Assembly: GCF_000455605.1 (NCBI RefSeq)
Contig: NC_017025.1
Span: forward strand, 2,480,001-2,544,000
Direction of reading: 5' to 3'
Length of the DNA stretch: 64,000 bases
Origin: Flavobacterium indicum GPTSA100-9 = DSM 17447
GTDB taxonomy: Bacteria; Bacteroidota; Bacteroidia; Flavobacteriales; Flavobacteriaceae
The translations under genes were made by a program, and so were the position numbers. Position 1 is the first letter of the stretch. Each line of letters begins with the position of its first letter. A model generated the notes under the pieces. That model worked only from the letters and a program-made list of their open reading frames with translations, had not been told where the DNA came from and did no database searches. Shown here in pieces: positions 1 to 64,000 of the stretch.

Positions 1-1
1 A

Positions 2-472
2 GCAAAAACCTCAGCCAGACCCGGTAAAACGCAATTAATCAATCATTTTTTAATTAATAAAAATTGGTTTTTAGTAGATTTACCTGGATACGGTTATGCA
101 CGAGTTTCTAAATCGACCAAAGCTACCTTTCAAAAATTCATTACTGATTATTTTGAAACTAGAGCGCAATTGGTTTGTGCATTTGTTTTAATTGACAGCC
201 GTCTTGAACCTCAAAAAATAGACGTGGAGTTTATCAATTATTTAGGAGAAAGTGGGATTCCGTTTTGCATGATTTTTACAAAAGCAGATAAATTAGGCAA
301 AACTCAAGTGCAAAAAAATGTAGCGGCTTACAAAAAACATTTATTAGCGAATGATTGGGAAGAAATACCACAATATTTTGTAACCTCATCAGCAGATGGT
401 ACAGGAAGAGAAGAAATTTTAAAATATATTGGAGCTGTAAATGACGAGATCAACAGCGGAAGCCAATTTTAA
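2..472 (+). CDS. engB: Ribosome biogenesis GTPase YihA/EngB (5' truncated)
   Basis: Small TRAFAC GTPase needed for assembly of the 50S ribosomal subunit. The window opens inside the gene, so the N-terminus and the start of the P-loop are missing. Frame 2 is open from base 2 and gives 156 residues. Visible motifs are the end of G1 (ARPGKTQLINHF), G3 as DLPGYGYA, G4 as TKAD and G5 as SSA, in the order and spacing of the EngB family. The GYGYA after the G3 Pro-Gly is typical of EngB. An internal ATG at 170 is not the start, because G1 and G3 lie upstream of it in the same frame. The gene is followed at once by a hairpin terminator shared with the convergent gpmI. Confidence 0.95.
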   Translation, partial: AKTSARPGKTQLINHFLINKNWFLVDLPGYGYARVSKSTKATFQKFITDYFETRAQLVCAFVLIDSRLEPQKIDVEFINYLGESGIPFCMIFTKADKLGKTQVQKNVAAYKKHLLANDWEEIPQYFVTSSADGTGREEILKYIGAVNDEINSGSQF

Positions 473-474
473 AA

Positions 475-502
475 AAAGCCTATCTTTTGATAGGCTTTTT
501 TA
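475..502. terminator. Bidirectional intrinsic terminator between engB and gpmI
   Basis: A-rich arm, stem AAAGCCTATC / GATAGGCTTT with a TTTT loop at 485-488, then a T run. It is symmetric enough to end both engB (+) and gpmI (-), whose stops flank it. Confidence 0.85.
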
Positions 503-509
503 TTCTATA

Positions 510-2048
510 TTATAGCAAAGAATGTTGCGTCATTACCTTAGGTTGTTGAATACCCATTAAATCTAAAATAGTTGGTGCAATATCACCTAACACCCCATTA
601 TTAATTTTTAAATTAGCCTCATTACTCACCAATAGTACCGGCACTGGATTTGTTGTATGAGCAGTATTTGGCGAACCATCTGGATTAATCATTGTTTCAC
701 AATTTCCATGATCTGCAATTACTATAGTAACATAATCTTTTGCTAAAGCTGTTTGAATAATTTCTTTCACACAAACATCTACCGCTTCACATGCTTTTAT
801 TGCGGCATCCATTACACCCGTGTGACCAACCATATCGCCATTTGCAAAATTTAGACACACAAAATCAACTTCCCCTTTTTCAATTTCTGGCACTAAAGCC
901 TCTTTTAATTCAAAAGCACTCATTTCTGGCTTTAAATCATACGTTGCGACTTTGGGTGAATTTTTTAATATTCTAGTTTCGCCTTCAAATGGCTCTTCTC
1001 TTCCACCCGAAAAGAAAAATGTTACATGAGGGTATTTTTCGGTCTCTGCAATTCGAATTTGTTTTTTTCCAGCATTGGCAATTACTTCACCTAATGTTTC
1101 TGTAATATTATCTTTATCGTAAATAACGTGTACATTTTGATAGGTTTCATCATAATTAGTCATGGTTACATAATACAAATTCAATTTATGCATATTTTGT
1201 TCATGAAAATCTTGTTGCGACAGTGCTTCTGTTAATTCCCGACCTCTATCTGTTCTAAAATTAAAAAAGACCACCACATCTCCTTCATTTATTGTAGCAA
1301 TAGGTTTGTCTGTGGCATCAATTTTTACTAACGGTTTAATAAACTCATCCGTTATGTTTTCATCATAACTCGATTGAATACTAGCAATTAAATCATGAGT
1401 TGGCTCCCCTTTCCCATTAACGATAAGGTCATACGCCAGTTTTACACGTTCCCAACGTTTATCTCTATCCATTGCATAATAACGACCTATAACCGAAGCT
1501 ATTTTTGCAGGCTTATCTTCTAGATAGTGCTCTAAATCTGCTATGTATTTTTTACCCGATTTTGGATCTACGTCCCTTCCGTCAGTAAAGGCGTGGACAA
1601 ACATATTTGTTACTCCATTTTCCTGCGCTGCCTCAATTAAACCTCTTAAATGAGAAGTGTGAGAATGCACGCCACCATCTGATAACAATCCTAAAAAATG
1701 AATGGGTTTAGCATTAATTTTTGCATACTCAAAAGCATCTAACAAAGGTTTTTCTTGGCTCATAGTATGATTTTGAACTGCAAGGTTAATTTTAGCCAAA
1801 TCTTGGTATACAATTCTACCCGCACCCAAATTCATATGTCCTACTTCAGAATTACCCATTTGCCCTTCTGGTAAACCCACATGAAGTCCGTCTGTTCTTA
1901 ATTCAGCATTAGGATATTTTTCATATAACGAATCAATAAAAGGAGTGTTAGCATTATCTATTGCAGAAACTTTAGGATCAGGAGAATGTCCCCAACCATC
2001 TAAAATCATCAAAATAACTTTCTTATTCATTATTGTATTATTTGACAA
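510..2048 (-). CDS. gpmI: 2,3-bisphosphoglycerate-independent phosphoglycerate mutase
   Basis: Interconverts 3- and 2-phosphoglycerate in glycolysis and gluconeogenesis, with two metal ions and a phosphoserine intermediate, in the cytoplasm. The 512-residue length is normal for the family. LMILDGWG near residue 11 carries the first metal ligand (Asp17), and GQMGNSEVGHMNLGAGR near residue 62 holds the catalytic Ser67. The C-terminal alkaline-phosphatase-like block includes IADHGNCE and HTTNPVP. A second in-frame ATG seven codons in (2030, MNKKVIL) is an equally good start. The gene stands alone between a terminator and the DUF5916 gene. Confidence 0.96.
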   Translation of the reverse strand: MSNNTIMNKKVILMILDGWGHSPDPKVSAIDNANTPFIDSLYEKYPNAELRTDGLHVGLPEGQMGNSEVGHMNLGAGRIVYQDLAKINLAVQNHTMSQEKPLLDAFEYAKINAKPIHFLGLLSDGGVHSHTSHLRGLIEAAQENGVTNMFVHAFTDGRDVDPKSGKKYIADLEHYLEDKPAKIASVIGRYYAMDRDKRWERVKLAYDLIVNGKGEPTHDLIASIQSSYDENITDEFIKPLVKIDATDKPIATINEGDVVVFFNFRTDRGRELTEALSQQDFHEQNMHKLNLYYVTMTNYDETYQNVHVIYDKDNITETLGEVIANAGKKQIRIAETEKYPHVTFFFSGGREEPFEGETRILKNSPKVATYDLKPEMSAFELKEALVPEIEKGEVDFVCLNFANGDMVGHTGVMDAAIKACEAVDVCVKEIIQTALAKDYVTIVIADHGNCETMINPDGSPNTAHTTNPVPVLLVSNEANLKINNGVLGDIAPTILDLMGIQQPKVMTQHSLL

Positions 2049-2109
2049 CGAAAGTACTATTTTTTTTGATGCAATTAAGAAAATATTATTAACGAAAAGA
2101 TTTTAGGAG

Positions 2110-4542
2110 TTACGATTTACCTACCCAATGTTTTGCTTGATTATAATCAATAAAATAACGAACGCTAACTGAAAATGCATGATTCAACATATCCTGATTC
2201 ATTATACTTTTTACATTATTAGAAAAGTTTTTGACAATTGTTCTATTAAAATCTGCTGCATTATTTCGATACAAAATCGTCATTTGACTTCCCGGAGCAA
2301 ACCACCAACTATAAGACAAATCAAAATTCCAAAGATTTAAATTAGAATTCTTATTTTCGTTATACACATATTCTTCCACTTTTCCATTTTCAAGTAGTCG
2401 GTAAGTAGATTTGTTATCTGCGAAAGACCAATAATGACGTAGATTCAATTTAAAGTTCATTCTTGAATTAATGGAATATTTCCCTTCCATTCCATTCTCA
2501 ATTGTTTGTTTATCCCTTCTGGCGTATACAATTTCATCGCCATCTAAATCAATCCACCCTAATTCGTTTTTATCCACATTGTACGACAGATTGTAAATGA
2601 ACATCAATTTATTGCTAAATCGGTATCGAGGACTTATAGAAACACCCGAAAACCACCAACCTTTTTGCTCTGCAAAACCGTACCAAGGATTAATATCAAA
2701 AGCAAATTTATTGTTGTAATTTGTTGATATCCAACCAGAAGTATTGTAATATTTTGGATAAACCGTATAACGACCCTCTACCCTAGCGTCATAGTAATCG
2801 TACACATCAAACATTCTTGCAGTAACATTAAACCCTGCTGCATGATTTTTTTTATTAGTTACACTCATGTTAAAATTCAAACTTTGCTCTTGCAAATAAT
2901 TGGAATCATTATTGAATTGTGAATACCAATTTAAATTCATTCGAAACGAATTCATTTTTTGTGTAGGTTGAAGAATTCTGTAACTTATATTTCCACTTAA
3001 TGAATAATAATTCGTTTGAAAATTAACCCCCAAATCATTGTTATCAAAATCTTTTGAAACATAATTTCCGCCTATACTGTATCTTATTTTACCTGATGTT
3101 TCAGCCAGATACAATTCGCTTACAAAACCTTTTTTATTAGCTAAATCTCCAAATTCATTTACATAACTATACTTTAAAGCTCCATTTGCATTATAGGTGT
3201 TTTTTTTCGTATTTAAGTCAAAAGCCAAAGCAGAAACATTGGCATCACGAAATTCGCCATCACGAGTAACATTAGTATTTACTAATGAAATAGAAGAGTT
3301 TTGATTAAAACGTTGGTCTAATACGGTAATATTATAATTTGCAATTGGCTCAACAGTAACAGATCTAAATTCGTTAGTAAGCGAATTTTGAACCGTAACA
3401 TCCGTTTTTTCAGTTACAGCATTTAAAACGCCAACCCCTAATCCGCCTTTTGTCCTACCAGAAACTTTTAATGCATTCAATAGTTTTACACTAGATGGAT
3501 ATTCAGTTACTTCTTCATTTTCACTTAATTCTGGATATGTTGATGGAGCGCCACCAATTCTTCTTGAGTAAAACAATCCCGCTTTATTAAACAAATCAGT
3601 ACCTTCTGTAAAAAAAGGTCTGTTCTCGTTAAATACTTGTTCAAACGGACCTAGATTTAAAATTTTATTATCAAACTTTGTTTGTCCAAAATCCGGAATT
3701 AACACTGCATCCAAAGTAAACGCATCAGACAAACCATATTTCAAGTCCATTCCACCTTTTATAGTTCCTTGTGCTTTTTCATTAGGTAAACTATTTAAAT
3801 AATAAGAAGCATAAGGTATTAAAAACAAACGTGTTGGTGTTTCAATATTTTCTATTCCTTCTAATAAGCCTGCTTGTTGTGTAAAAGCACCAATTCTATT
3901 ATCTACTTTATTCCAAGTATATTTGTAACGCAATCTTCGTACTTCCCTAAAAAAGTTAATCCCCCACACTTGTTTATCTGCTTTTGAAAATCGGATAGCT
4001 GCATATGGAATTTTCATTTCAACTTGCCAACCATTATTCGTAATTCGAGCTTCACTCATCCAAATGGCATCCCAAGAATAATCTTCACCACCTTGAGTTG
4101 TTCTTACACAATCGGCTTGACCGTTGGCAGCATTAACAAAAAAACTATATTCTTGTTGACCATCATTAAAACCATTGATAAAAATTCCAAAAAAGTCGGA
4201 AGTTCCAAAATTATCTCGTTCTGTTATTTCCTTTAAAATTTTATCAGGATGTGAATCATATAAAGTTGCTGCCACATATAGAGCGTGATCGTCGTATAGA
4301 ATTTTCACTTCTGTTTTAAGAGAATCGGGTTCTGGCATACCATTATTGGGTTCAAAACCAAAAAATTGATTTGCAACGGGAACATTTACCCAAGCTTCTT
4401 CATCAAATTTTCCGTCTAATTTAATATCACTTTGCAAACGCTTGGCTTGAAGTTTCTTCTTTTCAATAACCACTTGAGCATCTTGACCAAAAGAACACAA
4501 GAATCCAGAAATAATAAAACATAAAGTATAAAAAGTTTTCAT
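2110..4542 (-). CDS. DUF5916 family outer-membrane protein with CBM9-like N-terminal domain
   Basis: An 810-residue exported protein with signal peptide MKTFYTLCFIISGFLCSFGQ. After it comes a CBM9-like beta-sandwich domain at about 35-230, with LDGKFDEEAWVNVPVANQF and later VEMKIPYAAIRF, typical of carbohydrate-binding module 9 proteins. The remaining ~570 residues are aromatic, alternating strands (SLSGNISYRI, FDLSYSWWFAPGSQMTILYR) ending in VSVRYFIDYNQ, which looks like an outer-membrane beta-barrel. DUF5916 proteins of this design are widespread in Bacteroidota and are sometimes labelled hydrolase. No catalytic residues can be named here and the substrate is unknown. It is transcribed alone on the minus strand. 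Confidence 0.85.
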   Translation of the reverse strand: MKTFYTLCFIISGFLCSFGQDAQVVIEKKKLQAKRLQSDIKLDGKFDEEAWVNVPVANQFFGFEPNNGMPEPDSLKTEVKILYDDHALYVAATLYDSHPDKILKEITERDNFGTSDFFGIFINGFNDGQQEYSFFVNAANGQADCVRTTQGGEDYSWDAIWMSEARITNNGWQVEMKIPYAAIRFSKADKQVWGINFFREVRRLRYKYTWNKVDNRIGAFTQQAGLLEGIENIETPTRLFLIPYASYYLNSLPNEKAQGTIKGGMDLKYGLSDAFTLDAVLIPDFGQTKFDNKILNLGPFEQVFNENRPFFTEGTDLFNKAGLFYSRRIGGAPSTYPELSENEEVTEYPSSVKLLNALKVSGRTKGGLGVGVLNAVTEKTDVTVQNSLTNEFRSVTVEPIANYNITVLDQRFNQNSSISLVNTNVTRDGEFRDANVSALAFDLNTKKNTYNANGALKYSYVNEFGDLANKKGFVSELYLAETSGKIRYSIGGNYVSKDFDNNDLGVNFQTNYYSLSGNISYRILQPTQKMNSFRMNLNWYSQFNNDSNYLQEQSLNFNMSVTNKKNHAAGFNVTARMFDVYDYYDARVEGRYTVYPKYYNTSGWISTNYNNKFAFDINPWYGFAEQKGWWFSGVSISPRYRFSNKLMFIYNLSYNVDKNELGWIDLDGDEIVYARRDKQTIENGMEGKYSINSRMNFKLNLRHYWSFADNKSTYRLLENGKVEEYVYNENKNSNLNLWNFDLSYSWWFAPGSQMTILYRNNAADFNRTIVKNFSNNVKSIMNQDMLNHAFSVSVRYFIDYNQAKHWVGKS

Positions 4543-4738
4543 TTTTTGATTGTTGATTGTGTTATTCGTAGCTATTACTCCTGTTTTGTTTCATTTTTTA
4601 ACAGTAGAACAAAAATATTAACTTTTTTTTAAGCATTTAGCAATCTGAACACCGATGAAAAAACTATAAAAAAATCGATGAAATGCATTTTTTTTCGTTA
4701 AAAAACATAAAAAAATTTTTTTTATTCAAATTAATATC

Positions 4739-4746
4739 TATATTTG
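4739..4746 (+). promoter_or_regulatory. Bacteroidota-type -7 promoter box for the L,D-transpeptidase gene
   Basis: TATATTTG matches TAnnTTTG exactly. It overlaps the TTG at 4744 that would otherwise be a longer start, which supports the ATG at 4783 instead. Confidence 0.6.
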
Positions 4747-4782
4747 GCAACAACAATAACACAATTAACAAATAGAATACCA

Positions 4783-5529
4783 ATGAGTTACAAATTTTTA
4801 CCACTTCTTTTTTTAGGCTTTTTAGCATTTAAACCAGCTGTAAAAGCAGTAAAAACGACGAATAATGTAAATGATTCTGTAAAAATTATAGAAAACAACA
4901 GACTATTAGCAGAAAATAAAGAAATTAACTTTGAGGTACTATCTAAAAATGTTTTTAATTCAATAAATAAAGGAGCATACTCATTACCATCATTAGAAAG
5001 TTTTACTAAAGCTTTTGAAGGTTATGAGCAATTAAAAAAATTAGGCAAAGTTAAAAATGAAGTGTTGACTATTATTGATTTTAGTTTATCTTCTACAAAA
5101 GAAAGAATGTGGGTTATTGACATGACCACTCAACGTGTAATATTACAATCATTAGTTTCACATGGAATGAATTCAGGAACTGAATATGCAAAATCTTTTT
5201 CTAACGAGAACAATTCTCATAAAAGCAGCTTAGGTTTTTATTTAACTGGAGAAACTTACAATGGAAAACACGGTCTTTCAATGAAATTAGATGGTCAAGA
5301 ATTTGGTGTAAATCACAATGCAAGAGAAAGAGCAGTTGTTGTACACGGTGCTGAATATGTAAACAAAAATTTAATCAAGACTCAAGGATATATAGGAAGA
5401 AGTCAGGGTTGTCCTGCAGTACCTACGCACTTGACCAAAAAACTTATTGATATTACAAAAAATAAATCGGTTTTATATATTCATCATCCATCAAGAATTT
5501 ACATGAACAAAAGTTCATTAACTTCTTAA
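4783..5529 (+). CDS. Murein L,D-transpeptidase catalytic domain family protein
   Basis: Predicted periplasmic enzyme acting on peptidoglycan cross-links. From the ATG at 4783 it has 248 residues, starting MSYKFLPLLFLGFLAFKPAV, a hydrophobic export signal. The catalytic part has the paired motifs VVVHGAEYV and GRSQGCPAVP: the His and the Cys-containing SxGCPAV expected in the YkuD_2-like family. The frame extends back to TTG at 4744, but that codon lies inside the promoter box. The 3' end overlaps the convergent YkuD gene by 12 bp. The specific bond cut or formed cannot be told from sequence. Confidence 0.85.
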   Translation: MSYKFLPLLFLGFLAFKPAVKAVKTTNNVNDSVKIIENNRLLAENKEINFEVLSKNVFNSINKGAYSLPSLESFTKAFEGYEQLKKLGKVKNEVLTIIDFSLSSTKERMWVIDMTTQRVILQSLVSHGMNSGTEYAKSFSNENNSHKSSLGFYLTGETYNGKHGLSMKLDGQEFGVNHNARERAVVVHGAEYVNKNLIKTQGYIGRSQGCPAVPTHLTKKLIDITKNKSVLYIHHPSRIYMNKSSLTS

Positions 5530-7113
5530 TTTAGCATAAACCCCAAGATCTAAATTATATATATCATCTCTAAACTGCAATCCGTTTGTATTTGTCCAAC
5601 ATGTCCAGTACAGTTGATGAATATAAATGGATTGTTTTACTTTTATCATATAAGTATCTTTTTTAGAAATAATTTTATCTATTTCTTTTCCATCTTTCCA
5701 TCGATCACCGTCTTGACTGGATAAAATTTGCTTTGCTAGTTCAACTGGATTTTCCACTCTAACACAACCCGAGCTTAATGCTCTATAATTGTACGCAAAC
5801 ATTTCTCTGTGATTTGTATCGTGTAAATACACCAAATGGCTGTTTGGGAAATTAAACTTAACTAAACCAAGTGAATTATTGTAACCAGGATCTTGTACAT
5901 ACCTATAGTTATTTGGTTTGTTTGGATTCCAGCTTTGCGGTGAGACTAATTGATTTTTTGAATTATAAATTTTTATTCTACTTCTTGAAAAATAACCTCT
6001 ATTTTTTGCAGCATCCACCGCTAAATCTTCTTTAATAATGGTTGGAGGAACCGTCCATGTTGGATTTATAACAAAATTTGACAATTTTGAAGACAATACA
6101 GGAGTCATTCGCTTAGGTCTTCCAACTACAACTTTTCTTTCTGCAACGGTATCATTATCTATTACATAATGCAACTTAAATTCCGGTAAATTTACAATAA
6201 TGTACTGTTTCCCTAAATCTTTTGGATACCATCTCCACCGTTCCAAATTGGCTAAAATTTGTTGTTTTCTTGTTTCTTTTGTAAAATTTAAAGCTTTGAT
6301 TGTTCCTGCCCCAATAACTCCATCAGCTAATAATCCGTGTCTCGATTGAAAACGTTTAACTGCTTTAAAAGTAATGGTATCATATACTCCCGTAAGAACT
6401 GAATCTTTTCTTTTATAATCGTTCCAAAAAATCAATCGTTCCTTTATTTTTTTAACCACAGAAGTTGTATCATTCAATACGATTTTTTTACTAAATCGGA
6501 TAGAATCAAACTTTGAATTTGGATATTTTTCAATATCAATTAAAGCTTGTCGAAGCATTTTATATTGCCAATGCTTTGGAAGCAATCCTTTGAGTGTGGT
6601 TGCTACTTTTTTACTAGGAATTGCTTCCACTAATAAATTTGAAACGGCTAATTTTTTTTCAAACAAATCCCAATTTGGTGCTACTTCCTTAGGATTTACC
6701 TTTCCTTTATAAAAATGTGTTGCAAGTTTTTCAAAAGTTTCCGTTAGTAATACATCATAGGCCAACAATTCCTCTTTTTCTAATAAATCTCTTTTGATTT
6801 CAATATTATATATTTTTGTCAAATTATAATCATCAGGGTTTAAACCTTCAGATTTACAATTCTCTATTTGCGCAATTAAGTCTTCTCTATTTTCGCGATC
6901 ATACCAAATTTCATAATTTTTAAATTTACGATAATAAGCCTGAACACTGTCGGATTGACTTTCAAGTAAATCTTGAGGCATAACATGTATTGTGACATTC
7001 CTAACCGTATCTACAATATCATGTTGCGCAAAAAGAACCTCTTTGTTTTCCTCTTTTTTACAAGAAAAAAATCCTAATACGATTAACAAAATAATTGAAA
7101 TGGTGTGCTTCAT
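5518..7113 (-). CDS. L,D-transpeptidase (YcbB-like) with peptidoglycan-binding domain, lipoprotein
   Basis: A 531-residue predicted lipoprotein: the signal ends LGFFSCKK, with the lipidated Cys at about residue 18. A scaffold region (~40-220) is followed by a peptidoglycan-binding-1 type repeat at about 240-280 (FKAVKRFQSRHGLLADGVIG). The YkuD catalytic domain covers about 300-480, with His431 in YLHDTNHREMF and the nucleophile Cys450 in SSGCVRVENP. The architecture matches the YcbB/LdtD group that forms 3-3 cross-links in the periplasm. Its tail overlaps the other transpeptidase gene by 12 bp on the opposite strand. Confidence 0.92.
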   Translation of the reverse strand: MKHTISIILLIVLGFFSCKKEENKEVLFAQHDIVDTVRNVTIHVMPQDLLESQSDSVQAYYRKFKNYEIWYDRENREDLIAQIENCKSEGLNPDDYNLTKIYNIEIKRDLLEKEELLAYDVLLTETFEKLATHFYKGKVNPKEVAPNWDLFEKKLAVSNLLVEAIPSKKVATTLKGLLPKHWQYKMLRQALIDIEKYPNSKFDSIRFSKKIVLNDTTSVVKKIKERLIFWNDYKRKDSVLTGVYDTITFKAVKRFQSRHGLLADGVIGAGTIKALNFTKETRKQQILANLERWRWYPKDLGKQYIIVNLPEFKLHYVIDNDTVAERKVVVGRPKRMTPVLSSKLSNFVINPTWTVPPTIIKEDLAVDAAKNRGYFSRSRIKIYNSKNQLVSPQSWNPNKPNNYRYVQDPGYNNSLGLVKFNFPNSHLVYLHDTNHREMFAYNYRALSSGCVRVENPVELAKQILSSQDGDRWKDGKEIDKIISKKDTYMIKVKQSIYIHQLYWTCWTNTNGLQFRDDIYNLDLGVYAKLRS

Positions 7114-7216
7114 AAGTAGTGCAAATGTATTACAATTTTTTTCTTGTTAAAATTATTGTCTTTTAATTTTCATAACATTCTGTTTACTAAAATAGTAAAG
7201 TATAAATATATGAAAA

Positions 7217-7762
7217 TTATAATTTAAATCCATAAGCTAAACGAAGTGAAACAATTCCTAAACCATTTTCAACTACATTATTTCGAATAATAGGAAAATC
7301 ATTAAAATTTTCGTACTTAAGACTAATATCAATTTTATTTGTTGCATAACCTATACTTGGACTCCATAAAAATGAAGTTTTATCATAATTGTTAGTTACT
7401 GCAAAAGCGGCACCAGCTTCACCCATCAAATAAAATTTATCTTTTAAAACAAAAGCCTTAAAACCTAATTTTGCAGGAATATAACCTAAGTCATTAGCTC
7501 CACCTTCTACAAATAAATTAGTAAAACCAGTGGTTAGAGTTAAGGATGTTTTTTTAGTAAAATCATACTGAATTCTTGCATCAGCACCCAAACTCATTTC
7601 ATACGGATTTTGAAGTGGTGCTCCGGCATTTAGTCCAAAACCTAGACGAAATCCTTGGTCGTAATTTTCAACAGGTTGCTGTTCTTGCGCAATTACAAAA
7701 TTAACTTGAAACAAAAAGGCACTTAGAACGATAAGTCCTTTTAAAACGATTCTTTTTTTCAT
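7217..7762 (-). CDS. Predicted outer-membrane beta-barrel protein (181 aa)
   Basis: Signal peptide MKKRIVLKGLIVLSAFLFQVNFVIAQ, then alternating amphipathic strands (SLTLTTGFTNLF, IDISLKYENFNDF) ending in a strand with the C-terminal aromatic pattern SLRLAYGFKL. This fits a small eight-stranded OmpA/PorT-like barrel. No specific function is recognised. Its ATG overlaps the stop of the preceding gene by 4 bp, so it is the last gene of the six-gene envelope operon 9579-7217. Confidence 0.7.
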   Translation of the reverse strand: MKKRIVLKGLIVLSAFLFQVNFVIAQEQQPVENYDQGFRLGFGLNAGAPLQNPYEMSLGADARIQYDFTKKTSLTLTTGFTNLFVEGGANDLGYIPAKLGFKAFVLKDKFYLMGEAGAAFAVTNNYDKTSFLWSPSIGYATNKIDISLKYENFNDFPIIRNNVVENGLGIVSLRLAYGFKL

Positions 7763-8097
7763 GGCGTATGTTTATTTAAAATTTTGTTGACTAATTGATT
7801 TACTAGTAATTCAGCTCCATATCCTAAAGCATTTTTATAGACACTTTTAGAATTTCCTGAAATAATTTTCTGCGTTAAAATCCCAATAATTGAAGGCAAA
7901 AGATTCTTGAATTGCAATGGTTCTTTTATGCTTGTTGAAATCCAGCTTGAAAAGGAATTTTTTAAAATAGTTGAAGGATAAATTTCTTCTTTAAACTGAT
8001 TAATTTCAGATTTTAATTCCTGATAATCAACAGCATTTTTACTTTTAATCAACTCAATTGCGAAATTTAATTGGTCAATGGGTTGCTCCGTTTTCAT
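7759..8097 (-). CDS. Hypothetical protein (112 aa) in envelope-stress-like operon
   Basis: Not recognised. The 112-residue product has no signal peptide and is mostly helical, with a hydrophobic stretch FKNLLPSIIGILTQKII and a second patch ALGYGAELLVNQLVNKIL near the C-terminus. This could be a membrane-associated helical hairpin. It overlaps both neighbours by 4 bp (ATGA-type junctions), so translational coupling with the holin-like gene and the barrel gene is likely. Confidence 0.65.
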   Translation of the reverse strand: MKTEQPIDQLNFAIELIKSKNAVDYQELKSEINQFKEEIYPSTILKNSFSSWISTSIKEPLQFKNLLPSIIGILTQKIISGNSKSVYKNALGYGAELLVNQLVNKILNKHTP

Positions 8098-8480
8098 GAT
8101 TTATTATTTTGATTTTGTTTAATTATAGCATTTAATTCTGAATGGCTTACAAATTGATTAATGATCCAATTTTTAAAATATTTATTCATTATGGTTTTCT
8201 TAAATACTAATAATAAAATGGCTAAAACAAAGTAAAAAGAGGCTACCAAACAAAATCCCAAGGCCAAATCATTTAATTTTTGACCAACCCAAAGACTAAC
8301 TCCAAAATTAATTAATACGAAAAAAAAACACACTACCACAACCAAAATAAAACCAAAACCCAAAGCAGCAAAGAGTTCTGACGATTTTTTTACAGTCTGT
8401 AAGCAAACCAACTTTAAACTAGACTTTGCATAGTTTTCCGCTTTTTGATAAAGTTCGTTAGTTGTTGTTTTCTCTTCCAT
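8094..8480 (-). CDS. Phage holin family / DUF1469-like two-TM membrane protein
   Basis: A 128-residue inner-membrane protein with a short charged N-terminus and two strong transmembrane segments, at about 38-62 (GFGFILVVVVCFFFVLINFGV) and 70-95 (LALGFCLVASFYFVLAILLLVF), ending in a polar C-terminal tail. This is the pattern of the 'putative phage holin / Holin-X' family, which in Bacteroidota is usually a chromosomal companion of YtxH genes and not a lysis gene. No phage genes lie nearby. Coupled by a 4-bp overlap to the next gene. Confidence 0.75.
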   Translation of the reverse strand: MEEKTTTNELYQKAENYAKSSLKLVCLQTVKKSSELFAALGFGFILVVVVCFFFVLINFGVSLWVGQKLNDLALGFCLVASFYFVLAILLLVFKKTIMNKYFKNWIINQFVSHSELNAIIKQNQNNKS

Positions 8481-8490
8481 ATTATTTATT

Positions 8491-8760
8491 TTAAATACCT
8501 AAAACTTTATTTTCTAAGTCATTTCTTTTTGCTTCATTCGAAACTACCTCATCAACTTTTGAAGCAACTTCCTCTGATTTATTGTCTAACTTATTCAAAA
8601 TTGCTGTCAATTGAGCCTTAAAATTATCTGTTACATCATTACCTTTATCTACAATTTTTTTTCTAGTGTTACTTCCCTTGTCTGGCGCAAAAAGCACTCC
8701 TAATACTGCTCCTACAGCTATTCCGCCGAGAACTCCAATAACTAAATCTTTTGTTTTCAT
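8491..8760 (-). CDS. YtxH domain-containing protein
   Basis: An 89-residue protein starting at the ATG at 8760. It has a Gly-rich transmembrane segment VIGVLGGIAVGAVLGVLFAP followed by DKGSNTRKKI, the hallmark of YtxH. A charged helical tail (residues ~35-85), probably coiled coil, follows. The frame is open back to 8883, but that extension is the antisense-frame shadow of the small membrane gene at 8775-8927 and is not used. YtxH proteins are linked to general stress responses in other bacteria. The role here is inferred from the family and the neighbours. Confidence 0.85.
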   Translation of the reverse strand: MKTKDLVIGVLGGIAVGAVLGVLFAPDKGSNTRKKIVDKGNDVTDNFKAQLTAILNKLDNKSEEVASKVDEVVSNEAKRNDLENKVLGI

Positions 8761-8774
8761 ATTATAATAATTTT

Positions 8775-8927
8775 TTAAATTTTCTTCCCTTTTATTACTC
8801 TTAACACTATAGCAATCACGGCAAGTACCAATAAAACATGTATTAAAGCTGTGGTACTGTACACAAAAAATCCGATAGCCCATAAAATAACTAATACTAT
8901 TGCGGCTATGTATAATAAATCTTCCAT
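8775..8927 (-). CDS. Small membrane protein, lmo0937-like (50 aa)
   Basis: A short gene starting at ATG 8927 and stopping at 8775: MEDLLYIAAIVLVILWAIGF begins a 50-residue product made almost wholly of two transmembrane helices (about 4-22 and 29-44), ending in VLRVIKGKKI. The N-terminal ME(D)LLY followed by a helix and ending in a basic tail fits the lmo0937 family of tiny membrane proteins, often found with YtxH genes. It sits 10 bp after the porin-like gene and 14 bp before YtxH, in the same operon. Confidence 0.8.
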   Translation of the reverse strand: MEDLLYIAAIVLVILWAIGFFVYSTTALIHVLLVLAVIAIVLRVIKGKKI

Positions 8928-8937
8928 AGCTAACTTT

Positions 8938-9579
8938 TTAAAATTTTATTGTCGCATAAATATTTAACACACTGTTTTTACCATTAGGAAATGTATATGT
9001 TGTTCCAGCGTAATTTTGTTCTTTTCCAACTTTAGTAAGTCCATAATTATAACGAACACCAATTCCAAAATTTCCTAAATCGATACCAGTACCCAAAGCT
9101 AACCCTGCATCTATTGTATTTAAGTCACTTTTATCTATGTTTTGCTCAAAATTAAAAGTTGCATTTGTTGACTCATTAGTAATTTTTGCATCAACTAAAA
9201 AAGCAGCATAGGGTCCAAAATGGATGTTGAAGCCAGGCAAAATAGTTGCTTTCAATAATACCGGAACTTCAATATAATTTAAACGGTATTTTGTAGTTCC
9301 TGATACCAATAAATTATCATACGTAACCTCCGCTCCTTTTACAGTATAACTTACTTCTGGTTGTAGGGATACATTTTTAGACAAAGGCAAATCAAAGAAC
9401 AAACCGGCATTAAATCCTGTTAAAACATTTTCATCATCTACATCATCTACATACAAATTAGATAAGTTTATCCCTCCTTTAAAACCCACTTTTGCATTTG
9501 GAGTTGAATTGTCTTGTGCACTCATTAATAATCCTATCAACAAGGCTAATACTGTTGTTGCTTTTCTACTACTTTTCAT
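8938..9579 (-). CDS. Porin family / PorT-like outer-membrane beta-barrel protein
   Basis: A 213-residue exported protein with signal MKSSRKATTVLALLIGLLMSAQ. The mature part begins KVGFKGGINLSNLYVDD, typical of the outer-membrane barrel family (OMP_b-brl_2/PorT-like), with repeated strands and a final NSVLNIYATIKF carrying the C-terminal Phe. It is the first gene of the envelope operon that continues with the lmo0937-like, YtxH and holin-like genes. Its function beyond a small barrel is unknown. Confidence 0.8.
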   Translation of the reverse strand: MKSSRKATTVLALLIGLLMSAQDNSTPNAKVGFKGGINLSNLYVDDVDDENVLTGFNAGLFFDLPLSKNVSLQPEVSYTVKGAEVTYDNLLVSGTTKYRLNYIEVPVLLKATILPGFNIHFGPYAAFLVDAKITNESTNATFNFEQNIDKSDLNTIDAGLALGTGIDLGNFGIGVRYNYGLTKVGKEQNYAGTTYTFPNGKNSVLNIYATIKF

Positions 9580-9778
9580 AACTTTTACTTTTTTAAACTA
9601 ACAATACAAAGTTGCAACTGAAAGAAAAATAATAGGTTACATTAATTTTGTTGTTTTTTACAAAATACACATTTCAAACCATCATTCTTTTTCTAATCAG
9701 CTTACCTTACAAAGTTGAGGCCTTTTAAAGAAGTTTGTCTTACAGATTTTAAATAAAGATTTACAAAATTTACACCAC

Positions 9779-9808
9779 AAAAAAAGCCTCATTTCTGAGA
9801 CTTTTTAA
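9779..9808 (-). terminator. Intrinsic terminator of the histidine kinase operon
   Basis: On the minus strand, AGTCTCA / TGAGGCT with a GAAA loop and a run of seven Ts. The stem base overlaps the kinase stop codon (9805-9807). The rest of 9580-9778 holds no gene and presumably contains the promoter of the envelope operon. Confidence 0.7.
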
Positions 9809-11583
9809 ACTGGTAAAAAAAACGTAAATGTAGCTCCTAGATCAGGTTCTCCTTTCGCTATTATATAGCCTTTATGATTGTCAATAATCTTTTTACATAT
9901 AGCCAAACCGATTCCTGTTCCTTGATACTCTTCTTTATTATGAAGTCTATTAAATAATATAAATATTTTTTCAGCATATTGTTGTTCAAATCCAATACCA
10001 TTGTCTATAAACTGAAATTTATAAAAATAACCCGTTAAATTTAATGGCAACAAATTTTCCTCTTCCGCATTTACTTTTGTGTATTTAATTTGGATTTCTG
10101 GTGAACTATTGGGTTTTCTATATTTAATTGAATTTGAAATTAAATTGGTAAACATTTGTTGAATTTGAAAAGGAATTACATTTACAATTGGTAATTTATC
10201 AGCGATAATTTTTGTGTTTGTTTTTTCAATTTCTTGCGATAATTCAACTGTTGATTGATTTAAAAGCTCATTTAAATCTGACAGTTCAAATACTTTTTCT
10301 GTTTTATTGGTTCGGGAAAATTGCAATAAATCGTCAATTAACAAACGCATTCTGGTAGCTGCAGATTTAATTCGTTCCAGATACGCTTTGCCATTATCTG
10401 ATAAACTATGTTTCTCTTTTTCATCTAAACGAGAAATAAAAGTTTGAATTTTTCGCAATGGCTCTTGTAAATCGTGACTGGCAACATAATTAAATGCTTC
10501 TAATTCGCGATTATTTCGTTCCAATTCTCTATTTCTATCTTCAATTTGATTGTTTATATTTCGTTCTTCAGTTATATCGATAGTGGTACCAACTATACTG
10601 TTTTTACCATTTCTATTTACTAATTTACCAACTGCTTTTCTATACCTAATTTCTCCATCTTTTTTTACAATTCTATAAGTAAATGAATCAACTTTTTGAT
10701 TGTTTTTCATTTTTTGAATTTGTTCATTTACAAAGTCTTTATCATCTGGATGTACAAATTGAGCATAATTTTCATTATTAGGTTGAAATGCATCTTTTTC
10801 AACACCCAACATTTTAAACATATTATCAGAATAATACATTTTATCTTCAACTAAATCCCAATGCCAGCTCCCGTAATTACCAACTTCTTCTGCCAAATTT
10901 GAAATTTCATTTGATATAACTAAATCATTATTCTTCGTTTTAATTTCTTGTAAGTCTTTGTTAATTCGTACAAAAGCCAATGAAACTATTGCCAATGTTA
11001 TTAATTGTGTAACATAGAGTATAATTGGAGTAAAAGCTAACGCATTATTATTTTCTTCTTGTCGCTCTTTTAGCACTTTTATTTCTAAATTAATCATTTC
11101 ATAAATTTTGATTTTTAAATCATGAATAATTTTTTTAGAAGCTAATAGATTCATTTTTAGATCTACATCTGTTAAAATTGCTTTAGACTCACGACTATAA
11201 TCCTCAATGAAGTTATACTGTTTATTAATCAAATCTTTTAATTGAAGAATATTTTTCTGTTGATTCACATTGCCTCTTGTTTGCAAATCAATAATATACA
11301 TTGTTTTTTCAACTTTTAACTTAGAAACAGTCATCATTTCTAAATCTGTTTTATCCTGAGTTAAAATATAATCCCTCCTTGCTACTTCTAGCTCCTTAAT
11401 GTAAGTAAATAACTTTTCTAAATTTAAAGAAACGTCATAGGAATGAGTTACCCATTTTGAAGAATTGTTTAAAACCAATAAATGCTTGTAAGTCATTGCC
11501 GAGATAAAAAATATTACAGCCACTGATACTACAAACACCACACGTAAAAAAACAGGCGATTTAGGAAATGTGAAATTTTTCAT
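9805..11583 (-). CDS. CHASE3/PAS sensor histidine kinase
   Basis: A 592-residue membrane sensor kinase. TM1 lies at about 12-30 and a periplasmic four-helix CHASE3-like region at about 31-180 (ELEVARRDYILT is typical). TM2 (185-205) and a PAS_3 domain (~235-340, GSWHWDLVEDKMYYSDN) follow. The HisKA phosphoacceptor is His370 in NYVASHDLQEPLRKI. The ATPase domain shows an N box (QMFTNLISNSIKYRKP), IDNGIGFE and GTGIGLAICKKI. The response-regulator gene ends 1 bp upstream, and AraC and permease genes precede it in one operon. The REC-only partner suggests a phosphorelay or a protein-protein output. Confidence 0.93.
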   Translation of the reverse strand: MKNFTFPKSPVFLRVVFVVSVAVIFFISAMTYKHLLVLNNSSKWVTHSYDVSLNLEKLFTYIKELEVARRDYILTQDKTDLEMMTVSKLKVEKTMYIIDLQTRGNVNQQKNILQLKDLINKQYNFIEDYSRESKAILTDVDLKMNLLASKKIIHDLKIKIYEMINLEIKVLKERQEENNNALAFTPIILYVTQLITLAIVSLAFVRINKDLQEIKTKNNDLVISNEISNLAEEVGNYGSWHWDLVEDKMYYSDNMFKMLGVEKDAFQPNNENYAQFVHPDDKDFVNEQIQKMKNNQKVDSFTYRIVKKDGEIRYRKAVGKLVNRNGKNSIVGTTIDITEERNINNQIEDRNRELERNNRELEAFNYVASHDLQEPLRKIQTFISRLDEKEKHSLSDNGKAYLERIKSAATRMRLLIDDLLQFSRTNKTEKVFELSDLNELLNQSTVELSQEIEKTNTKIIADKLPIVNVIPFQIQQMFTNLISNSIKYRKPNSSPEIQIKYTKVNAEEENLLPLNLTGYFYKFQFIDNGIGFEQQYAEKIFILFNRLHNKEEYQGTGIGLAICKKIIDNHKGYIIAKGEPDLGATFTFFLPV

Positions 11584-11584
11584 T

Positions 11585-12031
11585 TTACATGCGTAATAAA
11601 AAATTATCTTTATTTAAACCAGAAGTATGGTATTGCCAATTTATTGTTACCACATCTGACAATACTTTTTTTAAAGCTGCAAAATCATTTGGTTTTTTAA
11701 TGTAAATATTTGCTCCACTTATAAAGGTTTCTTCAATATCTTGTTCTGAAGAAGAGGTTGAATAAATGGCAATGGCAATATCTTTAAACTTATTGTTTTG
11801 CTTTATTTCGTGTAAACATTCAATTCCGCCTTTTCTAGGCATGTTTAAATCCAAAAATAATACCTGAGGAAGTATTGCCTCATCTTTTTGCAAATATTCC
11901 ATTAATTCAACACCATCATTGAAAGTTTGCACCTTTGTATTTATTTTTATTTCATCAAAAGCATCAGTAAAAAACAAACGATCATCTTCATCATCGTCCG
12001 CTAAAATTATATGGATATACTCTTTTTGCAT
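11585..12031 (-). CDS. Stand-alone response regulator receiver protein (Rcp1-like)
   Basis: A 148-residue single-domain receiver. The acidic pocket is ADDDEDD near residue 11, the phosphoacceptor Asp lies in VLFLDLNMPRKGG, the conserved switch Thr/Ser in YSTSSSEQD and the Lys in YIKKPNDF. The extended Rcp1-like pattern is usual for regulators paired with PAS-type kinases such as the downstream gene, from which it is separated by 1 bp. There is no DNA-binding domain, so output must run through another protein, perhaps the AraC-type regulator encoded 5 bp upstream. Confidence 0.92.
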   Translation of the reverse strand: MQKEYIHIILADDDEDDRLFFTDAFDEIKINTKVQTFNDGVELMEYLQKDEAILPQVLFLDLNMPRKGGIECLHEIKQNNKFKDIAIAIYSTSSSEQDIEETFISGANIYIKKPNDFAALKKVLSDVVTINWQYHTSGLNKDNFLLRM

Positions 12032-12036
12032 GTTAT

Positions 12037-12594
12037 TTATTTTTTGTTGGCCAATTCTCTTCTTTTAGTTATAATTCTTTGAAATGCTGACGGTGTGATT
12101 CCTGTTGTATTTTTAAATTGTGTGCTTAAATGCGCTACACTAGAATAGTTTAATTTATACGCAATTTCTGTTAAACTTAATTTGTCATTTACTATTAACT
12201 GTTTGGCATATTCAATCTTTTGAAGAATAATATAATTTTCAATAGATGTATACGTAACTTCTGAAAATAAATTAGACAAATAACCATAACTATGATTTAA
12301 TTTTTCGGCTAAATAAACCGAGCTTTTAACACCAACAGGTGTGTCTTGAAAAATCATCTCATGAATAGCATCTTTAATTTTTTGTATCAAAATTGTCTTC
12401 TGATTTTCAATCACTTCAATTCCATAGTCTTGAAATAAACTAATAATGGCTTGAAGTTTTTCTTCATTTAAATTTTCAAAAAACTCTAATTCTCCAAATC
12501 CAGTTACTTGAAATTTCACATCAAATAATTGCAATTTTTCCTCCAATACTTTTTTAGCTAAGGTAGGAATATCAAATTTTAAAAACGCTTTCAT
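12037..12594 (-). CDS. AraC family transcriptional regulator
   Basis: A 185-residue protein whose C-terminal ~100 residues carry the two AraC helix-turn-helix motifs: SYGYLSNLFSEVTYTSIENY and LSLTEIAYKLNYSSVAHLST, then FKNTTGITPSAFQ. The N-terminal ~80 residues are small and have no recognisable ligand-binding cupin. They look like a compact alpha/beta domain (VKFQVTGFGELEF). The gene lies between an AI-2E family permease and the receiver protein, in a four-gene operon with the sensor kinase. Confidence 0.88.
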   Translation of the reverse strand: MKAFLKFDIPTLAKKVLEEKLQLFDVKFQVTGFGELEFFENLNEEKLQAIISLFQDYGIEVIENQKTILIQKIKDAIHEMIFQDTPVGVKSSVYLAEKLNHSYGYLSNLFSEVTYTSIENYIILQKIEYAKQLIVNDKLSLTEIAYKLNYSSVAHLSTQFKNTTGITPSAFQRIITKRRELANKK

Positions 12595-12628
12595 AGTTTA
12601 AGGTTTAGTGGTAAAGATAACCAAATTT

Positions 12629-13741
12629 TTAATTTTTATTTGCTCTTATTTCTTTCCAAATCTTCAATCGATGCATAGCATTGCTCTTTAAATGTTCATC
12701 TAATGGTTCACCTATCAAAAAACCATAGGGTTTTAAATGTTGCGTATGATCAAAAATTATTTTTAATGAAGCAGTTATAGGCAATGCTAAAACCATTCCT
12801 GCTGTCCCCCATAACATTGAAAACAAAACCAAAGCTATAATAGAAACAAATGAATTTACACTTACTTTAGAACCTGTAATTTTGGGTGTAATAAAATTTC
12901 CCTCTAAAAATTGAACAAATCCAAACACTCCAATTACGGCAACTGCATACCAAGACGAATCTTTTGTTGCCAAAGCAACTAATGCGGGTAATAACGAACC
13001 AATTAAGATTCCTATATAGGGAATAAGTAATAATAATGCTGCTAAAAAACCGAAGAAAAAAGGATTTTCAATTCCCAAAAAAAGTAATCCCAGACTATTA
13101 AGCACACCAACTATAAACATTACAGTAAACAACCCTAATAAATAACTTTTTTGAACGTCGTATATCTTTTTTAAAATAGTATTTATAAACCTATTGTTCT
13201 TTTTGGGAAACACTTTATAAATAAAAGTTACAAAGAATTTTCTATACAATAAGAAGAAAAAAATGTAAATTGGAATTAAGAACAAATCACTAAGTATACT
13301 TCCTGATTGTGTTACAAATTCGCCTATTTTAGAAAAATTGTCCTTTAAAAGAGCTTCTATTTTTAAATTCTTATTTTCTGATGAAAGCAATCCGCTTAAA
13401 TTATATTTTTTAAAATGAAGTTGAATTTCTTCGTATAACACATTTAATCTTGAGGCATAAATATCCGACTGATCTAAGAAATCTTTTATTTGAAAACAAA
13501 TAAAATAAAAAACAAAAAAAGTCAAAGAAGCTAATATAAAAAGAGCACTCAAGGCCGACAATACTCTGTTAAATCGTAACTTTCTTTCTAAAAATCGCAC
13601 CATTGGAAAAACCATTACACTTAAAATAATTGCAATTAATAGAGGAATTAAAAATGCTTGCAACATATATAAAATAAATACAACGGCAATAGTAGCAACT
13701 AAACTTGATGCGATCTGTATTGAATTAGTAGTTGTTTTCAT
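12629..13741 (-). CDS. AI-2E family transporter (PerM-like permease)
   Basis: A 370-residue polytopic inner-membrane protein with about seven to eight hydrophobic segments: two at the N-terminus (ASSLVATIAVVFILYML, LIAIILSVMVFPMV), a soluble loop at about 90-150, then TM helices to about 335. GIENPFFFGFLAALLLLIPYIG and FVQFLEGNFITPKITG match the conserved core of the AI-2E/PerM family. Members export small molecules or ions by a poorly defined mechanism, and the AI-2 link does not hold for most. It is the first gene of the regulatory operon. Confidence 0.9.
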   Translation of the reverse strand: MKTTTNSIQIASSLVATIAVVFILYMLQAFLIPLLIAIILSVMVFPMVRFLERKLRFNRVLSALSALFILASLTFFVFYFICFQIKDFLDQSDIYASRLNVLYEEIQLHFKKYNLSGLLSSENKNLKIEALLKDNFSKIGEFVTQSGSILSDLFLIPIYIFFFLLYRKFFVTFIYKVFPKKNNRFINTILKKIYDVQKSYLLGLFTVMFIVGVLNSLGLLFLGIENPFFFGFLAALLLLIPYIGILIGSLLPALVALATKDSSWYAVAVIGVFGFVQFLEGNFITPKITGSKVSVNSFVSIIALVLFSMLWGTAGMVLALPITASLKIIFDHTQHLKPYGFLIGEPLDEHLKSNAMHRLKIWKEIRANKN

Positions 13742-13820
13742 TAGTCTTTAATTATACTCGCAAAGTTATTGTCAACTAATAAAAACCTTTTATATTATTT
13801 TTGAAGTTTATTATACAATT

Positions 13821-14264
13821 TTAAGTCAATTGTTTAAACATTAGATAGTGCGACCCAATTTGAGGAATTTCAAATAAAGTACCTTTAATTTGAAATCCAT
13901 TTTTTTTATAAAAATTAACCGCTTTTTCACGAGCGTTAAACCAAATAACAGTACCTTTTTGAGTATTCACATAAGCTTCTGCTTTATTTAATAAAATGAC
14001 TCCAAGATTTTTATTTTGATATTCTTTTAATAAAGCCATTCCTCTAATTTGAAACACTTTTCCTTCATTAAAATTAGGATGTTTATTTTCAAAAACGGAA
14101 AGCACCCCTACTAAATTATCCTGATCAAACAATCCGAAATGTGTAGTGGAGGGTAATTCATCACCCTCAAAATAACATTCTTCTACCGGTCGATTTGCTC
14201 TTAAAACTGGATGACGAACAACAAAAGTTTTATTAAAAGGAATTTTTTTTACGTTAAGATTCAT
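13821..14264 (-). CDS. GNAT family N-acetyltransferase
   Basis: A 147-residue protein with the GNAT acetyl-CoA binding pattern: beta strand VFQIRGMALLKEYQNKNLGVILL, in which the R/QxxGxG/A loop is relaxed to YQNKNLG, followed by VIWFNAREKAVNFYKKNGF, the conserved motif B with the final Asn-Gly-Phe. The acceptor substrate is unknown. It is transcribed away from the tRNA-Gly array, alone. Confidence 0.85.
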   Translation of the reverse strand: MNLNVKKIPFNKTFVVRHPVLRANRPVEECYFEGDELPSTTHFGLFDQDNLVGVLSVFENKHPNFNEGKVFQIRGMALLKEYQNKNLGVILLNKAEAYVNTQKGTVIWFNAREKAVNFYKKNGFQIKGTLFEIPQIGSHYLMFKQLT

Positions 14265-14347
14265 TTTATAAATTTCTAATTTTTAAACAATTATCTTTTT
14301 AAGACAGAACCAGGATAAAAATAATTAAAAAAAAGTTATTAAAATAT

Positions 14348-14379
14348 TTGCATGAATAACAATTTTCACTTTATATTTG
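14348..14379 (+). promoter_or_regulatory. Promoter of the tRNA-Gly genes
   Basis: TTG at 14348-14350 and TATATTTG at 14372-14379, separated by 21 nt, match the Bacteroidota -33/-7 promoter. The -7 box ends 27 nt before the first tRNA. No comparable box is seen inside the downstream repeat units. Confidence 0.65.
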
Positions 14380-14406
14380 CACCCACAAAAGAAAAACATC
14401 TACCAT

Positions 14407-14479
14407 GCGGAAGTAGCTCAGTTGGTAGAGCGTCAGCCTTCCAAGCTGAATGTCGCGAGTTCGACCCTCGTCTTCCGCT
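14407..14479 (+). tRNA. tRNA-Gly(TCC), first copy
   Basis: A 73-nt cloverleaf. The acceptor stem is GCGGAAG/CTTCCGC with discriminator T, and the D arm is GCTC-AGTTGGTAGA-GAGC. The anticodon arm is TCAGC-CTTCCAA-GCTGA with anticodon TCC, and the T arm is GCGAG-TTCGACC-CTCGT. CCA is not encoded. All invariant features are present. Confidence 0.97.
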
Positions 14480-14508
14480 CAAAATTTATTGAAATTACAA
14501 TCTACCAT

Positions 14509-14581
14509 GCGGAAGTAGCTCAGTTGGTAGAGCGTCAGCCTTCCAAGCTGAATGTCGCGAGTTCGACCCTCGTCTTCCGCT
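14509..14581 (+). tRNA. tRNA-Gly(TCC), second copy
   Basis: Identical over 73 nt to the first copy, 29 nt downstream of it, and followed by an intrinsic terminator. The two copies are probably co-transcribed from the promoter at 14348. Confidence 0.97.
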
Positions 14582-14588
14582 CAAAATT

Positions 14589-14614
14589 AAAGCCTCATTT
14601 TTGAGGCTTTTTTT
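14589..14614 (+). terminator. Intrinsic terminator after the intact tRNA-Gly pair
   Basis: Stem AAAGCCTCA / TGAGGCTTT (14589-14597 with 14602-14610), TTTT loop, then more Ts. A copy of this element, some with a bulge, follows every tRNA-like unit downstream. Confidence 0.85.
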
Positions 14615-14675
14615 ATTTGCATTATATACTGAATGTCACTTCCTCTTAAAATTTATTGAAATTACAATCTACCAT

Positions 14676-14760
14676 GCGGAAGTAGCTCAGTTGGTAGAGC
14701 GTCGGCCTTCCAAGCTGAATGTCGTCTCGTTACGTGTAACGAGATCCCTCGTCTTCCGCT
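14676..14760 (+). pseudogene. tRNA-Gly-like unit 1 with hairpin in place of T arm
   Basis: 85 nt. Acceptor, D arm and anticodon TCC are intact; the anticodon stem is TCGGC/GCTGA with one G-T pair. The T arm's CGAGTTCGA is replaced by TCTCGTTACGTGTAACGAGA plus one base. Confidence 0.8.
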
Positions 14761-14854
14761 CAAAATTAAAGCCTCATTTTTGAGGCTTTTTTTATTTGCA
14801 TTATATACTGAATGTCACTTCCTCTTAAAATTTATTGAAATTACAATCTACCAT

Positions 14855-14939
14855 GCGGAAGTAGCTCAGTTGGTAGAGCGTCGGCCTTCCAAGCTGAATG
14901 TCGTCTCGTTACGTGTAACGAGATCCCTCGTCTTCCGCT
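14855..14939 (+). pseudogene. tRNA-Gly-like unit 2 with hairpin in place of T arm
   Basis: Same 85-nt sequence as unit 1; its following terminator hairpin has a bulge (TTGAAGC in place of TTGAGGC). Confidence 0.8.
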
Positions 14940-15034
14940 CAAAATTAAAGCCTCATTTTTTGAAGCTTTTTTTATTTGCATTATATACTGAATGTCACTT
15001 CCTCTTAAAATTTATTGAAATTACATTCTACCAT

Positions 15035-15119
15035 GCGGAAGTAGCTCAGTTGGTAGAGCGTCAGCCTTCCAAGCTGAATGTCGTCTCGTTACGTGTAACG
15101 AGAACCCTCGTCTTCCGCT
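15035..15119 (+). pseudogene. tRNA-Gly-like unit 3 with hairpin in place of T arm
   Basis: 85 nt. It keeps the original TCAGC anticodon stem and carries A after the hairpin (AGAACCC). Confidence 0.8.
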
Positions 15120-15215
15120 CAAAATTAAAGCCTCATTTTCTTGAGGCTTTTTTTATTTGCATTATATACTGAATGTCACTTCCTCTTAAAATTTATTGAA
15201 ATTACAATTTACCAT

Positions 15216-15299
15216 GCGGAAGTAGCGCAGTTGGTAGAGCGTAGCCTTCCAAGCTGAATGCCGTCTCGTTACGTGTAACGAGATCCCTCGTCTTCCGCT
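15216..15299 (+). pseudogene. tRNA-Gly-like unit 4 with hairpin in place of T arm
   Basis: 84 nt. The D stem is mutated GCTC to GCGC, one base is lost before the anticodon stem (GCGTAGCC), and GTC changes to GCC before the hairpin. Confidence 0.8.
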
Positions 15300-15392
15300 C
15301 AAAATTTAAGCCTCATTTTTGAAGCTTTTTTTATTTGCATTATATACTGAATGTCACTTCCTCTTAAATTTATTGAAATTACAATCTACCAT

Positions 15393-15477
15393 GAGGATGT
15401 AGCTCAGTTGGTAGAGCGTCGGCCTTCCAAGCTGAATGTCGTCTCGTTACGTGTAACGAGAACCCTCGTCTTCCGCT
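15393..15477 (+). pseudogene. tRNA-Gly-like unit 5 with hairpin in place of T arm
   Basis: 85 nt. The 5' acceptor strand is GAGGATG, giving two mismatches with the unchanged CTTCCGC. The hairpin is unchanged. Confidence 0.8.
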
Positions 15478-15573
15478 CAAAATTTAAGCCTCATTTTCTT
15501 GAGGCTTTTTTTATTTGCATTATTTGCTGAATGTCACTTCCTCTTATAATTTATTGAAATTACAATTTACCAT

Positions 15574-15658
15574 GCGGAAGTAGCGCAGTTGGTAGAGCGT
15601 CGGCCTTCCAAGCTGAATGCCGTCTCGTTACGTGTAACGAGAACCCTCGTCTTCCGCT
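15574..15658 (+). pseudogene. tRNA-Gly-like unit 6 with hairpin in place of T arm
   Basis: 85 nt. Acceptor intact, D stem GCGC, anticodon stem TCGGC, GCCG before the hairpin. Confidence 0.8.
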
Positions 15659-15752
15659 CAAAATTTAAGCCTCATTTTTGAAGCTTTTTTTATTTGCATT
15701 ATATACTGAATGTCACTTCCTCTTAAAATTTATTGAAATTACAATCTACCAT

Positions 15753-15837
15753 GAGGAAGTAGCTCAGTTGGTAGAGCGTCGGCCTTCCAAGCTGAATGCC
15801 GTCTCGTTACGTGTAACGAGAACCCTCGTCTTCCGCT
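15753..15837 (+). pseudogene. tRNA-Gly-like unit 7 with hairpin in place of T arm
   Basis: 85 nt. The 5' acceptor strand is GAGGAAG (one mismatch), the D stem is the original GCTC. Confidence 0.8.
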
Positions 15838-15931
15838 CAAAATTTAAGCCTCATTTTTTGAAGCTTTTTTTATTTGCATTATTTGCTGAATGTCGCTTCC
15901 GCTCAAAATTTATTAAATGTCAATCTACCAT

Positions 15932-16016
15932 ATGGAAGTAGCGCAGTTGGTAGAGCGTCGGCCTTCCAAGCTGAATGTCGTCTCGTTACGTGTAACGAGA
16001 CCCCTCGTCTTCCGCT
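15932..16016 (+). pseudogene. tRNA-Gly-like unit 8 with hairpin in place of T arm
   Basis: 85 nt. The 5' acceptor strand is ATGGAAG (first two pairs lost), D stem GCGC, C after the hairpin. Confidence 0.8.
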
Positions 16017-16111
16017 CAAAATTAAAGCCTCATTTTCTTGAGGCTTTTTTTATTTGTATTATAAGCTGAATGTCGCTTCCGCTCAAAATTTATTAAATGT
16101 CAATCTACCAT

Positions 16112-16196
16112 ATGGAAGTAGCGCAGTTGGTAGAGCGTCGGCCTTCCAAGCTGAATGTCGTCTCGTTACGTGTAACGAGATCCCTCGTCTTCCGCT
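16112..16196 (+). pseudogene. tRNA-Gly-like unit 9 with hairpin in place of T arm
   Basis: 85 nt. Nearly identical to unit 8 including its leader (TTATTAAATGTCAATCTACC), which suggests a recent duplication of the last unit. Confidence 0.8.
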
Positions 16197-16270
16197 CAAT
16201 ATTAAAGCCTCATTTTCTTGAGGCTTTTTTTATTTGTATTATATACTGAATGTCACTTCCAATCAAAATT

Positions 16271-16297
16271 AAAGCCTCATTTGTTGAGGCTTTTTTA
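16271..16297. terminator. Terminator closing the tRNA-Gly array, shared with pepE
   Basis: AAAGCCTCA / TGAGGCTTT with a TTTGT loop, T run on the plus side and A run on the other. It ends the array and can also end pepE, whose stop is at 16306 on the minus strand. Confidence 0.8.
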
Positions 16298-16305
16298 TTA
16301 ATTTT

Positions 16306-17013
16306 CTATTTCAAATCACTTAAATCTGATCCTGTTTCAATCTCAACAGGTTGTTTTCCTTTTTGAAACAATCTTGCAGACAAATTCCCTTTTAATGTAA
16401 TTTTATCTCCCAAAACTTCCAACCAACTACCTTCTCTTAATCCTAAAACGGACTGTGGATTATAATGATGGAATTCATTAATTCGGGTTTCACGCGTTTC
16501 TCCCATATGCGTTGATCCTTCTATTGGATCTAAATAATGCGGATTTATATTAAAAGAAACCAAACCTAAAGTTTTAAAACTTGGCGGATATACAATTGGC
16601 ATATCATTCGTAGTACCCATAGTTAAACCACAAATATTACTCCCAGCACTTGTCCCCAGATAAGGAACCCCTTTATTTACAGCTTTCTCAATAGCATCCA
16701 GTAAATTAAATTTATACAACATAGAAACCAACACAAACGTATTGCCGCCACCTGTAAATATAGCTTCTGCATTTTCAACAGCCTCAATTGGGTTTTCAAA
16801 TTCATGCACTCCTTTAACTTGTATTCCTAAATCTTTAAAAAACACAGCTACTTTAGCGGTATAATCGTCGTGAGAAATTCCACTTGGTCTAGCAAAAGGA
16901 ACAAAAAGTAAATTCTTAACACCTTGAAAATGATTTTTTAATTCATCTTTTAAATACGCTAGATACCCACTTTCATAAAGTGTAGAAGTACTAGCGATAA
17001 TGACTTTTTTCAT
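16306..17013 (-). CDS. pepE: Dipeptidase E (peptidase S51, alpha-aspartyl dipeptidase)
   Basis: Cytoplasmic serine peptidase that cleaves dipeptides with an N-terminal aspartate. The fold is a class-I glutamine amidotransferase-like sandwich with a Ser nucleophile. The nucleophile elbow is YLGTSAGSN (first Ser about residue 122 from this start), preceded by FTGGGNTF. NINPHYLDP carries the catalytic His. Length of 235 aa is normal. The ATG at 17013 was chosen: the five-codon extension to 17028 would need a TTG start. The 3' end faces the tRNA-Gly array and shares its last terminator. Confidence 0.93.
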   Translation of the reverse strand: MKKVIIASTSTLYESGYLAYLKDELKNHFQGVKNLLFVPFARPSGISHDDYTAKVAVFFKDLGIQVKGVHEFENPIEAVENAEAIFTGGGNTFVLVSMLYKFNLLDAIEKAVNKGVPYLGTSAGSNICGLTMGTTNDMPIVYPPSFKTLGLVSFNINPHYLDPIEGSTHMGETRETRINEFHHYNPQSVLGLREGSWLEVLGDKITLKGNLSARLFQKGKQPVEIETGSDLSDLK

Positions 17014-17101
17014 CTTTTTTACATTCAATTATATTCTTAACAAAATTTTATTAGATTCATCAACAGACTTCTTCTATTTTTACAAAAAAAATTAAGAAAT
17101 A

Positions 17102-17896
17102 TTGAAAATATTCTTCAACATACTAGTATTATTTTTTGCACAATCAATTGTAGCTCAAACAGATTCTATCATAAAAGGTAAAATTATAGTAGAAACAAAT
17201 GATACTGATGGCGTTACTATTGTAAATCTTACAAACAAAAATACTACTATTTCTGAAAATGGAGGGTATTTTAAAATCAAAGCAAATGTAAATGACACCA
17301 TTATGTTTAGTGCCATTCATTTAGAAGCAAAAAAACATGTTGTAACTAAAAAAGATTTTGGTTCAAATTTACTTTTCATTAAATTAAAAATACACACCAA
17401 ACACATTAAAGAAATTATGATTACCAATGGTGATGGAGTAACGGCAGAATCTTTAGGCTTGGTAAAAAAAGGACAAAAACAATATACCCCTGCTGAAAGA
17501 CGATTAAAAACCGCCTCTGCTTTAGATGGCCAATGGGGATTAAACACGGCATTTAGCATTGACCCTCTCTTTAATTGGCTATCAGGCAGAACCAAACAAC
17601 TTAAAAAAGAACTCGAAATTGAACGAAAAGAATTTCTACAAGAAAAAATAATTAATAATTTTGAGCGCGATTATATTGTACAAATTCTAAGAATTCCAGA
17701 AGAATATGTTGATGGCTTCATTTTCTATATTGTGGAAGACCAAACGTTAATCGATGCTTTAAAAGCTAAAAACAAAACAATGGTATCTTTTAGATTAAGC
17801 TATCTGGCAACAGATTATTTGAAATTAAAAGAAAACGAAATTCAGCCAAAAGAAAATAAAAATGAACAACAAATGGAACCTGCTAAAAATGAATAA
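17102..17896 (+). CDS. Secreted carboxypeptidase-like regulatory domain protein
   Basis: A 264-residue exported protein starting at TTG 17102, because the signal peptide KIFFNILVLFFAQSIVAQ begins right after that codon. The next ~80 residues form a carboxypeptidase-regulatory-like beta sandwich (IKGKIIVETNDTDGVTIVNLTNKNTTISENGGYF is its core pattern, found at about 23-55). After that comes a charged helical part with TPAERRLKTAS and DPLFNWLSGRTKQLKKEL. No enzyme domain follows. The 3' end overlaps the DUF6702 gene by 8 bp. Position before DUF6702 and an M1 peptidase is a familiar Flavobacterium arrangement, but the role is unknown. Confidence 0.75.
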   Translation: MKIFFNILVLFFAQSIVAQTDSIIKGKIIVETNDTDGVTIVNLTNKNTTISENGGYFKIKANVNDTIMFSAIHLEAKKHVVTKKDFGSNLLFIKLKIHTKHIKEIMITNGDGVTAESLGLVKKGQKQYTPAERRLKTASALDGQWGLNTAFSIDPLFNWLSGRTKQLKKELEIERKEFLQEKIINNFERDYIVQILRIPEEYVDGFIFYIVEDQTLIDALKAKNKTMVSFRLSYLATDYLKLKENEIQPKENKNEQQMEPAKNE

Positions 17897-18389
17897 ATTA
17901 AAATTAATTTTAATAAGTTTCATTTTCTTAATAAGTACGGCATTTGCCTTACACAAATTCTACATAGGTGTTTTTCAAATTGATTATTTTAAAGAGAAAA
18001 AAAGCATCCAAATCACTACTCGTTTATTTATAGATGACTTTGAAAAAGTATTACATAAAAAATTCAACAAACATTTTTATATAACTACAAAAGATGAAGT
18101 AGCAGACGCTAACACTTATATTGAAAAATATTTACAAGAAAAACTAAAAATAAAAGTTAACAATAAAATACAAAATTTTAGTTTCCTTTTAAAAGAACAA
18201 GAAGACAATGTACTTATTTGTTATTTGAAGATTAAATTTTCCGATAAAATAAAATCTTTAGAAATTACCAACAATGTTCTAATAGAAGAATTTAAAGAAC
18301 AACAAAATTTAGTACATTTGAATAATAATGGTAACAAAAAAACACTTTTGTTTACTAATGATAATAATAACCAAAAATTAAACTATTAA
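17889..18389 (+). CDS. DUF6702 family protein
   Basis: A 166-residue exported protein. The ATG at 17889 overlaps the previous stop (ATGAATAA), giving signal MNKLKLILISFIFLISTAFA and then LHKFYIGVFQIDYFKEKKSI. The HKFYxxxxxI(D/E)Y start and ITTRLFIDDFEKVL segment are the conserved features of DUF6702. The biochemical function is not known. The overlap implies translational coupling with the upstream gene, and the M1 peptidase gene follows after 23 bp. Confidence 0.8.
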   Translation: MNKLKLILISFIFLISTAFALHKFYIGVFQIDYFKEKKSIQITTRLFIDDFEKVLHKKFNKHFYITTKDEVADANTYIEKYLQEKLKIKVNNKIQNFSFLLKEQEDNVLICYLKIKFSDKIKSLEITNNVLIEEFKEQQNLVHLNNNGNKKTLLFTNDNNNQKLNY

Positions 18390-18412
18390 TTCAACGTTTA
18401 TTAATTTATAAA

Positions 18413-20683
18413 ATGAAAAAGTCTATCTCACTAGCATTTTTAGTTCTTGGCTCAATTACATTTGCTCAAGAAGTTAAAAAAGAGGAATCGAAGAGAGAGC
18501 CTGGACATTATGACAAAAATAAATTTAGTCAAATGTACAATGAAATGGCCACTCCAAACATGTACAGATCTGCTTCTGGAGCTCCAGGACCAGCGTATTA
18601 CCAACAAAAAGCAGATTACAAAATCAATTTAGAGTTAGACGATAAATTAGCTCGCTTGTATGGTAATGAAACGATTACTTATTATAACAATGCTCCTGAA
18701 TCTCTTGAATATTTATGGTTACAACTAGACCAAAACATCGAAAGAAGAGACAATCAAACGCAATTAATTGACAATAAAACCATTTTTCCTGCCACAAACG
18801 GATCCAACTTTGCTAAGACTTATTTAGAATCAGGTTTCGATGGAGGATTTAACATAGAATACGTTAAAGACAGTAAAGGCAATGCAATGAAATATACCAT
18901 CAATCAAACTATGATGCGTATTGACTTGCCTCAACCATTAAAAAAAGGTGAAAAAGTAAGTTTCTCAATCAAATGGTGGTATAACATTGTTAATTATCAA
19001 GGGTCTGCAAACAATGGCCGTTCAGGATATGAACAATTCCCTGATGGAAATCGTTTGTATGTTATGGCACAATTTTACCCAAGAATGTGTGTGTATAACG
19101 ACGTGGAAGGTTGGCAAAACATGCAATTTTGGGGAAGAAGTGAATTTGCTTTAGCTTTTGGTAATTACGACGTAAGTATTACTGTTCCGGCAGACCATAT
19201 TATTGAAGGTACAGGAACTTTACAAAATAGAGCTGAAGTTTACACGGCTGAACAAGTTAAAAGATGGGAATTAGCCGAAAAAACATTTGACAAACCGGTT
19301 GTTATTGTAACTCAAGAAGAGGCAACTGCAAAAGAAAAAGGATTTTCAAACGAGAAAAAAACTTGGAAGTTTAAAGCAGAAAATGTTCGTGATTTTGGAT
19401 TTTCAACATCTCGTAAATTTATCTTAGATGCAATGGCAGTTCAAATTGGAAACAACAAACCAATGGCCATTTCTATTTACCCTAAAGAAGCAAATCCTTT
19501 ATGGGGAGATTTATCTACTAAGGCTGTTGCACATACATTAAGAACCTATTCAAAATATACTTTTGATTACCCTTATCCAAAAGCTGTATCTGTTTCAGCA
19601 GAAGATCAAGGTATGGAATACCCAATGATTTGTTGGAACTTTGGTCGTCCTGACGAAACAGGTAAAGTAAGTGACCGAGTTAAATATGGTATGTTAGGGG
19701 TTATTATCCACGAAGTTGGACACAATTTCTTCCCGATGATAGTGAATTCAGATGAAAGACAATGGACATGGATGGATGAAGGATTAAACACCTTCTTAGA
19801 ATATTTAACAGAAATTGAATGGGAAGCTACTTTCCCAGTAGATAGAGGTCCGGCTCGATTAATTGTTCCATACATGAAAGGCAACCAACAGTATTTAGAA
19901 CCAATTATGAGTCAAGGAGATGTGGTTTACAATTTTGGCGCAAATGCTTATGGAAAACCGGCTACCGGATTAAACATTTTACGTGAAACAATTATGGGGC
20001 ACGAATTATTTGATCATGCTTTCAAAACGTATGCTAATCGTTGGAAATTCAAACATCCAACTCCTGAAGATTTCTTCAGAACAATGGAAGATGCATCTGC
20101 TGTAGATTTAGATTGGTTCTGGAAAGGTTGGTTCTACTCTACTGACTATGTAGATATAGGAATTAAAAGTGTAAAACAATATTATGTTTCTGAAAGTGCA
20201 ACAAAAGAAAACAAAGAATCATTTAATAGAAGAGGAAGAAGAGTTAGTGGTGACCAAGGTCCTTCTTTATACTTACTTGCAGAAGATTCATCAGATTTAA
20301 AAGCAGAAAACAAAAAAGGATTTAAAATTGAAGAAGTTCAATCTCTAAACGAGTATTTAAATAAAAAATATACCGCTGAAGAAAGAAAAGCATTAAAAAA
20401 TCCGCAATACTTCTATGAAGTTGAATTTGACAAACCAGGCGGAATGATTATGCCAATAATTGCTGAATTACAATTCGAAGACGGAACTTCTGAAGTACAT
20501 AAATTTCCAGCACAAATTTGGAGAAGAAATAACGAAGTAGCTAAAAGAGTATTTGCAACTGAGAAAAAAGTAGTTAAAATTGTAGTTGACCCTAAATTAG
20601 AAACTGCCGACATTGACACGACTAATAATACTTGGCCAAAACAAGAAGCTGCTTCAAAATTTGATCAAATAGAAAAAAAATAA
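18413..20683 (+). CDS. M1 family metallopeptidase (exported aminopeptidase)
   Basis: A 756-residue zinc aminopeptidase with signal peptide MKKSISLAFLVLGSITFAQ. The N-terminal M1 beta domain is followed by the catalytic thermolysin-like domain. Zinc ligands are His433 and His437 in HEVGHNFFP, with Glu434 as the base and Glu456 in WMDEGLNTF, at the canonical HExxH-x18-E spacing. The exopeptidase motif preceding it is divergent (SAEDQGMEYPMICW in place of GAMEN), as in many Bacteroidota M1 homologues, so true aminopeptidase activity is likely but not certain. A terminator follows. Confidence 0.93.
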   Translation: MKKSISLAFLVLGSITFAQEVKKEESKREPGHYDKNKFSQMYNEMATPNMYRSASGAPGPAYYQQKADYKINLELDDKLARLYGNETITYYNNAPESLEYLWLQLDQNIERRDNQTQLIDNKTIFPATNGSNFAKTYLESGFDGGFNIEYVKDSKGNAMKYTINQTMMRIDLPQPLKKGEKVSFSIKWWYNIVNYQGSANNGRSGYEQFPDGNRLYVMAQFYPRMCVYNDVEGWQNMQFWGRSEFALAFGNYDVSITVPADHIIEGTGTLQNRAEVYTAEQVKRWELAEKTFDKPVVIVTQEEATAKEKGFSNEKKTWKFKAENVRDFGFSTSRKFILDAMAVQIGNNKPMAISIYPKEANPLWGDLSTKAVAHTLRTYSKYTFDYPYPKAVSVSAEDQGMEYPMICWNFGRPDETGKVSDRVKYGMLGVIIHEVGHNFFPMIVNSDERQWTWMDEGLNTFLEYLTEIEWEATFPVDRGPARLIVPYMKGNQQYLEPIMSQGDVVYNFGANAYGKPATGLNILRETIMGHELFDHAFKTYANRWKFKHPTPEDFFRTMEDASAVDLDWFWKGWFYSTDYVDIGIKSVKQYYVSESATKENKESFNRRGRRVSGDQGPSLYLLAEDSSDLKAENKKGFKIEEVQSLNEYLNKKYTAEERKALKNPQYFYEVEFDKPGGMIMPIIAELQFEDGTSEVHKFPAQIWRRNNEVAKRVFATEKKVVKIVVDPKLETADIDTTNNTWPKQEAASKFDQIEKK

Positions 20684-20699
20684 AAATAGTATAAGTTTT

Positions 20700-20737
20700 T
20701 AAAAAAGCGTAATTCATTTGAATTGCGCTTTTTTTGT
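20700..20737 (+). terminator. Intrinsic terminator after the M1 peptidase gene
   Basis: AAAAAGCGTAATTC / GAATTGCGCTTTTT stem with one G-T pair, ATTT loop and a T run. Confidence 0.8.
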
Positions 20738-20779
20738 TAAAAATATTCAAAGTTACAATGGCTAACAAGTAACTTTTAT

Positions 20780-20787
20780 TAACTTTG
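20780..20787 (+). promoter_or_regulatory. -7 promoter box of tatA
   Basis: TAACTTTG fits TAnnTTTG, 19 nt before the tatA ATG. Confidence 0.55.
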
Positions 20788-20806
20788 TGAATCTAAAATT
20801 TAATTT

Positions 20807-21139
20807 ATGTTTGGAATAGGCGGAGGAGAATTAGTATTAATTCTAGTAGTTGTATTAATGTTATTCGGTTCAGATAAAATACCTGAAATCGCAAGAACAT
20901 TAGGCAAAGGTATGGCCCAACTTAAAAATGCAACCAACGAAATTAAACATGAAATTCAAAAAGGAGCTTCAGAAAATGGTTTAGATGTTAATTCTTTGAC
21001 TGGCGGTATAACTGAAGAAATTGAAAGCGCCAAACAAAGTATGAATAACGCTTTGAATCCCGTTGAATTCCAAAATCCAGTTGAGGAAATAAAAGAAGAA
21101 TTTGAAAATCTTTCTGGTCCCATAAAACGTCAAATGTAA
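20807..21139 (+). CDS. tatA: Twin-arginine translocase subunit TatA/E
   Basis: A 110-residue Tat component that forms the translocation pore for folded proteins. One N-terminal transmembrane helix (GGGELVLILVVVLMLFGSDKIPEIART) is followed by an amphipathic helix LGKGMAQLKNATNEIKHEI and a polar acidic tail, the complete TatA layout including the conserved FGxxKxP hinge, here FGSDKIPE. tatC is not in the window. PAP2 and acyltransferase genes follow closely on the same strand. Confidence 0.93.
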   Translation: MFGIGGGELVLILVVVLMLFGSDKIPEIARTLGKGMAQLKNATNEIKHEIQKGASENGLDVNSLTGGITEEIESAKQSMNNALNPVEFQNPVEEIKEEFENLSGPIKRQM

Positions 21140-21169
21140 ATCTGACCAAGCTTCTTTTTATTAATATAC

Positions 21170-21733
21170 ATGGAAAAAATAATAGCCTTAGACAAACAAC
21201 TTTTTGTTTTTTTAAATAACTTAGGAAGTGTTCCTTATGACCAATTTTGGTTGTTAATTACCAAACAATTGCATTGGACCCCTTTTTTCCTGGCTTTGGC
21301 TTACATTTTATACAAAAAAATTGGAGGTAAAAAATTAGCCTTATTATTTGTAACTATCGCAGTAATGCTTGTTTTTACTGACCAAGTTACTAATCTTGTA
21401 AAAGATACTGTACAGCGTTTACGCCCTTGCAATGATTTAGAAATCAAACACCTGATCAGAATTGTAAAATCAAGTGACACTTTCAGTTTTTTCTCTGGGC
21501 ATGCATCTAATTCAAGTGCATCAATGATGTTGATTTTTCTAATCTTGAGAAGGTATTACAAACACACCTATTTAATTTTTTTATTCCCCCTAATTTTTGC
21601 TTACAGTAGAATTTATCTTGGATTACATTTCCCATTAGATATTATAACTGGTTATGCTTTTGGAGCATTGAGTGGATTTTTATTTTATAAAATCTACGAA
21701 TTAATTATAAAAAAATATGCAACGAATTCCTAA
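21170..21733 (+). CDS. PAP2 family phosphatase
   Basis: A 187-residue membrane phosphatase of the type-2 phosphatidic-acid phosphatase superfamily. The three signature motifs are present: KDTVQRLRP (KxxxxxxRP), FFSGHAS (PSGH-like, Ser for Pro), and SRIYLGLHFPLDI (SRxxxxxHxxxD). There are about five to six transmembrane helices. Likely substrates are undecaprenyl-pyrophosphate or phosphatidic acid in the inner membrane, but this cannot be decided. The end overlaps the acyltransferase start by 17 bp, so the two genes are probably coupled. Confidence 0.92.
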   Translation: MEKIIALDKQLFVFLNNLGSVPYDQFWLLITKQLHWTPFFLALAYILYKKIGGKKLALLFVTIAVMLVFTDQVTNLVKDTVQRLRPCNDLEIKHLIRIVKSSDTFSFFSGHASNSSASMMLIFLILRRYYKHTYLIFLFPLIFAYSRIYLGLHFPLDIITGYAFGALSGFLFYKIYELIIKKYATNS

Positions 21734-22775
21734 TTTAACATCGCTTCGATTTATTTTAGCAATTCTTGTTGTATTGTTTCATATACCAGAATTTTTTGAA
21801 AAAAGAGGATTGCCATCCTTTAATAACTTCCCTTTATTTTTAAAAGGAGAAGAATGTGTTTGGATGTTTTTTTCACTAAGTGGCTTCTTGATTATAAAAC
21901 AATTATACATAGAAAAAACAACTACAAATTCAATTGATTTAAAAAGATTTTTTCTTAATAGAATTTATAGAATTTTTCCTCTTTATTATTTAGTATTGAT
22001 ATATGGCTTTATTCACTATCAAATTATTTTACCTAAACTAGGGTTTCAATTCGAAAATTCATATAATTTATTAGAAGGCATCATCCTTTCGGTTACCTTT
22101 TTTTCCAATATTTTTTTAACCTATTCACCAGGTGGAATTTTAGAAATCCTCTGGTCAATTGGTATTGAAGAACAGTTTTACATTATAATAGCTCCATTAT
22201 TTTTTCTAGTACCATTATCAAAACTTAAGAAAACTCTAATTGCTTTAACTATAATTTATTTACTTCTTTTTTCTTCAAACATTTTACCTTTTTTGAAAGA
22301 ATATAAAATGTATTTTTTTTATTTTACATTTGGTGGGATTTGCTCAATATATTTTGATAAAATTAATTTCAACAAACTTATTTCAAATCTAATTTATGTA
22401 GTTATTTTGATATATCTATTGACTAATTTCTTTAAATACAATTTTAATGAAAATCAATATCATCTATTTAGCATGGTATTATTTAGTTTATTCTTGTCAG
22501 CTCTATCAAAGAAACCAATATCGTATCTAAAGAATAAATCATTAAACTATTTAGGCACTATTTCTTATGGTATATACATGTTTCATGCTATTTCAATGCA
22601 AATTATTGGTTTTGTATTTTTAAAACTTCAAATAGTGAATAAAATCCCAGATAATCTATATATAGTAAGCTATTCAGTTTTAATTGTAATACTAACCATT
22701 TGCATCTCCCATTTCTCGTATAAATATTATGAAACTTATTTTTTAAAATTCAAGAAAACTACTTCACTCTCGTAA
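21717..22775 (+). CDS. Acyltransferase family protein (OafA/YrhL-like)
   Basis: A 352-residue integral membrane O-acyltransferase (acyltransferase_3 family) with about ten hydrophobic helices. The N-terminus has IPNLTSLRFILAILVVLFHI, with the conserved Arg and catalytic His. FSLSGFLI and RRIYRIFPLYYL-like LNRIYRIFPLYYLV motifs follow, then the WSIGIEEQFY signature. Such enzymes acetylate surface or exported glycans, and the acceptor is unknown. The start overlaps PAP2. The end overlaps the convergent O-methyltransferase by 17 bp. Confidence 0.9.
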   Translation: MQRIPNLTSLRFILAILVVLFHIPEFFEKRGLPSFNNFPLFLKGEECVWMFFSLSGFLIIKQLYIEKTTTNSIDLKRFFLNRIYRIFPLYYLVLIYGFIHYQIILPKLGFQFENSYNLLEGIILSVTFFSNIFLTYSPGGILEILWSIGIEEQFYIIIAPLFFLVPLSKLKKTLIALTIIYLLLFSSNILPFLKEYKMYFFYFTFGGICSIYFDKINFNKLISNLIYVVILIYLLTNFFKYNFNENQYHLFSMVLFSLFLSALSKKPISYLKNKSLNYLGTISYGIYMFHAISMQIIGFVFLKLQIVNKIPDNLYIVSYSVLIVILTICISHFSYKYYETYFLKFKKTTSLS

Positions 22776-23400
22776 CGGTTAATCCATCTCTAATAGGCAA
22801 TAATACCGTTTCTACCCGATCATCTTCATTAATCAATTTATTATAAGCCAATAAAGCATTAGTACTTTTATCATTAGGTTTCACTTCACCTAAAATCTTT
22901 CCGCTCCACAACACATTATCCGATAAAATAACCCCGCCTTTATGCATCATTGGAACAATCATTTCAAAGTAATTGTTATAATTTTCTTTATCGGCATCAA
23001 TAAAAACTAAATCAAATTTTAGATTCAATGTTGGAATAATTTCAAGTGCATTTCCTAAATGTTGTACCAATTGATTTTTATAATCTGAGGCATCAAAGTA
23101 TTTTTTTTGAAATTCCACTAATTCTTCATTATTATCAATCGTATGAAGTACGCCATCTTCTTGCAAACCTTCAGCTAAACACAAGGCTGCATAACCTGTG
23201 TAAGTACCAATTTCCAAAATGGTTTTCGGACGAATAAGTTTAGATAACATACTTAAAACTCTTCCCTGAAAATGCCCACTTAACATTCTAGGTTGCAAAA
23301 TTTTTTGATGTGTTTCTTTATTTAATTTAGCTAACAATTCGGGCTCAGGTTGTGAATGTTGAGCCACATAATTTTCTAATTCTTCCGAGATAAAATGCAT
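22759..23400 (-). CDS. SAM-dependent O-methyltransferase (class I, COMT-like)
   Basis: A 213-residue cytoplasmic methyltransferase with the SAM-binding loop ILEIGTYTGYAALCLAEGL, the metal/catalytic segment LVFIDADKENYNNYF, and VILSDNVLWSGKI, which together define the small cation-dependent O-methyltransferase family (caffeoyl-CoA OMT-like). The start is ATG 23400: the frame runs to 23430, but that stretch holds the promoter box at 23420-23427. The substrate is unknown. Its tail overlaps the acyltransferase gene by 17 bp on the opposite strand. Confidence 0.92.
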   Translation of the reverse strand: MHFISEELENYVAQHSQPEPELLAKLNKETHQKILQPRMLSGHFQGRVLSMLSKLIRPKTILEIGTYTGYAALCLAEGLQEDGVLHTIDNNEELVEFQKKYFDASDYKNQLVQHLGNALEIIPTLNLKFDLVFIDADKENYNNYFEMIVPMMHKGGVILSDNVLWSGKILGEVKPNDKSTNALLAYNKLINEDDRVETVLLPIRDGLTVTRVK

Positions 23401-23419
23401 AAGGTAAAATTTTGAAGTA

Positions 23420-23427
23420 CAAAAATA
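23420..23427 (-). promoter_or_regulatory. -7 promoter box of the O-methyltransferase gene
   Basis: Minus-strand TATTTTTG (TAnnTTTG), 19 nt before the chosen ATG at 23400. Confidence 0.6.
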
Positions 23428-23518
23428 CAACTTTCATTAGCAATGGCAATTTCAAAAATCAATAACAAGGATAAAATCAACTTTCAACAAACTTAAAAAC
23501 TAATTGACACATCGAAAA

Positions 23519-23549
23519 TTGATTAATTGACACATTAATAGTATTTTTG
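23519..23549 (+). promoter_or_regulatory. rlmN promoter, possibly leaderless
   Basis: TTG at 23519-23521 and TATTTTTG at 23542-23549, spaced 20 nt. The ATG of rlmN begins only 4 nt after the box, so transcription may start at or next to the start codon. The region also carries AATTGACACAT and AAAATTGATTAATTG, related to the 84-bp repeats at 28 kb. Confidence 0.6.
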
Positions 23550-23553
23550 CACC

Positions 23554-24594
23554 ATGCAAACAGAAAAAAGAGACATTCGCGCCTTGACCAAAGAACAATT
23601 AAGAGACTTTTTTGTTTCTAATGGAGATAAAGCCTTTCGTGGTAATCAAGTTTATGAATGGTTATGGCAAAAACGTGCCCATTCTTTTGAAGACATGACC
23701 AATGTTTCTAAAGAAACCCGCGCCATGCTCGAAGCTAACTTTGTCATCAATCACATAAAAGTAGATACGATGCAACGCAGTGAAGACGGTACCGTAAAAA
23801 ATGCCGTTCGTTTGCATGATGATTTAATAGTGGAATCGGTTTTAATTCCAACTGAAACAAGAACAACCGCTTGTGTTTCTAGTCAGGTGGGTTGTAGTTT
23901 AGATTGCAATTTCTGTGCAACAGCTCGATTAAAACGTATGCGCAATTTAAATCCGGATGAAATTTATGATCAAGTAGCAGCTATAGATAATGAAAGTAGA
24001 TTGTATTACAACCGTCCGCTTTCTAATATAGTTTTCATGGGAATGGGTGAACCGCTGATGAATTATCCTAATGTCATGAAAGCAATAGAAAAAATTACTT
24101 CTCCTGAAGGATTAGGCATGTCACCCAAACGCATTACTGTTTCCACTTCTGGTGTTTCTAAAATGATTAAAAAAATGGCCGATGACGAAGTAAAATTCAA
24201 ATTAGCTGTTTCCCTTCATTCAGCGGTAGAAGAAATTAGAAATGAAATTATGCCTTTTACAAAGAGTTTTCCACTACCCGAATTAAAAGAAGCATTAGAA
24301 TATTGGTACAAGAAAACCAAAAGCAAAGTAACCTATGAATATGTAGTTTGGAAAGGCATCAATGACGATAAAAAATCGATCGATGCTTTGGTTAAATTCT
24401 GCAAATATGTTCCTTGCAAGGTCAACTTAATTGAATATAATCCAATAGACGACGGTATGTTTCAACAAGCCAGCGAACAAGCCATTAACAATTACATTTC
24501 AGCCTTAGAAAAACATGATATTGTGGTAAAAGTTCGAAGAAGTCGAGGCAAAGACATAGATGCTGCTTGCGGACAATTAGCGAATAAGAGTTAA
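23554..24594 (+). CDS. rlmN: 23S rRNA (adenine2503-C2)-methyltransferase / tRNA m2A37 methyltransferase
   Basis: Radical SAM enzyme that methylates C2 of A2503 in 23S rRNA and, in E. coli, A37 in some tRNAs. The 346-residue product has the radical SAM triad Cys114, Cys118 and Cys121 (VGCSLDCNFCATA) and a C-terminal Cys339 in DAACGQL that serves as the methyl-carrying residue in the family. GMGEPLMNY and TVSTSGV are also typical. No Shine-Dalgarno is visible between the -7 box and ATG. The stop overlaps the convergent PEGA-protease gene by 4 bp. Confidence 0.96.
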   Translation: MQTEKRDIRALTKEQLRDFFVSNGDKAFRGNQVYEWLWQKRAHSFEDMTNVSKETRAMLEANFVINHIKVDTMQRSEDGTVKNAVRLHDDLIVESVLIPTETRTTACVSSQVGCSLDCNFCATARLKRMRNLNPDEIYDQVAAIDNESRLYYNRPLSNIVFMGMGEPLMNYPNVMKAIEKITSPEGLGMSPKRITVSTSGVSKMIKKMADDEVKFKLAVSLHSAVEEIRNEIMPFTKSFPLPELKEALEYWYKKTKSKVTYEYVVWKGINDDKKSIDALVKFCKYVPCKVNLIEYNPIDDGMFQQASEQAINNYISALEKHDIVVKVRRSRGKDIDAACGQLANKS

Positions 24595-26021
24595 TTAATA
24601 TTTAACATTTTTAAAGCAAAATTAATATCTATTGCAAACCCCAAACCAGAAACATTTTCTTTAGAAATTTTCATTGTATTAATTCCAATAACTTGACCTT
24701 TATTATTTAATAATGGACCTCCACTGTTACCTGAATTTATACTTACATCAGTTTGAATAAAATCAACTACATTAATTTTTCTTTTTGCACTAATAATTCC
24801 TTTGGTTATTGTTTTATTTAAACTTTTATCGATTGGAGTACCAATTGCAAATACTTCTTCACTGATATTAAATTGCTCTTTACACAATTCAAATGCATCA
24901 GTAACTTCTTCAATTTTCAACAATGCTAAATCTACAGATTTATTAATTTTTAAAACCTTAGCTGCAATTTTCTTATTTTTATAAAGGACAAAATTATCGT
25001 CTTCACTATCAACAACATGAGCATTTGTTAAAATACAACCGTCTTTTGTGATAAAAAAACCACTACCAAAACCTTTTTCATTTTCAATTGTTACCACATT
25101 TTGAGATAGATTATCAATCTTTAACACGCCATTATTACTATTATTTTGAATTAATGGTAATTGAATTTTATCACCAATATTATTTAACAAATAATCCTGT
25201 TCAATTTTTTTTAACTCAATTAATAAATCTAAATTTTCACTTAATTTTAATTGAGATTTAAACATGATTTCATGTAAGATCAAATTATAATTATTTTCAA
25301 GTCTATCAAATTCAATTATAGTTTCAATTTCCTTTAATTTTGAATTTAAATTATCAACATTGTATAATTCCCAATTTATTTTTGATTTAACTTTACCACT
25401 ATAATCTCTCAACAAATCTCCTTTCAAATCAAAATACATTTCTTTAATCTTTGGAACAAATATTATCTTAGGACTATGTAAAAATGAATTATCTTGAAAG
25501 TATTTAGTCTTTTCAAAATAGAAAGGTATAATATAAGATTCATCAAAAGAATTGAACAATCTTTCTTCTAAATTCTCTGTAAAACCAATTATTCTGTGAA
25601 TATCTTTGGAACTTAATTTTTTTTCTTTACCATTAATTTTCCCAATAACTTTTTCATTAGTAAAATCAAATATAGGATTTTGAAAACCAATTAAAATCTT
25701 ATCATTGTTTATGTCATTAAATTTTGCCGAAAGTTGAAAATCGAAAGTGTTTTTTTCAAATTTAACAAAGAACAATTCTTTTAATAATAATGCTTTGCTA
25801 AGTTCATTTTTTTTAACAGGTACTATTTCAAAATCAATACTTTTATAACCTTCATGTTTAAGCTTGTAACTACCAATTTGTGTTAAATTTACCTCTAAAG
25901 GAGTGTTTCCTATTAATTTATCTTTAAAATAAACTTTAGAATTTTGAGGATTTGAAGTTATTGTAATATTTTGAGATAATATAAAATTACAAAAAAAAAG
26001 AAAAACTATATTTTTTAACAT
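24591..26021 (-). CDS. Trypsin-like serine protease with N-terminal PEGA domain
   Basis: A 476-residue exported protein. The short signal ending FILSQ is followed by a PEGA domain at about 18-70 (ITSNPQNSKVYFKDKLIGNT). The unassigned middle part (~75-300) is helical and charged. The C-terminal S1-type protease domain (~310-476) has an intact triad: His335 in LTNAHVVD, Asp364 in KSVDLALLKI and Ser433 in INSGNSGGP. No PDZ domain follows, unlike DegP/HtrA. The substrate is unknown. The 3' end overlaps rlmN by 4 bp. Confidence 0.88.
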   Translation of the reverse strand: MLKNIVFLFFCNFILSQNITITSNPQNSKVYFKDKLIGNTPLEVNLTQIGSYKLKHEGYKSIDFEIVPVKKNELSKALLLKELFFVKFEKNTFDFQLSAKFNDINNDKILIGFQNPIFDFTNEKVIGKINGKEKKLSSKDIHRIIGFTENLEERLFNSFDESYIIPFYFEKTKYFQDNSFLHSPKIIFVPKIKEMYFDLKGDLLRDYSGKVKSKINWELYNVDNLNSKLKEIETIIEFDRLENNYNLILHEIMFKSQLKLSENLDLLIELKKIEQDYLLNNIGDKIQLPLIQNNSNNGVLKIDNLSQNVVTIENEKGFGSGFFITKDGCILTNAHVVDSEDDNFVLYKNKKIAAKVLKINKSVDLALLKIEEVTDAFELCKEQFNISEEVFAIGTPIDKSLNKTITKGIISAKRKINVVDFIQTDVSINSGNSGGPLLNNKGQVIGINTMKISKENVSGLGFAIDINFALKMLNIN

Positions 26022-26037
26022 AAATTAAGTATTTTCG

Positions 26038-26045
26038 CAAAAATA
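26038..26045 (-). promoter_or_regulatory. -7 promoter box of the PEGA protease gene
   Basis: Minus-strand TATTTTTG, 16 nt before the ATG at 26021. Confidence 0.5.
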
Positions 26046-26059
26046 AATATTTTTTAACC

Positions 26060-26911
26060 ATGAAACAAATCAACCTTTTAAAATTAATTTTTGTCTTATT
26101 AATTGTTAACTGCACTTTTGCACAATTTACTGCAAAAGGGTATAAGTCAGATGAATTTAATCAGTTTATAGCTTCTAAAACCTATTTTGTTTTATCTGGG
26201 GACAAAACTTATGATGAAGAAATCATGAATGCAGCAAATAGAATTTGGAAAATAACATCTTTTTCTAGTTTAAAAAAAGAAGAATTAGATTCTAAAATTA
26301 CAGATAAAAGCGCTTCTTTTGTTCTATTAACTACAATTCCAGGTAAAAATATGGGGCAAAATTATCATTATTTATCTTTAATTAATGGTGGTAAAAAATC
26401 AATATCTAAATATGGATATGGCGATTTAATTGCTTATTGTCCACTAAATTTTTACATCAATGAATATAATTTATATGATTGTAGTTATAGAATAAGTAAT
26501 ATGCTAGAATCAATGGTGATTTCTATTGAAACGGTACAAAAAAACGATTTAAATGGTAATACTTATACATTAGTAAAAAAACTTCAAGAAATTTACAATA
26601 AAAACACTAACGACATCAAGAACAGAACATTATTAATCTGTGAAGAATCAATTGGAAACAAATTAAAAAAAGAAGAAATTGCAGGGATTTATCCTTACAA
26701 GTTCGAAATGTGTAATTTAGAAAAACTTAAAAAAGTAATAAAAGATAAGGATCCAAATTATTATTACCTTCAACCTGGAATCACAATGAATAAATCAATA
26801 TTTGTTTTTGACCCCACAAATGGAAATGTTGTCTATTTTGAATTTGCGATTATGGGATTAGCCTTTAACAAAGGTGATTTAAAAGATTTGGTTAAAGCAA
26901 TATCAAATTAA
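26060..26911 (+). CDS. Hypothetical exported protein (283 aa)
   Basis: Not recognised. A 283-residue product with signal peptide MKQINLLKLIFVLLIVNCTFAQ. The mature part is a mixed alpha/beta sequence with no cysteine motif or catalytic signature that can be named. It has a segment KTYFVLSGDKTYDEEIMNAA near residue 40 and FVFDPTNGNVVYFEF near the C-terminus. It is divergent from the PEGA-protease gene across a 38-bp gap, so the two may share regulation. A strong terminator follows directly. Confidence 0.7.
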   Translation: MKQINLLKLIFVLLIVNCTFAQFTAKGYKSDEFNQFIASKTYFVLSGDKTYDEEIMNAANRIWKITSFSSLKKEELDSKITDKSASFVLLTTIPGKNMGQNYHYLSLINGGKKSISKYGYGDLIAYCPLNFYINEYNLYDCSYRISNMLESMVISIETVQKNDLNGNTYTLVKKLQEIYNKNTNDIKNRTLLICEESIGNKLKKEEIAGIYPYKFEMCNLEKLKKVIKDKDPNYYYLQPGITMNKSIFVFDPTNGNVVYFEFAIMGLAFNKGDLKDLVKAISN

Positions 26912-26913
26912 TC

Positions 26914-26938
26914 AAAAACTCCTTCGGGAGTTTTTTTT
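26914..26938 (+). terminator. Intrinsic terminator with UUCG tetraloop
   Basis: AAAACTCC-TTCG-GGAGTTTT followed by more Ts, directly after the stop at 26911. Confidence 0.9.
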
Positions 26939-26953
26939 ATACCTAGATTTTAG

Positions 26954-26961
26954 TACTTTTG
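26954..26961 (+). promoter_or_regulatory. -7 promoter box of the polyprenyl synthetase gene
   Basis: TACTTTTG fits TAnnTTTG and ends 7 nt before the ATG, leaving little or no 5' leader. No clear -33 TTG is seen. Confidence 0.45.
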
Positions 26962-26968
26962 TTTAGCA

Positions 26969-27949
26969 ATGAAAATCACCGAAAAAATAAAAGAACCCAT
27001 CGCCTTTGAAATGGAACTTTTCGAAAAAAAGTTTCAGTTGGCCATGTCCTCCAAAGTGGCTCTTTTAAATAGAATAACCCATTACATCGTCAACCGAAAA
27101 GGAAAACAAATGCGACCTATGTTTGTTTTTTTAACTGCTAAAATGGTTTCAGGCGGCACGGTTAACGACAGAACCTACAGAGGGGCTTCGGTAATTGAAT
27201 TAATTCACACCGCAACTTTAGTGCATGATGATGTGGTGGATGACAGCAATAAAAGACGTGGTTTTTTCTCTATCAATGCCTTGTGGAAAAATAAAATTGC
27301 GGTATTAGTTGGCGATTTTTTACTTTCTAAAGGCTTACTTCTTTCTATTGACAATAATGATTTCGATTTATTAAAAATCATTTCTGTGGCAGTTCGAGAA
27401 ATGAGTGAAGGCGAATTGTTACAAATTGAAAAAGCCCGACGACTCGATATTACTGAAGACGTTTATTATGAAATTATCCGTCAAAAAACAGCTACTTTAA
27501 TTGCTGCTTGTTGTTCATTAGGCGCTTGTGCTGTGGCTCCAGACGACAAAGAAGTAATTGAAAAGATGCGCAAATTTGGTGAATTAATTGGAATGGCATT
27601 TCAAATTAAAGACGATTTGTTCGATTATACAGATGATGCGATAGGAAAACCTACCGGTATTGACATCAAGGAACAAAAAATGACGCTTCCATTGATTCAT
27701 ACATTAAATACTTGTACTCCAAAAGAAAAAAGTTGGTTGATTAATTCCGTAAAAAACCATAATAAAGATAAAAAACGTGTTAAAGAAGTTATTGCTTTCG
27801 TAAAAAATAACGGCGGATTAGAATATGCCGAACAAAAAATGATTGACTACCAACAAGAAGCTTTACACCTTATTCAAAACTTCCCCCCATCTATCTACAA
27901 AGATTCCTTAACACTAATGGTAAATTACGTTATTGATAGAAAGATTTAA
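26969..27949 (+). CDS. Polyprenyl diphosphate synthase (long-chain, trans)
   Basis: A 326-residue cytosolic prenyltransferase that extends an allylic diphosphate with IPP, most likely for the menaquinone side chain. The first Asp-rich motif is LVHDDVVDDSNKRRG and the second is IKDDLFDYTDD, with GKQMRP near residue 45 and GDFLLSKG between them. The residue count and motif spacing match octaprenyl/heptaprenyl synthases. Product chain length cannot be read reliably from sequence. It is a single-gene unit with a very short predicted leader. Confidence 0.93.
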   Translation: MKITEKIKEPIAFEMELFEKKFQLAMSSKVALLNRITHYIVNRKGKQMRPMFVFLTAKMVSGGTVNDRTYRGASVIELIHTATLVHDDVVDDSNKRRGFFSINALWKNKIAVLVGDFLLSKGLLLSIDNNDFDLLKIISVAVREMSEGELLQIEKARRLDITEDVYYEIIRQKTATLIAACCSLGACAVAPDDKEVIEKMRKFGELIGMAFQIKDDLFDYTDDAIGKPTGIDIKEQKMTLPLIHTLNTCTPKEKSWLINSVKNHNKDKKRVKEVIAFVKNNGGLEYAEQKMIDYQQEALHLIQNFPPSIYKDSLTLMVNYVIDRKI

Positions 27950-27997
27950 TTTTAATGTGCCAATTTTCAATTAGTCAATTCAATTTTATCAGTTAGA

Positions 27998-28290
27998 ATA
28001 CAACCATTTTTAAACAGAAATCGTCTATAGAAATAGAATCTATAATTGACACATTTATAAATTGAAAATTGACTAATTGCCATACAACCTTTTTAAAAAC
28101 ATAATCGTCTATAACAATAGAATCTATAATTGACATATTGATAAATTGAAAATTGACTAATTGCCATACAACCATTTCAAAAACAAAATCGTCTATAATA
28201 ATAGAATCTATAATTGACATATTGATAAATTGAAAATTGACTAATTGCCATACAACCATTTCTAAAACAAAATCGTCTATAGAAATAGAA
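27998..28290. repeat. 84-bp tandem repeat, three full units and a partial fourth
   Basis: Units begin with ATACAACC at 27998, 28082, 28166 and 28250, exactly 84 bp apart. Each holds AATCGTCTATA, AATAGAATCTATAATTGACA and AAATTGAAAATTGACTAATTG; unit four breaks off after AATAGAA. An inverted copy of AATTGACTAATTG lies at 27968-27980. The 27950-28338 interval otherwise has no supportable gene. A minus-strand open frame (27993-28259) persists only because 84 is divisible by three. Confidence 0.9.
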
Positions 28291-28338
28291 GTCTAGAAAA
28301 ATTGAATTTTGACATTTTAATTGTCATTGAATTGGAAC

Positions 28339-28908
28339 ATGAAAGTAATAACACTATATCAAGAAGAAAAGCATTTGATTGAACAAGCGATAGAAAACAA
28401 TCGCCAAGCACAACATCAATTGTATACCAAATTTTCTCCTCGAATGTTAAGTGTTTGTCGTCAATACATTAAAGACATTCACCATGCAGAAGATATAATG
28501 ATTACTGGATTTATGAAAGTTTTTTCTAACCTAAAGAAATTTGAACATAAAGGCAGTTTTGAAGGTTGGATAAAAAGAATAATGATTCATGAATGCATTG
28601 ATTACTTAAGAGTAAAGAAAAATAATTTCAATCATCAAGATATAGAAGACATTGTTCTTACAGAAAGTGAAGAAGTTTATGAAAATGAAGATTTTTCAAT
28701 CGATGACATCCAATTGCTAATTGATAATTTACCCGATGGCTATCGAATGGTTTTTAATTTATATGTAATTGAAGGGTACAAACATCAAGAAATTGCAGAA
28801 GTATTAAAAATAAGTGAAGGAACCTCGAAATCGCAATTGGCACATGCGCGAAAAATGCTTCAAACCCAAATTTACCAATTAAAAGAACGTATTCATGGAA
28901 CGAAATAA
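28339..28908 (+). CDS. RNA polymerase sigma factor, ECF (sigma-70 family)
   Basis: A 189-residue extracytoplasmic-function sigma factor. Region 2 includes QLYTKFSPRMLSVCRQYI, AEDIMITGFMKVFSNLKKF and FEGWIKRIMIHECIDYLR. Region 4 includes LPDGYRMVFNLYVIEGYKHQ and EIAEVLKISEGTSKSQLAHA, a helix-turn-helix for -35-type recognition. The ATG at 28339 is preferred to an upstream in-frame TTG at 28321. The next gene overlaps by 14 bp and looks like the membrane anti-sigma partner. Confidence 0.92.
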   Translation: MKVITLYQEEKHLIEQAIENNRQAQHQLYTKFSPRMLSVCRQYIKDIHHAEDIMITGFMKVFSNLKKFEHKGSFEGWIKRIMIHECIDYLRVKKNNFNHQDIEDIVLTESEEVYENEDFSIDDIQLLIDNLPDGYRMVFNLYVIEGYKHQEIAEVLKISEGTSKSQLAHARKMLQTQIYQLKERIHGTK

Positions 28909-29599
28909 ATTTGAAAACAACATCCAAGAGCAGTTCAATAAAAGAACAATAGCTCCTTCTGCTCAAGCTTGGGACAGATTAGACGCCATGTTAACGGTTG
29001 CAGAAGAAAAAAAACCAAAAAAAGGTTTTTTCTGGCTAAGAACAGCCGCTTCTTTCATCGTTTTTTTAGGAATTGGATTTTTTTTAATTGAAAATAAAGA
29101 AGGAATTAAAACAAAACAAGAAATTGTTTTTGAACAAAAATTAGAGCAAGATGATGCTAAATCAGATTCAAACTCTTTTAATCCTAAAGAAGAAAACAGT
29201 AAAACTTCTGCCTTAGCAACGAATAATGGTTATTATAGTAATCAAAAAAACGAAGTAAAAATAAATGAAGAGTTAGTATCTGACAAGCCACAACAAATAA
29301 AAAATTTGACAAATTATTTAACCGATGACAGCTCATTTAAAAATTCGCAAATCAATAATGAAATTACAACAGTTAACAAACGCAAATACAACTATATTAC
29401 TCCAGAATCCTTATTAGCAGAGGTAGAAGGCAATAAAAAAACTATCCATGCAAAAAACAGCTATAAGTCTACGCTTTCAGTAGACGCAAACGATTTGCTT
29501 TCTTCGGCTGAATCAGAGCTCAACCAGTCGTTTAAAGACAAAGCATTTGCTAAATTTAAAGAAGTACAAGCTGTATACAACAATAGAAATTTAGAATAA
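28895..29599 (+). CDS. Putative membrane anti-sigma factor
   Basis: A 234-residue single-pass membrane protein. The N-terminal cytoplasmic part has IQEQFNKRTIAPSAQAWDRL, a pattern common in proteins encoded directly after ECF sigma genes in Flavobacteriia. One transmembrane helix is at about 48-65 (TAASFIVFLGIGFFLIE), followed by a low-complexity Asn/Ser/Lys-rich periplasmic region. Overlap of 14 bp with the sigma gene and the topology support an anti-sigma role. There is no recognisable zinc-binding ZAS motif. Confidence 0.65.
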   Translation: MERNKFENNIQEQFNKRTIAPSAQAWDRLDAMLTVAEEKKPKKGFFWLRTAASFIVFLGIGFFLIENKEGIKTKQEIVFEQKLEQDDAKSDSNSFNPKEENSKTSALATNNGYYSNQKNEVKINEELVSDKPQQIKNLTNYLTDDSSFKNSQINNEITTVNKRKYNYITPESLLAEVEGNKKTIHAKNSYKSTLSVDANDLLSSAESELNQSFKDKAFAKFKEVQAVYNNRNLE

Positions 29600-29634
29600 A
29601 AATTCAAAAAATACTTTAACTAAAATTTATTATC

Positions 29635-30687
29635 ATGCAAAGAATTATCCTTTACATCAGTATGGCTATGCTTGCTACTTGCGCAAAAGTAACAGCCCAA
29701 GAAACTAAAACCTTTGAACAACAAGCAAAAGAAATTGCAACCAACATTAAAACAATTACAAAAGAAGAAAAAGACGCTTTGAAGAAAGAAGTTGAAGCCA
29801 TAGACAAAGCTGTTGAAAATGGTTCAATGACAAAAGAAGAAGCTGAAAAAACAAAAGCAAAAATCGCTGAAGAAAGAGCTAACAACATTGAAACAAAAGT
29901 AGCGGCTGAAGAAGAAAAATTAAGAGAATTAGTTAATGGAAATTTAGATTTTAAATCAACCGACTCAACAGCTAATTATTCGGTTGCAATAAATGCTCCT
30001 CTTTCTATAAAAAACAACAAGAAAAATAAAAACTTAGGTGAAAAAAGAACCACAAGTCAGTTTGTATTTGCAACAGGTTTTAATAATGTTGTAACAGATG
30101 GAGCTATAGCTAATTCAGATTTTGGCTACTTACGTTCTACTTTTTATGAGTGGGGAGTAACTTGGAATACACGTTTAACAAACAATACCAATTTATTACA
30201 TTTAAAATATGGTTTAGGTTTCCAATACAACATGCTACATGCTACTGAGAATAGAGTTTTTGAAGATACTGGCGACCAAACAGTACTAACAACTTTCCCA
30301 ATCGACTTAAAAGACAAACGTACCTATTTTAAAAACGTATATTTTGTTGTACCAGTACATTTAGAATTTGATTTTTCTAAAACAGACACCAAAGAAGATG
30401 GAACAAAAATGTTTAGATCGCATAGAGGTGCAAGAATAGGATTAGGAGGATTTGTAGGTGTAAACACTAATTCTAAACAATTTATTGCCTATGAAATTGA
30501 CGGCAAAAAAATAAAAGAAAGAACAAAAGCAGATTTTAATGTAAATGATTTTACTTATGGATTAAGTGCTTACGTTGGTTACAAACAAACATCATTATAT
30601 TTAAAATACGATTTAAACCCGATGTTTAAAAATAATGCCATTGATCAAAACAACATTTCTTTAGGTATCCGATTTGATTGGAATTAA
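29635..30687 (+). CDS. Exported coiled-coil/beta-barrel protein, likely sigma-regulon member
   Basis: A 350-residue exported protein with signal MQRIILYISMAMLATCAKVTAQ. A charged coiled coil covers about 25-95 (KEEKDALKKEVEAIDKAVEN, KEEAEKTKAKIAEERA). From about 130 on there are alternating strands (SQFVFATGFNNVVTDG, LSAYVGYKQTSLYLKYDLN) ending in NNISLGIRFDWN, which suggests an outer-membrane barrel. It follows the sigma/anti-sigma pair by 35 bp and ends in a strong terminator, so it is probably part of that unit. Function unknown. Confidence 0.7.
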   Translation: MQRIILYISMAMLATCAKVTAQETKTFEQQAKEIATNIKTITKEEKDALKKEVEAIDKAVENGSMTKEEAEKTKAKIAEERANNIETKVAAEEEKLRELVNGNLDFKSTDSTANYSVAINAPLSIKNNKKNKNLGEKRTTSQFVFATGFNNVVTDGAIANSDFGYLRSTFYEWGVTWNTRLTNNTNLLHLKYGLGFQYNMLHATENRVFEDTGDQTVLTTFPIDLKDKRTYFKNVYFVVPVHLEFDFSKTDTKEDGTKMFRSHRGARIGLGGFVGVNTNSKQFIAYEIDGKKIKERTKADFNVNDFTYGLSAYVGYKQTSLYLKYDLNPMFKNNAIDQNNISLGIRFDWN

Positions 30688-30711
30688 TTTGAGTTATATT
30701 TTCATACTTTT

Positions 30712-30746
30712 AAAACCTGCAAGGAAATTTCTTTGCAGGTTTTTTT
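30712..30746 (+). terminator. Intrinsic terminator after the sigma-factor operon
   Basis: AAAACCTGCAA / TTGCAGGTTTT stem with a T run; the loop region is GGAAATTTCT. Confidence 0.88.
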
Positions 30747-30789
30747 AATTATAATTTTAAATTGTAACTTTAAAAATTAAAATTATTAA

Positions 30790-31284
30790 ATGCAAATTCA
30801 AATAGTACGTTCTGAAAGATTTTTCAGTTCTAAAAATCAAATTTTTGTAGACGGAAAAGAACTTTACTATACAAGTTCCGAATCGTTAGCAAATAGTCAT
30901 TTCAAACTTCACGAAATTAAAACTGGAATAACTAAATCAATACTAAAACATGAAATTAGCCTCTTATCTGATAATTTTAAAATAAGATTATTTAATCCAG
31001 ATAATGTATTGTTGCATTTTAGAAGAATTAAATGGTATAAACACAATTATTTTTGTGATTACGATGGCGACATATATGAAATTTTCTTTTTAAGTGGACA
31101 AAAATCTTATTTATACAAAAATGGAATTGAGATAATGAACTATAAAAAAGAGTCGAACCAAAATATTTTTTCATTTAAACGTGAATATAATTTCAATTTT
31201 ACAAATACTGAAGAAACACATTTAGAATTATTAATAACATTATGTCTTTTTATTTGTGTAAAAGAAGCAGATTCTGATGATTAA
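30790..31284 (+). CDS. Hypothetical protein (164 aa)
   Basis: Not recognised. The product has no signal peptide or transmembrane segment apart from a moderately hydrophobic C-terminal stretch HLELLITLCLFICVKEADSDD. The body is beta-rich, with IQIVRSERFFSSKNQIFVDG and YFCDYDGDIYEIFFLSGQK, suggesting a small beta-sandwich. It lies alone between a terminator and dnaG. Confidence 0.55.
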   Translation: MQIQIVRSERFFSSKNQIFVDGKELYYTSSESLANSHFKLHEIKTGITKSILKHEISLLSDNFKIRLFNPDNVLLHFRRIKWYKHNYFCDYDGDIYEIFFLSGQKSYLYKNGIEIMNYKKESNQNIFSFKREYNFNFTNTEETHLELLITLCLFICVKEADSDD

Positions 31285-31378
31285 ATAAATATATATAAAA
31301 CAATTTCTTAATTGTTAATTCTTGAATTCCGAACTTCTCAAAATCTTTGTACCTTAGCAATCCTAAAAAATTTAAAAT

Positions 31379-33355
31379 TTGATTTCAAAAGAAACCATAG
31401 AAAAAGTATTTGATATTGCTCGTGTAGAGGAAGTTATTGGTGATTTTGTTCAGCTTAAGCGTGCGGGTTCTAACCTTAAAGGTTTGTCGCCGTTTGTAAA
31501 CGAAAAGTCTCCTTCTTTTATGGTATCGCCGGTGAAACAAATTTGGAAAGATTTCTCCTCTGGAAAAGGAGGTAATGCCGTAACGTTCTTAATGGAACAC
31601 GAACATTTTACCTATCCAGAAGCAATCAAATATTTGGCTAACAAATACAATATTGAAGTAGAAGAAACTGTAGAAACCAACGAAGAAAAAGAGAAAGCCA
31701 ATGAAAAAGAAAGCATGTATTTGGTTTCTGAATTTGCTCGTGACTACTTCAAAAACACTCTTTTAAAGACCGACGAAGGAAAAGCTATTGGTTTGTCTTA
31801 CTTTAAAGAAAGAGGATTTACACTAGAAACTATAGAGAAATTTCAACTTGGTTTTTCCCCTGATTCTTGGGATGTTTTCAGTAAAGAAGCCTTAGGAAAA
31901 GGGTACCAACTGGAATTTTTAGAAAAAACCGGATTAACTATAAAACGGGAAGACGGATCACTGTTTGACCGCTTTAAAGGCAGAGTAATGTTCCCCATTC
32001 ACAGCATGAGTGGACGTGTTTTGGGTTTTGGTGGTCGAATTTTAACCAATGATAAAAAAGCAGCCAAATACCTCAACTCGCCCGAAAGCGACATTTACCA
32101 CAAAAGTAAAGTACTATACGGAATTTATCATGCTAAACAAGCTATTGCAAAACTCGACAATTGTTATTTAGTAGAAGGTTATACCGATGTAATTCAATTC
32201 AACCAAAGTGGTATTGAAAATGTTGTAGCTTCTTCAGGAACGGCTTTAACCCCCGATCAAATCCGATTGGTAAGTCGTTTAACCAACAACATGACGGTGC
32301 TTTTTGATGGTGATGCAGCAGGTATGCGAGCTGCCGTTCGCGGAATTGACTTGATTTTGGAAGCAGGAATGAATGTGAAAGTAGTAACATTTCCTGATGG
32401 CGATGACCCAGATAGTTTTGCTAAAAAAACTTCCAACGACGAATTAAAAATTTACCTTCAAGAACAAGCGATTGACTTTATTCAATTCAAAGCAAATTTG
32501 ATAATGAATGAAGCCAAAAACGACCCAATCAAGAAAGCGGAAGCTATTCGTGATATGGTAAACAGTATTGCTAAAATATCCGATCGAATAAAGCGTGAAA
32601 TCTACATTCAGGAATGTTCTAGAATAATGGATATTTCTGAAGAAGTGTTATTCAATACATTGGCTCAAATTTCTAAGAAAGAAGTAGCCGATGCGAATAA
32701 AAAATTTACTGAAGAAAAGAAAGTATTTGAAGTTGTTAAAAACAATGAACAATTACAACCGTCGAAAATTGATATTCAATACGAATTAGAACAAAAAATT
32801 ATTGAAATATTATTATTATATGGTAATAAAGTAGAAGATTTTGAAGATATTTTTATGGTTGAAAACGAAGAAGGTGAATTAGTTGAAGTACGCGAAACCA
32901 ATGCTTTTAAAGTTTCAGAACGCATTTATTTAGCGTTACAAGAAGATGAGGTAGAGTTAACCAACCCTGTATTCAAAACCATTTATAATGATTTAATTTC
33001 TTATCACAACCAAAATGAGGAATTTGTAATTGAAAAATACCTTTCACAAGTTTCACCCGAAGTGGCAGACAAAATTACGTCCATTTTAATGTTAGAAGAA
33101 CGCGATTCCTTACATCAATGGGAAAAGAAACACATTGTTGTGAAACAAAAAGAGGAAACTATCGGACAGTACGTAAGCGAAACGATACTTACTTTGCGCT
33201 GGTACCTTGTCCATAAAATAATTGATGACACTAAAAACTCAGTGTCATCAAATATTGAAGATGATAATACAGAAATACTTCTAAGTATAAAAGATTATCT
33301 AGGTCTTACTAAAATTATAGCTAAAAATTTAGGTAGAGTTTTAGCTCGCTTTTAA
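31379..33355 (+). CDS. dnaG: DNA primase (zinc ligands absent)
   Basis: Makes RNA primers at the replication fork with DnaB. The 658-residue product starts at TTG 31379, giving MISKETIEKVFDIARVEEVI, the usual DnaG N-terminus; no ATG fits. In the N-terminal domain the four zinc-ligand positions are Ser37, Val40, Asp58 and Ser61 (LSPFVNEKSPSF, WKDFSSGKGG) in place of Cys/His. The TOPRIM core is intact: YLVEGYTDVI, SSGTALT and LFDGDAAGMRA. The C-terminal helicase-binding part is divergent. The stop abuts that of the convergent response-regulator gene. Confidence 0.95.
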   Translation: MISKETIEKVFDIARVEEVIGDFVQLKRAGSNLKGLSPFVNEKSPSFMVSPVKQIWKDFSSGKGGNAVTFLMEHEHFTYPEAIKYLANKYNIEVEETVETNEEKEKANEKESMYLVSEFARDYFKNTLLKTDEGKAIGLSYFKERGFTLETIEKFQLGFSPDSWDVFSKEALGKGYQLEFLEKTGLTIKREDGSLFDRFKGRVMFPIHSMSGRVLGFGGRILTNDKKAAKYLNSPESDIYHKSKVLYGIYHAKQAIAKLDNCYLVEGYTDVIQFNQSGIENVVASSGTALTPDQIRLVSRLTNNMTVLFDGDAAGMRAAVRGIDLILEAGMNVKVVTFPDGDDPDSFAKKTSNDELKIYLQEQAIDFIQFKANLIMNEAKNDPIKKAEAIRDMVNSIAKISDRIKREIYIQECSRIMDISEEVLFNTLAQISKKEVADANKKFTEEKKVFEVVKNNEQLQPSKIDIQYELEQKIIEILLLYGNKVEDFEDIFMVENEEGELVEVRETNAFKVSERIYLALQEDEVELTNPVFKTIYNDLISYHNQNEEFVIEKYLSQVSPEVADKITSILMLEERDSLHQWEKKHIVVKQKEETIGQYVSETILTLRWYLVHKIIDDTKNSVSSNIEDDNTEILLSIKDYLGLTKIIAKNLGRVLARF

Positions 33356-33988
33356 TTAAGAAATAATTTCTAACTCTCTAGATTTATTTAATAAATCTAC
33401 TAAGTTAGTCACATTTAATTTTTGTAGTAATCTTAACTTGTAAGTACTAATCGTTTTTTCATCTAGTGATAAAATTTTAGCCACCTCTTTGTTTTTCTTA
33501 CCTTCATTGAAATATCTTAAAACTTCAATTTCACGAGAAGATAATTTTTTGTACAAACGATCTTCTTTTTTCACTTTTTTAAGCATTTCAATAGCTTCTC
33601 TAACTGACTCACTGAAAATTACTTCACCATTGTTAACACTAACAATTGCTTTTTCTAATTCAGCCAATTCGATGTTTTTTGACAAATACGCTTTTACACC
33701 TGATTTAATTGCAGGAGGAGCATACAAAGTGTCCGATACATTTGTGAAAATTATAAAGTTAGTTTCAGGATTATTTTTCACTAATGCTTTTACATTAATT
33801 ATACTGTTTAATCCATTCAACTCAACATCTAAAATTACAGTATTAAATTTACCTTTCGATAAAGCTTTTTGTAATTCATCATAATTTTTAACAAAAGTCT
33901 CAACTTTGCAAGTTTTACTTTCACTAAAGAAAGTTTTCATACCTTGATGAACAATCGGAGAATTATCCGCGAAACAAATCGTTATCAT
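33356..33988 (-). CDS. NarL/LuxR-family response regulator
   Basis: A 210-residue two-domain regulator. The receiver domain (1-~120) begins ITICFADNSPIVHQGM and has its phosphoacceptor Asp in TVILDVELNGLNS and the Lys in KAYLSKNIELAEL. The C-terminal LuxR helix-turn-helix (~148-205) is KLSSREIEVLRYFNEGKKNK then EVAKILSLDEKTISTYKLRL. Only one acidic residue is clear in the usual D-D metal pocket (FADNS). No kinase gene lies beside it. It ends exactly next to dnaG with no spacer. Confidence 0.92.
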   Translation of the reverse strand: MITICFADNSPIVHQGMKTFFSESKTCKVETFVKNYDELQKALSKGKFNTVILDVELNGLNSIINVKALVKNNPETNFIIFTNVSDTLYAPPAIKSGVKAYLSKNIELAELEKAIVSVNNGEVIFSESVREAIEMLKKVKKEDRLYKKLSSREIEVLRYFNEGKKNKEVAKILSLDEKTISTYKLRLLQKLNVTNLVDLLNKSRELEIIS

Positions 33989-34069
33989 AGTAGTTCTTTT
34001 TTAAATTATTTGGAGATTCATATATACTTATTGCAAATTTAATAAAAATAAACTTAAATTTTTATAATT

Positions 34070-34882
34070 TTATAATAGTTTAAGTTTATCAGGCAATAGA
34101 CAAACCGGTATAGCCTGCATTTTATGCTGATTACTGGAATTCAGACGTTTATAAATTTTTAATACTTCTGCCTTTCTTCCTTCAAAATCTTCTGGTTTTT
34201 TGCCTTTTTCTACTTCTAGCATAGCCCATTCTAGTTCATCATAACTTGCTCCTAATTGATCTTCATCGCTTCTGTCGTCACCAAAAAGCCCGTCTGTTGG
34301 TTTTGCCTTTAAAATACTATCTGGTACTTGTAAATAAGCGGCCAATTGCCTTACTTCACTTTTCATTAAATCTGCAATCGGACTTATATCTACTCCCCCA
34401 TCACCGTACTTCGTATAAAATCCAACACCAAAATCTTCTATTTTATTGCCAGTACCTACTACTAAAAAACCATGCAAACCCCCTAAATAATATAAGGTAG
34501 TCATGCGCAACCTCGCTCTAGTATTGGCTAATGTTAAATTCAAAACCGCTTCATTATCTGATGTTGAAACTTGGTTTTTAAACATTTCAAACACAGGTGT
34601 TAAATCTACTCGTTCATTAAAAACATTTGAAAATCTTGCTTTCAATTGATCAATATGTTCATTAGCTCTATTTACGTGACTTTCTGCTTGATGGATTGGC
34701 ATTTCAACACATAAAGTTGGAAATCCAGTTTGTGCACACAACGTAGAGGTTAAAGCGCTATCTATTCCACCTGAAATTCCCACTACAAATCCTTTAACTT
34801 TTGCGTTTTCAGCGTAGGACTTTAACCAATTAACAATAAAATCATTTATGGCTTCTAGATTTAATGAACTTTTATTTGACAT
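34070..34882 (-). CDS. nadE: NAD(+) synthase (ammonia-dependent type)
   Basis: Last step of NAD synthesis: amidation of deamido-NAD with ATP. The 270-residue product has only the synthetase domain, without an N-terminal glutaminase. The PP-loop is VVGISGGIDSALTSTLCA, followed by NTRARLRMTTLYYLG, VVGTGNKIEDFGVGFYTKYGDGG and DGLFGDDRSDEDQLGASYDE, all characteristic of NadE. The gene is divergent from gldB. Confidence 0.95.
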   Translation of the reverse strand: MSNKSSLNLEAINDFIVNWLKSYAENAKVKGFVVGISGGIDSALTSTLCAQTGFPTLCVEMPIHQAESHVNRANEHIDQLKARFSNVFNERVDLTPVFEMFKNQVSTSDNEAVLNLTLANTRARLRMTTLYYLGGLHGFLVVGTGNKIEDFGVGFYTKYGDGGVDISPIADLMKSEVRQLAAYLQVPDSILKAKPTDGLFGDDRSDEDQLGASYDELEWAMLEVEKGKKPEDFEGRKAEVLKIYKRLNSSNQHKMQAIPVCLLPDKLKLL

Positions 34883-34913
34883 TTTTTTAAACTTTTGTTA
34901 GATATATAAATTA

Positions 34914-34921
34914 TATATTTG
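34914..34921 (+). promoter_or_regulatory. -7 promoter box of gldBC
   Basis: TATATTTG fits TAnnTTTG, 36 nt before the gldB ATG. It rules out the longer TTG start at 34919. Confidence 0.6.
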
Positions 34922-34957
34922 CAACTAATTTTTGATAAAATTACTAAAAATCAAATA

Positions 34958-35920
34958 ATGAGAAAAATTTTCGCCCTTTTTATACTTTCATTGACATTTG
35001 TTAAATGTAAAAATGACGACGCTAAAGAGCAAGCATTGGATATAAAAAAGTCTGTTGACTTAGATTTGGAACGTTTTGATATTAAATATGCTCAAGCAAC
35101 TGCAGAAACGCTTCCTCAATTAAAAAAAGAATATCCGTTTTTATTTCCTTCCCAATTTCCTGACACGCTTTGGACCAACAAAATAAAAGACAAATATTTT
35201 ATCGAGTTAAATCAAGAAGTTAAAAAACAATTTCCCAATACAACTCAACTAGAAGACGATGTTGAAATGCTGGTAAGTAGAATAAAACATTACTTCCCTG
35301 AAGAAAAATCTCCTAGAGTAATAACTTTAATCAATGAAGTTTTGTTAGATAAAAAAGCATTGTACACGAATGATTTTATTTTTATCTCATTAGATTGCTA
35401 TTTAGGAAGTAAACATCCATTTTATGATGTGTTTGCAGAATATCAAAAACAAAACTTAACTAAAGATCAAATTTTACCTGATCTAGTAACTAATTTTGGC
35501 TTTAGAAAAGTAGTCCCTTCTCAAGATAAAACTTTACTGGGAGAAATGATATACTTTGGAAAAATTCAATATTTAAAAGATTTATTGCTACCAACCACAG
35601 CGGATAATGTTAAAATTGGCTATACAACTACCCAATATAAATGGTGTCAAGAAAATGAAGCACAAATATGGTCTTATTTAATTGAAAACAAACTACTCTA
35701 CGACAATAATATAAAAAATTATCAACGTTTTATAGAAGAAGCACCATTTACTAAATTTTATGAAGCAATTGACAAAGAATCACCAGGACGTGTAGGACAA
35801 TGGGTAGGTTGGCAAATTGTTAAAAGTTACATGGAAAACAATGATACTCCTGTAGATAAATTATTAAAAATGGAGCCCTTAGAAATTTTCAACAACTCTA
35901 AATACAAACCAAAAAAATAA
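34958..35920 (+). CDS. gldB: Gliding motility lipoprotein GldB
   Basis: Essential component of Flavobacterium gliding, also tied to T9SS function. From ATG 34958 the 320-residue product begins MRKIFALFILSLTFVKCKND, a lipoprotein signal with Cys17. The mature part has DLDLERFDIKYAQA and GKIQYLKDLLLPTTAD followed by GYTTTQYKWCQENE, recognisable GldB segments (DUF2268-like peptidase-related fold without the zinc motif). gldC follows after 3 bp in the same operon. Confidence 0.92.
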   Translation: MRKIFALFILSLTFVKCKNDDAKEQALDIKKSVDLDLERFDIKYAQATAETLPQLKKEYPFLFPSQFPDTLWTNKIKDKYFIELNQEVKKQFPNTTQLEDDVEMLVSRIKHYFPEEKSPRVITLINEVLLDKKALYTNDFIFISLDCYLGSKHPFYDVFAEYQKQNLTKDQILPDLVTNFGFRKVVPSQDKTLLGEMIYFGKIQYLKDLLLPTTADNVKIGYTTTQYKWCQENEAQIWSYLIENKLLYDNNIKNYQRFIEEAPFTKFYEAIDKESPGRVGQWVGWQIVKSYMENNDTPVDKLLKMEPLEIFNNSKYKPKK

Positions 35921-35923
35921 ATT

Positions 35924-36253
35924 ATGTCAAGAAACTCAGAAATTAAAATCAATATAGAATTAGACGAAAATCACGTGCCAGAAAAACTACTTTGGACTGC
36001 TAAAGACGGAGGAGTTGAAAACGAAGAAGCTAAGACCGTTTTATTGTCAATATGGGACGCTAATGCTAAAGAAACCCTACGAATTGATTTATGGACAAAA
36101 GACATGCCAGTTGATGAAATGAAAATTTTCTTTCATCAAACATTAGTCGCTATGACCGATACATTTGAACGCGCTACTGGCGATGAAAAAATGGCTGCTA
36201 CAATGAATGACTTTTGTGATTATTTTGCTGAAAAGTTAGACTTAAAAAAATAA
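35924..36253 (+). CDS. gldC: Gliding motility protein GldC
   Basis: A 109-residue soluble protein needed for efficient gliding in Flavobacterium johnsoniae. EIKINIELDENHVPEKLLWT, ETLRIDLWTKDMPVDEMKIF and AATMNDFCDYFAEKLDLKK match GldC over its whole length. It sits 3 bp after gldB and ends in a strong hairpin terminator. Confidence 0.93.
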   Translation: MSRNSEIKINIELDENHVPEKLLWTAKDGGVENEEAKTVLLSIWDANAKETLRIDLWTKDMPVDEMKIFFHQTLVAMTDTFERATGDEKMAATMNDFCDYFAEKLDLKK

Positions 36254-36285
36254 AAAAACTCCCGAAATATTTCGGGAGTTTTTAT
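36253..36285. terminator. Bidirectional terminator between gldC and the CoA-transferase gene
   Basis: AAACTCCCGAAA / TTTCGGGAGTTT hairpin with flanking A and T runs, placed between two convergent stops. Confidence 0.9.
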
Positions 36286-36286
36286 T

Positions 36287-37561
36287 TTAAATTGAATTTC
36301 TAAATTCAAAATAGGCTCTTTCAACTTCTTCTTGATGCATAGGATGAGCAATTTTAACCATTTCTGCAGCTCTTTGTTTTAAGGTTTTCCCATACAAATC
36401 GGCAATTCCATTTTCTGTAATCACATAATGTACATGAGCTCTTGTAGTTACTACCCCTGCTCCTTGTTTTAAATAAGGAACTATTCTGCTCTCCCCTTTT
36501 TTGGTAATTGAAGGCAAGGCAATAATAGCCTTTCCTCCCTGACTCAAAGAAGCACCTCTAATAAAATCCATTTGTCCTCCTACTCCTGAATACATTTTTG
36601 CTCCAATAGAATCTGCACACACTTGCCCTGTTAAATCCACTTCAATAGCAGAATTTATAGCCACCATTTTATGATTCTTTCTTATTTTAGCAGTATCATT
36701 TACAAATGAAGACTCTTTCATTTCAATGAATGGATTATCATTTACAAAATCATACAATCGTTTTGAGCCCATTAAGAAAGTAGCTAAAACACGACCTCTT
36801 GAAACCGCTTTATAATTACAATTAATAACATCGCTTTCAATTAAATCAATTACACCATCTGAAAACATTTCGGTATGTAATCCTAAATCTTTATGATTAG
36901 TTAATTTACTCAATGCAGCATTGGGAATAGACCCAATACCCATTTGTAAGGTACTTTTATCTTCTATTAAGGAAGCTATATATTCTCCAATTTTCTCTTC
37001 TTCTTTAGTGAAAGCAACAACATCATGCGCATAAATAGGCACATCAACTTCTACCAAATAATCAATTTCAGAAACATGCAAAATACCATCACCAAAGGTT
37101 CTTGGCATGTTTTTATTAACTTGTGCTATAACAATTGTAGCATTTTCTATCGCAGCAACTGTAGCTTCTACTGAAGTACCTAACGAACAATAACCGTGAC
37201 TATCAGGTGGCGATACATGAATAAAAACAACATCTAAAGGAAGGACATTTTTTCTAAACAACAACGGTAATTCACTTAAAAATACAGGAGTATAAGAACC
37301 ATTTCCTGCTTTTAAAGTATGTCTAACATTTGCTCCAATAAAAAAAGAATTTACATGAAAACTTTCCGAAAGTTCAGGATTTGCATAAAGTGCATCTCCC
37401 TCCGTATGCAAGTGACAAATTTCTACACTTTTTAACTCTGCAGCTCTTTCTGTTAATGCTCTTGTTAAAACCGACGGCGTTGCAGCTGCCGCTTGTACAT
37501 ATACTCTATCACCAGATTTAACAACTTTTACAGCTTCCGCTGCTGTAACATATTTACTCAT
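36287..37561 (-). CDS. Acetyl-CoA hydrolase/transferase family protein
   Basis: A 424-residue class I-type CoA-transferase that probably moves CoA between acyl-CoA and a carboxylic acid (acetate, succinate, 4-hydroxybutyrate or a related acid). LQMGIGSIPNAALSKL and HTEMFSDGVIDLIE, where the Glu after His-Thr is the expected CoA-thioester-forming residue, plus YSGVGGQMDFIRGA and ENGIADLYGKTL are family signatures. The specific acid substrate is not evident. The gene is divergent from a TetR regulator. Confidence 0.9.
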   Translation of the reverse strand: MSKYVTAAEAVKVVKSGDRVYVQAAAATPSVLTRALTERAAELKSVEICHLHTEGDALYANPELSESFHVNSFFIGANVRHTLKAGNGSYTPVFLSELPLLFRKNVLPLDVVFIHVSPPDSHGYCSLGTSVEATVAAIENATIVIAQVNKNMPRTFGDGILHVSEIDYLVEVDVPIYAHDVVAFTKEEEKIGEYIASLIEDKSTLQMGIGSIPNAALSKLTNHKDLGLHTEMFSDGVIDLIESDVINCNYKAVSRGRVLATFLMGSKRLYDFVNDNPFIEMKESSFVNDTAKIRKNHKMVAINSAIEVDLTGQVCADSIGAKMYSGVGGQMDFIRGASLSQGGKAIIALPSITKKGESRIVPYLKQGAGVVTTRAHVHYVITENGIADLYGKTLKQRAAEMVKIAHPMHQEEVERAYFEFRNSI

Positions 37562-37712
37562 ACCTATTATTTTTTATGCAAATTTAATTACCGAATTTAC
37601 TCAAAAAAATGACAATCCTCATACTGTTTAAACTTTTTACAAATTATAAATAAAAGTTAAAATTTCATATTCAATAGTATTACTATTATCTTTGTATAAA
37701 TAACTATTAATA

Positions 37713-38387
37713 ATGCACTATTATATTTCAAATATTAAATTCCAAATCAGCGATAAAATCTTTGTTAAAGATCCTGAAACGTCTTCACTAGGACGAAACA
37801 TTCTTAAGGAAAGTATTCTTTTAATTGATGAAATAGGATTTGAAGAGTTTACCTTTAAAAAACTAGGTCAAAGAATTGGCTCAAACGAAAGTTCTATTTA
37901 TAGGTATTTTGAAAATAAACACAAACTGCTGGTTTATTTGTCTTCTTGGTATTGGAGCTGGATTGAATACAAATTAGTCTTTGCTACAACTAATATAGAT
38001 GATAATTTTTTAAAATTAAAAAAAGCAATTACAGTTGTTTCTGAAAAAGTAGATGACGATGAGTCGACCGATTATATTAATGAATCTATTTTAAGTAAAA
38101 TCATAATTGAAGAATTCACAAAAACACTTCACACCAAGGAAGTTGATCATGAGAATAAAGAAGGTTATTTTTTAATTTACAAAAGGGTAATCAATCGTAT
38201 AATTGGCATGGTTGAAGAGATAGCCCCTGAGTATCCTTTTGCAAAAAGTTTGGTTTCAAATATTGTGGAGGGTTCACTTCATCAGCATTTTTTAAAAAAT
38301 CATTTAAAAACTATTACCAATTGTAATGACACGATTAGTCCAACGGATTTTTATATTAATTTGATTGAAAATTTATTAAAAAAATAA
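37713..38387 (+). CDS. TetR/AcrR family transcriptional regulator
   Basis: A 224-residue regulator whose N-terminal helix-turn-helix lies at about 30-75: LIDEIGFEEFTFKKLGQRIG then SNESSIYRYFENKHKLLVYL, the TetR pattern ending in the conserved Tyr-Phe. The C-terminal ~140 residues form the variable ligand/dimer domain. It precedes an ABC-HlyD-TolC gene set by 3 bp, so it probably controls that exporter. The 151-bp region shared with the CoA-transferase gene would hold its operator. Confidence 0.88.
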   Translation: MHYYISNIKFQISDKIFVKDPETSSLGRNILKESILLIDEIGFEEFTFKKLGQRIGSNESSIYRYFENKHKLLVYLSSWYWSWIEYKLVFATTNIDDNFLKLKKAITVVSEKVDDDESTDYINESILSKIIIEEFTKTLHTKEVDHENKEGYFLIYKRVINRIIGMVEEIAPEYPFAKSLVSNIVEGSLHQHFLKNHLKTITNCNDTISPTDFYINLIENLLKK

Positions 38388-38390
38388 ACT

Positions 38391-40049
38391 ATGACACCAT
38401 TAAAAAGATTTATAAATTTACTTAAATTGGATAAAAAAGATATTGTTCAAATCTTTTTTTATGCCATTTTTGCCGGGATTGTGAGTTTATCACTCCCTTT
38501 AGGAATACAAGCTATTATTAATTTTATACAAGCCGGAAGAATTAGTGCTTCATGGATTGTTTTGGTTGTTTTAGTAGTTTTTGGAGTTGCTTTTGTTGGC
38601 GTTTTATCATTAATGCAATTACGAATAACCGAAAATTTACAACAAAAAATATTTGTCCGTGCTGCCTTTGAATTTGCTTACCGTATTCCAAAATTCAAAT
38701 TTGAAGAAATCTACAATAAATATTCACCAGAAATTGCCAATAGATTTTTTGACACTCTAAATATTCAAAAAGGAACATCAAAATTATTAATAGATTTTTC
38801 TGCTGCCTTATTACAAATTACATTCGGTTTAATATTATTATCATTATACCATCCCTTCTTTATCATTTTTGGTATGCTACTAATGGTATTACTTTATTTT
38901 ATTTTCAAATTTTCATACATCCCTGGTCTTGAAAGCAGTTTAAAAGAATCTAAATTTAAATATAAAGTTGCTGCTTGGTTACAAGAATTAGCTCGAAATT
39001 CAAATACATTTAAAAGAGAAAATCATTTTGAATTTGCCTTGAACAAAAACGACAAATTAGTAAATGATTACATTAATTATAGAGAAAAACACTTTAACAT
39101 CATCAAAAAACAATTTTTACAATTAATCACGTTTAAAGTTATCATTACAGCCAGCTTGTTATTAATTGGTGGCTTTTTAGTGATGCAAGAACAGATGAAT
39201 ATAGGGCAGTTTGTTGCCGCTGAAATCATCATTCTATTAGTTATCAATTCAGTGGAAAAAATTATTTTAGGTCTTGAAACGTTTTATGATGTTTTAACAT
39301 CCGTTGAAAAAATTGGTCAAGTTACAGATATTGAACTAGAATTTGAATCTACAAAACCTATCACAGAATGTTATAATTCAATTTCATTAGAAGCAGAAAA
39401 AATTAAATTTAGATTCCCCGATTCTAAAGAAAACACCTTAGATGAAATATCGATTAAAATTGAACAAGGAGAAAAAATTGTTATTGAAGGCGATAATGGT
39501 TCAGGTAAAACAACATTAATCAAATTATTATCGGGCACCATTCAGCCAACCTATGGAGCACTTTATATTAATGATGATACCTTTAGAAAAATAGATCTAA
39601 ATCAGTACCGCACTCATATTGCTACTGTTTTACAAGACGATACCCTTTTTGAAGGCACCATTAAGGACAATCTAACTTTTGGAAATTATGTTTCAAATGA
39701 AGATATTAAGTGGGCACTTGATGCCGTTCAACTAACCAATTTCATCAAAACATTACCAAATGGTTTAGATACAAAAATTTACCCTGAAGGCAAACAACTA
39801 TCAGCTTCAAATGCTCAAAAAATACTATTAGCGAGAAGTATAATCTCAAAACCAAAAATTTTGTTTTTAGAAGACCCTACGGATAAAATGGATAATGAAA
39901 CTTCTCAAAAAATCATTTCTTTTTTAACAGATGTAAAAAACAAGTGGACTTTAGTAGTTACTTCAAGAGAAAAGGTTTGGGAAAAATCATGTAATAGAAT
40001 CATTTACATGGAAGACGGAAAAATTAATAAAGACGTAAAAAAACAATAA
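38391..40049 (+). CDS. ABC exporter, fused permease-ATPase, with degenerate ATPase motifs
   Basis: A 552-residue half-transporter with an N-terminal membrane domain of five to six helices (~20-285) and a C-terminal nucleotide-binding domain (~330-550). Walker A is intact (EGDNGSGKTTLIKLL, 367-375) and so is the Q loop (Gln415 in TVLQDDTLF). The signature is QLSASNAQK in place of LSGGQ. Walker B reads ILFLEDPTD, so the Asp-Glu pair is inverted (Glu494, Asp495). At the H-loop position there is VVTSREKVW with no His. There is no C39 peptidase domain. HlyD and TolC partners follow, so it is a type-I-like efflux or secretion ATPase. Confidence 0.9.
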   Translation: MTPLKRFINLLKLDKKDIVQIFFYAIFAGIVSLSLPLGIQAIINFIQAGRISASWIVLVVLVVFGVAFVGVLSLMQLRITENLQQKIFVRAAFEFAYRIPKFKFEEIYNKYSPEIANRFFDTLNIQKGTSKLLIDFSAALLQITFGLILLSLYHPFFIIFGMLLMVLLYFIFKFSYIPGLESSLKESKFKYKVAAWLQELARNSNTFKRENHFEFALNKNDKLVNDYINYREKHFNIIKKQFLQLITFKVIITASLLLIGGFLVMQEQMNIGQFVAAEIIILLVINSVEKIILGLETFYDVLTSVEKIGQVTDIELEFESTKPITECYNSISLEAEKIKFRFPDSKENTLDEISIKIEQGEKIVIEGDNGSGKTTLIKLLSGTIQPTYGALYINDDTFRKIDLNQYRTHIATVLQDDTLFEGTIKDNLTFGNYVSNEDIKWALDAVQLTNFIKTLPNGLDTKIYPEGKQLSASNAQKILLARSIISKPKILFLEDPTDKMDNETSQKIISFLTDVKNKWTLVVTSREKVWEKSCNRIIYMEDGKINKDVKKQ

Positions 40050-40051
40050 GT

Positions 40052-41404
40052 ATGCTAAATTTATCTAACAACAATAAACCCAATTATAGTAGATTAGATC
40101 AATTTTCTACTATAAAATCATTAGCAAATAGACCTCATTACAAAATTTTAAATAAAATTTTAGTTGCGTTTTTAGTTGTGGTTCTATTAATCTTATTTTT
40201 GCCTTGGACACAAAATATTGCCGGTCAAGGAAATGTTACTACTTTAATGCCAAATCAACGACCGCAAACCATTCAGTCCTTAATTTCTGGCCGTATTGAA
40301 AAATGGTATGTACGTGAAGGAGACTATGTTGAAAAAGGTGATACTATCTTATTCATATCAGAAATTAAAGAAGATTATTTAGACCCCAATTTAGTTGAAA
40401 ACACTAAAGCACAAATGGAGGCCAAGAAACAATCTGTTGAATCCTATGGCGGAAAAGTAAATTCCCTTTCCAATCAAATTTCAGCCATTGAAACAGAACG
40501 TGGATTAAAATTTGAACAAGCTAAAAACAAAGTAAAACAATCCATTTTAAAAATAAAAAGTGATAGTACCGATTTAGAAGCTTCAAAAACACAATTAAAA
40601 ATTGCTAAAACACAATACAATCGTTCTGTTCAACTAAATAAAGACGGATTAAAACCTTTAACAGACGTAGAGGAAAAACGTTTAAAATTACAAGAAGTTG
40701 AAGCAAAAAACATTACACAAGAAAATAAACTACTGGCTAGTAAAAATGAGTTGATTAATGCTCGAGTAGAATTAAACCGAATTAATGCAGAGTATACTGA
40801 AAAAGTTTCTAAAGCTCGAAGCGATCAATTTACGGCTTTAAGTAGTCAATACGATACTGAAGCACAAGTAAATAAATTAAAAAATCAATATACTAATTAC
40901 AAGATTAGAAACGGCATGTATTACATCACTGCCCCACAAAGCGGCTATGTAAACCGAGCGCTTCAATCGGGTATTGGTGAAAACATTAAAGAAGGAACAG
41001 CTATTGTAAGCATAATGCCTGCCACCTATCAATTGGCAGTAGAAACCTATGTATCTCCAATGGATTTTCCTTTAATCCAACAAGGGGAACGCGTTCGAGT
41101 TTGGTTTGATGGTTGGCCTACTATAGTTTTTTCTGGCTGGCCGGGATTATCTTACGGAACGTATGGTGGTAGAGTAGTTGCTAAAGAAAATTTTATAAGT
41201 GATAATGGAAAATACAGGGTTTTAATTGCACCCGATGATGAAGAAGAAAAATGGCCAAAACAATTAAGTATTGGATCTGGCGCTCAAACAGTGGCTTTAT
41301 TAGACAATGTACCTATTTGGTATGAAATATGGCGAACTTTAAATGGTTTCCCACCAAATTATTACCAATCAAAATCGGAAAAAAATGAAAAAGATAAAAA
41401 ATAA
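40052..41404 (+). CDS. HlyD family periplasmic adaptor
   Basis: A 450-residue membrane-fusion protein linking the ABC inner-membrane exporter to the TolC channel. One TM helix at about 34-52 (ILVAFLVVVLLILFLPWTQNI) is followed by a biotinyl-lipoyl half-motif ISGRIEKWYVREGDYVEKGD. A long alpha-helical hairpin with coiled-coil character (~115-285) comes next, then the second half-motif APQSGYVNRALQSGIGENIKEG and a beta-barrel domain. The length and layout are typical of type-I secretion HlyD proteins. It starts 2 bp after the ABC gene and overlaps the TolC gene by 20 bp. Confidence 0.92.
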   Translation: MLNLSNNNKPNYSRLDQFSTIKSLANRPHYKILNKILVAFLVVVLLILFLPWTQNIAGQGNVTTLMPNQRPQTIQSLISGRIEKWYVREGDYVEKGDTILFISEIKEDYLDPNLVENTKAQMEAKKQSVESYGGKVNSLSNQISAIETERGLKFEQAKNKVKQSILKIKSDSTDLEASKTQLKIAKTQYNRSVQLNKDGLKPLTDVEEKRLKLQEVEAKNITQENKLLASKNELINARVELNRINAEYTEKVSKARSDQFTALSSQYDTEAQVNKLKNQYTNYKIRNGMYYITAPQSGYVNRALQSGIGENIKEGTAIVSIMPATYQLAVETYVSPMDFPLIQQGERVRVWFDGWPTIVFSGWPGLSYGTYGGRVVAKENFISDNGKYRVLIAPDDEEEKWPKQLSIGSGAQTVALLDNVPIWYEIWRTLNGFPPNYYQSKSEKNEKDKK

Positions 41405-42788
41405 TATTTCTTTTTGGATTATTGGTTTAATTGGCTTAATATCATTCCATTCCCTAGCACAAAATGATGAATTTACCTATGAAGAATATTTAGGTTTTGT
41501 CAAAAAATTTCATCCTGTTGCTAAAATGGCTGAGCTAGAAATTAGTCAGGCTCAAGCTAATTTATTGCAAGCAAGAGGTGCCTTTGATCCCAAAATTGAA
41601 GCGGATTATTCAACCAAAGAATTCAAAGACAAACAGTACTATTCTGTCTTCAATGGTAGTTTTAAAATTCCAACCTGGTATGGAATAGAAATAAAAGCGG
41701 CTTTTGAAAATAATGACGGCTTGTATTTGAATCCTCAAAATACGGTACCGAACAACGGGCTAACTGCTCTTGGAATTACAGTTCCTGTGTTGCAAGGATT
41801 GCTCATTAATCAACGCATGGCCGATTTACAAAAGGCAAAATCACAAGTCAAATTAAGTCAGGCTGAAAGAAAACTTCAAGCCGTTCAAGTGCTATATGAT
41901 GCTTCTGTAGCTTACTTCAACTGGAAAAAAAATTATGAAGAAGTTCGACTTTATGAAAATTATGTAAAAAATGCACAAATTCGATTAAAAGGCATTCAAA
42001 CCTTAATTGAGCAAGGAGACAAACCTGCTATCGACAGCATTGAAGCAGGGATTACATTAAAAAACAGACAATTAAATTTAGAAGAATCCAAATTTAAACT
42101 ATTGAAATCTAAATTAGAATTATCAAATTTTCTTTGGACCGATTCCAATGTGCCACTTGAATTAGACGACAAATTAATACCGGAAGAAAATTTACAGCAG
42201 TCTATTGACGTAACATTAAAGACAAATGCTATGATAGCAACTAGCTTCTCTTCTGCTGCTCATCCAAAGATAAATGCACTTGAAACTAAATTGGAAATGT
42301 TGTCTATCGATCGAAAATTAAAGGCGAACATGTTATTACCAAAAATTGATTTAGGCTATTCTTATATTTCTGAACCTGCAGCTTTTTCTGAATATCGTTT
42401 TCAGGATTATAAATTTGGCGTGAATGCTTCCTTCCCTATTTTATTAAGAAAAGAAAGAGGAGCATTAAAGTTGGCCGAACAAAAAATTCAGGCCCAACAA
42501 TTTAATTTAGAATTAGAGAAAAAACAGCTTCAAAACAAAGTAGTAGCTCAACAAAATGAAATAATGACAATAACTAAACAAAAAGGCATTATTTTAAGTT
42601 TGGTTTCAGATAATGAAAAATTACTTCAAGCAGAAGAACGTTTATTTGATGCAGGAGAAAGTTCATTGTTTTTAATTAACACAAGAGAAAACAATTTAGT
42701 TAGTGCAAAATTATCTCGAATAAGTATTGACAATCGATTATATCTTTCTCATGCCGAATTATTCAAAACAATAGCTAATCCAGATTAA
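41385..42788 (+). CDS. TolC family outer-membrane efflux protein
   Basis: A 467-residue outer-membrane channel subunit. ATG 41385 gives signal MKKIKNNISFWIIGLIGLIS then FHSLAQ. The body has the two long helical repeats of the OEP family (AELEISQAQANLLQARGAFDPK, ending in AGESSLFLINTRENNLVSAK). It completes the TetR-ABC-HlyD-TolC operon, with a 20-bp overlap at the HlyD end, and is followed by a hairpin terminator. Confidence 0.92.
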   Translation: MKKIKNNISFWIIGLIGLISFHSLAQNDEFTYEEYLGFVKKFHPVAKMAELEISQAQANLLQARGAFDPKIEADYSTKEFKDKQYYSVFNGSFKIPTWYGIEIKAAFENNDGLYLNPQNTVPNNGLTALGITVPVLQGLLINQRMADLQKAKSQVKLSQAERKLQAVQVLYDASVAYFNWKKNYEEVRLYENYVKNAQIRLKGIQTLIEQGDKPAIDSIEAGITLKNRQLNLEESKFKLLKSKLELSNFLWTDSNVPLELDDKLIPEENLQQSIDVTLKTNAMIATSFSSAAHPKINALETKLEMLSIDRKLKANMLLPKIDLGYSYISEPAAFSEYRFQDYKFGVNASFPILLRKERGALKLAEQKIQAQQFNLELEKKQLQNKVVAQQNEIMTITKQKGIILSLVSDNEKLLQAEERLFDAGESSLFLINTRENNLVSAKLSRISIDNRLYLSHAELFKTIANPD

Positions 42789-42793
42789 TATAA

Positions 42794-42825
42794 AATGTCC
42801 AATAGTACTATTGGGCATTTTTTTA
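42794..42825 (+). terminator. Terminator of the TetR-ABC-HlyD-TolC operon
   Basis: ATGTCCAATA / TATTGGGCAT stem with one G-T pair, GTAC loop, then seven Ts. Confidence 0.8.
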
Positions 42826-42927
42826 TATATTGACTTTTCTATAAATTTTATATACTAAAAAAGCTATAAACAAGAAACCAATTAGCATTAATACTTGCCG
42901 AATAAAAAAACCAAAACTAAAGTCCAT
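42823..42927 (-). CDS. Possible small membrane protein (34 aa)
   Basis: A minus-strand ORF from ATG 42927 to TAA 42823. MDFSFGFFIRQVLMLIGFLF starts a 34-residue product with one transmembrane helix and a basic end (YKIYRKVNI), a layout seen in real small membrane proteins. It fills most of the 250-bp gap between the tolC-like gene and map. No clear promoter box was found upstream, and it could be chance coding in AT-rich DNA. Confidence 0.4.
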   Translation of the reverse strand: MDFSFGFFIRQVLMLIGFLFIAFLVYKIYRKVNI

Positions 42928-43014
42928 AATCTAAACTATTTTATTTTTAAAATTTAAATATTAAACTACAAAATTCAAATTAATTATTATCGTTTAATAA
43001 AACTACATTTTTTG

Positions 43015-43022
43015 TACTTTTG
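43015..43022 (+). promoter_or_regulatory. -7 promoter box of map
   Basis: TACTTTTG fits TAnnTTTG, 17 nt before the map ATG. Confidence 0.55.
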
Positions 43023-43039
43023 CAGCAGAAATTTCGATT

Positions 43040-43858
43040 ATGATAATAATTAAAACAAGAGAAGAAATTGAACTAATGCGCGAAAGCGCTTTAATCGTTT
43101 CTAAAACATTAGGTATGATTGCTAAAGAAATCAAACCTGGTGTAACTACCTTATATTTAGACAAATTAGCTGAAACATTTATAAGAGATCATGGTGCTGA
43201 ACCAGCTTTTTTAGGCATGTATGGATTTCCGAACTCGCTATGTATGAGTCCAAACACTCAAGTGGTTCATGGTATTCCCAATGATATTCCTTTACAAGAA
43301 GGCGATATTATTTCAGTGGATTGTGGTGCATTAAAAAATGGATTCTATGGCGATCATGCCTATACTTTTGAAGTAGGTGAGATTGCTCCTGAAACAAAAA
43401 AACTACTTCAAGTAACCAAAGAATCATTATACGTGGGCATTCGTGAAACTCGTGCTGGAAATAGAGTTGAAGATATCGGTCATGCTATTCAACAGTATTG
43501 TGAAGGCCATGGCTACGGTGTTGTTCGTGAATTATGTGGACATGGATTAGGACGAAAAATGCATGAAGACCCTGAAGTGCCTAACTATGGAAAAAGAGGT
43601 CGTGGTAAAAAATTAGCCAATGGAATGGTTTTAGCTATTGAACCAATGATTAACATGGGAACCCGAAACATCAAACAACATAAAGATGGTTGGACAATTA
43701 CTACTGCTGATGGTAAACCAAGCGCTCACTTTGAGCATGATGTGGCCATTGTTGATGGTAAACCCGAATTACTTTCAACATTTGCATATATCTACCAAGC
43801 TTTAGGTATTACTAGCAACGAAGAAGATGGCTTAAGAAGTGTTCCATTAGTGCTTTAA
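43040..43858 (+). CDS. map: Type I methionine aminopeptidase
   Basis: Removes the initiator methionine from nascent proteins, using two divalent metals. The 272-residue protein has the pita-bread fold motifs NTQVVHGIPNDIPLQEGDII, SVDCGALKNGFYGDHAYTF (two metal Asp), CGHGLGRKMHEDP (metal and catalytic His), LAIEPMINMG (metal Glu) and SAHFEHDVAIVDGKPE (metal Glu). All five ligands are present. It is followed after 3 bp by a methyltransferase gene. Confidence 0.96.
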   Translation: MIIIKTREEIELMRESALIVSKTLGMIAKEIKPGVTTLYLDKLAETFIRDHGAEPAFLGMYGFPNSLCMSPNTQVVHGIPNDIPLQEGDIISVDCGALKNGFYGDHAYTFEVGEIAPETKKLLQVTKESLYVGIRETRAGNRVEDIGHAIQQYCEGHGYGVVRELCGHGLGRKMHEDPEVPNYGKRGRGKKLANGMVLAIEPMINMGTRNIKQHKDGWTITTADGKPSAHFEHDVAIVDGKPELLSTFAYIYQALGITSNEEDGLRSVPLVL

Positions 43859-43861
43859 AAA

Positions 43862-44632
43862 ATGAAAAAACTATTTAAATTTATATTAAACACCATTCCT
43901 CGTCCTATCTTAATTCGATTGAGTATTGTGGTTCGCCCGATAATTGCCTTTTTCTTAAAAGGAAATAAATTTACTGATCCTATTGACGGAAAAAGCTTTC
44001 GAATGTTTTTACCCTATGGCTATGGTACACAACGTAATAATGTGTTATCACCTAGTACATTATCATTAGAAAGGCATCGTTTATTATGGTTGTACTTAAA
44101 AAATGAAACCAATTTTTTCACCTCAACTGAAAAATTAAAAGTGTTGCATTTTGCACCTGAACAAGAGTTTTACAAACGTTTTAAAAAACAAGCTAATTTA
44201 GCGTATACTACTACCGATTTATTATCGCCTTTAGCTGATGTAAAAGCAGATATTTGCAATCTACCTTTTGAAGACAATCAATACGATATTATTTTTTGCA
44301 ACCATGTTTTAGAACATATCCCAGATGACACCAAAGCCATGCAGGAATTGTACCGTGTTTTAAAACCTGGAGGTTGGGGTATTTTTCAAATTCCACAAGA
44401 TTTAAATAGAGCTACGACTTTTACAGATGATAGCATTACTGATCCAAAAGAACGAGCAAAAATATTTGGTCAATACGATCACGTTCGCGTGTATGGTAGA
44501 GATTATTTCGATAAATTAAGAAGTATTGGTTTCCAAGTTGAAGAAGTGGATTATACCCATACTATTGCCCCTGAATTAGTAGAAAAATATTGTTTAGCTA
44601 AAGGTGAAATTATTCCTTTGGTACGTAAGTAA
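43862..44632 (+). CDS. Class I SAM-dependent methyltransferase
   Basis: A 256-residue methyltransferase_11-like protein. The SAM-binding region is unusual at motif I, VLHFAPEQEFYKRFKK in place of a DxGxGxG loop. It continues with the acidic strand YTTTDLLSPLADVKADICNLPF, the catalytic-type motif YDIIFCNHVLEHIPDD, and ALQ-like MQELYRVLKPGGWGIFQIP. The substrate is unknown. It is probably co-transcribed with map (3-bp gap). Confidence 0.87.
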   Translation: MKKLFKFILNTIPRPILIRLSIVVRPIIAFFLKGNKFTDPIDGKSFRMFLPYGYGTQRNNVLSPSTLSLERHRLLWLYLKNETNFFTSTEKLKVLHFAPEQEFYKRFKKQANLAYTTTDLLSPLADVKADICNLPFEDNQYDIIFCNHVLEHIPDDTKAMQELYRVLKPGGWGIFQIPQDLNRATTFTDDSITDPKERAKIFGQYDHVRVYGRDYFDKLRSIGFQVEEVDYTHTIAPELVEKYCLAKGEIIPLVRK

Positions 44633-44675
44633 TTGGTATGAATTTTATATCTTTATAAAAATTCAAGAGACGAAT

Positions 44676-45914
44676 ATGAAAAAAATACTAGTTGTTTTAT
44701 TATTCATTCATCAATTCATAACTGCCCAAGAGCAAGAAGTTGCACCACCTTACAACATTAAAACCGTGACTTTTGTTCAGGGAGGCAATAATACTATTCC
44801 TTTTTTTAGATTGGGCGATAGTTTTGAATTACAATTTGATGATTTGTACGGAAATGAAGCCGATTATTATTATACACTCGAACATTTTAACTATGATTGG
44901 ACGCCAAGTTCTTTGCTAAAAAATGAATTCATTAACGGCTTAGACAACCAACGCATTCAAAATTATCAAAATTCATTAAATTGTTTTCAAGTGTATTCGC
45001 ATTACACGTTGTCGTTTCCTAATAAATTCAATCAAATTATAAAAAGCGGAAACTATATTTTAAAAATCTATGACGACGAACAAAATCTAGTATTTTCAAG
45101 AAAGTTTATTATTTACGAAGACGATTTAACTGTTGGTGTAACGATTCGTAGATCTAGAGACATGGAAACCATTCAACAGAAACAAAATGTAGAATTTTTT
45201 ATTGATTACAAGGATCGAGTTTTACAAAATCCATTACAAAATATAAAAGTATCTATATTTCAAAATGGCAAATTCAACAATGCCATTCACAATGTAAAAC
45301 CGCAATATACCATAGGCACTCAATTGATTTACAGATACAATAAAGAAACACAATTTTGGGCGGGTAACGAATTTTGGAACTTTGAAAACAAAAACATAAG
45401 AGGAGCTTCAAACACCGTATTTAAAGTTACAACAGGCGATATTTACAACACCTATCTTTACATAAACGAAGCACGAAAAAATAAAATCTATACTTATTTC
45501 CCCGATATTAACGGTAATTTCTTAGTCACCAACTTCAATGTTACCAATCCAAATATTGAATCGGATTATGCTTGGGTATATTTTACCTTAGATGCTAAAG
45601 AAAACCCTTTAGAAAAAAACATTTACATTAATGGAATGTTTAATAATTATGCAATTTCGGAAGAAAACAAAATGGACTTTAATTCTTCTACAAACCGATT
45701 TGAAAAAGCATTACTTATTAAACAAGGTTTTACCAATTATCAATATGTTTTAACCGATAAAAATGGTAAAATTGATGAAAAAAATGCCGTTGATGGTAAC
45801 TTTTTTCAAACGGAAAATAATTACACCATCTTAGTGTATTACAAAGGACCAGCAGATCGTTATGACCGAGTGGTTGGCATTGGAAATGCAACTAGTATTG
45901 ATATTAAAAATTAA
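44676..45914 (+). CDS. T9SS Plug protein (DUF5103)
   Basis: A 412-residue exported protein of DUF5103, identified in Flavobacterium as the Plug that closes the periplasmic side of the SprA type IX translocon. ATG 44676 gives signal MKKILVVLLFIHQFITAQ. YNIKTVTFVQGGNNTIPFFRLGDSFELQF opens the domain (as pieces NIKTVTFVQ and FRLGDSFELQF). LEHFNYDWTPSSLLKNEFIN and YRYNKETQFWAGNEFWNFEN are further family motifs. The frame opens at 44604 inside the preceding gene, so the internal ATG with its signal peptide is chosen. Confidence 0.88.
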   Translation: MKKILVVLLFIHQFITAQEQEVAPPYNIKTVTFVQGGNNTIPFFRLGDSFELQFDDLYGNEADYYYTLEHFNYDWTPSSLLKNEFINGLDNQRIQNYQNSLNCFQVYSHYTLSFPNKFNQIIKSGNYILKIYDDEQNLVFSRKFIIYEDDLTVGVTIRRSRDMETIQQKQNVEFFIDYKDRVLQNPLQNIKVSIFQNGKFNNAIHNVKPQYTIGTQLIYRYNKETQFWAGNEFWNFENKNIRGASNTVFKVTTGDIYNTYLYINEARKNKIYTYFPDINGNFLVTNFNVTNPNIESDYAWVYFTLDAKENPLEKNIYINGMFNNYAISEENKMDFNSSTNRFEKALLIKQGFTNYQYVLTDKNGKIDEKNAVDGNFFQTENNYTILVYYKGPADRYDRVVGIGNATSIDIKN

Positions 45915-45938
45915 CAATTTCTTTAAAGATTTTTTTAT

Positions 45939-45946
45939 TAACTTTG
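45939..45946 (+). promoter_or_regulatory. -7 promoter box of apaG
   Basis: TAACTTTG fits TAnnTTTG, 20 nt before the ATG at 45967. Confidence 0.55.
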
Positions 45947-45966
45947 ACAGAAGTAATAAATCTAAT

Positions 45967-46353
45967 ATGGTTACACAAATTACCAGCGGCATAAAAATTT
46001 CAGTTTCAACTAGTTTTGAAGGTACGTATTTCAAAAACTACAAGATTCATTATGCCTTTAGTTATCAAGTAACTATTGAAAATCAAAGTAAAGATTCGGT
46101 TCAATTAAACTCTCGCCATTGGGAAATTCATGATTCCTTGAATGATTTAGATATTGTTGACGGCGAAGGTGTAATTGGAAAAAAACCAGTAATTAAGCCC
46201 GGTGAAAAACATTCTTATAGCTCTGGATGTCTTTTATCTTCACCAATTGGAGCTATGAAAGGTTTTTACAATATGATCAATTTTACTACTACAAAAAGTT
46301 TCAAGGTTACTATTCCTACCTTTAAATTAATGGCTCCATTTGCCATGAACTAA
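45967..46353 (+). CDS. apaG: ApaG domain protein (Co2+/Mg2+ efflux protein ApaG)
   Basis: A 128-residue fibronectin-III-like single-domain protein. The start is ATG 45967; the longer frame to 45862 would run through the end of the Plug gene and over the promoter box. FSYQVTIENQSKDSVQLNSR then HWEIHDSLNDLDIVDGEGVI, and PVIKPGEKHSYSSGCLL then SSPIGAMKGFYNM, match ApaG closely. In enterobacteria ApaG has been linked to metal resistance, but the molecular role is not settled. Confidence 0.92.
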   Translation: MVTQITSGIKISVSTSFEGTYFKNYKIHYAFSYQVTIENQSKDSVQLNSRHWEIHDSLNDLDIVDGEGVIGKKPVIKPGEKHSYSSGCLLSSPIGAMKGFYNMINFTTTKSFKVTIPTFKLMAPFAMN

Positions 46354-46402
46354 CCTTCCAATATTTGTAACAAATAGTACTGATTATTCAAATAAACCTT
46401 TG

Positions 46403-46410
46403 TATTTTTG
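46403..46410 (+). promoter_or_regulatory. -7 promoter box of pruA
   Basis: TATTTTTG fits TAnnTTTG; 73 nt of AT-rich leader lie before the ATG. Confidence 0.5.
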
Positions 46411-46483
46411 CTTCTAAATAAATCTTTCTTAATTATTTGAGATTTATTTGAGAATTGTCTAATTAAATTTAAACCATAACATC

Positions 46484-48109
46484 ATGCCAAAAGGATTTTT
46501 TAACGTACCAAAAGCTCTTAACGAACCCGTTAAAAGTTATGCACCCGGTACGCCAGAAAGAGAACAAGTTTTAAAAGCGTATAAAGAATTATGGAATACT
46601 TCAATTGATGTTCCTTTATACATAGGTAAAGAGCAAATTAAAACAGGAAACACCAAAACAATGTCTGCTCCTCATGACCACCAACATATTGTAGGAACTT
46701 ATCATTTGGCTGAAAAAACGCATGTAGAAAAAGCTATTGCCGAAGCTTTAGAAGCTAGAAAAGCTTGGGCTTCATTACCATGGGAACATCGAGCATCCAT
46801 CTTTTTAAAAGCAGCTGAATTAATTGCCGGACCTTACCGTGCAAAAATCAATGCTGCTACCATGATTGCACAATCAAAAACCGTACATCAAGCAGAAATT
46901 GATGCCGCTTGTGAGTTAATTGACTTTTTACGTTTCAATGTAGAATTCATGACTCAAATCTATCAAGACCAACCTTATTCTCCTTCAGATGTTTGGAATC
47001 GAGTTGAATACAGACCGTTAGAAGGATTTGTTTATGCTGTTACGCCTTTCAATTTTACTGCAATTGCAGCGAACTTACCTGCTTCAGCTGCAATGATGGG
47101 TAATACTGTTGTTTGGAAACCAAGCGACAGCCAAGTATTTTCTGCCAAAGTGATCATTGATATTTTCAAAGAAGCTGGATTACCAGACGGTGTAATCAAT
47201 GTTGTTTTTGGTGATCCAATCATGATTACAGATACTGTTTTAGCAAGTCCAGATTTTGCTGGAATTCACTATACTGGTTCTACTTTTGTATTCAAAGAAA
47301 TTTGGGCTAAAATTGGCGCAAATATTCATACTTATAAAACCTACCCAAGAATTGTTGGAGAAACCGGTGGAAAAGATTTCATCTTAGCACATCCTTCTGC
47401 TGACCCTATTCAAGTAGCAGCTAATTCAATTAGAGGTGCATTTGAATTCCAAGGACAAAAATGTTCTGCAGCATCAAGAGCTTATTTCCCAAAAAGTTTA
47501 TGGCCTGCTATTAAAGCTGAATTCGATAAAGAAATCCCAACTATTAAAATGGGATCTCCAGAAGATTTAAATAATTTCTTTACAGCCGTAATTCATGAAG
47601 GATCTTTTGACAAATTAGTTTCTTACATCGAACAAGCCAAACAAGATGCTGATGCTGAAATTATTTTTGGTGGCGGTTACGACAAATCAAAAGGATGGTT
47701 TGTAGAACCTACAATTATCTTAACTACAAATCCAAAATATAAAACAATGGAAACAGAATTGTTTGGTCCTGTTTTAACCATTTATATTTATGAGGATGCG
47801 GAGTGGAGTTCTGTTCTTAAATTAATTGACGAAACTTCTGAATATGCCTTAACTGGAGCTGTATTTAGTGAAGATCGATATGCCATTAATGAAGCGGCTA
47901 AAGCCTTAGAAAATGCAGCTGGTAACTTCTATATCAATGACAAGCCTACTGGCGCTGTAGTTGGTAATCAACCGTTTGGAGGAGCTAGAGCTTCTGGTAC
48001 AAACGACAAAGCGGGTTCTGCTCAAAACTTATTGCGTTGGGTATCTCCAAGAACAATTAAAGAAACGTTCGTAACACCCGTAAATTATAGATATCCGTTT
48101 TTAGGATAA
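46484..48109 (+). CDS. pruA: L-glutamate gamma-semialdehyde (delta-1-pyrroline-5-carboxylate) dehydrogenase
   Basis: Second step of proline catabolism, oxidising glutamate semialdehyde to glutamate with NAD. The 541-residue protein is the single-function eukaryote-like type without a proline dehydrogenase domain. Catalytic Cys327 lies in FEFQGQKCSAASRAY and the general-base Glu in VGETGGKDFILAH. AVTPFNFTAIAANLPASAA and NFYINDKPTGAVVGNQPFGG are P5CDH signatures. It has its own promoter box and terminator, so it is monocistronic. Confidence 0.95.
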   Translation: MPKGFFNVPKALNEPVKSYAPGTPEREQVLKAYKELWNTSIDVPLYIGKEQIKTGNTKTMSAPHDHQHIVGTYHLAEKTHVEKAIAEALEARKAWASLPWEHRASIFLKAAELIAGPYRAKINAATMIAQSKTVHQAEIDAACELIDFLRFNVEFMTQIYQDQPYSPSDVWNRVEYRPLEGFVYAVTPFNFTAIAANLPASAAMMGNTVVWKPSDSQVFSAKVIIDIFKEAGLPDGVINVVFGDPIMITDTVLASPDFAGIHYTGSTFVFKEIWAKIGANIHTYKTYPRIVGETGGKDFILAHPSADPIQVAANSIRGAFEFQGQKCSAASRAYFPKSLWPAIKAEFDKEIPTIKMGSPEDLNNFFTAVIHEGSFDKLVSYIEQAKQDADAEIIFGGGYDKSKGWFVEPTIILTTNPKYKTMETELFGPVLTIYIYEDAEWSSVLKLIDETSEYALTGAVFSEDRYAINEAAKALENAAGNFYINDKPTGAVVGNQPFGGARASGTNDKAGSAQNLLRWVSPRTIKETFVTPVNYRYPFLG

Positions 48110-48127
48110 TTTTACAATATTTACTAA

Positions 48128-48160
48128 AAGGCCTAGAAAAATTTCTAGGCTTTTTTCTTT
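48128..48160 (+). terminator. pruA terminator
   Basis: GCCTAGAAA / TTTCTAGGC stem with AA loop and TTTTTT tail, 22 nt after the stop. Confidence 0.88.
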
Positions 48161-48267
48161 ATAACGATTTTTTTAACAATAATTTTTGGTTTTTAATAAA
48201 TTTTTTATAATTTGAGCAATCGATTTAATATGCAAGCATACTAAATCGCACAAAAAAACCAAAAACT

Positions 48268-51200
48268 ATGATAAAAAAAATTACTTTAGCCCTATTGCTT
48301 CTACAATTTCATGCGTTCTCTCAAGAAAAATCAAAGGTTTCCAATACATTTGATTTATTTAAAGAAAGATCATCCACAAAAATTGTATACAACCGAGTTG
48401 CTCCAATTGCAAATTTAATTTCCCCAAAAACCACACCTATAACTTCCATTGAATTCAAACAAGCGTTCCACGAAATTCAACGTGCTGATTTTTTAAATCG
48501 CTTACCCGAAATTGATTTATTAGAACAAGAAACCGACAAGGGTTTTGCCGAAAATTACATTCCTCTTTCCATACTTATTTCGGAATTTGATAACCTCAAA
48601 CCTGAATTAAAAAATTCGAGTGCAATAAGTACCAACAATCAAAACCAATTGATTCCCACACAAAACATCAATTATTTTGACACCCATAAAATTGGAGTTT
48701 CTGGATTATTAATTAAAGAATTAAAAGGTAAATCATTTGTAATAAATTTAAAAAACGAACTGATTTTCAACACCACTTCAAACACAATCAACAAGATTGA
48801 AGCTAAAATTGACAACGGTACTTTTTTCACAATAAACATTAACAAACCTCAAACAATTTCATTTGATTCTTTTGGTAAACACACAATAGAATTCAAAATA
48901 ACTTTAAGCAACCAACAAACGTTTACTAATTTATTTGAATGTTCAAACACTGAAAAACCTATTGATTTAAGCACCTTAAAAAACGTATCGCAACAAGCAC
49001 CATCTGCAGTAAGCCCTTTAACCACTATAACTTCTAGTTTAACCTACCAAGGTTATGCAGAAACAGCAGCTTATGCAGGTAGAGGAGAATTTCAAATCTT
49101 TTATGACAATGAAGCTGGATTATTAGACAAAATTATTTTAGTTTGTGATGGCTTTGACCCTGGAGATTCTAGAAAAGTTCCTGACATCTACAATTTATTA
49201 AATTACGGAACTCCTACTCAAAATTTAGGGGATAATGTTCGAAATTTAGGCTATGATGTTGTTGTCTTAAACTTTCCACAATACACACGTCCTAGTACCA
49301 CTACAACAATTGACGGAGGCGTTGATTATATTCAAAGAAATGCACGAGTAATGATGGAATTAATCAATTACTTGAACGCAAATAAAGTTGGAAATCAAGA
49401 ATTAGTAATTATCGGACCTAGTATGGGTGGCTTAATTTCACGTTATGCCTTAAGATACATGGAACAAAACGGTATGGATCATAAAACCCGTTTATGGATG
49501 TCTTTTGATTCTCCTCATTTAGGGGCAAATGTACCTATTGGAATGCAACATATGTTTAACTATTTAGCGTACGATTCTGATATTTCCGATTTAACGGTTC
49601 GTGCTATAGTTGACGCCATGCTTAAAAGTCCCGCTGCTCGTGAAATGCTTTTAGATCATTTTGAAGGTCATTTAATTTCAGGAAGTTTAACCGATTTTGA
49701 TCAAACCGCAGCCAATTTATTACCTAAAGGGCATCCCACACATAGAACTCCTTTCCAAAACGAATTAAACACTATGGGTTTCCCTCAAAATTGTAGAAAA
49801 ATTGCAATTTCAAATGGGGCCAGTAATGGCGCTATGACAGGAACACCGGGTATGACTATTTTAAATGCATTAGATGTTCCCGATAGTTCTGGTTTTACAA
49901 GAGCGTTATTAGATTTAAATTTTACACCGAATACAAGTGGCAACATTCGTGTAAGTAGAGTAAGAAAACAAGCTTGGACATTATTTTGGGTGACCATTGG
50001 AACGGGGCAAACGAATGCAGCTTCCCCTTCAACTTCAGCCGGTTTGGATGCTGCACCAGGTGGATTATTTAATTTAGAAAGTTTAGCTGCAGGCGCCGGA
50101 AGCAACCCTACTTTAACTCGATTCTTAAATGCAATGACTTTGAAAAAGTTTGATTTCATTCCGGCAAGAAGTTCTGTAGGCGTAACAAGTACACAAAATT
50201 GGTATGCCACAATTAATGCCGCGAGTGGAAGCCCGTTTGATGCTTTTTACATGCCAACTGCAAGTGAAGACCATGTGACGTTAACACCAAATAACGTAAC
50301 CTTTGCCATGAATGAAATTGTGAATAACATTCAACTAAAGTGTCCTAATACAACAACTTGGAACGGAACTTCTTGGTCTAATGGCCTTCCAAACGAAGAT
50401 ACTCAAGTTACATTTACGGGAAATTACACTTCTTCGGGCGATTTAGACGCATGTAGTATAACCGTTTCAGGAACTTCAATTGTTTCTTTTAATGCCGGAC
50501 ATAATTTAAAAGTAAGAGGTGGTGTAAATGTTGCTACTACGGCACAATTAAATTTTGATTCAAATGCTAATCTATACCAAATTGAAGAAATTGCAAACAC
50601 TGGAAATGCACAAATAAAAAGAAATACCACTTTAAAGAGATTGGATTATGCAGGTTGGTCATCACCTGTATTGAACCAAAACTTACAAAGTTTTTCTCCA
50701 AATACATTATCCAATCGTTTCTATACGTATAACCCTGCTGGTACATCAACACCAACTGCTTATGTACCTGTATCTAGTCCCTCAACCACGGCATTTGACA
50801 CAGCTACTGGATATTTAATTCGTGCAGAAAACACTATGCCGACCACATTAACTAGTTGGACTGGAACTTTTAGTGGTGTACCTAACAACGGAAGAATAAA
50901 TCAACCTATAACTCTAGCAGGAACAGGTTTAGGTTATAACTTAGTTGGAAACCCTTATCCTACTCCTTTAAATATTAATGAAGTTATCGTTGGAAACCAA
51001 GCAACAATTGACGGTACCTTATATTTTTGGACGAATACGAATGCAGCTGTAGGCGGAGTGTACACAGCAAATAATTTTGCTACTCGTAATTTAACCGGTG
51101 GAACAGCGGCTGTGAATGGCTCACTTATTCCTGATACTTATATTCAATCCGGACAAGGATTTTATGTGAATGCTCTAGCAACTGGTACTATGTATTTCAC

Positions 51201-51942
51201 CAATAGTATGCGAAACAAAACAAGCAATAATCAATTTATAAACAGACTTTCTACTCCCTCTTTAAGTACAGTCCAAGAACCAGAAAATAGAATATGGATT
51301 AATTTATCTGAAGGCGATAAAAAACACAATCAAATTTTGGTTGGTTATTTACAAGAAGCCTCAAACCATCTAGATTTCGGTTATGATGCAAAATTATTTA
51401 ATAATGGAAGTAGTGCTTTATATTCTATTTTGAATAATGAGGAATTCGTAATTCAAGCAAAAGGATTACCATTCAATGAAGATGAAGTTATTCCATTAGG
51501 ATTTAAAACTCAAAACTCAGGTACGTTTAGTATTTCATTAGATCATGTTGATGGAATTTTCAACTCACAAAACAACATCTATTTAAAAGATAATGCTACA
51601 AATAGCATGATCAACTTAAAAGAAAATAACTATACATTTTTATCTGAACCAGGAAATATTAAAAATCGATTTGAGATACGTTTCAAAAAAGAAGCCAATA
51701 CGCTTAACACTGAGTTAAATGAACTAATACTATTTGACAATCAAAACACATTAACGGTTCAAAGTAAAACAAAAATTCAAACTATTGAACTGTATGACAC
51801 TTTAGGCAGGTTAATAGAAAAAGTGGAAGATATAAATGAAACTCGTTTTGAATTTATAAAATTGAAAAAAAATAATTGTATTTATATTGTTAATGTGAAA
51901 GACACTAACGGAACCAAAACTTCTAAAAAAGTGATCTTTTAA
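48268..51942 (+). CDS. Secreted esterase-like alpha/beta-hydrolase with T9SS sorting domain
   Basis: A 1224-residue exported protein with signal MIKKITLALLLLQFHAFSQ. A ~230-residue N-terminal region is followed by an alpha/beta-hydrolase domain (~265-660) with KIILVCDGFDPGDSRKVPDI as oxyanion segment and the nucleophile elbow GPSMGGLISRYALRYM (Ser385, GxSxG). A beta-rich region (~690-1130) has LVGNPYPTPLNINEV, frequent in Flavobacterium cargo. The last ~90 residues are a type-A T9SS sorting domain (IQTIELYDTLGRLIEKVEDI, ending NGTKTSKKVIF). It is therefore probably exported across the outer membrane. The lipid or ester substrate is unknown. Confidence 0.87.
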   Translation: MIKKITLALLLLQFHAFSQEKSKVSNTFDLFKERSSTKIVYNRVAPIANLISPKTTPITSIEFKQAFHEIQRADFLNRLPEIDLLEQETDKGFAENYIPLSILISEFDNLKPELKNSSAISTNNQNQLIPTQNINYFDTHKIGVSGLLIKELKGKSFVINLKNELIFNTTSNTINKIEAKIDNGTFFTININKPQTISFDSFGKHTIEFKITLSNQQTFTNLFECSNTEKPIDLSTLKNVSQQAPSAVSPLTTITSSLTYQGYAETAAYAGRGEFQIFYDNEAGLLDKIILVCDGFDPGDSRKVPDIYNLLNYGTPTQNLGDNVRNLGYDVVVLNFPQYTRPSTTTTIDGGVDYIQRNARVMMELINYLNANKVGNQELVIIGPSMGGLISRYALRYMEQNGMDHKTRLWMSFDSPHLGANVPIGMQHMFNYLAYDSDISDLTVRAIVDAMLKSPAAREMLLDHFEGHLISGSLTDFDQTAANLLPKGHPTHRTPFQNELNTMGFPQNCRKIAISNGASNGAMTGTPGMTILNALDVPDSSGFTRALLDLNFTPNTSGNIRVSRVRKQAWTLFWVTIGTGQTNAASPSTSAGLDAAPGGLFNLESLAAGAGSNPTLTRFLNAMTLKKFDFIPARSSVGVTSTQNWYATINAASGSPFDAFYMPTASEDHVTLTPNNVTFAMNEIVNNIQLKCPNTTTWNGTSWSNGLPNEDTQVTFTGNYTSSGDLDACSITVSGTSIVSFNAGHNLKVRGGVNVATTAQLNFDSNANLYQIEEIANTGNAQIKRNTTLKRLDYAGWSSPVLNQNLQSFSPNTLSNRFYTYNPAGTSTPTAYVPVSSPSTTAFDTATGYLIRAENTMPTTLTSWTGTFSGVPNNGRINQPITLAGTGLGYNLVGNPYPTPLNINEVIVGNQATIDGTLYFWTNTNAAVGGVYTANNFATRNLTGGTAAVNGSLIPDTYIQSGQGFYVNALATGTMYFTNSMRNKTSNNQFINRLSTPSLSTVQEPENRIWINLSEGDKKHNQILVGYLQEASNHLDFGYDAKLFNNGSSALYSILNNEEFVIQAKGLPFNEDEVIPLGFKTQNSGTFSISLDHVDGIFNSQNNIYLKDNATNSMINLKENNYTFLSEPGNIKNRFEIRFKKEANTLNTELNELILFDNQNTLTVQSKTKIQTIELYDTLGRLIEKVEDINETRFEFIKLKKNNCIYIVNVKDTNGTKTSKKVIF

Positions 51943-51945
51943 ACT

Positions 51946-51978
51946 AAAAATCCCGAGTGAATTACTCGGGATTTTTTT
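51946..51978. terminator. Bidirectional terminator between the T9SS esterase and rsmG
   Basis: AATCCCGAGT / ACTCGGGATT stem, GAATT loop, T run; two convergent genes end beside it. Confidence 0.88.
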
Positions 51979-52603
51979 ATTTATACTTCAAGGGCAAATA
52001 CACTACTTTTTTGGTTTCAAAAAATTCATCTGAAAAATAATCCGATAAATTAAACAACTGCACGGTTTGGTACACTGCCAACTCTTCGGTTAAATCGCCT
52101 CCCTTTAAATACAAAATTCCATTTTTAAAATCGTGGATGGAATCTTTCTTCGTTTTGTCTTTAACCCATTTTACAAAATCGGGCATATTAGTAACTGCTC
52201 TACTTACAATAAAATCAAATTCTTCATTTACTGTTTCGGCTCTTTTTTGCTCTGCTTTTACATTTTTTAAACCCAAAGCATTCGCCACTTCTTGAACCAC
52301 TTTTATTTTTTTTGCAATCACATCAATTAAATAAAAGTTAGTTTCTGGAAATAAAATAGCCAAAGGAATACCCGGAAAACCGCCTCCTGTTCCCACATCC
52401 ATAACAGTTGCCCCAGGTTTAAAGGCCATTATTTTTGCAATACCCAACGAATGTAATACATGTCGAGTATACAATTCATCAATATCTTTTCTCGAAATCA
52501 CATTGATTTTTGCATTCCAATCAGAATACAAATCATATAATTGGGCAAATTGCTCTTTTTGAAGCGGCGTTAAGTCAGGAAAATAGTGTAAAATCTGTTC
52601 CAA
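51977..52603 (-). CDS. rsmG: 16S rRNA (guanine527-N7)-methyltransferase
   Basis: Methylates G527 in the 530 loop of 16S rRNA; loss gives low-level streptomycin resistance in several bacteria. The 208-residue product has LYTRHVLHSLGIAKIMAFKP, SAM motif VMDVGTGGGFPGIPLAILFP, YLIDVIAKKIKVVQEVANAL and FIVSRAVTNMPDFVKW, all characteristic of GidB/RsmG. It stands alone and is divergent from the desaturase gene. Confidence 0.95.
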   Translation of the reverse strand: MEQILHYFPDLTPLQKEQFAQLYDLYSDWNAKINVISRKDIDELYTRHVLHSLGIAKIMAFKPGATVMDVGTGGGFPGIPLAILFPETNFYLIDVIAKKIKVVQEVANALGLKNVKAEQKRAETVNEEFDFIVSRAVTNMPDFVKWVKDKTKKDSIHDFKNGILYLKGGDLTEELAVYQTVQLFNLSDYFSDEFFETKKVVYLPLKYK

Positions 52604-52708
52604 AATGTTAATTTTTATGCAAAAATACGCTTTTTCTGTTAGATGACATTTATCACATTTAATTTTGGATATTTATTAGTACATTTGAAGAATTAAATTA
52701 AATAAATT

Positions 52709-53803
52709 ATGTCAACTCAAGCTCCAATTTTTGCTAAAATTGATAAATCACAGTTTTTCAGAACGTTAAATAAACGCGTAAACGAATATTTCAAAGAAAA
52801 CAACATTAAGAAAACAGGAAATTGGCAATTACATTTAAAAACAATTGTTATGTTTACTTTGTTTTTAGCTCCTTATTTTTTCCTATTAACCGTAGACATG
52901 CCCTTTTGGTTATACATTCTATTAAATGTAGTTATTGGAATTGGAATGGCCGGCGTTGGAATGAATGTAATGCACGATGGAAATCACGGTGCTTATTCCG
53001 ATAAATCATGGTTGAATAAAATCATGGGAAGTAGCATTTATATCTTAGCTGGAAATGTGTACAATTGGCAAGTTCAACACAATGTTTTACACCATACTTA
53101 TACTAATATTTTAGGACATGATGAAGATTTAGAAGCCGGAAGAATTTTGCGTTTTTCTCAAACCTCTAAATGGTACAAACACCATAAATTTCAACATTTA
53201 TACTCTATTTTCTTGTATGGATTATTAACGTTCAACTGGGCAATCACTACTGATTTCTTGCAGATGAAACGCTACTTAAAAAGAAAATTATCATATGGCG
53301 AATTTAAAAGTCCAACCTTCCAATGGACTACTTTAGCCATTACTAAAGCCTTATATTTTTCTATTTGGATTGTAATCCCTATTGTTTTAGGTATTACTTG
53401 GTGGAAAGTTTTATTAGGTTTTGTAGTGATGCATTACACAGCAGGATTAATATTAAGTGTGGTATTCCAATTAGCACACGTGGTTGAAAACACGGTGAAC
53501 CCCGAACCCAATGAAAACGGAGAAATGGAAAACACTTGGGCTGTTCATCAATTATTTACTACAGCTAATTTTGCTCCAAAAAACTGGTTAATTAATTGGT
53601 ACACTGGCGGATTAAACCACCAAATAGAACATCATATTTTCCCTAACATTAGCCATATTCATTATGGAAAAATTGGAGAAATTGTTAAACAAACTGCAAA
53701 AGAATGTAATTTACCTTATTACGAATTTAAAACAACAAGAGCCGCAATTGCTTCTCACTTTAAACACTTAAAAGAATTAGGTAAAAAACCACAATTAGCA
53801 TAA
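52709..53803 (+). CDS. Fatty acid desaturase (acyl-lipid/acyl-CoA, front-end-like)
   Basis: A 364-residue di-iron membrane desaturase with about four TM helices. The histidine boxes are MHDGNHGAYS (His89, His93), QHNVLHHTYTN (His124, His128, His129) and a third box LNHQIEHHIFPNISHIHY near residue 312, in which Gln replaces the first His, as in delta-5/delta-6 front-end desaturases. There is no fused cytochrome b5 domain, so electrons must come from a separate donor. Position of the introduced double bond is not predictable. The aminotransferase gene follows after 35 bp. Confidence 0.9.
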   Translation: MSTQAPIFAKIDKSQFFRTLNKRVNEYFKENNIKKTGNWQLHLKTIVMFTLFLAPYFFLLTVDMPFWLYILLNVVIGIGMAGVGMNVMHDGNHGAYSDKSWLNKIMGSSIYILAGNVYNWQVQHNVLHHTYTNILGHDEDLEAGRILRFSQTSKWYKHHKFQHLYSIFLYGLLTFNWAITTDFLQMKRYLKRKLSYGEFKSPTFQWTTLAITKALYFSIWIVIPIVLGITWWKVLLGFVVMHYTAGLILSVVFQLAHVVENTVNPEPNENGEMENTWAVHQLFTTANFAPKNWLINWYTGGLNHQIEHHIFPNISHIHYGKIGEIVKQTAKECNLPYYEFKTTRAAIASHFKHLKELGKKPQLA

Positions 53804-53838
53804 AATTTAAATAATATCCAACACAACCAAAAATTAAA

Positions 53839-55026
53839 ATGAACAACATTTTATCTGAAAGAATTAACAATTTAGCTGTTTCGCAAACATTAGCCATGGC
53901 AGCTTTAGCAAGAGAATTAAAAGCACAAGGTAAAGACATCATTAGTTTAAGTTTAGGAGAACCCGATTTCAACACTCCTGATTTTATTAAAGAGGCGGCC
54001 AAAAAAGCTATTGATGATAATTATTCTGCTTATCCACCAGTAGATGGATATGTTGATTTAAAAGAAGCGATTTCAACTAAATTCAAAAGAGATAATAATT
54101 TAGACTATAAACCTTCTCAAATTGTTGTTTCAACAGGAGCTAAGCAATCTTTATATAACATTGCACAAGTAATGTTAAATGAAGGAGATGAAGTCATTTT
54201 ACCTGCTCCTTATTGGGTTTCTTATTATGAAATTGTAAAGCTATCAGGCGGTGTTCCTGTTGAAGTTCCAACTTCTGTCGAAACGAATTTCAAAATTACA
54301 CCTGCTCAGTTAGAAGCGGCCATTACACCCACAACCAAAATGATGTGGTTCAGTTCACCTTGTAATCCATCGGGTTCTATTTACAGCAAAGAAGAATTAG
54401 AAGGGTTGGTTGAAGTATTAAAAAAACATCCAAATATTTATGTGGTTTCTGATGAAATCTACGAACACATTAATTATACAGGCAATTATTGTTCCATTGG
54501 TTCAATCCCAGGAATGGAAAACAATACAATAACGGTTAATGGTGTAGCAAAAGCATTTGCCATGACTGGTTGGAGAATTGGCTATATGGGCGCACCTGAA
54601 TTCATTGCTAAAGCGTGTACAAAAATGCAAGGACAAGTAACAAGTGCCGCAAGTTCAATTGCACAAAGAGCAACGAAAGCGGCTGTTGAAGCAGATCCTT
54701 CAGCAATTAAATACATGGTTGACGCGTTTAAAAACAGAAGACAATTGGTTTATAATTTACTTTCAGAAATTCCCGGATTTAAATTAACCATGCCAGAAGG
54801 TGCCTTTTATTTTTTCCCAGATGTTTCAGAATATTTTGGAAAAACATTACGCGGACAAGTAATTAAAGACGCTAATGATTTTGCTATGTATTTGTTAGCC
54901 GAAGCCAATGTAGCAACAGTTACAGGTGATGCCTTCGGAAATCCAAATTGCATCAGACTTTCTTACGCAACTAGCGAAGAACAATTAACAGAAGCCATCA
55001 AAAGAATCAAAGAAGCAGTAGCTTAA
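53839..55026 (+). CDS. PLP-dependent aminotransferase (aspartate aminotransferase, class I, subgroup 1b-like)
   Basis: A 395-residue fold-type-I aminotransferase. SLSLGEPDFNTPDFI at the N-terminus, FSSPCNPSGSIYSKEEL, VSDEIYEHINY (PLP-ring Asp and Tyr), and VNGVAKAFAMTGWRIGYMG with the Schiff-base Lys238 identify it. The C-terminal substrate-binding Arg is in NCIRLSYATS. The closest functional match is the thermophile/Bacillus-type aspartate or prephenate aminotransferase group. Exact specificity is not certain. Confidence 0.92.
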   Translation: MNNILSERINNLAVSQTLAMAALARELKAQGKDIISLSLGEPDFNTPDFIKEAAKKAIDDNYSAYPPVDGYVDLKEAISTKFKRDNNLDYKPSQIVVSTGAKQSLYNIAQVMLNEGDEVILPAPYWVSYYEIVKLSGGVPVEVPTSVETNFKITPAQLEAAITPTTKMMWFSSPCNPSGSIYSKEELEGLVEVLKKHPNIYVVSDEIYEHINYTGNYCSIGSIPGMENNTITVNGVAKAFAMTGWRIGYMGAPEFIAKACTKMQGQVTSAASSIAQRATKAAVEADPSAIKYMVDAFKNRRQLVYNLLSEIPGFKLTMPEGAFYFFPDVSEYFGKTLRGQVIKDANDFAMYLLAEANVATVTGDAFGNPNCIRLSYATSEEQLTEAIKRIKEAVA

Positions 55027-55033
55027 TCACATA

Positions 55034-55062
55034 TGCCCTAAGGAAACTTGGGGCTTTTTTAT
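55034..55062 (+). terminator. Terminator of the aminotransferase gene with GAAA tetraloop
   Basis: GCCCTAAG-GAAA-CTTGGGGC with one G-T pair and a six-T tail. Confidence 0.85.
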
Positions 55063-55070
55063 TTTTTATA

Positions 55071-55130
55071 GCGTGCCCTTTCAGGTCGGGCTGTCCGCAG
55101 TACATGGTACTTTGCTTCCATCCCTCACGC
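55071..55130. other. GC-richer structured intergenic element
   Basis: A 60-bp segment between the aminotransferase terminator and purT, opening GCGTGCCC and closing CCCTCACGC, with internal palindrome AGTAC-ATG-GTACT. It contains TCGGGCTGTCCGC. Its base composition is unlike the AT-rich flanks. It resembles a dispersed non-coding repeat that I recall from other Flavobacteriaceae. No second copy is seen in this window. Confidence 0.5.
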
Positions 55131-55225
55131 AAACCACATTTCAATATTCAACATTCGTTTTCAGCAGTACAAATTAAAAAGAATCACTTATGAAAAACGA
55201 ATTTTAAAGCACAAACACAACAAAA

Positions 55226-56395
55226 ATGAATAAAAAAATAGTATTACTAGGCTCAGGAGAATTAGGAAAAGAATTCGTTATTGCAGCACAACGTATAGGA
55301 CAAACCGTAATCGCAGTGGACAGTTATGCTCAGGCACCTGCGATGCAAATAGCCGATGCATTTGAAGTAATTAACATGTTAGATGGTGAAGAATTGGATC
55401 GAGTTATTGCTAAACATCAACCCGATTTCATTGTTCCCGAAATTGAAGCCATTCGCACCGAACGCTTTTATGACTATGAAAAACAAGGCATCACCGTAGT
55501 TCCTTCCGCTAAAGCGGCGAACTTCACCATGAACCGAAAAGCCATCCGAGATTTAGCGGCAAAAGAATTAGGTCTTCGCACCGCAAATTATCGCTATGCC
55601 ACTACGAAAGAAGAATTAGAACAAGCGGTTACAGAAGTAGGCATTCCGTGTGTAGTCAAACCATTGATGAGTTCATCAGGCAAAGGGCAGTCTACCATTA
55701 AAAACGAAAGTGATATTGAAAAAGCTTGGAATTATGCCGTAGAAGGATCTCGAGGAGATATTATAGAAGTAATTGTAGAAGCTTTTGTAAAATTTAATTC
55801 GGAAATCACATTATTAACCGTAACACAAAACAATAATTTACCAACGCTTTTTTGCGCTCCAATTGGACACAGACAAGAACGTGGTGATTATCAAGAAAGT
55901 TGGCAACCGGCAAGAGTAACTGAAAAAGATATTTTAGAAGCTCAAAACATGGCCAAAAAAGTGACCGAAGCTTTAGGTGGAGCTGGAATTTTTGGCGTAG
56001 AATTTTTCTTAACAGATGAAGGCGTTTATTTCTCTGAATTATCTCCAAGACCACACGACACAGGAATGGTCACTTTAGCAGGAACTCAAAATTTCAACGA
56101 ATTTGAATTGCATTTACGCGCCATTTTAAGTCTACCAATTGCAGAAATCACATTGGAAAAACCAGGTGCAAGTGCTGTTATTTTAGCTAGTGAAAATTCT
56201 GAAAATCCAACATTTACAGGTGTTGAAGCAATTGCAGCTCAACCAAAATCGGACTTTAGATTATTTGGAAAACCTACATCAAGACCTTACAGAAGAATGG
56301 GAGTAGCTTTAACTTACGATACTTTTGAAACACCAATTGAAGAAATTGTGGAACGAGCGAAAAAAATTGCTACCTTAGTAAAAGTAAATGCTTAA
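55226..56395 (+). CDS. purT: Formate-dependent phosphoribosylglycinamide formyltransferase
   Basis: ATP-grasp enzyme that formylates GAR with formate and ATP, an alternative to the folate-dependent PurN step in purine synthesis. The 389-residue product begins with a pre-ATP-grasp domain ([20 protein letters not shown]). ATP-grasp motifs include [21 protein letters not shown]-type [20 protein letters not shown] and [15 protein letters not shown], the last of which is diagnostic of PurT/PurK. A 47-residue lipoprotein gene starts 5 bp after the stop. Confidence 0.95.
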
Positions 56396-56399
56396 TTAT

Positions 56400-56543
56400 A
56401 TGAAAAAAATTATTGCCTTAGCATTAATCGCGTTAGTTTTTGCTTCGTGTGGACCAAGAAGATTAGGGTGTGGACCTTATCGTCGTTGTGAAATAAAAGA
56501 AATCAAAAAAAGTGAATCCACGTTAGAAAAATACAATTGTTAA
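56400..56543 (+). CDS. Small lipoprotein (47 aa)
   Basis: ATG 56400 to TAA 56543 gives a 47-residue product with a clean lipoprotein signal: MKKIIALALIALVFASCGPR, with the lipidated Cys17 after VFAS. The mature part is only 31 residues, Cys- and Arg-rich (CGPRRLGCGPYRRC), with a charged end. It lies 4 bp after purT and 2 bp before the Crp-type gene, so it is likely co-transcribed with them. Function unknown. The four Cys residues other than the lipidated one are too few and too scattered to assign a metal site. Confidence 0.7.
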   Translation: MKKIIALALIALVFASCGPRRLGCGPYRRCEIKEIKKSESTLEKYNC

Positions 56544-56545
56544 TA

Positions 56546-57121
56546 ATGTCTTTACTTCTTGACAATATTAATAAAATTATAACACTAACACCTGAGGAAG
56601 AACAATTGATTCTTTCTCAGGTTGAAGTGAAACCATACAAATCAAAATCACTTTTATTAAAAGCAAATGAAATTTCGCGTAACACCTATTTTATTCAAAG
56701 TGGAGTGGTACGAAGTTTTAACATCAATGATCATATTATTGAACATGTATTACATTTTGCTTGCGAAGGATGGTGGATTGGGGATATGTACAGTTACATC
56801 ACTGAAAAACCAGGTAACTTATTTATTGAAGTCATTGAAGATGCTGAAATTGTAATTATATCTAAAGAAAAACATCAAATACTTTATAGGGAAATACCAA
56901 AACTAGAACGTTACTTCCGAATTTTAGCAGAAAATTCATTAGTAGCACATCAAGAACGTTTGATAGACAATTTGAGCTTAACTGCCGAGGAACGATTTGA
57001 AAAATTCTGTTCTAAATACCCTACCCTTATTCAACGAGTACCACAAAAACAAATCGCCTCTTACATTGGTGTAACGCCTGAATTTTTTAGTAAGATGAAA
57101 GCGCGATTACTGAAAAAATAA
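56546..57121 (+). CDS. Crp/Fnr family transcriptional regulator
   Basis: A 191-residue regulator with an N-terminal cyclic-nucleotide-binding-like beta roll (~20-120; RNTYFIQSGVVRSFNINDHI and GWWIGDMYSYITEKPGN) and a short C-terminal helix-turn-helix (QKQIASYIGVTPEFFSKMKARL). The conserved Arg/Ser pair that binds cAMP in E. coli CRP is not apparent, so the effector is unknown. The start is ATG 56546, three codons inside the longest frame, next to the lipoprotein stop. Confidence 0.9.
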   Translation: MSLLLDNINKIITLTPEEEQLILSQVEVKPYKSKSLLLKANEISRNTYFIQSGVVRSFNINDHIIEHVLHFACEGWWIGDMYSYITEKPGNLFIEVIEDAEIVIISKEKHQILYREIPKLERYFRILAENSLVAHQERLIDNLSLTAEERFEKFCSKYPTLIQRVPQKQIASYIGVTPEFFSKMKARLLKK

Positions 57122-57210
57122 AAACGAGCCATTGCTGACTCGTTTAATTGATATTTTACAAATATTAAGAATCGTTGAGAAAGATATAATCTTAATAAAG
57201 TATTTATGTT

Positions 57211-58890
57211 TTACAATTTCATAATGGTAATATTCGATCCGGCTACCGTTGAAGTGGGTTGAGATGCTGTTGAACTATTAGCACTTACCGCCACAATTCT
57301 GAATGTATCACCAGCAGATAATTGAATAACTTTATTCAAAGAACCTTGTCCTCTAATACCTGTAGGCAGTACATTATGCAAAGTTGGATAATCACCATAA
57401 AAAACATCTCCACCATTAGACCCATAAGTAGCATTATTTTTAATTAAGGTAAGGTAAGGTGGAACTGTGCTACTTGCAGGAGTTGCGTCATTACACAATA
57501 GTTTTACTTGAATTAGATAAGTCCCTGCTCCTGTTGTGCCAACTGTAAAAACTCCAGTGGTATTGTTGTAAGTCCCTAAAGTTGGTGAATTGATCACATT
57601 ATTGAACACAATAGTTGTAGGACTTGTAGAAGTTGCTACAGGTAAAGTTTCTGATGAACCACCTACTTTATTAGCAAATAGTTGAACTGAAGCTCCACTT
57701 CCACCAGCACTTGGTGTTACCCATTGCGTTGCTCCGGCACCATCTGTAGTCAACACTTGATTTGCAGTACCTCTTGTCGTTGGCAACGTAAAATTATCAG
57801 AAGTTGATTGGGCATTTACTTTTAGTTGTCCTGTTACTTCAGTTAATGTATTAACGTTGCTTCCAATACGTGTCATGTTATCTTGTGTAATAGAAGCATC
57901 ACTAATATTATTCCCAATTACAGTTACGTTATTTCTATTCGTTAGCAAGTTTACATTTGTACCGATAGCGATAACATTATTATGATTATTTCCGTTGTTT
58001 ACCGAATTATATCCAATAACTACATTATTGGCTCCAATTGTATTTGAAAACAAAGTATTACGACCTAAAGTAGTATTATTAGCACCAGATGTATTAGACC
58101 TTAAAGATTGAGATCCTACAGCTACGTTATAAATTCCTGATAAATTATTTTCTAATACATCAGCTCCTACTGCCACATTATGAATTCCTGTTGTATTGTA
58201 TCTTAAAGTTCCTATTCCAAGTGCTGTATTAGCATGTCCTGTTGTATTTGCACTCAAAGTATTGTAACCTACACCCGTATTCCAGTTACCATTAAGACCT
58301 CCAGAAGGCACTGTAATTGCACCACTATTATACCCAAAAAACGTATTTAATCCTAAACTGCTATTAGATATAAAACCTGAACGGACATTGTTTACTTTAA
58401 ACTCTAATGACTTATTATCTACATTACCAATAAAATTAGTTCCTTCAACCGTTCCTATATTTCCATTTTTATTCCAACCATCTCCTGAAGTTTTAGCATA
58501 TAAAGCATAAGGTGCACTCAATAATTGAGAAGTACCTGTAATCGTATAGGAAGAACCGCCTGTTGGATCGGTTTCTGTTTTGATGAAATAGGGACCGTTT
58601 GCCCAGTTGATAGTAGCCATGTTTCCTGAAACTACTGCACCACCACCTATTTCTAAGCTCACTAAACCGTTTGCATTAGAGGTTGGGGTTTGTGTTTCTA
58701 CATAAACGGCTGTTCCTGTAGCCGAACCTTGTAAAATACTAATTTGCATGCCTACCGGTTGGTTGATCACTAAGTTATTGGTAGTGTTGCGCACTACGGC
58801 TTGGTAGCTCATTTTTTCTGGAGCTTGCGCGAAAGCTAAACTTCCGATAAATAAAGAAGTAGCTACAATAAGTTTTTTTATATTTTTCAT
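57211..58890 (-). CDS. Exported adhesin-like protein: YadA-head-like repeats and C1q-like tail
   Basis: A 559-residue exported protein, signal IKKLIVATSLFIGSLAFAQ. Residues ~25-138 form a domain ([19 protein letters not shown]) shared at DNA level with the next gene upstream. About five 17-residue repeats follow (~205-300), of the form xxxGxxxLxxNTxGxxN: TALGIGTLRYNTTGIHN, VAVGADVLENNLSGIYN, VAVGSQSLRSNTSGANN. These resemble the YadA/Hep_Hag head repeats of trimeric adhesins. The last ~150 residues are a C1q/TNF-like beta domain. There is no T9SS sorting domain or membrane anchor. It is last in a three-gene unit. Confidence 0.78.
   Translation of the reverse strand: MKNIKKLIVATSLFIGSLAFAQAPEKMSYQAVVRNTTNNLVINQPVGMQISILQGSATGTAVYVETQTPTSNANGLVSLEIGGGAVVSGNMATINWANGPYFIKTETDPTGGSSYTITGTSQLLSAPYALYAKTSGDGWNKNGNIGTVEGTNFIGNVDNKSLEFKVNNVRSGFISNSSLGLNTFFGYNSGAITVPSGGLNGNWNTGVGYNTLSANTTGHANTALGIGTLRYNTTGIHNVAVGADVLENNLSGIYNVAVGSQSLRSNTSGANNTTLGRNTLFSNTIGANNVVIGYNSVNNGNNHNNVIAIGTNVNLLTNRNNVTVIGNNISDASITQDNMTRIGSNVNTLTEVTGQLKVNAQSTSDNFTLPTTRGTANQVLTTDGAGATQWVTPSAGGSGASVQLFANKVGGSSETLPVATSTSPTTIVFNNVINSPTLGTYNNTTGVFTVGTTGAGTYLIQVKLLCNDATPASSTVPPYLTLIKNNATYGSNGGDVFYGDYPTLHNVLPTGIRGQGSLNKVIQLSAGDTFRIVAVSANSSTASQPTSTVAGSNITIMKL
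58493..58817 (-). repeat. Direct repeat, copy A (shared domain of adhesin-like gene)
   Basis: About 325 bp coding for the shared [15 protein letters not shown] domain, matching 59635-59959 at a constant offset of 1142 bp without indels and with about 17 differences by eye. Confidence 0.85.
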
Positions 58891-58901
58891 GATTGTCATA
58901 A

Positions 58902-60254
58902 TTATTTAATTCTTACAATGTTCAAAAACGTACTTCCATCTGACGAGGTGTTAGCGGCTGTAGCATTTGATGACGAAAAAGCTCTAAAGCGTAGAGTATC
59001 TCCAGCATTTAGATAAATAAAAGTATCCAAATGACTCGCTTGTCTTAGTACATTTTCTGAAGTATTTCCAGATGTAAAGATTGAAGAAAGATACAAAGCA
59101 CCTGTTTTACCAGCACCAACAGAATTATTTTTATCCATGTAGTAAAGTACTCCTACAGAAAAAAGAGTACCTGTTGCAGAAACTCCTCTTACTTGTGAGT
59201 TTATTTGATACCAGCCTGCCCCTGAGCTACCAACTGTAAAAATAGAGCCATTCCAAGTGTTACCACCTGTAAGACTTGCGTTTGGGTTATTAGAACCAGA
59301 AAAACTAAGTACGGTGGTACTAGTGCCTCCAGTTAAATCAGGAATATTTTGAATAGTGGTATTAGTAACGCTTACTTCTACATTTGGATACGCACTTGCC
59401 GCAGCACTTGGAGTTACCCATTGTGTATTGTAATCTGTTCCATCCACTTTTGCAAGAACTTGTCCTGTTGTTCCACCTGTAGGTACACCTTGTCCGTTAG
59501 CTCCCGGAACACCTGCTGGCCCTTGTGGTCCTGTTTCACCTTGTAATCCTTGTGGTCCAGACGCACCAGTTAATCCGATTGGTCCTTGTGGTCCTGCAGG
59601 TCCTTGCGGGCCAGGAGTTGAACTCCCTGATGTTTTGGCATATAAAGCATAAGGTGCACTCAATAATTGAGAAGTACCTGTAATGGTATAGGAAGAACCG
59701 CCTGTTGGATCGGTTTCTGTTTTGATGAAATAGGGACCGTTTGCCCAGTTGATAGTAGCCATGTTTCCTGAAACTATTGTACCACCACCAATTTCTAGCG
59801 TCACTAATCCGTTCGCATTAGAGATTGGAGTTTGTGTTTCTACATAAACGGCTGTTCCTGTAGCCGAACCTTGTAAAATACTAATTTGCATGCCTACCGG
59901 TTGGTTGGTTACTAAATTATTAGTAGTGTTACGCACTACGGCTTGGTAGCTCATTTTTTCAGGTACTTGAATTGTGGTTGTAACAGTTAATACAATTGTA
60001 CTGTTATTAGTTACAATACCAACATCAGCAAGTGTTTGACCGTCTTGAATTGTTGTACCATTCCAAGATATGACTTGGTTTATAACTGGAATTGAAATTT
60101 GATCAAATATTTTGTTCTTAACATTTTCTCCACTATCGGATGGCTCTACATCTAATGAAATAGTTCCATTATTAGGTGTTTGCACGAATAAATTCATTCC
60201 GTACGTTTGTAATGTTAAGAAAGAAAATATAATTAGTGTGTAAATTTTTTTCAT
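58902..60254 (-). CDS. Exported protein: ubiquitin-like domain, shared domain, collagen-like repeat, C1q-like domain
   Basis: A 450-residue exported protein. The signal peptide [19 protein letters not shown] should be cut before Met20, which aligns with Met1 of ubiquitin. Residues 20-92 follow ubiquitin without a gap to ubiquitin position 64: [33 protein letters not shown] count 32 of 72 identical by hand. Residues 98-210 are the domain shared with the downstream protein. Residues 215-256 are 14 unbroken Gly-X-Y triplets ([16 protein letters not shown]). About 290-450 is a C1q/TNF-like beta domain ending TFLNIVRIK. It lies 2 bp after the small T9SS gene and 11 bp before the adhesin-like gene. 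Confidence 0.82.
59635..59959 (-). repeat. Direct repeat, copy B (shared domain of ubiquitin/collagen-like gene)
   Basis: Partner of 58493-58817. Near-identity at DNA level, including synonymous sites, points to recent duplication or gene conversion. Confidence 0.85.
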
Positions 60255-60256
60255 GA

Positions 60257-60739
60257 TTAATTCTCTTTTTTAATGATTTTAAATGTTTTTACCTCTTTGT
60301 TGTGGCTAACAACTTTTAATAAAAAAATTGCTGCTGGTAAGCGTTCCATTTGAATAGAAGATGTTTCGGTAGTAATTTGTTCATTTAAAATCATTCTTCC
60401 GTTTAAGTCAAATAATTGATACGAAAGATTAGAGAAATCTGTATTTCGTACTTCAAGTTGTAACCAGTTGGTTGTTGGATTTGGATACACCGCTAACTGC
60501 AAGTTAATGTTGAAATTCTCTGCACCTAACACCGTTTGAATTTCAAAAGGTTGTTGCACACCTTGAGCCACTGAACCGGTTGTTCCGGTGTTGGTTGTAT
60601 ACACCACTTGCCCTACTGTATAACTCACGTTTCCGTTTGTTCCAGAAGCGTTACCTCCTGCAGTAGCTACTGCTTCTTGTGCTTGTGTTTGAAAAGCACC
60701 TAGTAAAAGTGTGGCAATGAGTAATTTTTTAATTTTCAT
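60257..60739 (-). CDS. Small secreted protein with T9SS type A sorting domain
   Basis: A 160-residue exported protein, signal MKIKKLLIATLLLGAFQTQAQ. A ~60-residue Gly/Thr/Val-rich part (GGNASGTNGNVSYTVGQVVY, then GVQQPFEIQ) is followed by a type-A T9SS sorting domain of ~80 residues: LAVYPNPTTNWLQLEV, SYQLFDLNGRMILNEQI, and the end VVSHNKEVKTFKIIKKEN. A cargo this short is mostly sorting domain. It heads the operon with the ubiquitin/collagen-like and adhesin-like genes. ATG 60739 is preferred to the ATG at 60748 because the distance to the upstream motif then matches that of the neighbouring gene. Confidence 0.85.
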   Translation of the reverse strand: MKIKKLLIATLLLGAFQTQAQEAVATAGGNASGTNGNVSYTVGQVVYTTNTGTTGSVAQGVQQPFEIQTVLGAENFNINLQLAVYPNPTTNWLQLEVRNTDFSNLSYQLFDLNGRMILNEQITTETSSIQMERLPAAIFLLKVVSHNKEVKTFKIIKKEN

Positions 60740-60810
60740 TGGGTTCATATTTAGTTAATAAAAAAAGATAATACCGTGTAGATTATACTAGTATATAAAA
60801 TAAATAATAG

Positions 60811-60844
60811 AATTTCTAAACGGTATTTTTCTATGTTTTTCAAA
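60811..60844 (-). promoter_or_regulatory. Conserved upstream motif, copy 1
   Basis: On the minus strand TTTGAAAAACATAGAAAAA, then TACCGTTTAGAAATT, 71 nt upstream of the ATG at 60739. It matches 61473-61505 with one substitution (C for T). Confidence 0.65.
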
Positions 60845-60847
60845 GTA

Positions 60848-61399
60848 TTATTTTTTTAGAATTGTATAAGTTAAACCATTTGAAAGCTTTAAATAATAAT
60901 TTCCATTTGTTAAGTTTTCAAGATTAATAGTATTGTTAGAAGCTAATATCCCGTTTAATAAGGTTCTTCCCATTACATCATATATGGTGTAACTTTCAGT
61001 ATTTGTTAGACCTATAATATTAATTAAATTTGTGGTAGGATTAGGATAAATCTTCACTTGATCTATGCTAAAGTCTTTTATACTAAGATTTCCTGTTACT
61101 TGTGGTAGTGGCATAGATCCGTCTTCGTCTAATAACCAGTTAGTAACCAAATCTGGTGTAGCAACATTATTTGTTGAATAATAATAAGATGAATTCGGAG
61201 ATTTAATGATCCAAAAAAGACCTGTAGACCAAAACATAGTATTACTGTTAGGTCCCAGGTAATTCGGCTTTCCATTTAGCATTCCATTTTGAATGTATGT
61301 ACCATTTACGCTAGAAGTGCCTGCTCCAGAAATGACTAGGTTTTGAGAATAAGTTAAAAAAGTTAATGTAAAGCTTAAAATTGTAAAGATTTTTTTCAT
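60848..61399 (-). CDS. Secreted protein with T9SS type A sorting domain (183 aa)
   Basis: A 183-residue exported protein, signal MKKIFTILSFTLTFLTYSQ. Residues ~20-100 are a small Trp/Tyr/Asn-rich domain with VSGAGTSSVNGTYIQNG-like LVISGAGTSSVNGTYIQN, FWIIKSPNSSYYYSTNN and TNWLLDEDGSMPLP, reminiscent of short repeats in Bacteroidota surface proteins. The last ~75 residues are a T9SS sorting domain (VKIYPNPTTNLINIIGLTN, YTIYDVMGRTLLNG). It carries the same upstream motif as the following unit. Confidence 0.85.
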   Translation of the reverse strand: MKKIFTILSFTLTFLTYSQNLVISGAGTSSVNGTYIQNGMLNGKPNYLGPNSNTMFWSTGLFWIIKSPNSSYYYSTNNVATPDLVTNWLLDEDGSMPLPQVTGNLSIKDFSIDQVKIYPNPTTNLINIIGLTNTESYTIYDVMGRTLLNGILASNNTINLENLTNGNYYLKLSNGLTYTILKK

Positions 61400-61472
61400 T
61401 TTTGTGATATTTAAGTTAATTAAAAATTGAAAGTATTACACAGAATATGTCACTGTATAAAAAAGTTAAAAG

Positions 61473-61505
61473 AATTTCTAAACGATATTTTTCTATGTTT
61501 TTCAA
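61473..61505 (-). promoter_or_regulatory. Conserved upstream motif, copy 2
   Basis: On the minus strand TTGAAAAACATAGAAAAA, then TATCGTTTAGAAATT, 73 nt upstream of the ATG at 61399. Partner of 60811-60844. Confidence 0.65.
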
Positions 61506-61563
61506 GAAGTTAATTTTTAGATTAGTTGATTGTTTAACTAACTACGCATTTTTTTTTGTTGGT

Positions 61564-61746
61564 CTAGTTTTCTTTTTTTAACTTTTCAAGTAATTCTTTT
61601 TGTTCTTTTTGCTTCAGAATTCCCATTACTTCTTTGATATTTTCATCCGTCAATGGAATGTCATTTTGAATGCAGGTGTAAATCGCCTCATTTCTTTTAA
61701 TGGAAAAAAGTCGCAAATGGTTTTTAATACGTTCTAAAAATTTCAT
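61564..61746 (-). CDS. Hypothetical small charged protein (60 aa)
   Basis: Not recognised. From ATG 61746 the product MKFLERIKNHLRLFSIKRNE is followed by a predicted helical, Lys/Glu-rich C-terminus (KQKEQKELLEKLKKEN). There is no signal peptide or membrane segment. It is divergent from the TPR-LuxR regulator across 174 bp that carry GGGTAGTT repeats, so the two may share control. Confidence 0.55.
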   Translation of the reverse strand: MKFLERIKNHLRLFSIKRNEAIYTCIQNDIPLTDENIKEVMGILKQKEQKELLEKLKKEN

Positions 61747-61803
61747 TTGTATTTTGTTTGCTACAAAGTTGAGCAAGACTTGTATTAAAATCTAATTTTG
61801 TTC

Positions 61804-61846
61804 GGGTAGTTAATGGGTAGTTTTTACGACTACCCAATGGGTAGTT
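61804..61846. promoter_or_regulatory. Putative operator with repeated GGGTAGTT
   Basis: GGGTAGTT at 61804, 61815 and 61839, and the inverted ACTACCC at 61829-61835, within 43 bp of the divergent region between the 60-aa gene and the LuxR-type regulator. Confidence 0.5.
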
Positions 61847-61920
61847 ATGACTAAATAATTGACAATCAATTTTTTAAAATCAATACTTATTTTACACAAT
61901 TAATTGTTCATTTTTTATCT

Positions 61921-63153
61921 TTGAGAAAATTTTTAGGTATGGTAAAAAAGCATTTCCCTATATTGCTTTTAATTTTATTTGTATTTACTCAATCTTTTGG
62001 TCAGTCAGAAAAACTCAAAAAATTAGAAATTCAAATCAAAACTTTAAATGATAATTTGCAATATGAAAAATCGATTGCAGTATTAAATGAAATAGTAATA
62101 AATGAGCAATCCACTCATTATGAAAAATATTATGCCTACTTATTAGAATCTTTTACATACAAACGTTTATTTAACTATACCAAAACACTACATAAGTTAG
62201 ATTTAGCTCTTACTGAAGGCTTGCAAAGTGATCGTGTAGAAGAAGTCCAAAATACCATTATGGCCGAAAAATGTTTTGTATATTTTGACACGCAAGACTA
62301 TCCTAAAGCTGAAGCTTTGATAATTCAACTGAGAAAACTAAACTTCAAACACATATCTATCCCTACAAAATCTTGGATTATCATGCAGGATGGATATATT
62401 AAAATGTTAAACAAAGATTATATTAAATCGGAACAATTACTGGATGAAGCGGCAGCTCTGGTTCTAGCAAATTCTCCTGAAAATTTACCCAATATTTATG
62501 GTAAAAAAATGGAGCTTTATAATAAAATGAAACTTTTTGAAAAGCGCGACACCACTTTTAAAGAAGGTTTACAATTAGCAAAAAAATACCATAAAGTAAA
62601 ATATGAAATGTATTTATATCAAGTAATGCGTAACATATTTCAAGAAAATGAAGATTATAAAAATGCTTTTTTTACACAAAAAAAATATGATTCCATTGTA
62701 AAATTTTACAATGCAACTGATGCTAATGGAAAATTAGAATTAGCTGAAAAAAAATTAGAAGACGAGAATAGAAAGCTAAAAGAACAAAACGAAAAATATA
62801 TAGATTACATATTATATGGTGTTATTGTATCATTACTCCTTTTATTGTATTTTGCCCTTAGATTATACCAATCAAATAAGGCAAAAAGAATTTTAGTTGA
62901 AAAAGAGAACACCAGAATCCACGATGAAATTGAACGTTTAACCCAAGCACTAGATGAAAAAGGAAACACAACATTAAATTTATCAAACTATAATTTAACC
63001 GAACGTCAATTAGAAATTATTGAATATATTCGTTTAGGTTTAACCAATAAAGAAATAGGTTCTAAACTTTTCATATCTGAAAATACTGTCAAATACCATC
63101 TAAAAATAATATATGAAATATTAAATGTAGAACACCGTTCGGCAATACGATAA
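61921..63153 (+). CDS. Membrane-anchored TPR protein with LuxR-type DNA-binding domain
   Basis: A 410-residue regulator. TTG 61921 or ATG 61939 can start it; a signal/TM segment (FPILLLILFVFTQSFGQ) follows either. Residues ~30-280 are helical TPR-like repeats predicted to be periplasmic. One TM helix is at about 287-308 (YILYGVIVSLLLLLYFALRLY), then a coiled coil and a cytoplasmic LuxR helix-turn-helix (~345-410): LTERQLEIIEYIRLGLTNKE then IGSKLFISENTVKYHLKI. The design implies sensing outside the cytoplasm and acting on DNA from the membrane. The neighbouring surface-protein genes are plausible targets. Confidence 0.88.
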   Translation: MRKFLGMVKKHFPILLLILFVFTQSFGQSEKLKKLEIQIKTLNDNLQYEKSIAVLNEIVINEQSTHYEKYYAYLLESFTYKRLFNYTKTLHKLDLALTEGLQSDRVEEVQNTIMAEKCFVYFDTQDYPKAEALIIQLRKLNFKHISIPTKSWIIMQDGYIKMLNKDYIKSEQLLDEAAALVLANSPENLPNIYGKKMELYNKMKLFEKRDTTFKEGLQLAKKYHKVKYEMYLYQVMRNIFQENEDYKNAFFTQKKYDSIVKFYNATDANGKLELAEKKLEDENRKLKEQNEKYIDYILYGVIVSLLLLLYFALRLYQSNKAKRILVEKENTRIHDEIERLTQALDEKGNTTLNLSNYNLTERQLEIIEYIRLGLTNKEIGSKLFISENTVKYHLKIIYEILNVEHRSAIR

Positions 63154-63194
63154 TTTCTTAATGTAGATTAAGTAAAATTACCTTCATAACACTC

Positions 63195-63202
63195 TAACTT
63201 TG
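63195..63202 (+). promoter_or_regulatory. -7 promoter box of the pirin gene
   Basis: TAACTTTG fits TAnnTTTG, 21 nt before the ATG at 63224. Confidence 0.5.
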
Positions 63203-63223
63203 TATTATAAAATTTAATAAGTC

Positions 63224-64000
63224 ATGAACAGAAAAGATTTTATAAGTAAAAGTATCCTTGGAACTGCAGCTGTACTAACTGGTTCAACATTAGCAAAAAC
63301 AAGGGTAATAAAAAATAAAAGTTACGAGTTAAACAATTTACAACAAATAAATTCAAAAATTATGAAAACGGTTTTACATACATCAGAATCAAGAGGACAT
63401 GCTAATCATGGATGGTTAAATGCCTACCACAGTTTTAGTTTTGCTAATTGGTACAATCCAGAACGAATTCAATTTGGTCAATTGCGTGTTTTAAACGACG
63501 ACACCATTGCTGCTGGTATGGGCTTTGGCACCCACCCACACGATAATATGGAAATAATTACTATTCCTTTAGAGGGCGATTTAGCCCATAAAGACAGTAT
63601 GGGTAATGCTTCAACGATCAAAAATGGCGATGTTCAAGTCATGAGTGCTGGTACCGGAATTATGCACAGTGAATTCAATCCCAATCACGACCAACAAACA
63701 AAACTTTTTCAAATTTGGGTTTTCCCAAATAAAAGGAATGTTACTCCAAGATACCAACAAATTTCCTTAAATTTAGAAGATAGAACTAATACCTTTCAAC
63801 AAATATTATCTCCAAATCCAGATGATGATGGTGTTTGGATTCATCAAGACGCTTGGTTTCATTTAGGTAAATTTACTAAAGATTCTACCGAAAAGTATAC
63901 CATTAAAAAAGAAGGCAATGGCGTTTATGTTATGGTTGTAAGTGGAAAAGCCATTATAAATGGCCAAGAATTAAAACAAAGAGATGCACTTGGTGTTTGG
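63224..64000 (+). CDS. Pirin family protein (3' truncated by window end)
   Basis: ATG 63224 opens a frame without a stop to the last base: 259 codons. The N-terminus MNRKDFISKSILGTAAVLTG resembles a Tat-type signal with Arg-Lys in place of Arg-Arg. Pirin proper begins at MKTVLHTSESRGHANHGWLN and has AYHSFSFANWYNPERIQFGQ, the metal ligands in GFGTHPHDNMEIITIPLEG, and AGTGIMHSEFNPN, matching the bicupin Pirin/YhhW family (iron-binding; quercetin dioxygenase activity in some). An internal ATG at 63362 would give a cytosolic form without the leader. The C-terminal cupin is cut off. Confidence 0.88.
   Translation, partial: MNRKDFISKSILGTAAVLTGSTLAKTRVIKNKSYELNNLQQINSKIMKTVLHTSESRGHANHGWLNAYHSFSFANWYNPERIQFGQLRVLNDDTIAAGMGFGTHPHDNMEIITIPLEGDLAHKDSMGNASTIKNGDVQVMSAGTGIMHSEFNPNHDQQTKLFQIWVFPNKRNVTPRYQQISLNLEDRTNTFQQILSPNPDDDGVWIHQDAWFHLGKFTKDSTEKYTIKKEGNGVYVMVVSGKAIINGQELKQRDALGVW

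Follow-up and report, generated by a model that had tools for sequence, protein, structure and literature searches.

Among the closest described systems is BfUbb of Bacteroides fragilis, a free ubiquitin of 76 aa that is 63% identical to human ubiquitin (PMC3352274; PMC5705921). The ubiquitin of this species is called "unique" in the title of the 2011 paper, and the 2017 paper counts the species among a few bacteria that have such a gene. Likeness of another kind is found in two bacterial fibres. The MAT fibres of Bdellovibrio combine a constant N-terminal domain with swapped C-terminal tips (PMC10769870); the words ubiquitin and collagen are absent from the main text of that paper. In Lcl of Legionella, a type II secretion substrate, an N-terminal part with a helix binds the bacterial surface and is followed by a collagen stalk and a C-terminal head (PMC11162425). 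Among the matches listed in our literature search, which left subscription journals mostly outside, no publication on a surface-anchored or fibre-fused bacterial ubiquitin was found.

The stretch of 64,000 nt from Flavobacterium indicum GPTSA100-9 analysed here (the window; NC_017025.1, positions 2,480,001 to 2,544,000) encodes a protein with parallels to each of these systems. As in the published description of BfUbb, the signal peptide, which is predicted in the window protein, ends directly before Met1 of the ubiquitin, a C-terminal Gly-Gly is missing, and the protein is (here putatively) exported. An earlier sequence-only reading had pointed to the secreted B. fragilis ubiquitin, and a likeness in kind is upheld. 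The window domain differs from BfUbb in its lower identity to human ubiquitin (45%), in its fusion to a domain termed D2, a collagen stretch and a head, which gives a mature protein of 431 aa instead of a free one of 76 aa, and in adjoining, at 2 nt, a partner gene with a T9SS tail. With the MAT fibres it shares the constant N-terminal part and the swapped tips, but the NCBIfam profile Bdello_MAT_N matches residues 87-161 only weakly (27.8 bits, cut-off 60). The order of parts resembles that of Lcl, whereas ubiquitin and D2 stand in place of the N-terminal helix, the head has no Lcl_C match (Pfam), and the NCBIfam score for Lcl is 54.9 against a cut-off of 500. A diverged ubiquitin appears to be built into an exchangeable fibre and to belong to a broad class of exported bacterial ubiquitins. 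The sequence-only reading had noted neither the partner gene nor the exchange of the N-terminal part nor the spread of this class.

A diverged ubiquitin without conjugation tail

The ubiquitin family profile of Pfam (PF00240) matches residues 22-92 of the window protein with 46.5 bits (E 3.2e-12), well over the gathering score of 25.4, and a search of the PDB with the single window segment found ubiquitin at about 2e-11. Aligned to human ubiquitin, 32 of 71 columns (45%) are identical. The first 61 residues align without a gap, and a one-residue gap follows Ile61. The alignment score of 133 compares with a mean of 24.6 and a maximum of 52 among 2000 shuffles of the segment. The homology from Met1 onwards that the sequence-only reading had proposed is upheld, while its hand count (32 identities in 72, ungapped to position 64) needed slight correction. 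The beta-grasp fold of the domain is putative and drawn from sequence profiles; hydrophobic residues occupy 13 of 14 core positions of the ubiquitin structure, the exception being I23, which is replaced by glycine. That the domain is a genuine, diverged member of the ubiquitin family is well supported by these comparisons. It is the single ubiquitin above the Pfam cut-off in its own genome, which consists of one contig of 2,993,089 bases.

The losses noticed earlier reappear in the alignment to human ubiquitin. The Leu8-Ile44-Val70 patch has become P8, S44 and T71, Lys48 and Lys63 correspond to T48 and N64, and K6, K11 and K33 are altered as well. Ubiquitin residues 72-76 fall outside the alignment, and the C-terminal Arg-Gly-Gly is gone. 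With tail, patch and both lysines missing, the domain is unlikely to be conjugated and would not tag proteins, which agrees with the earlier reading. K27 and K29 are kept. Both are structural residues of ubiquitin and are retained in all 11 exported domains aligned, so that their conservation needs no role in linkage.

Structure of the window gene

The features of the locus are collected in Table 1.

Table 1. Position of the ubiquitin fibre gene, its parts and its neighbours in the window.
Feature	Position	Strand	Remarks
Whole gene, signal peptide-ubiquitin-D2-collagen-head	58902..60254	-	ATG start, 450 aa, no Cys
Predicted signal peptide, residues 1-19	60198..60254	-	Ends T-Y-G directly 5' of ubiquitin Met1
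Ubiquitin domain, residues 20-92	59979..60197	-	Pfam profile, PDB search, alignment
D2 domain, residues 97-209	59628..59966	-	Without Pfam family
14 Gly-X-Y triplets, residues 215-256	59487..59612	-	Motif count
Variable head, about residues 285-450	58905..59402	-	C1q-like only via one remote relative
VSYT partner gene, 163 aa	60257..60748	-	VSYT residues 24-76 and T9SS type A sorting tail
Second D2 fibre gene, 562 aa, without ubiquitin	57211..58899	-	Begins 2 nt past the ubiquitin gene
Small T9SS-tailed protein, upstream	60848..61399	-	Unit membership uncertain

Signal peptides were called throughout by a simple rule, a hydrophobic stretch followed by a small-x-small site, and not by a dedicated predictor. 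In the window protein the best nine-residue mean hydropathy is 2.72, with Thr at -3 and Gly at -1, and the export assumed in the sequence-only reading is accordingly predicted by this rule as well.

D2 matched no Pfam family. Its copy in the second fibre gene is 94.1% identical to that of the ubiquitin gene at the DNA level (319/339). A D2-like stretch, 42% identical over query residues 96-206, is likewise found on the Aureispira anguillae plasmid NZ_AP026868.1 (12809-13141), in a gene annotated as hypothetical. The Gly-X-Y triplets were confirmed in number; the Pfam collagen profile scores 24.4 bits in the window copy, just below its cut-off of 27.2, which is exceeded by the relatives P0013 (79.2), P0026 (59.8) and P0018 (52.4).

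The head, for which a C1q-like fold had been suggested, has no Pfam match at E<=1 and nothing significant in the PDB, and a C1q identity derived from the window head alone was dropped. Among five aligned heads, the C1q profile (PF00386) passes its cut-off in one (31.8 versus 23.7 bits), the second fibre of the Flavobacterium genome G461, which is 23% identical to the window head. The head of the ubiquitin fibre in the same genome misses the cut-off with 16.9 bits, and the remaining aligned heads, including the nearest (64% identical to the window head), have no C1q match at E<=0.01. In a search with a profile made from the five heads, C1q and TNF-type chains are among the nearest matches, none of them significant. 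The suggestion of a C1q-like head may therefore be kept as a lead only, through this one relative. In a Pfam scan of ten homologues, Lcl_C passes in P0011 and misses its cut-off by 0.1 bit in P0004; YadA-head and C1q matches stay below cut-off.

It could be argued from these parts that the protein is an adhesin whose ubiquitin-like face is turned towards the eukaryotic cells of a host or protist, and the sequence-only reading had leaned this way. A eukaryote-like ubiquitin domain on an exported, adhesin-like protein is what such a mimic would look like. Also in its favour, recombinant BfUbb is reported to bind human E1 and to inhibit ubiquitination in vitro (PMC3352274; PMC5705921), and the Lcl_C head of P0011 shares its family with an adhesin head that binds to the host. 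However, the known receptors and enzymes of ubiquitin would not be expected to recognise a domain that has lost the Ile44 patch and Arg-Gly-Gly, and no host is known. By analogy with the two studied fibres, whose C-terminal head is the outward binder and whose N-terminus stays close to the cell, the window ubiquitin would be basal and not at the tip. We consider mimicry quite improbable.

The VSYT partner and ubiquitin on either chain

The partner gene stops 2 nt before the start of the ubiquitin gene, and pairing of this kind is frequent. Of 56 D2 loci (L203 and L228-L282), 41 are preceded by a VSYT gene at a distance of no more than 400 nt; the 56 are the best-ranking loci listed from other flavobacteria and leave out the ubiquitin genes of the window, G461 and G419. 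Likewise, when eight genomes were selected because they have D2, every one of their 11 VSYT matches stood beside a D2 gene, in one case (G419, C201) with a single gene in between. In G419 the VSYT partner and the fibre are separated by another T9SS gene.

Ubiquitin is fused to either of the two partners. It is joined to D2 in the window, G461 and G419, and to VSYT in G398 and G606. The fusion in G398 is a protein of 574 aa with a T9SS-like tail, and its gene is followed 38 nt downstream, on the same strand, by a D2 fibre gene that lacks ubiquitin; the fusion in G606 lies at a contig end. The VSYT profile was built partly from fused sequences, and the independent tests are those with single sequences: in a small set, the window VSYT segment alone retrieves both of these fusions (E 4.5e-6 and 4.6e-5), and in a search of a whole genome it retrieves that of G398 (1.5e-4). 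As 12 of the 17 regions picked for ubiquitin contain neither D2 nor VSYT in the fetched stretch, the link of ubiquitin to this pair rests on five genomes including that of the window. The 12 regions encode short or about 170-aa ubiquitin proteins; another of the 17, L215, has no ubiquitin ORF under the ATG rule.

The occurrence of ubiquitin on D2 or on VSYT is most simply covered by a single picture, in which D2 would dock on VSYT and ubiquitin would sit at the junction. Our preferred explanation, to which we give an even chance, is that a diverged ubiquitin was captured as the basal mature N-terminus of an exported, VSYT-paired fibre and makes contacts at this junction instead of tagging proteins. 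The system would comprise two genes, one for a small protein with VSYT and a T9SS tail and one for a fibre with signal peptide, D2, a stalk of collagen or another kind, and an exchangeable head. Both chains would be exported, the sorting tail would fix VSYT on the outer membrane, and D2 would dock there. The stalk would trimerise, the fibre being probably trimeric, and the head would bind the target. Ubiquitin beside the D2-VSYT junction may then serve as a non-covalent contact, a spacer or a lock. The docking, the trimer, the location on the surface and the role at the junction are inferred and the export signal is predicted, while the ubiquitin homology, the pairing of the genes, the fusion to either partner, the exchange of the cassette, the signs of purifying selection and the swapping of heads come directly from the computations.

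Besides the limit to five genomes and the T9SS gene that intervenes in G419, two observations at these loci count against the junction explanation. Pfam and NCBIfam detect no T9SS C-terminal sorting domain in the window fibre itself, although the upstream partner carries one and SprA of the T9SS is encoded in the same genome, which leaves the crossing of the outer membrane by the fibre unaccounted for. Furthermore, 15 of the 56 D2 loci have no adjoining VSYT gene, in one case because sequence is lacking; nine of these (L248-L256) are all more remote D2 copies.

Cassette exchange and head swapping

The N-terminal 120 residues, used as a query, yielded 90 proteins. The ubiquitin domain is present in 85 of them and D2 in 81 of those 85; because the query included both domains, these counts neither argue for a role of ubiquitin nor measure how often the two co-occur. 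A crude word test sorts the 90 tails into 18 clusters, some of which are made up of truncated proteins. P0082-P0085, of roughly 700 aa, have ubiquitin of this subtype but lack D2 in the rest of the protein, which again counts against a place of ubiquitin at the D2-VSYT junction; in the three of them scanned with Pfam, ubiquitin and a T9SS tail were found.

The same domain occurs in other Flavobacterium proteins, for example on the D2 fibres of G461 and G419. In both genomes the gene is located at the same site as in the window, between a crp-like gene and luxR-like and pirin genes. Between the window and G461, dS is low in the signal peptide (0.08), ubiquitin (0.08) and D2 (0.06) and high in the collagen stretch (0.92), the head (1.04) and the flanking genes for aspartate aminotransferase (1.08), the crp-like protein (1.38) and pirin (1.67). 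This contrast implies that the N-terminal part was recently exchanged and that the heads were replaced. Intermediate values belong to the partner gene (0.34) and the luxR-like gene (0.43). Since these are also less diverged, more than the cassette was exchanged, and the cassette exchange probably sits inside a larger, older one. In the comparison with G419, dS is 0.15 for ubiquitin and 0.30 for D2.

Two fibre genes adjoin in G461 (L198, 4211-6253 and 6269-7942); the DNA of their D2 regions does not differ at any of 339 bases, which points to gene conversion. Carriage of the cassette by phages or plasmids was considered and rejected: no match was found in phages, and the three plasmid matches each span at most 25% of the query. 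In the 80 relatives kept out of 127 on viral contigs, the matches lie from residue 102 onward, concern mostly collagen and in no case include the ubiquitin domain.

It is conceivable that ubiquitin is a passenger, a stable fold that rides with the cassette and has no role of its own. D2 fibres, present in 64/150 genomes of the genus and 44/149 of the family, are far commoner than ubiquitin of any kind, which was found in 13/398 genomes of the genus, 8/397 of the family and 6/395 of the phylum (own genome counted each time). The ubiquitin domain nevertheless shows signs of purifying selection, with dN/dS of 0.14 and 0.36 in two pairs, on as few as 6 and 16 changes. Its fusion to either partner and the 16 distinct, near-identical versions of the domain among P0001-P0081 likewise speak against a mere passenger, a reading to which we attach little credence.

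Phylogeny and origin

The phylogeny that the sequence-only reading had called for comprises 157 rows and 74 columns, and 106 of its 154 inner branches are open. The window sequence groups with eight others in one strongly diverged clade of nine rows (SH-aLRT 98). Short ubiquitins of flavobacteria form a separate group (SH-aLRT 90, below the 95 mark of the tool). Otherwise eukaryotic and bacterial rows are intermixed without support. The window group is therefore recovered as one clade, while the eukaryotic origin that had been proposed lacks a supported backbone in these 74 columns. Transfer of ubiquitin from eukaryotes to bacteria is plausible, although the tree identifies no donor and does not tell how many transfers took place. 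The residues S22 and Q28 were considered as a mark of a single bacterial origin and rejected, because each of them, present in 33 of 71 bacterial domains, occurs in eukaryotic units too (20 and 25 of 134, respectively). In a further homologue search eukaryotic polyubiquitins dominate the 120 matches listed, among which no new bacterial relatives were found.

The separation of the two groups bears on the question of whether the window ubiquitin is a displayed antagonism factor that acts on neighbouring bacteria like free BfUbb and is delivered by the fibre. Secreted BfUbb is reported to inhibit other B. fragilis strains (PMC5705921), and its use against kin makes antagonism a serious rival. Short secreted ubiquitins are also found in flavobacteria, in tandem in G604, G404 and G1082, and the signal peptide is placed alike in front of Met1. 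Against this, the window clade is strongly diverged and stands apart from the short flavobacterial ubiquitins, and its ubiquitin is fixed to a fibre instead of being free. On balance we regard delivery of an antagonist as unlikely.

In Pedobacter cryoconitis (L074, 3562-4964), four genes for short secreted ubiquitins follow one another. By eye, the short Flavobacterium ubiquitins of L014, L017, L020, L021 and the 822 frame of L019 have Cys at ubiquitin positions 19, 40 and 57 and near the C-terminus; these may form disulphides, which would suit an exported protein. A diverged ubiquitin-like stretch is also located, not N-terminally, in a long surface-type protein of G283 (L011, a 1874-aa open frame).

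Exported ubiquitins in other phyla

Eleven ubiquitin domains were used as queries in a scan of one genome per species; at least 311 stretches were confirmed, and the analysis covers the best 80. These best 80 loci contain 86 ubiquitin ORFs, in 72 of which Met1 is directly preceded by a hydrophobic stretch with a small-x-small site; in one there is only the hydrophobic stretch, and 13 have neither or too little sequence. When applied to internal methionines of other ORFs at the same loci, the rule was satisfied in 51 of 1551 cases. The 73 signal-positive ORFs occur in 70 loci from 13 named phyla, one of them archaeal, with one locus unplaced. By their record titles, 19 of the 70 loci belong to named strains of five phyla (Pseudomonadota 11, Bacteroidota 4, Actinomycetota 2, Planctomycetota 1, Bacillota 1); the phylum labels of the remaining loci may be wrong because these are metagenome bins.

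The exported ubiquitins (L037-L116) and the window protein have in common a signal peptide directly before Met1, followed by parts of surface proteins. The former are nearer to human ubiquitin, with a lowest phmmer score among the signal-peptide domains of 71 bits versus 41.6 for the window frame, and their surface parts are of other kinds than the D2-collagen combination of the window. Among the 73 positives, Pfam recognised 17 autotransporter barrels, 6 T9SS tails, 5 IPTL-CTERM and 2 SLH domains, and NCBIfam 4 choice-of-anchor U and 3 midcut-by-XrtH domains. Many members are without a named anchor, and anchors may be missed because some ORFs run off the contig. Arg-Gly-Gly or Lys-Gly-Gly at positions 74-76 is present in only 4 of the 73. 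The signal-peptide ubiquitin of Dyella sp. OK004 (L067, ORF at 3863) ends exactly in Arg-Gly-Gly, its conjugation tail being intact.

Eukaryotic contamination as the source of the many-phyla result is unlikely for the signal-peptide set, because the signal rule was satisfied in 72/86 versus 51/1551 cases and because of the 19/70 loci from named strains. For individual bins, and for the 13 ORFs that lack a signal peptide, it may nevertheless apply. Two actinobacterial bins (L105 and L083) have paired ubiquitin ORFs that lack a signal peptide and have tails ending in FTG; these pairs may be of another kind or contamination. On plasmid pRUMAL01 of Ruminococcus albus (L197, 3959-4699), an annotated ubiquitin family protein is encoded near a dockerin protein and an integrase.

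Implications

Near-eukaryotic ubiquitins with signal peptides and surface parts are thus distributed over 13 named phyla, five of them represented by named strains. We tentatively propose, at somewhat less than an even chance, that exported ubiquitin is a general module, which may stand as mature N-terminus on the surface anchor of any lineage and would, in Flavobacterium, be interchangeable at the junction of a T9SS-anchored adaptor with a tip-swapping fibre, on either of the two chains. If this is true, ubiquitin would have been taken up and kept by prokaryotes as an extracellular module without conjugation, and would lead a second, non-conjugating life outside cells.
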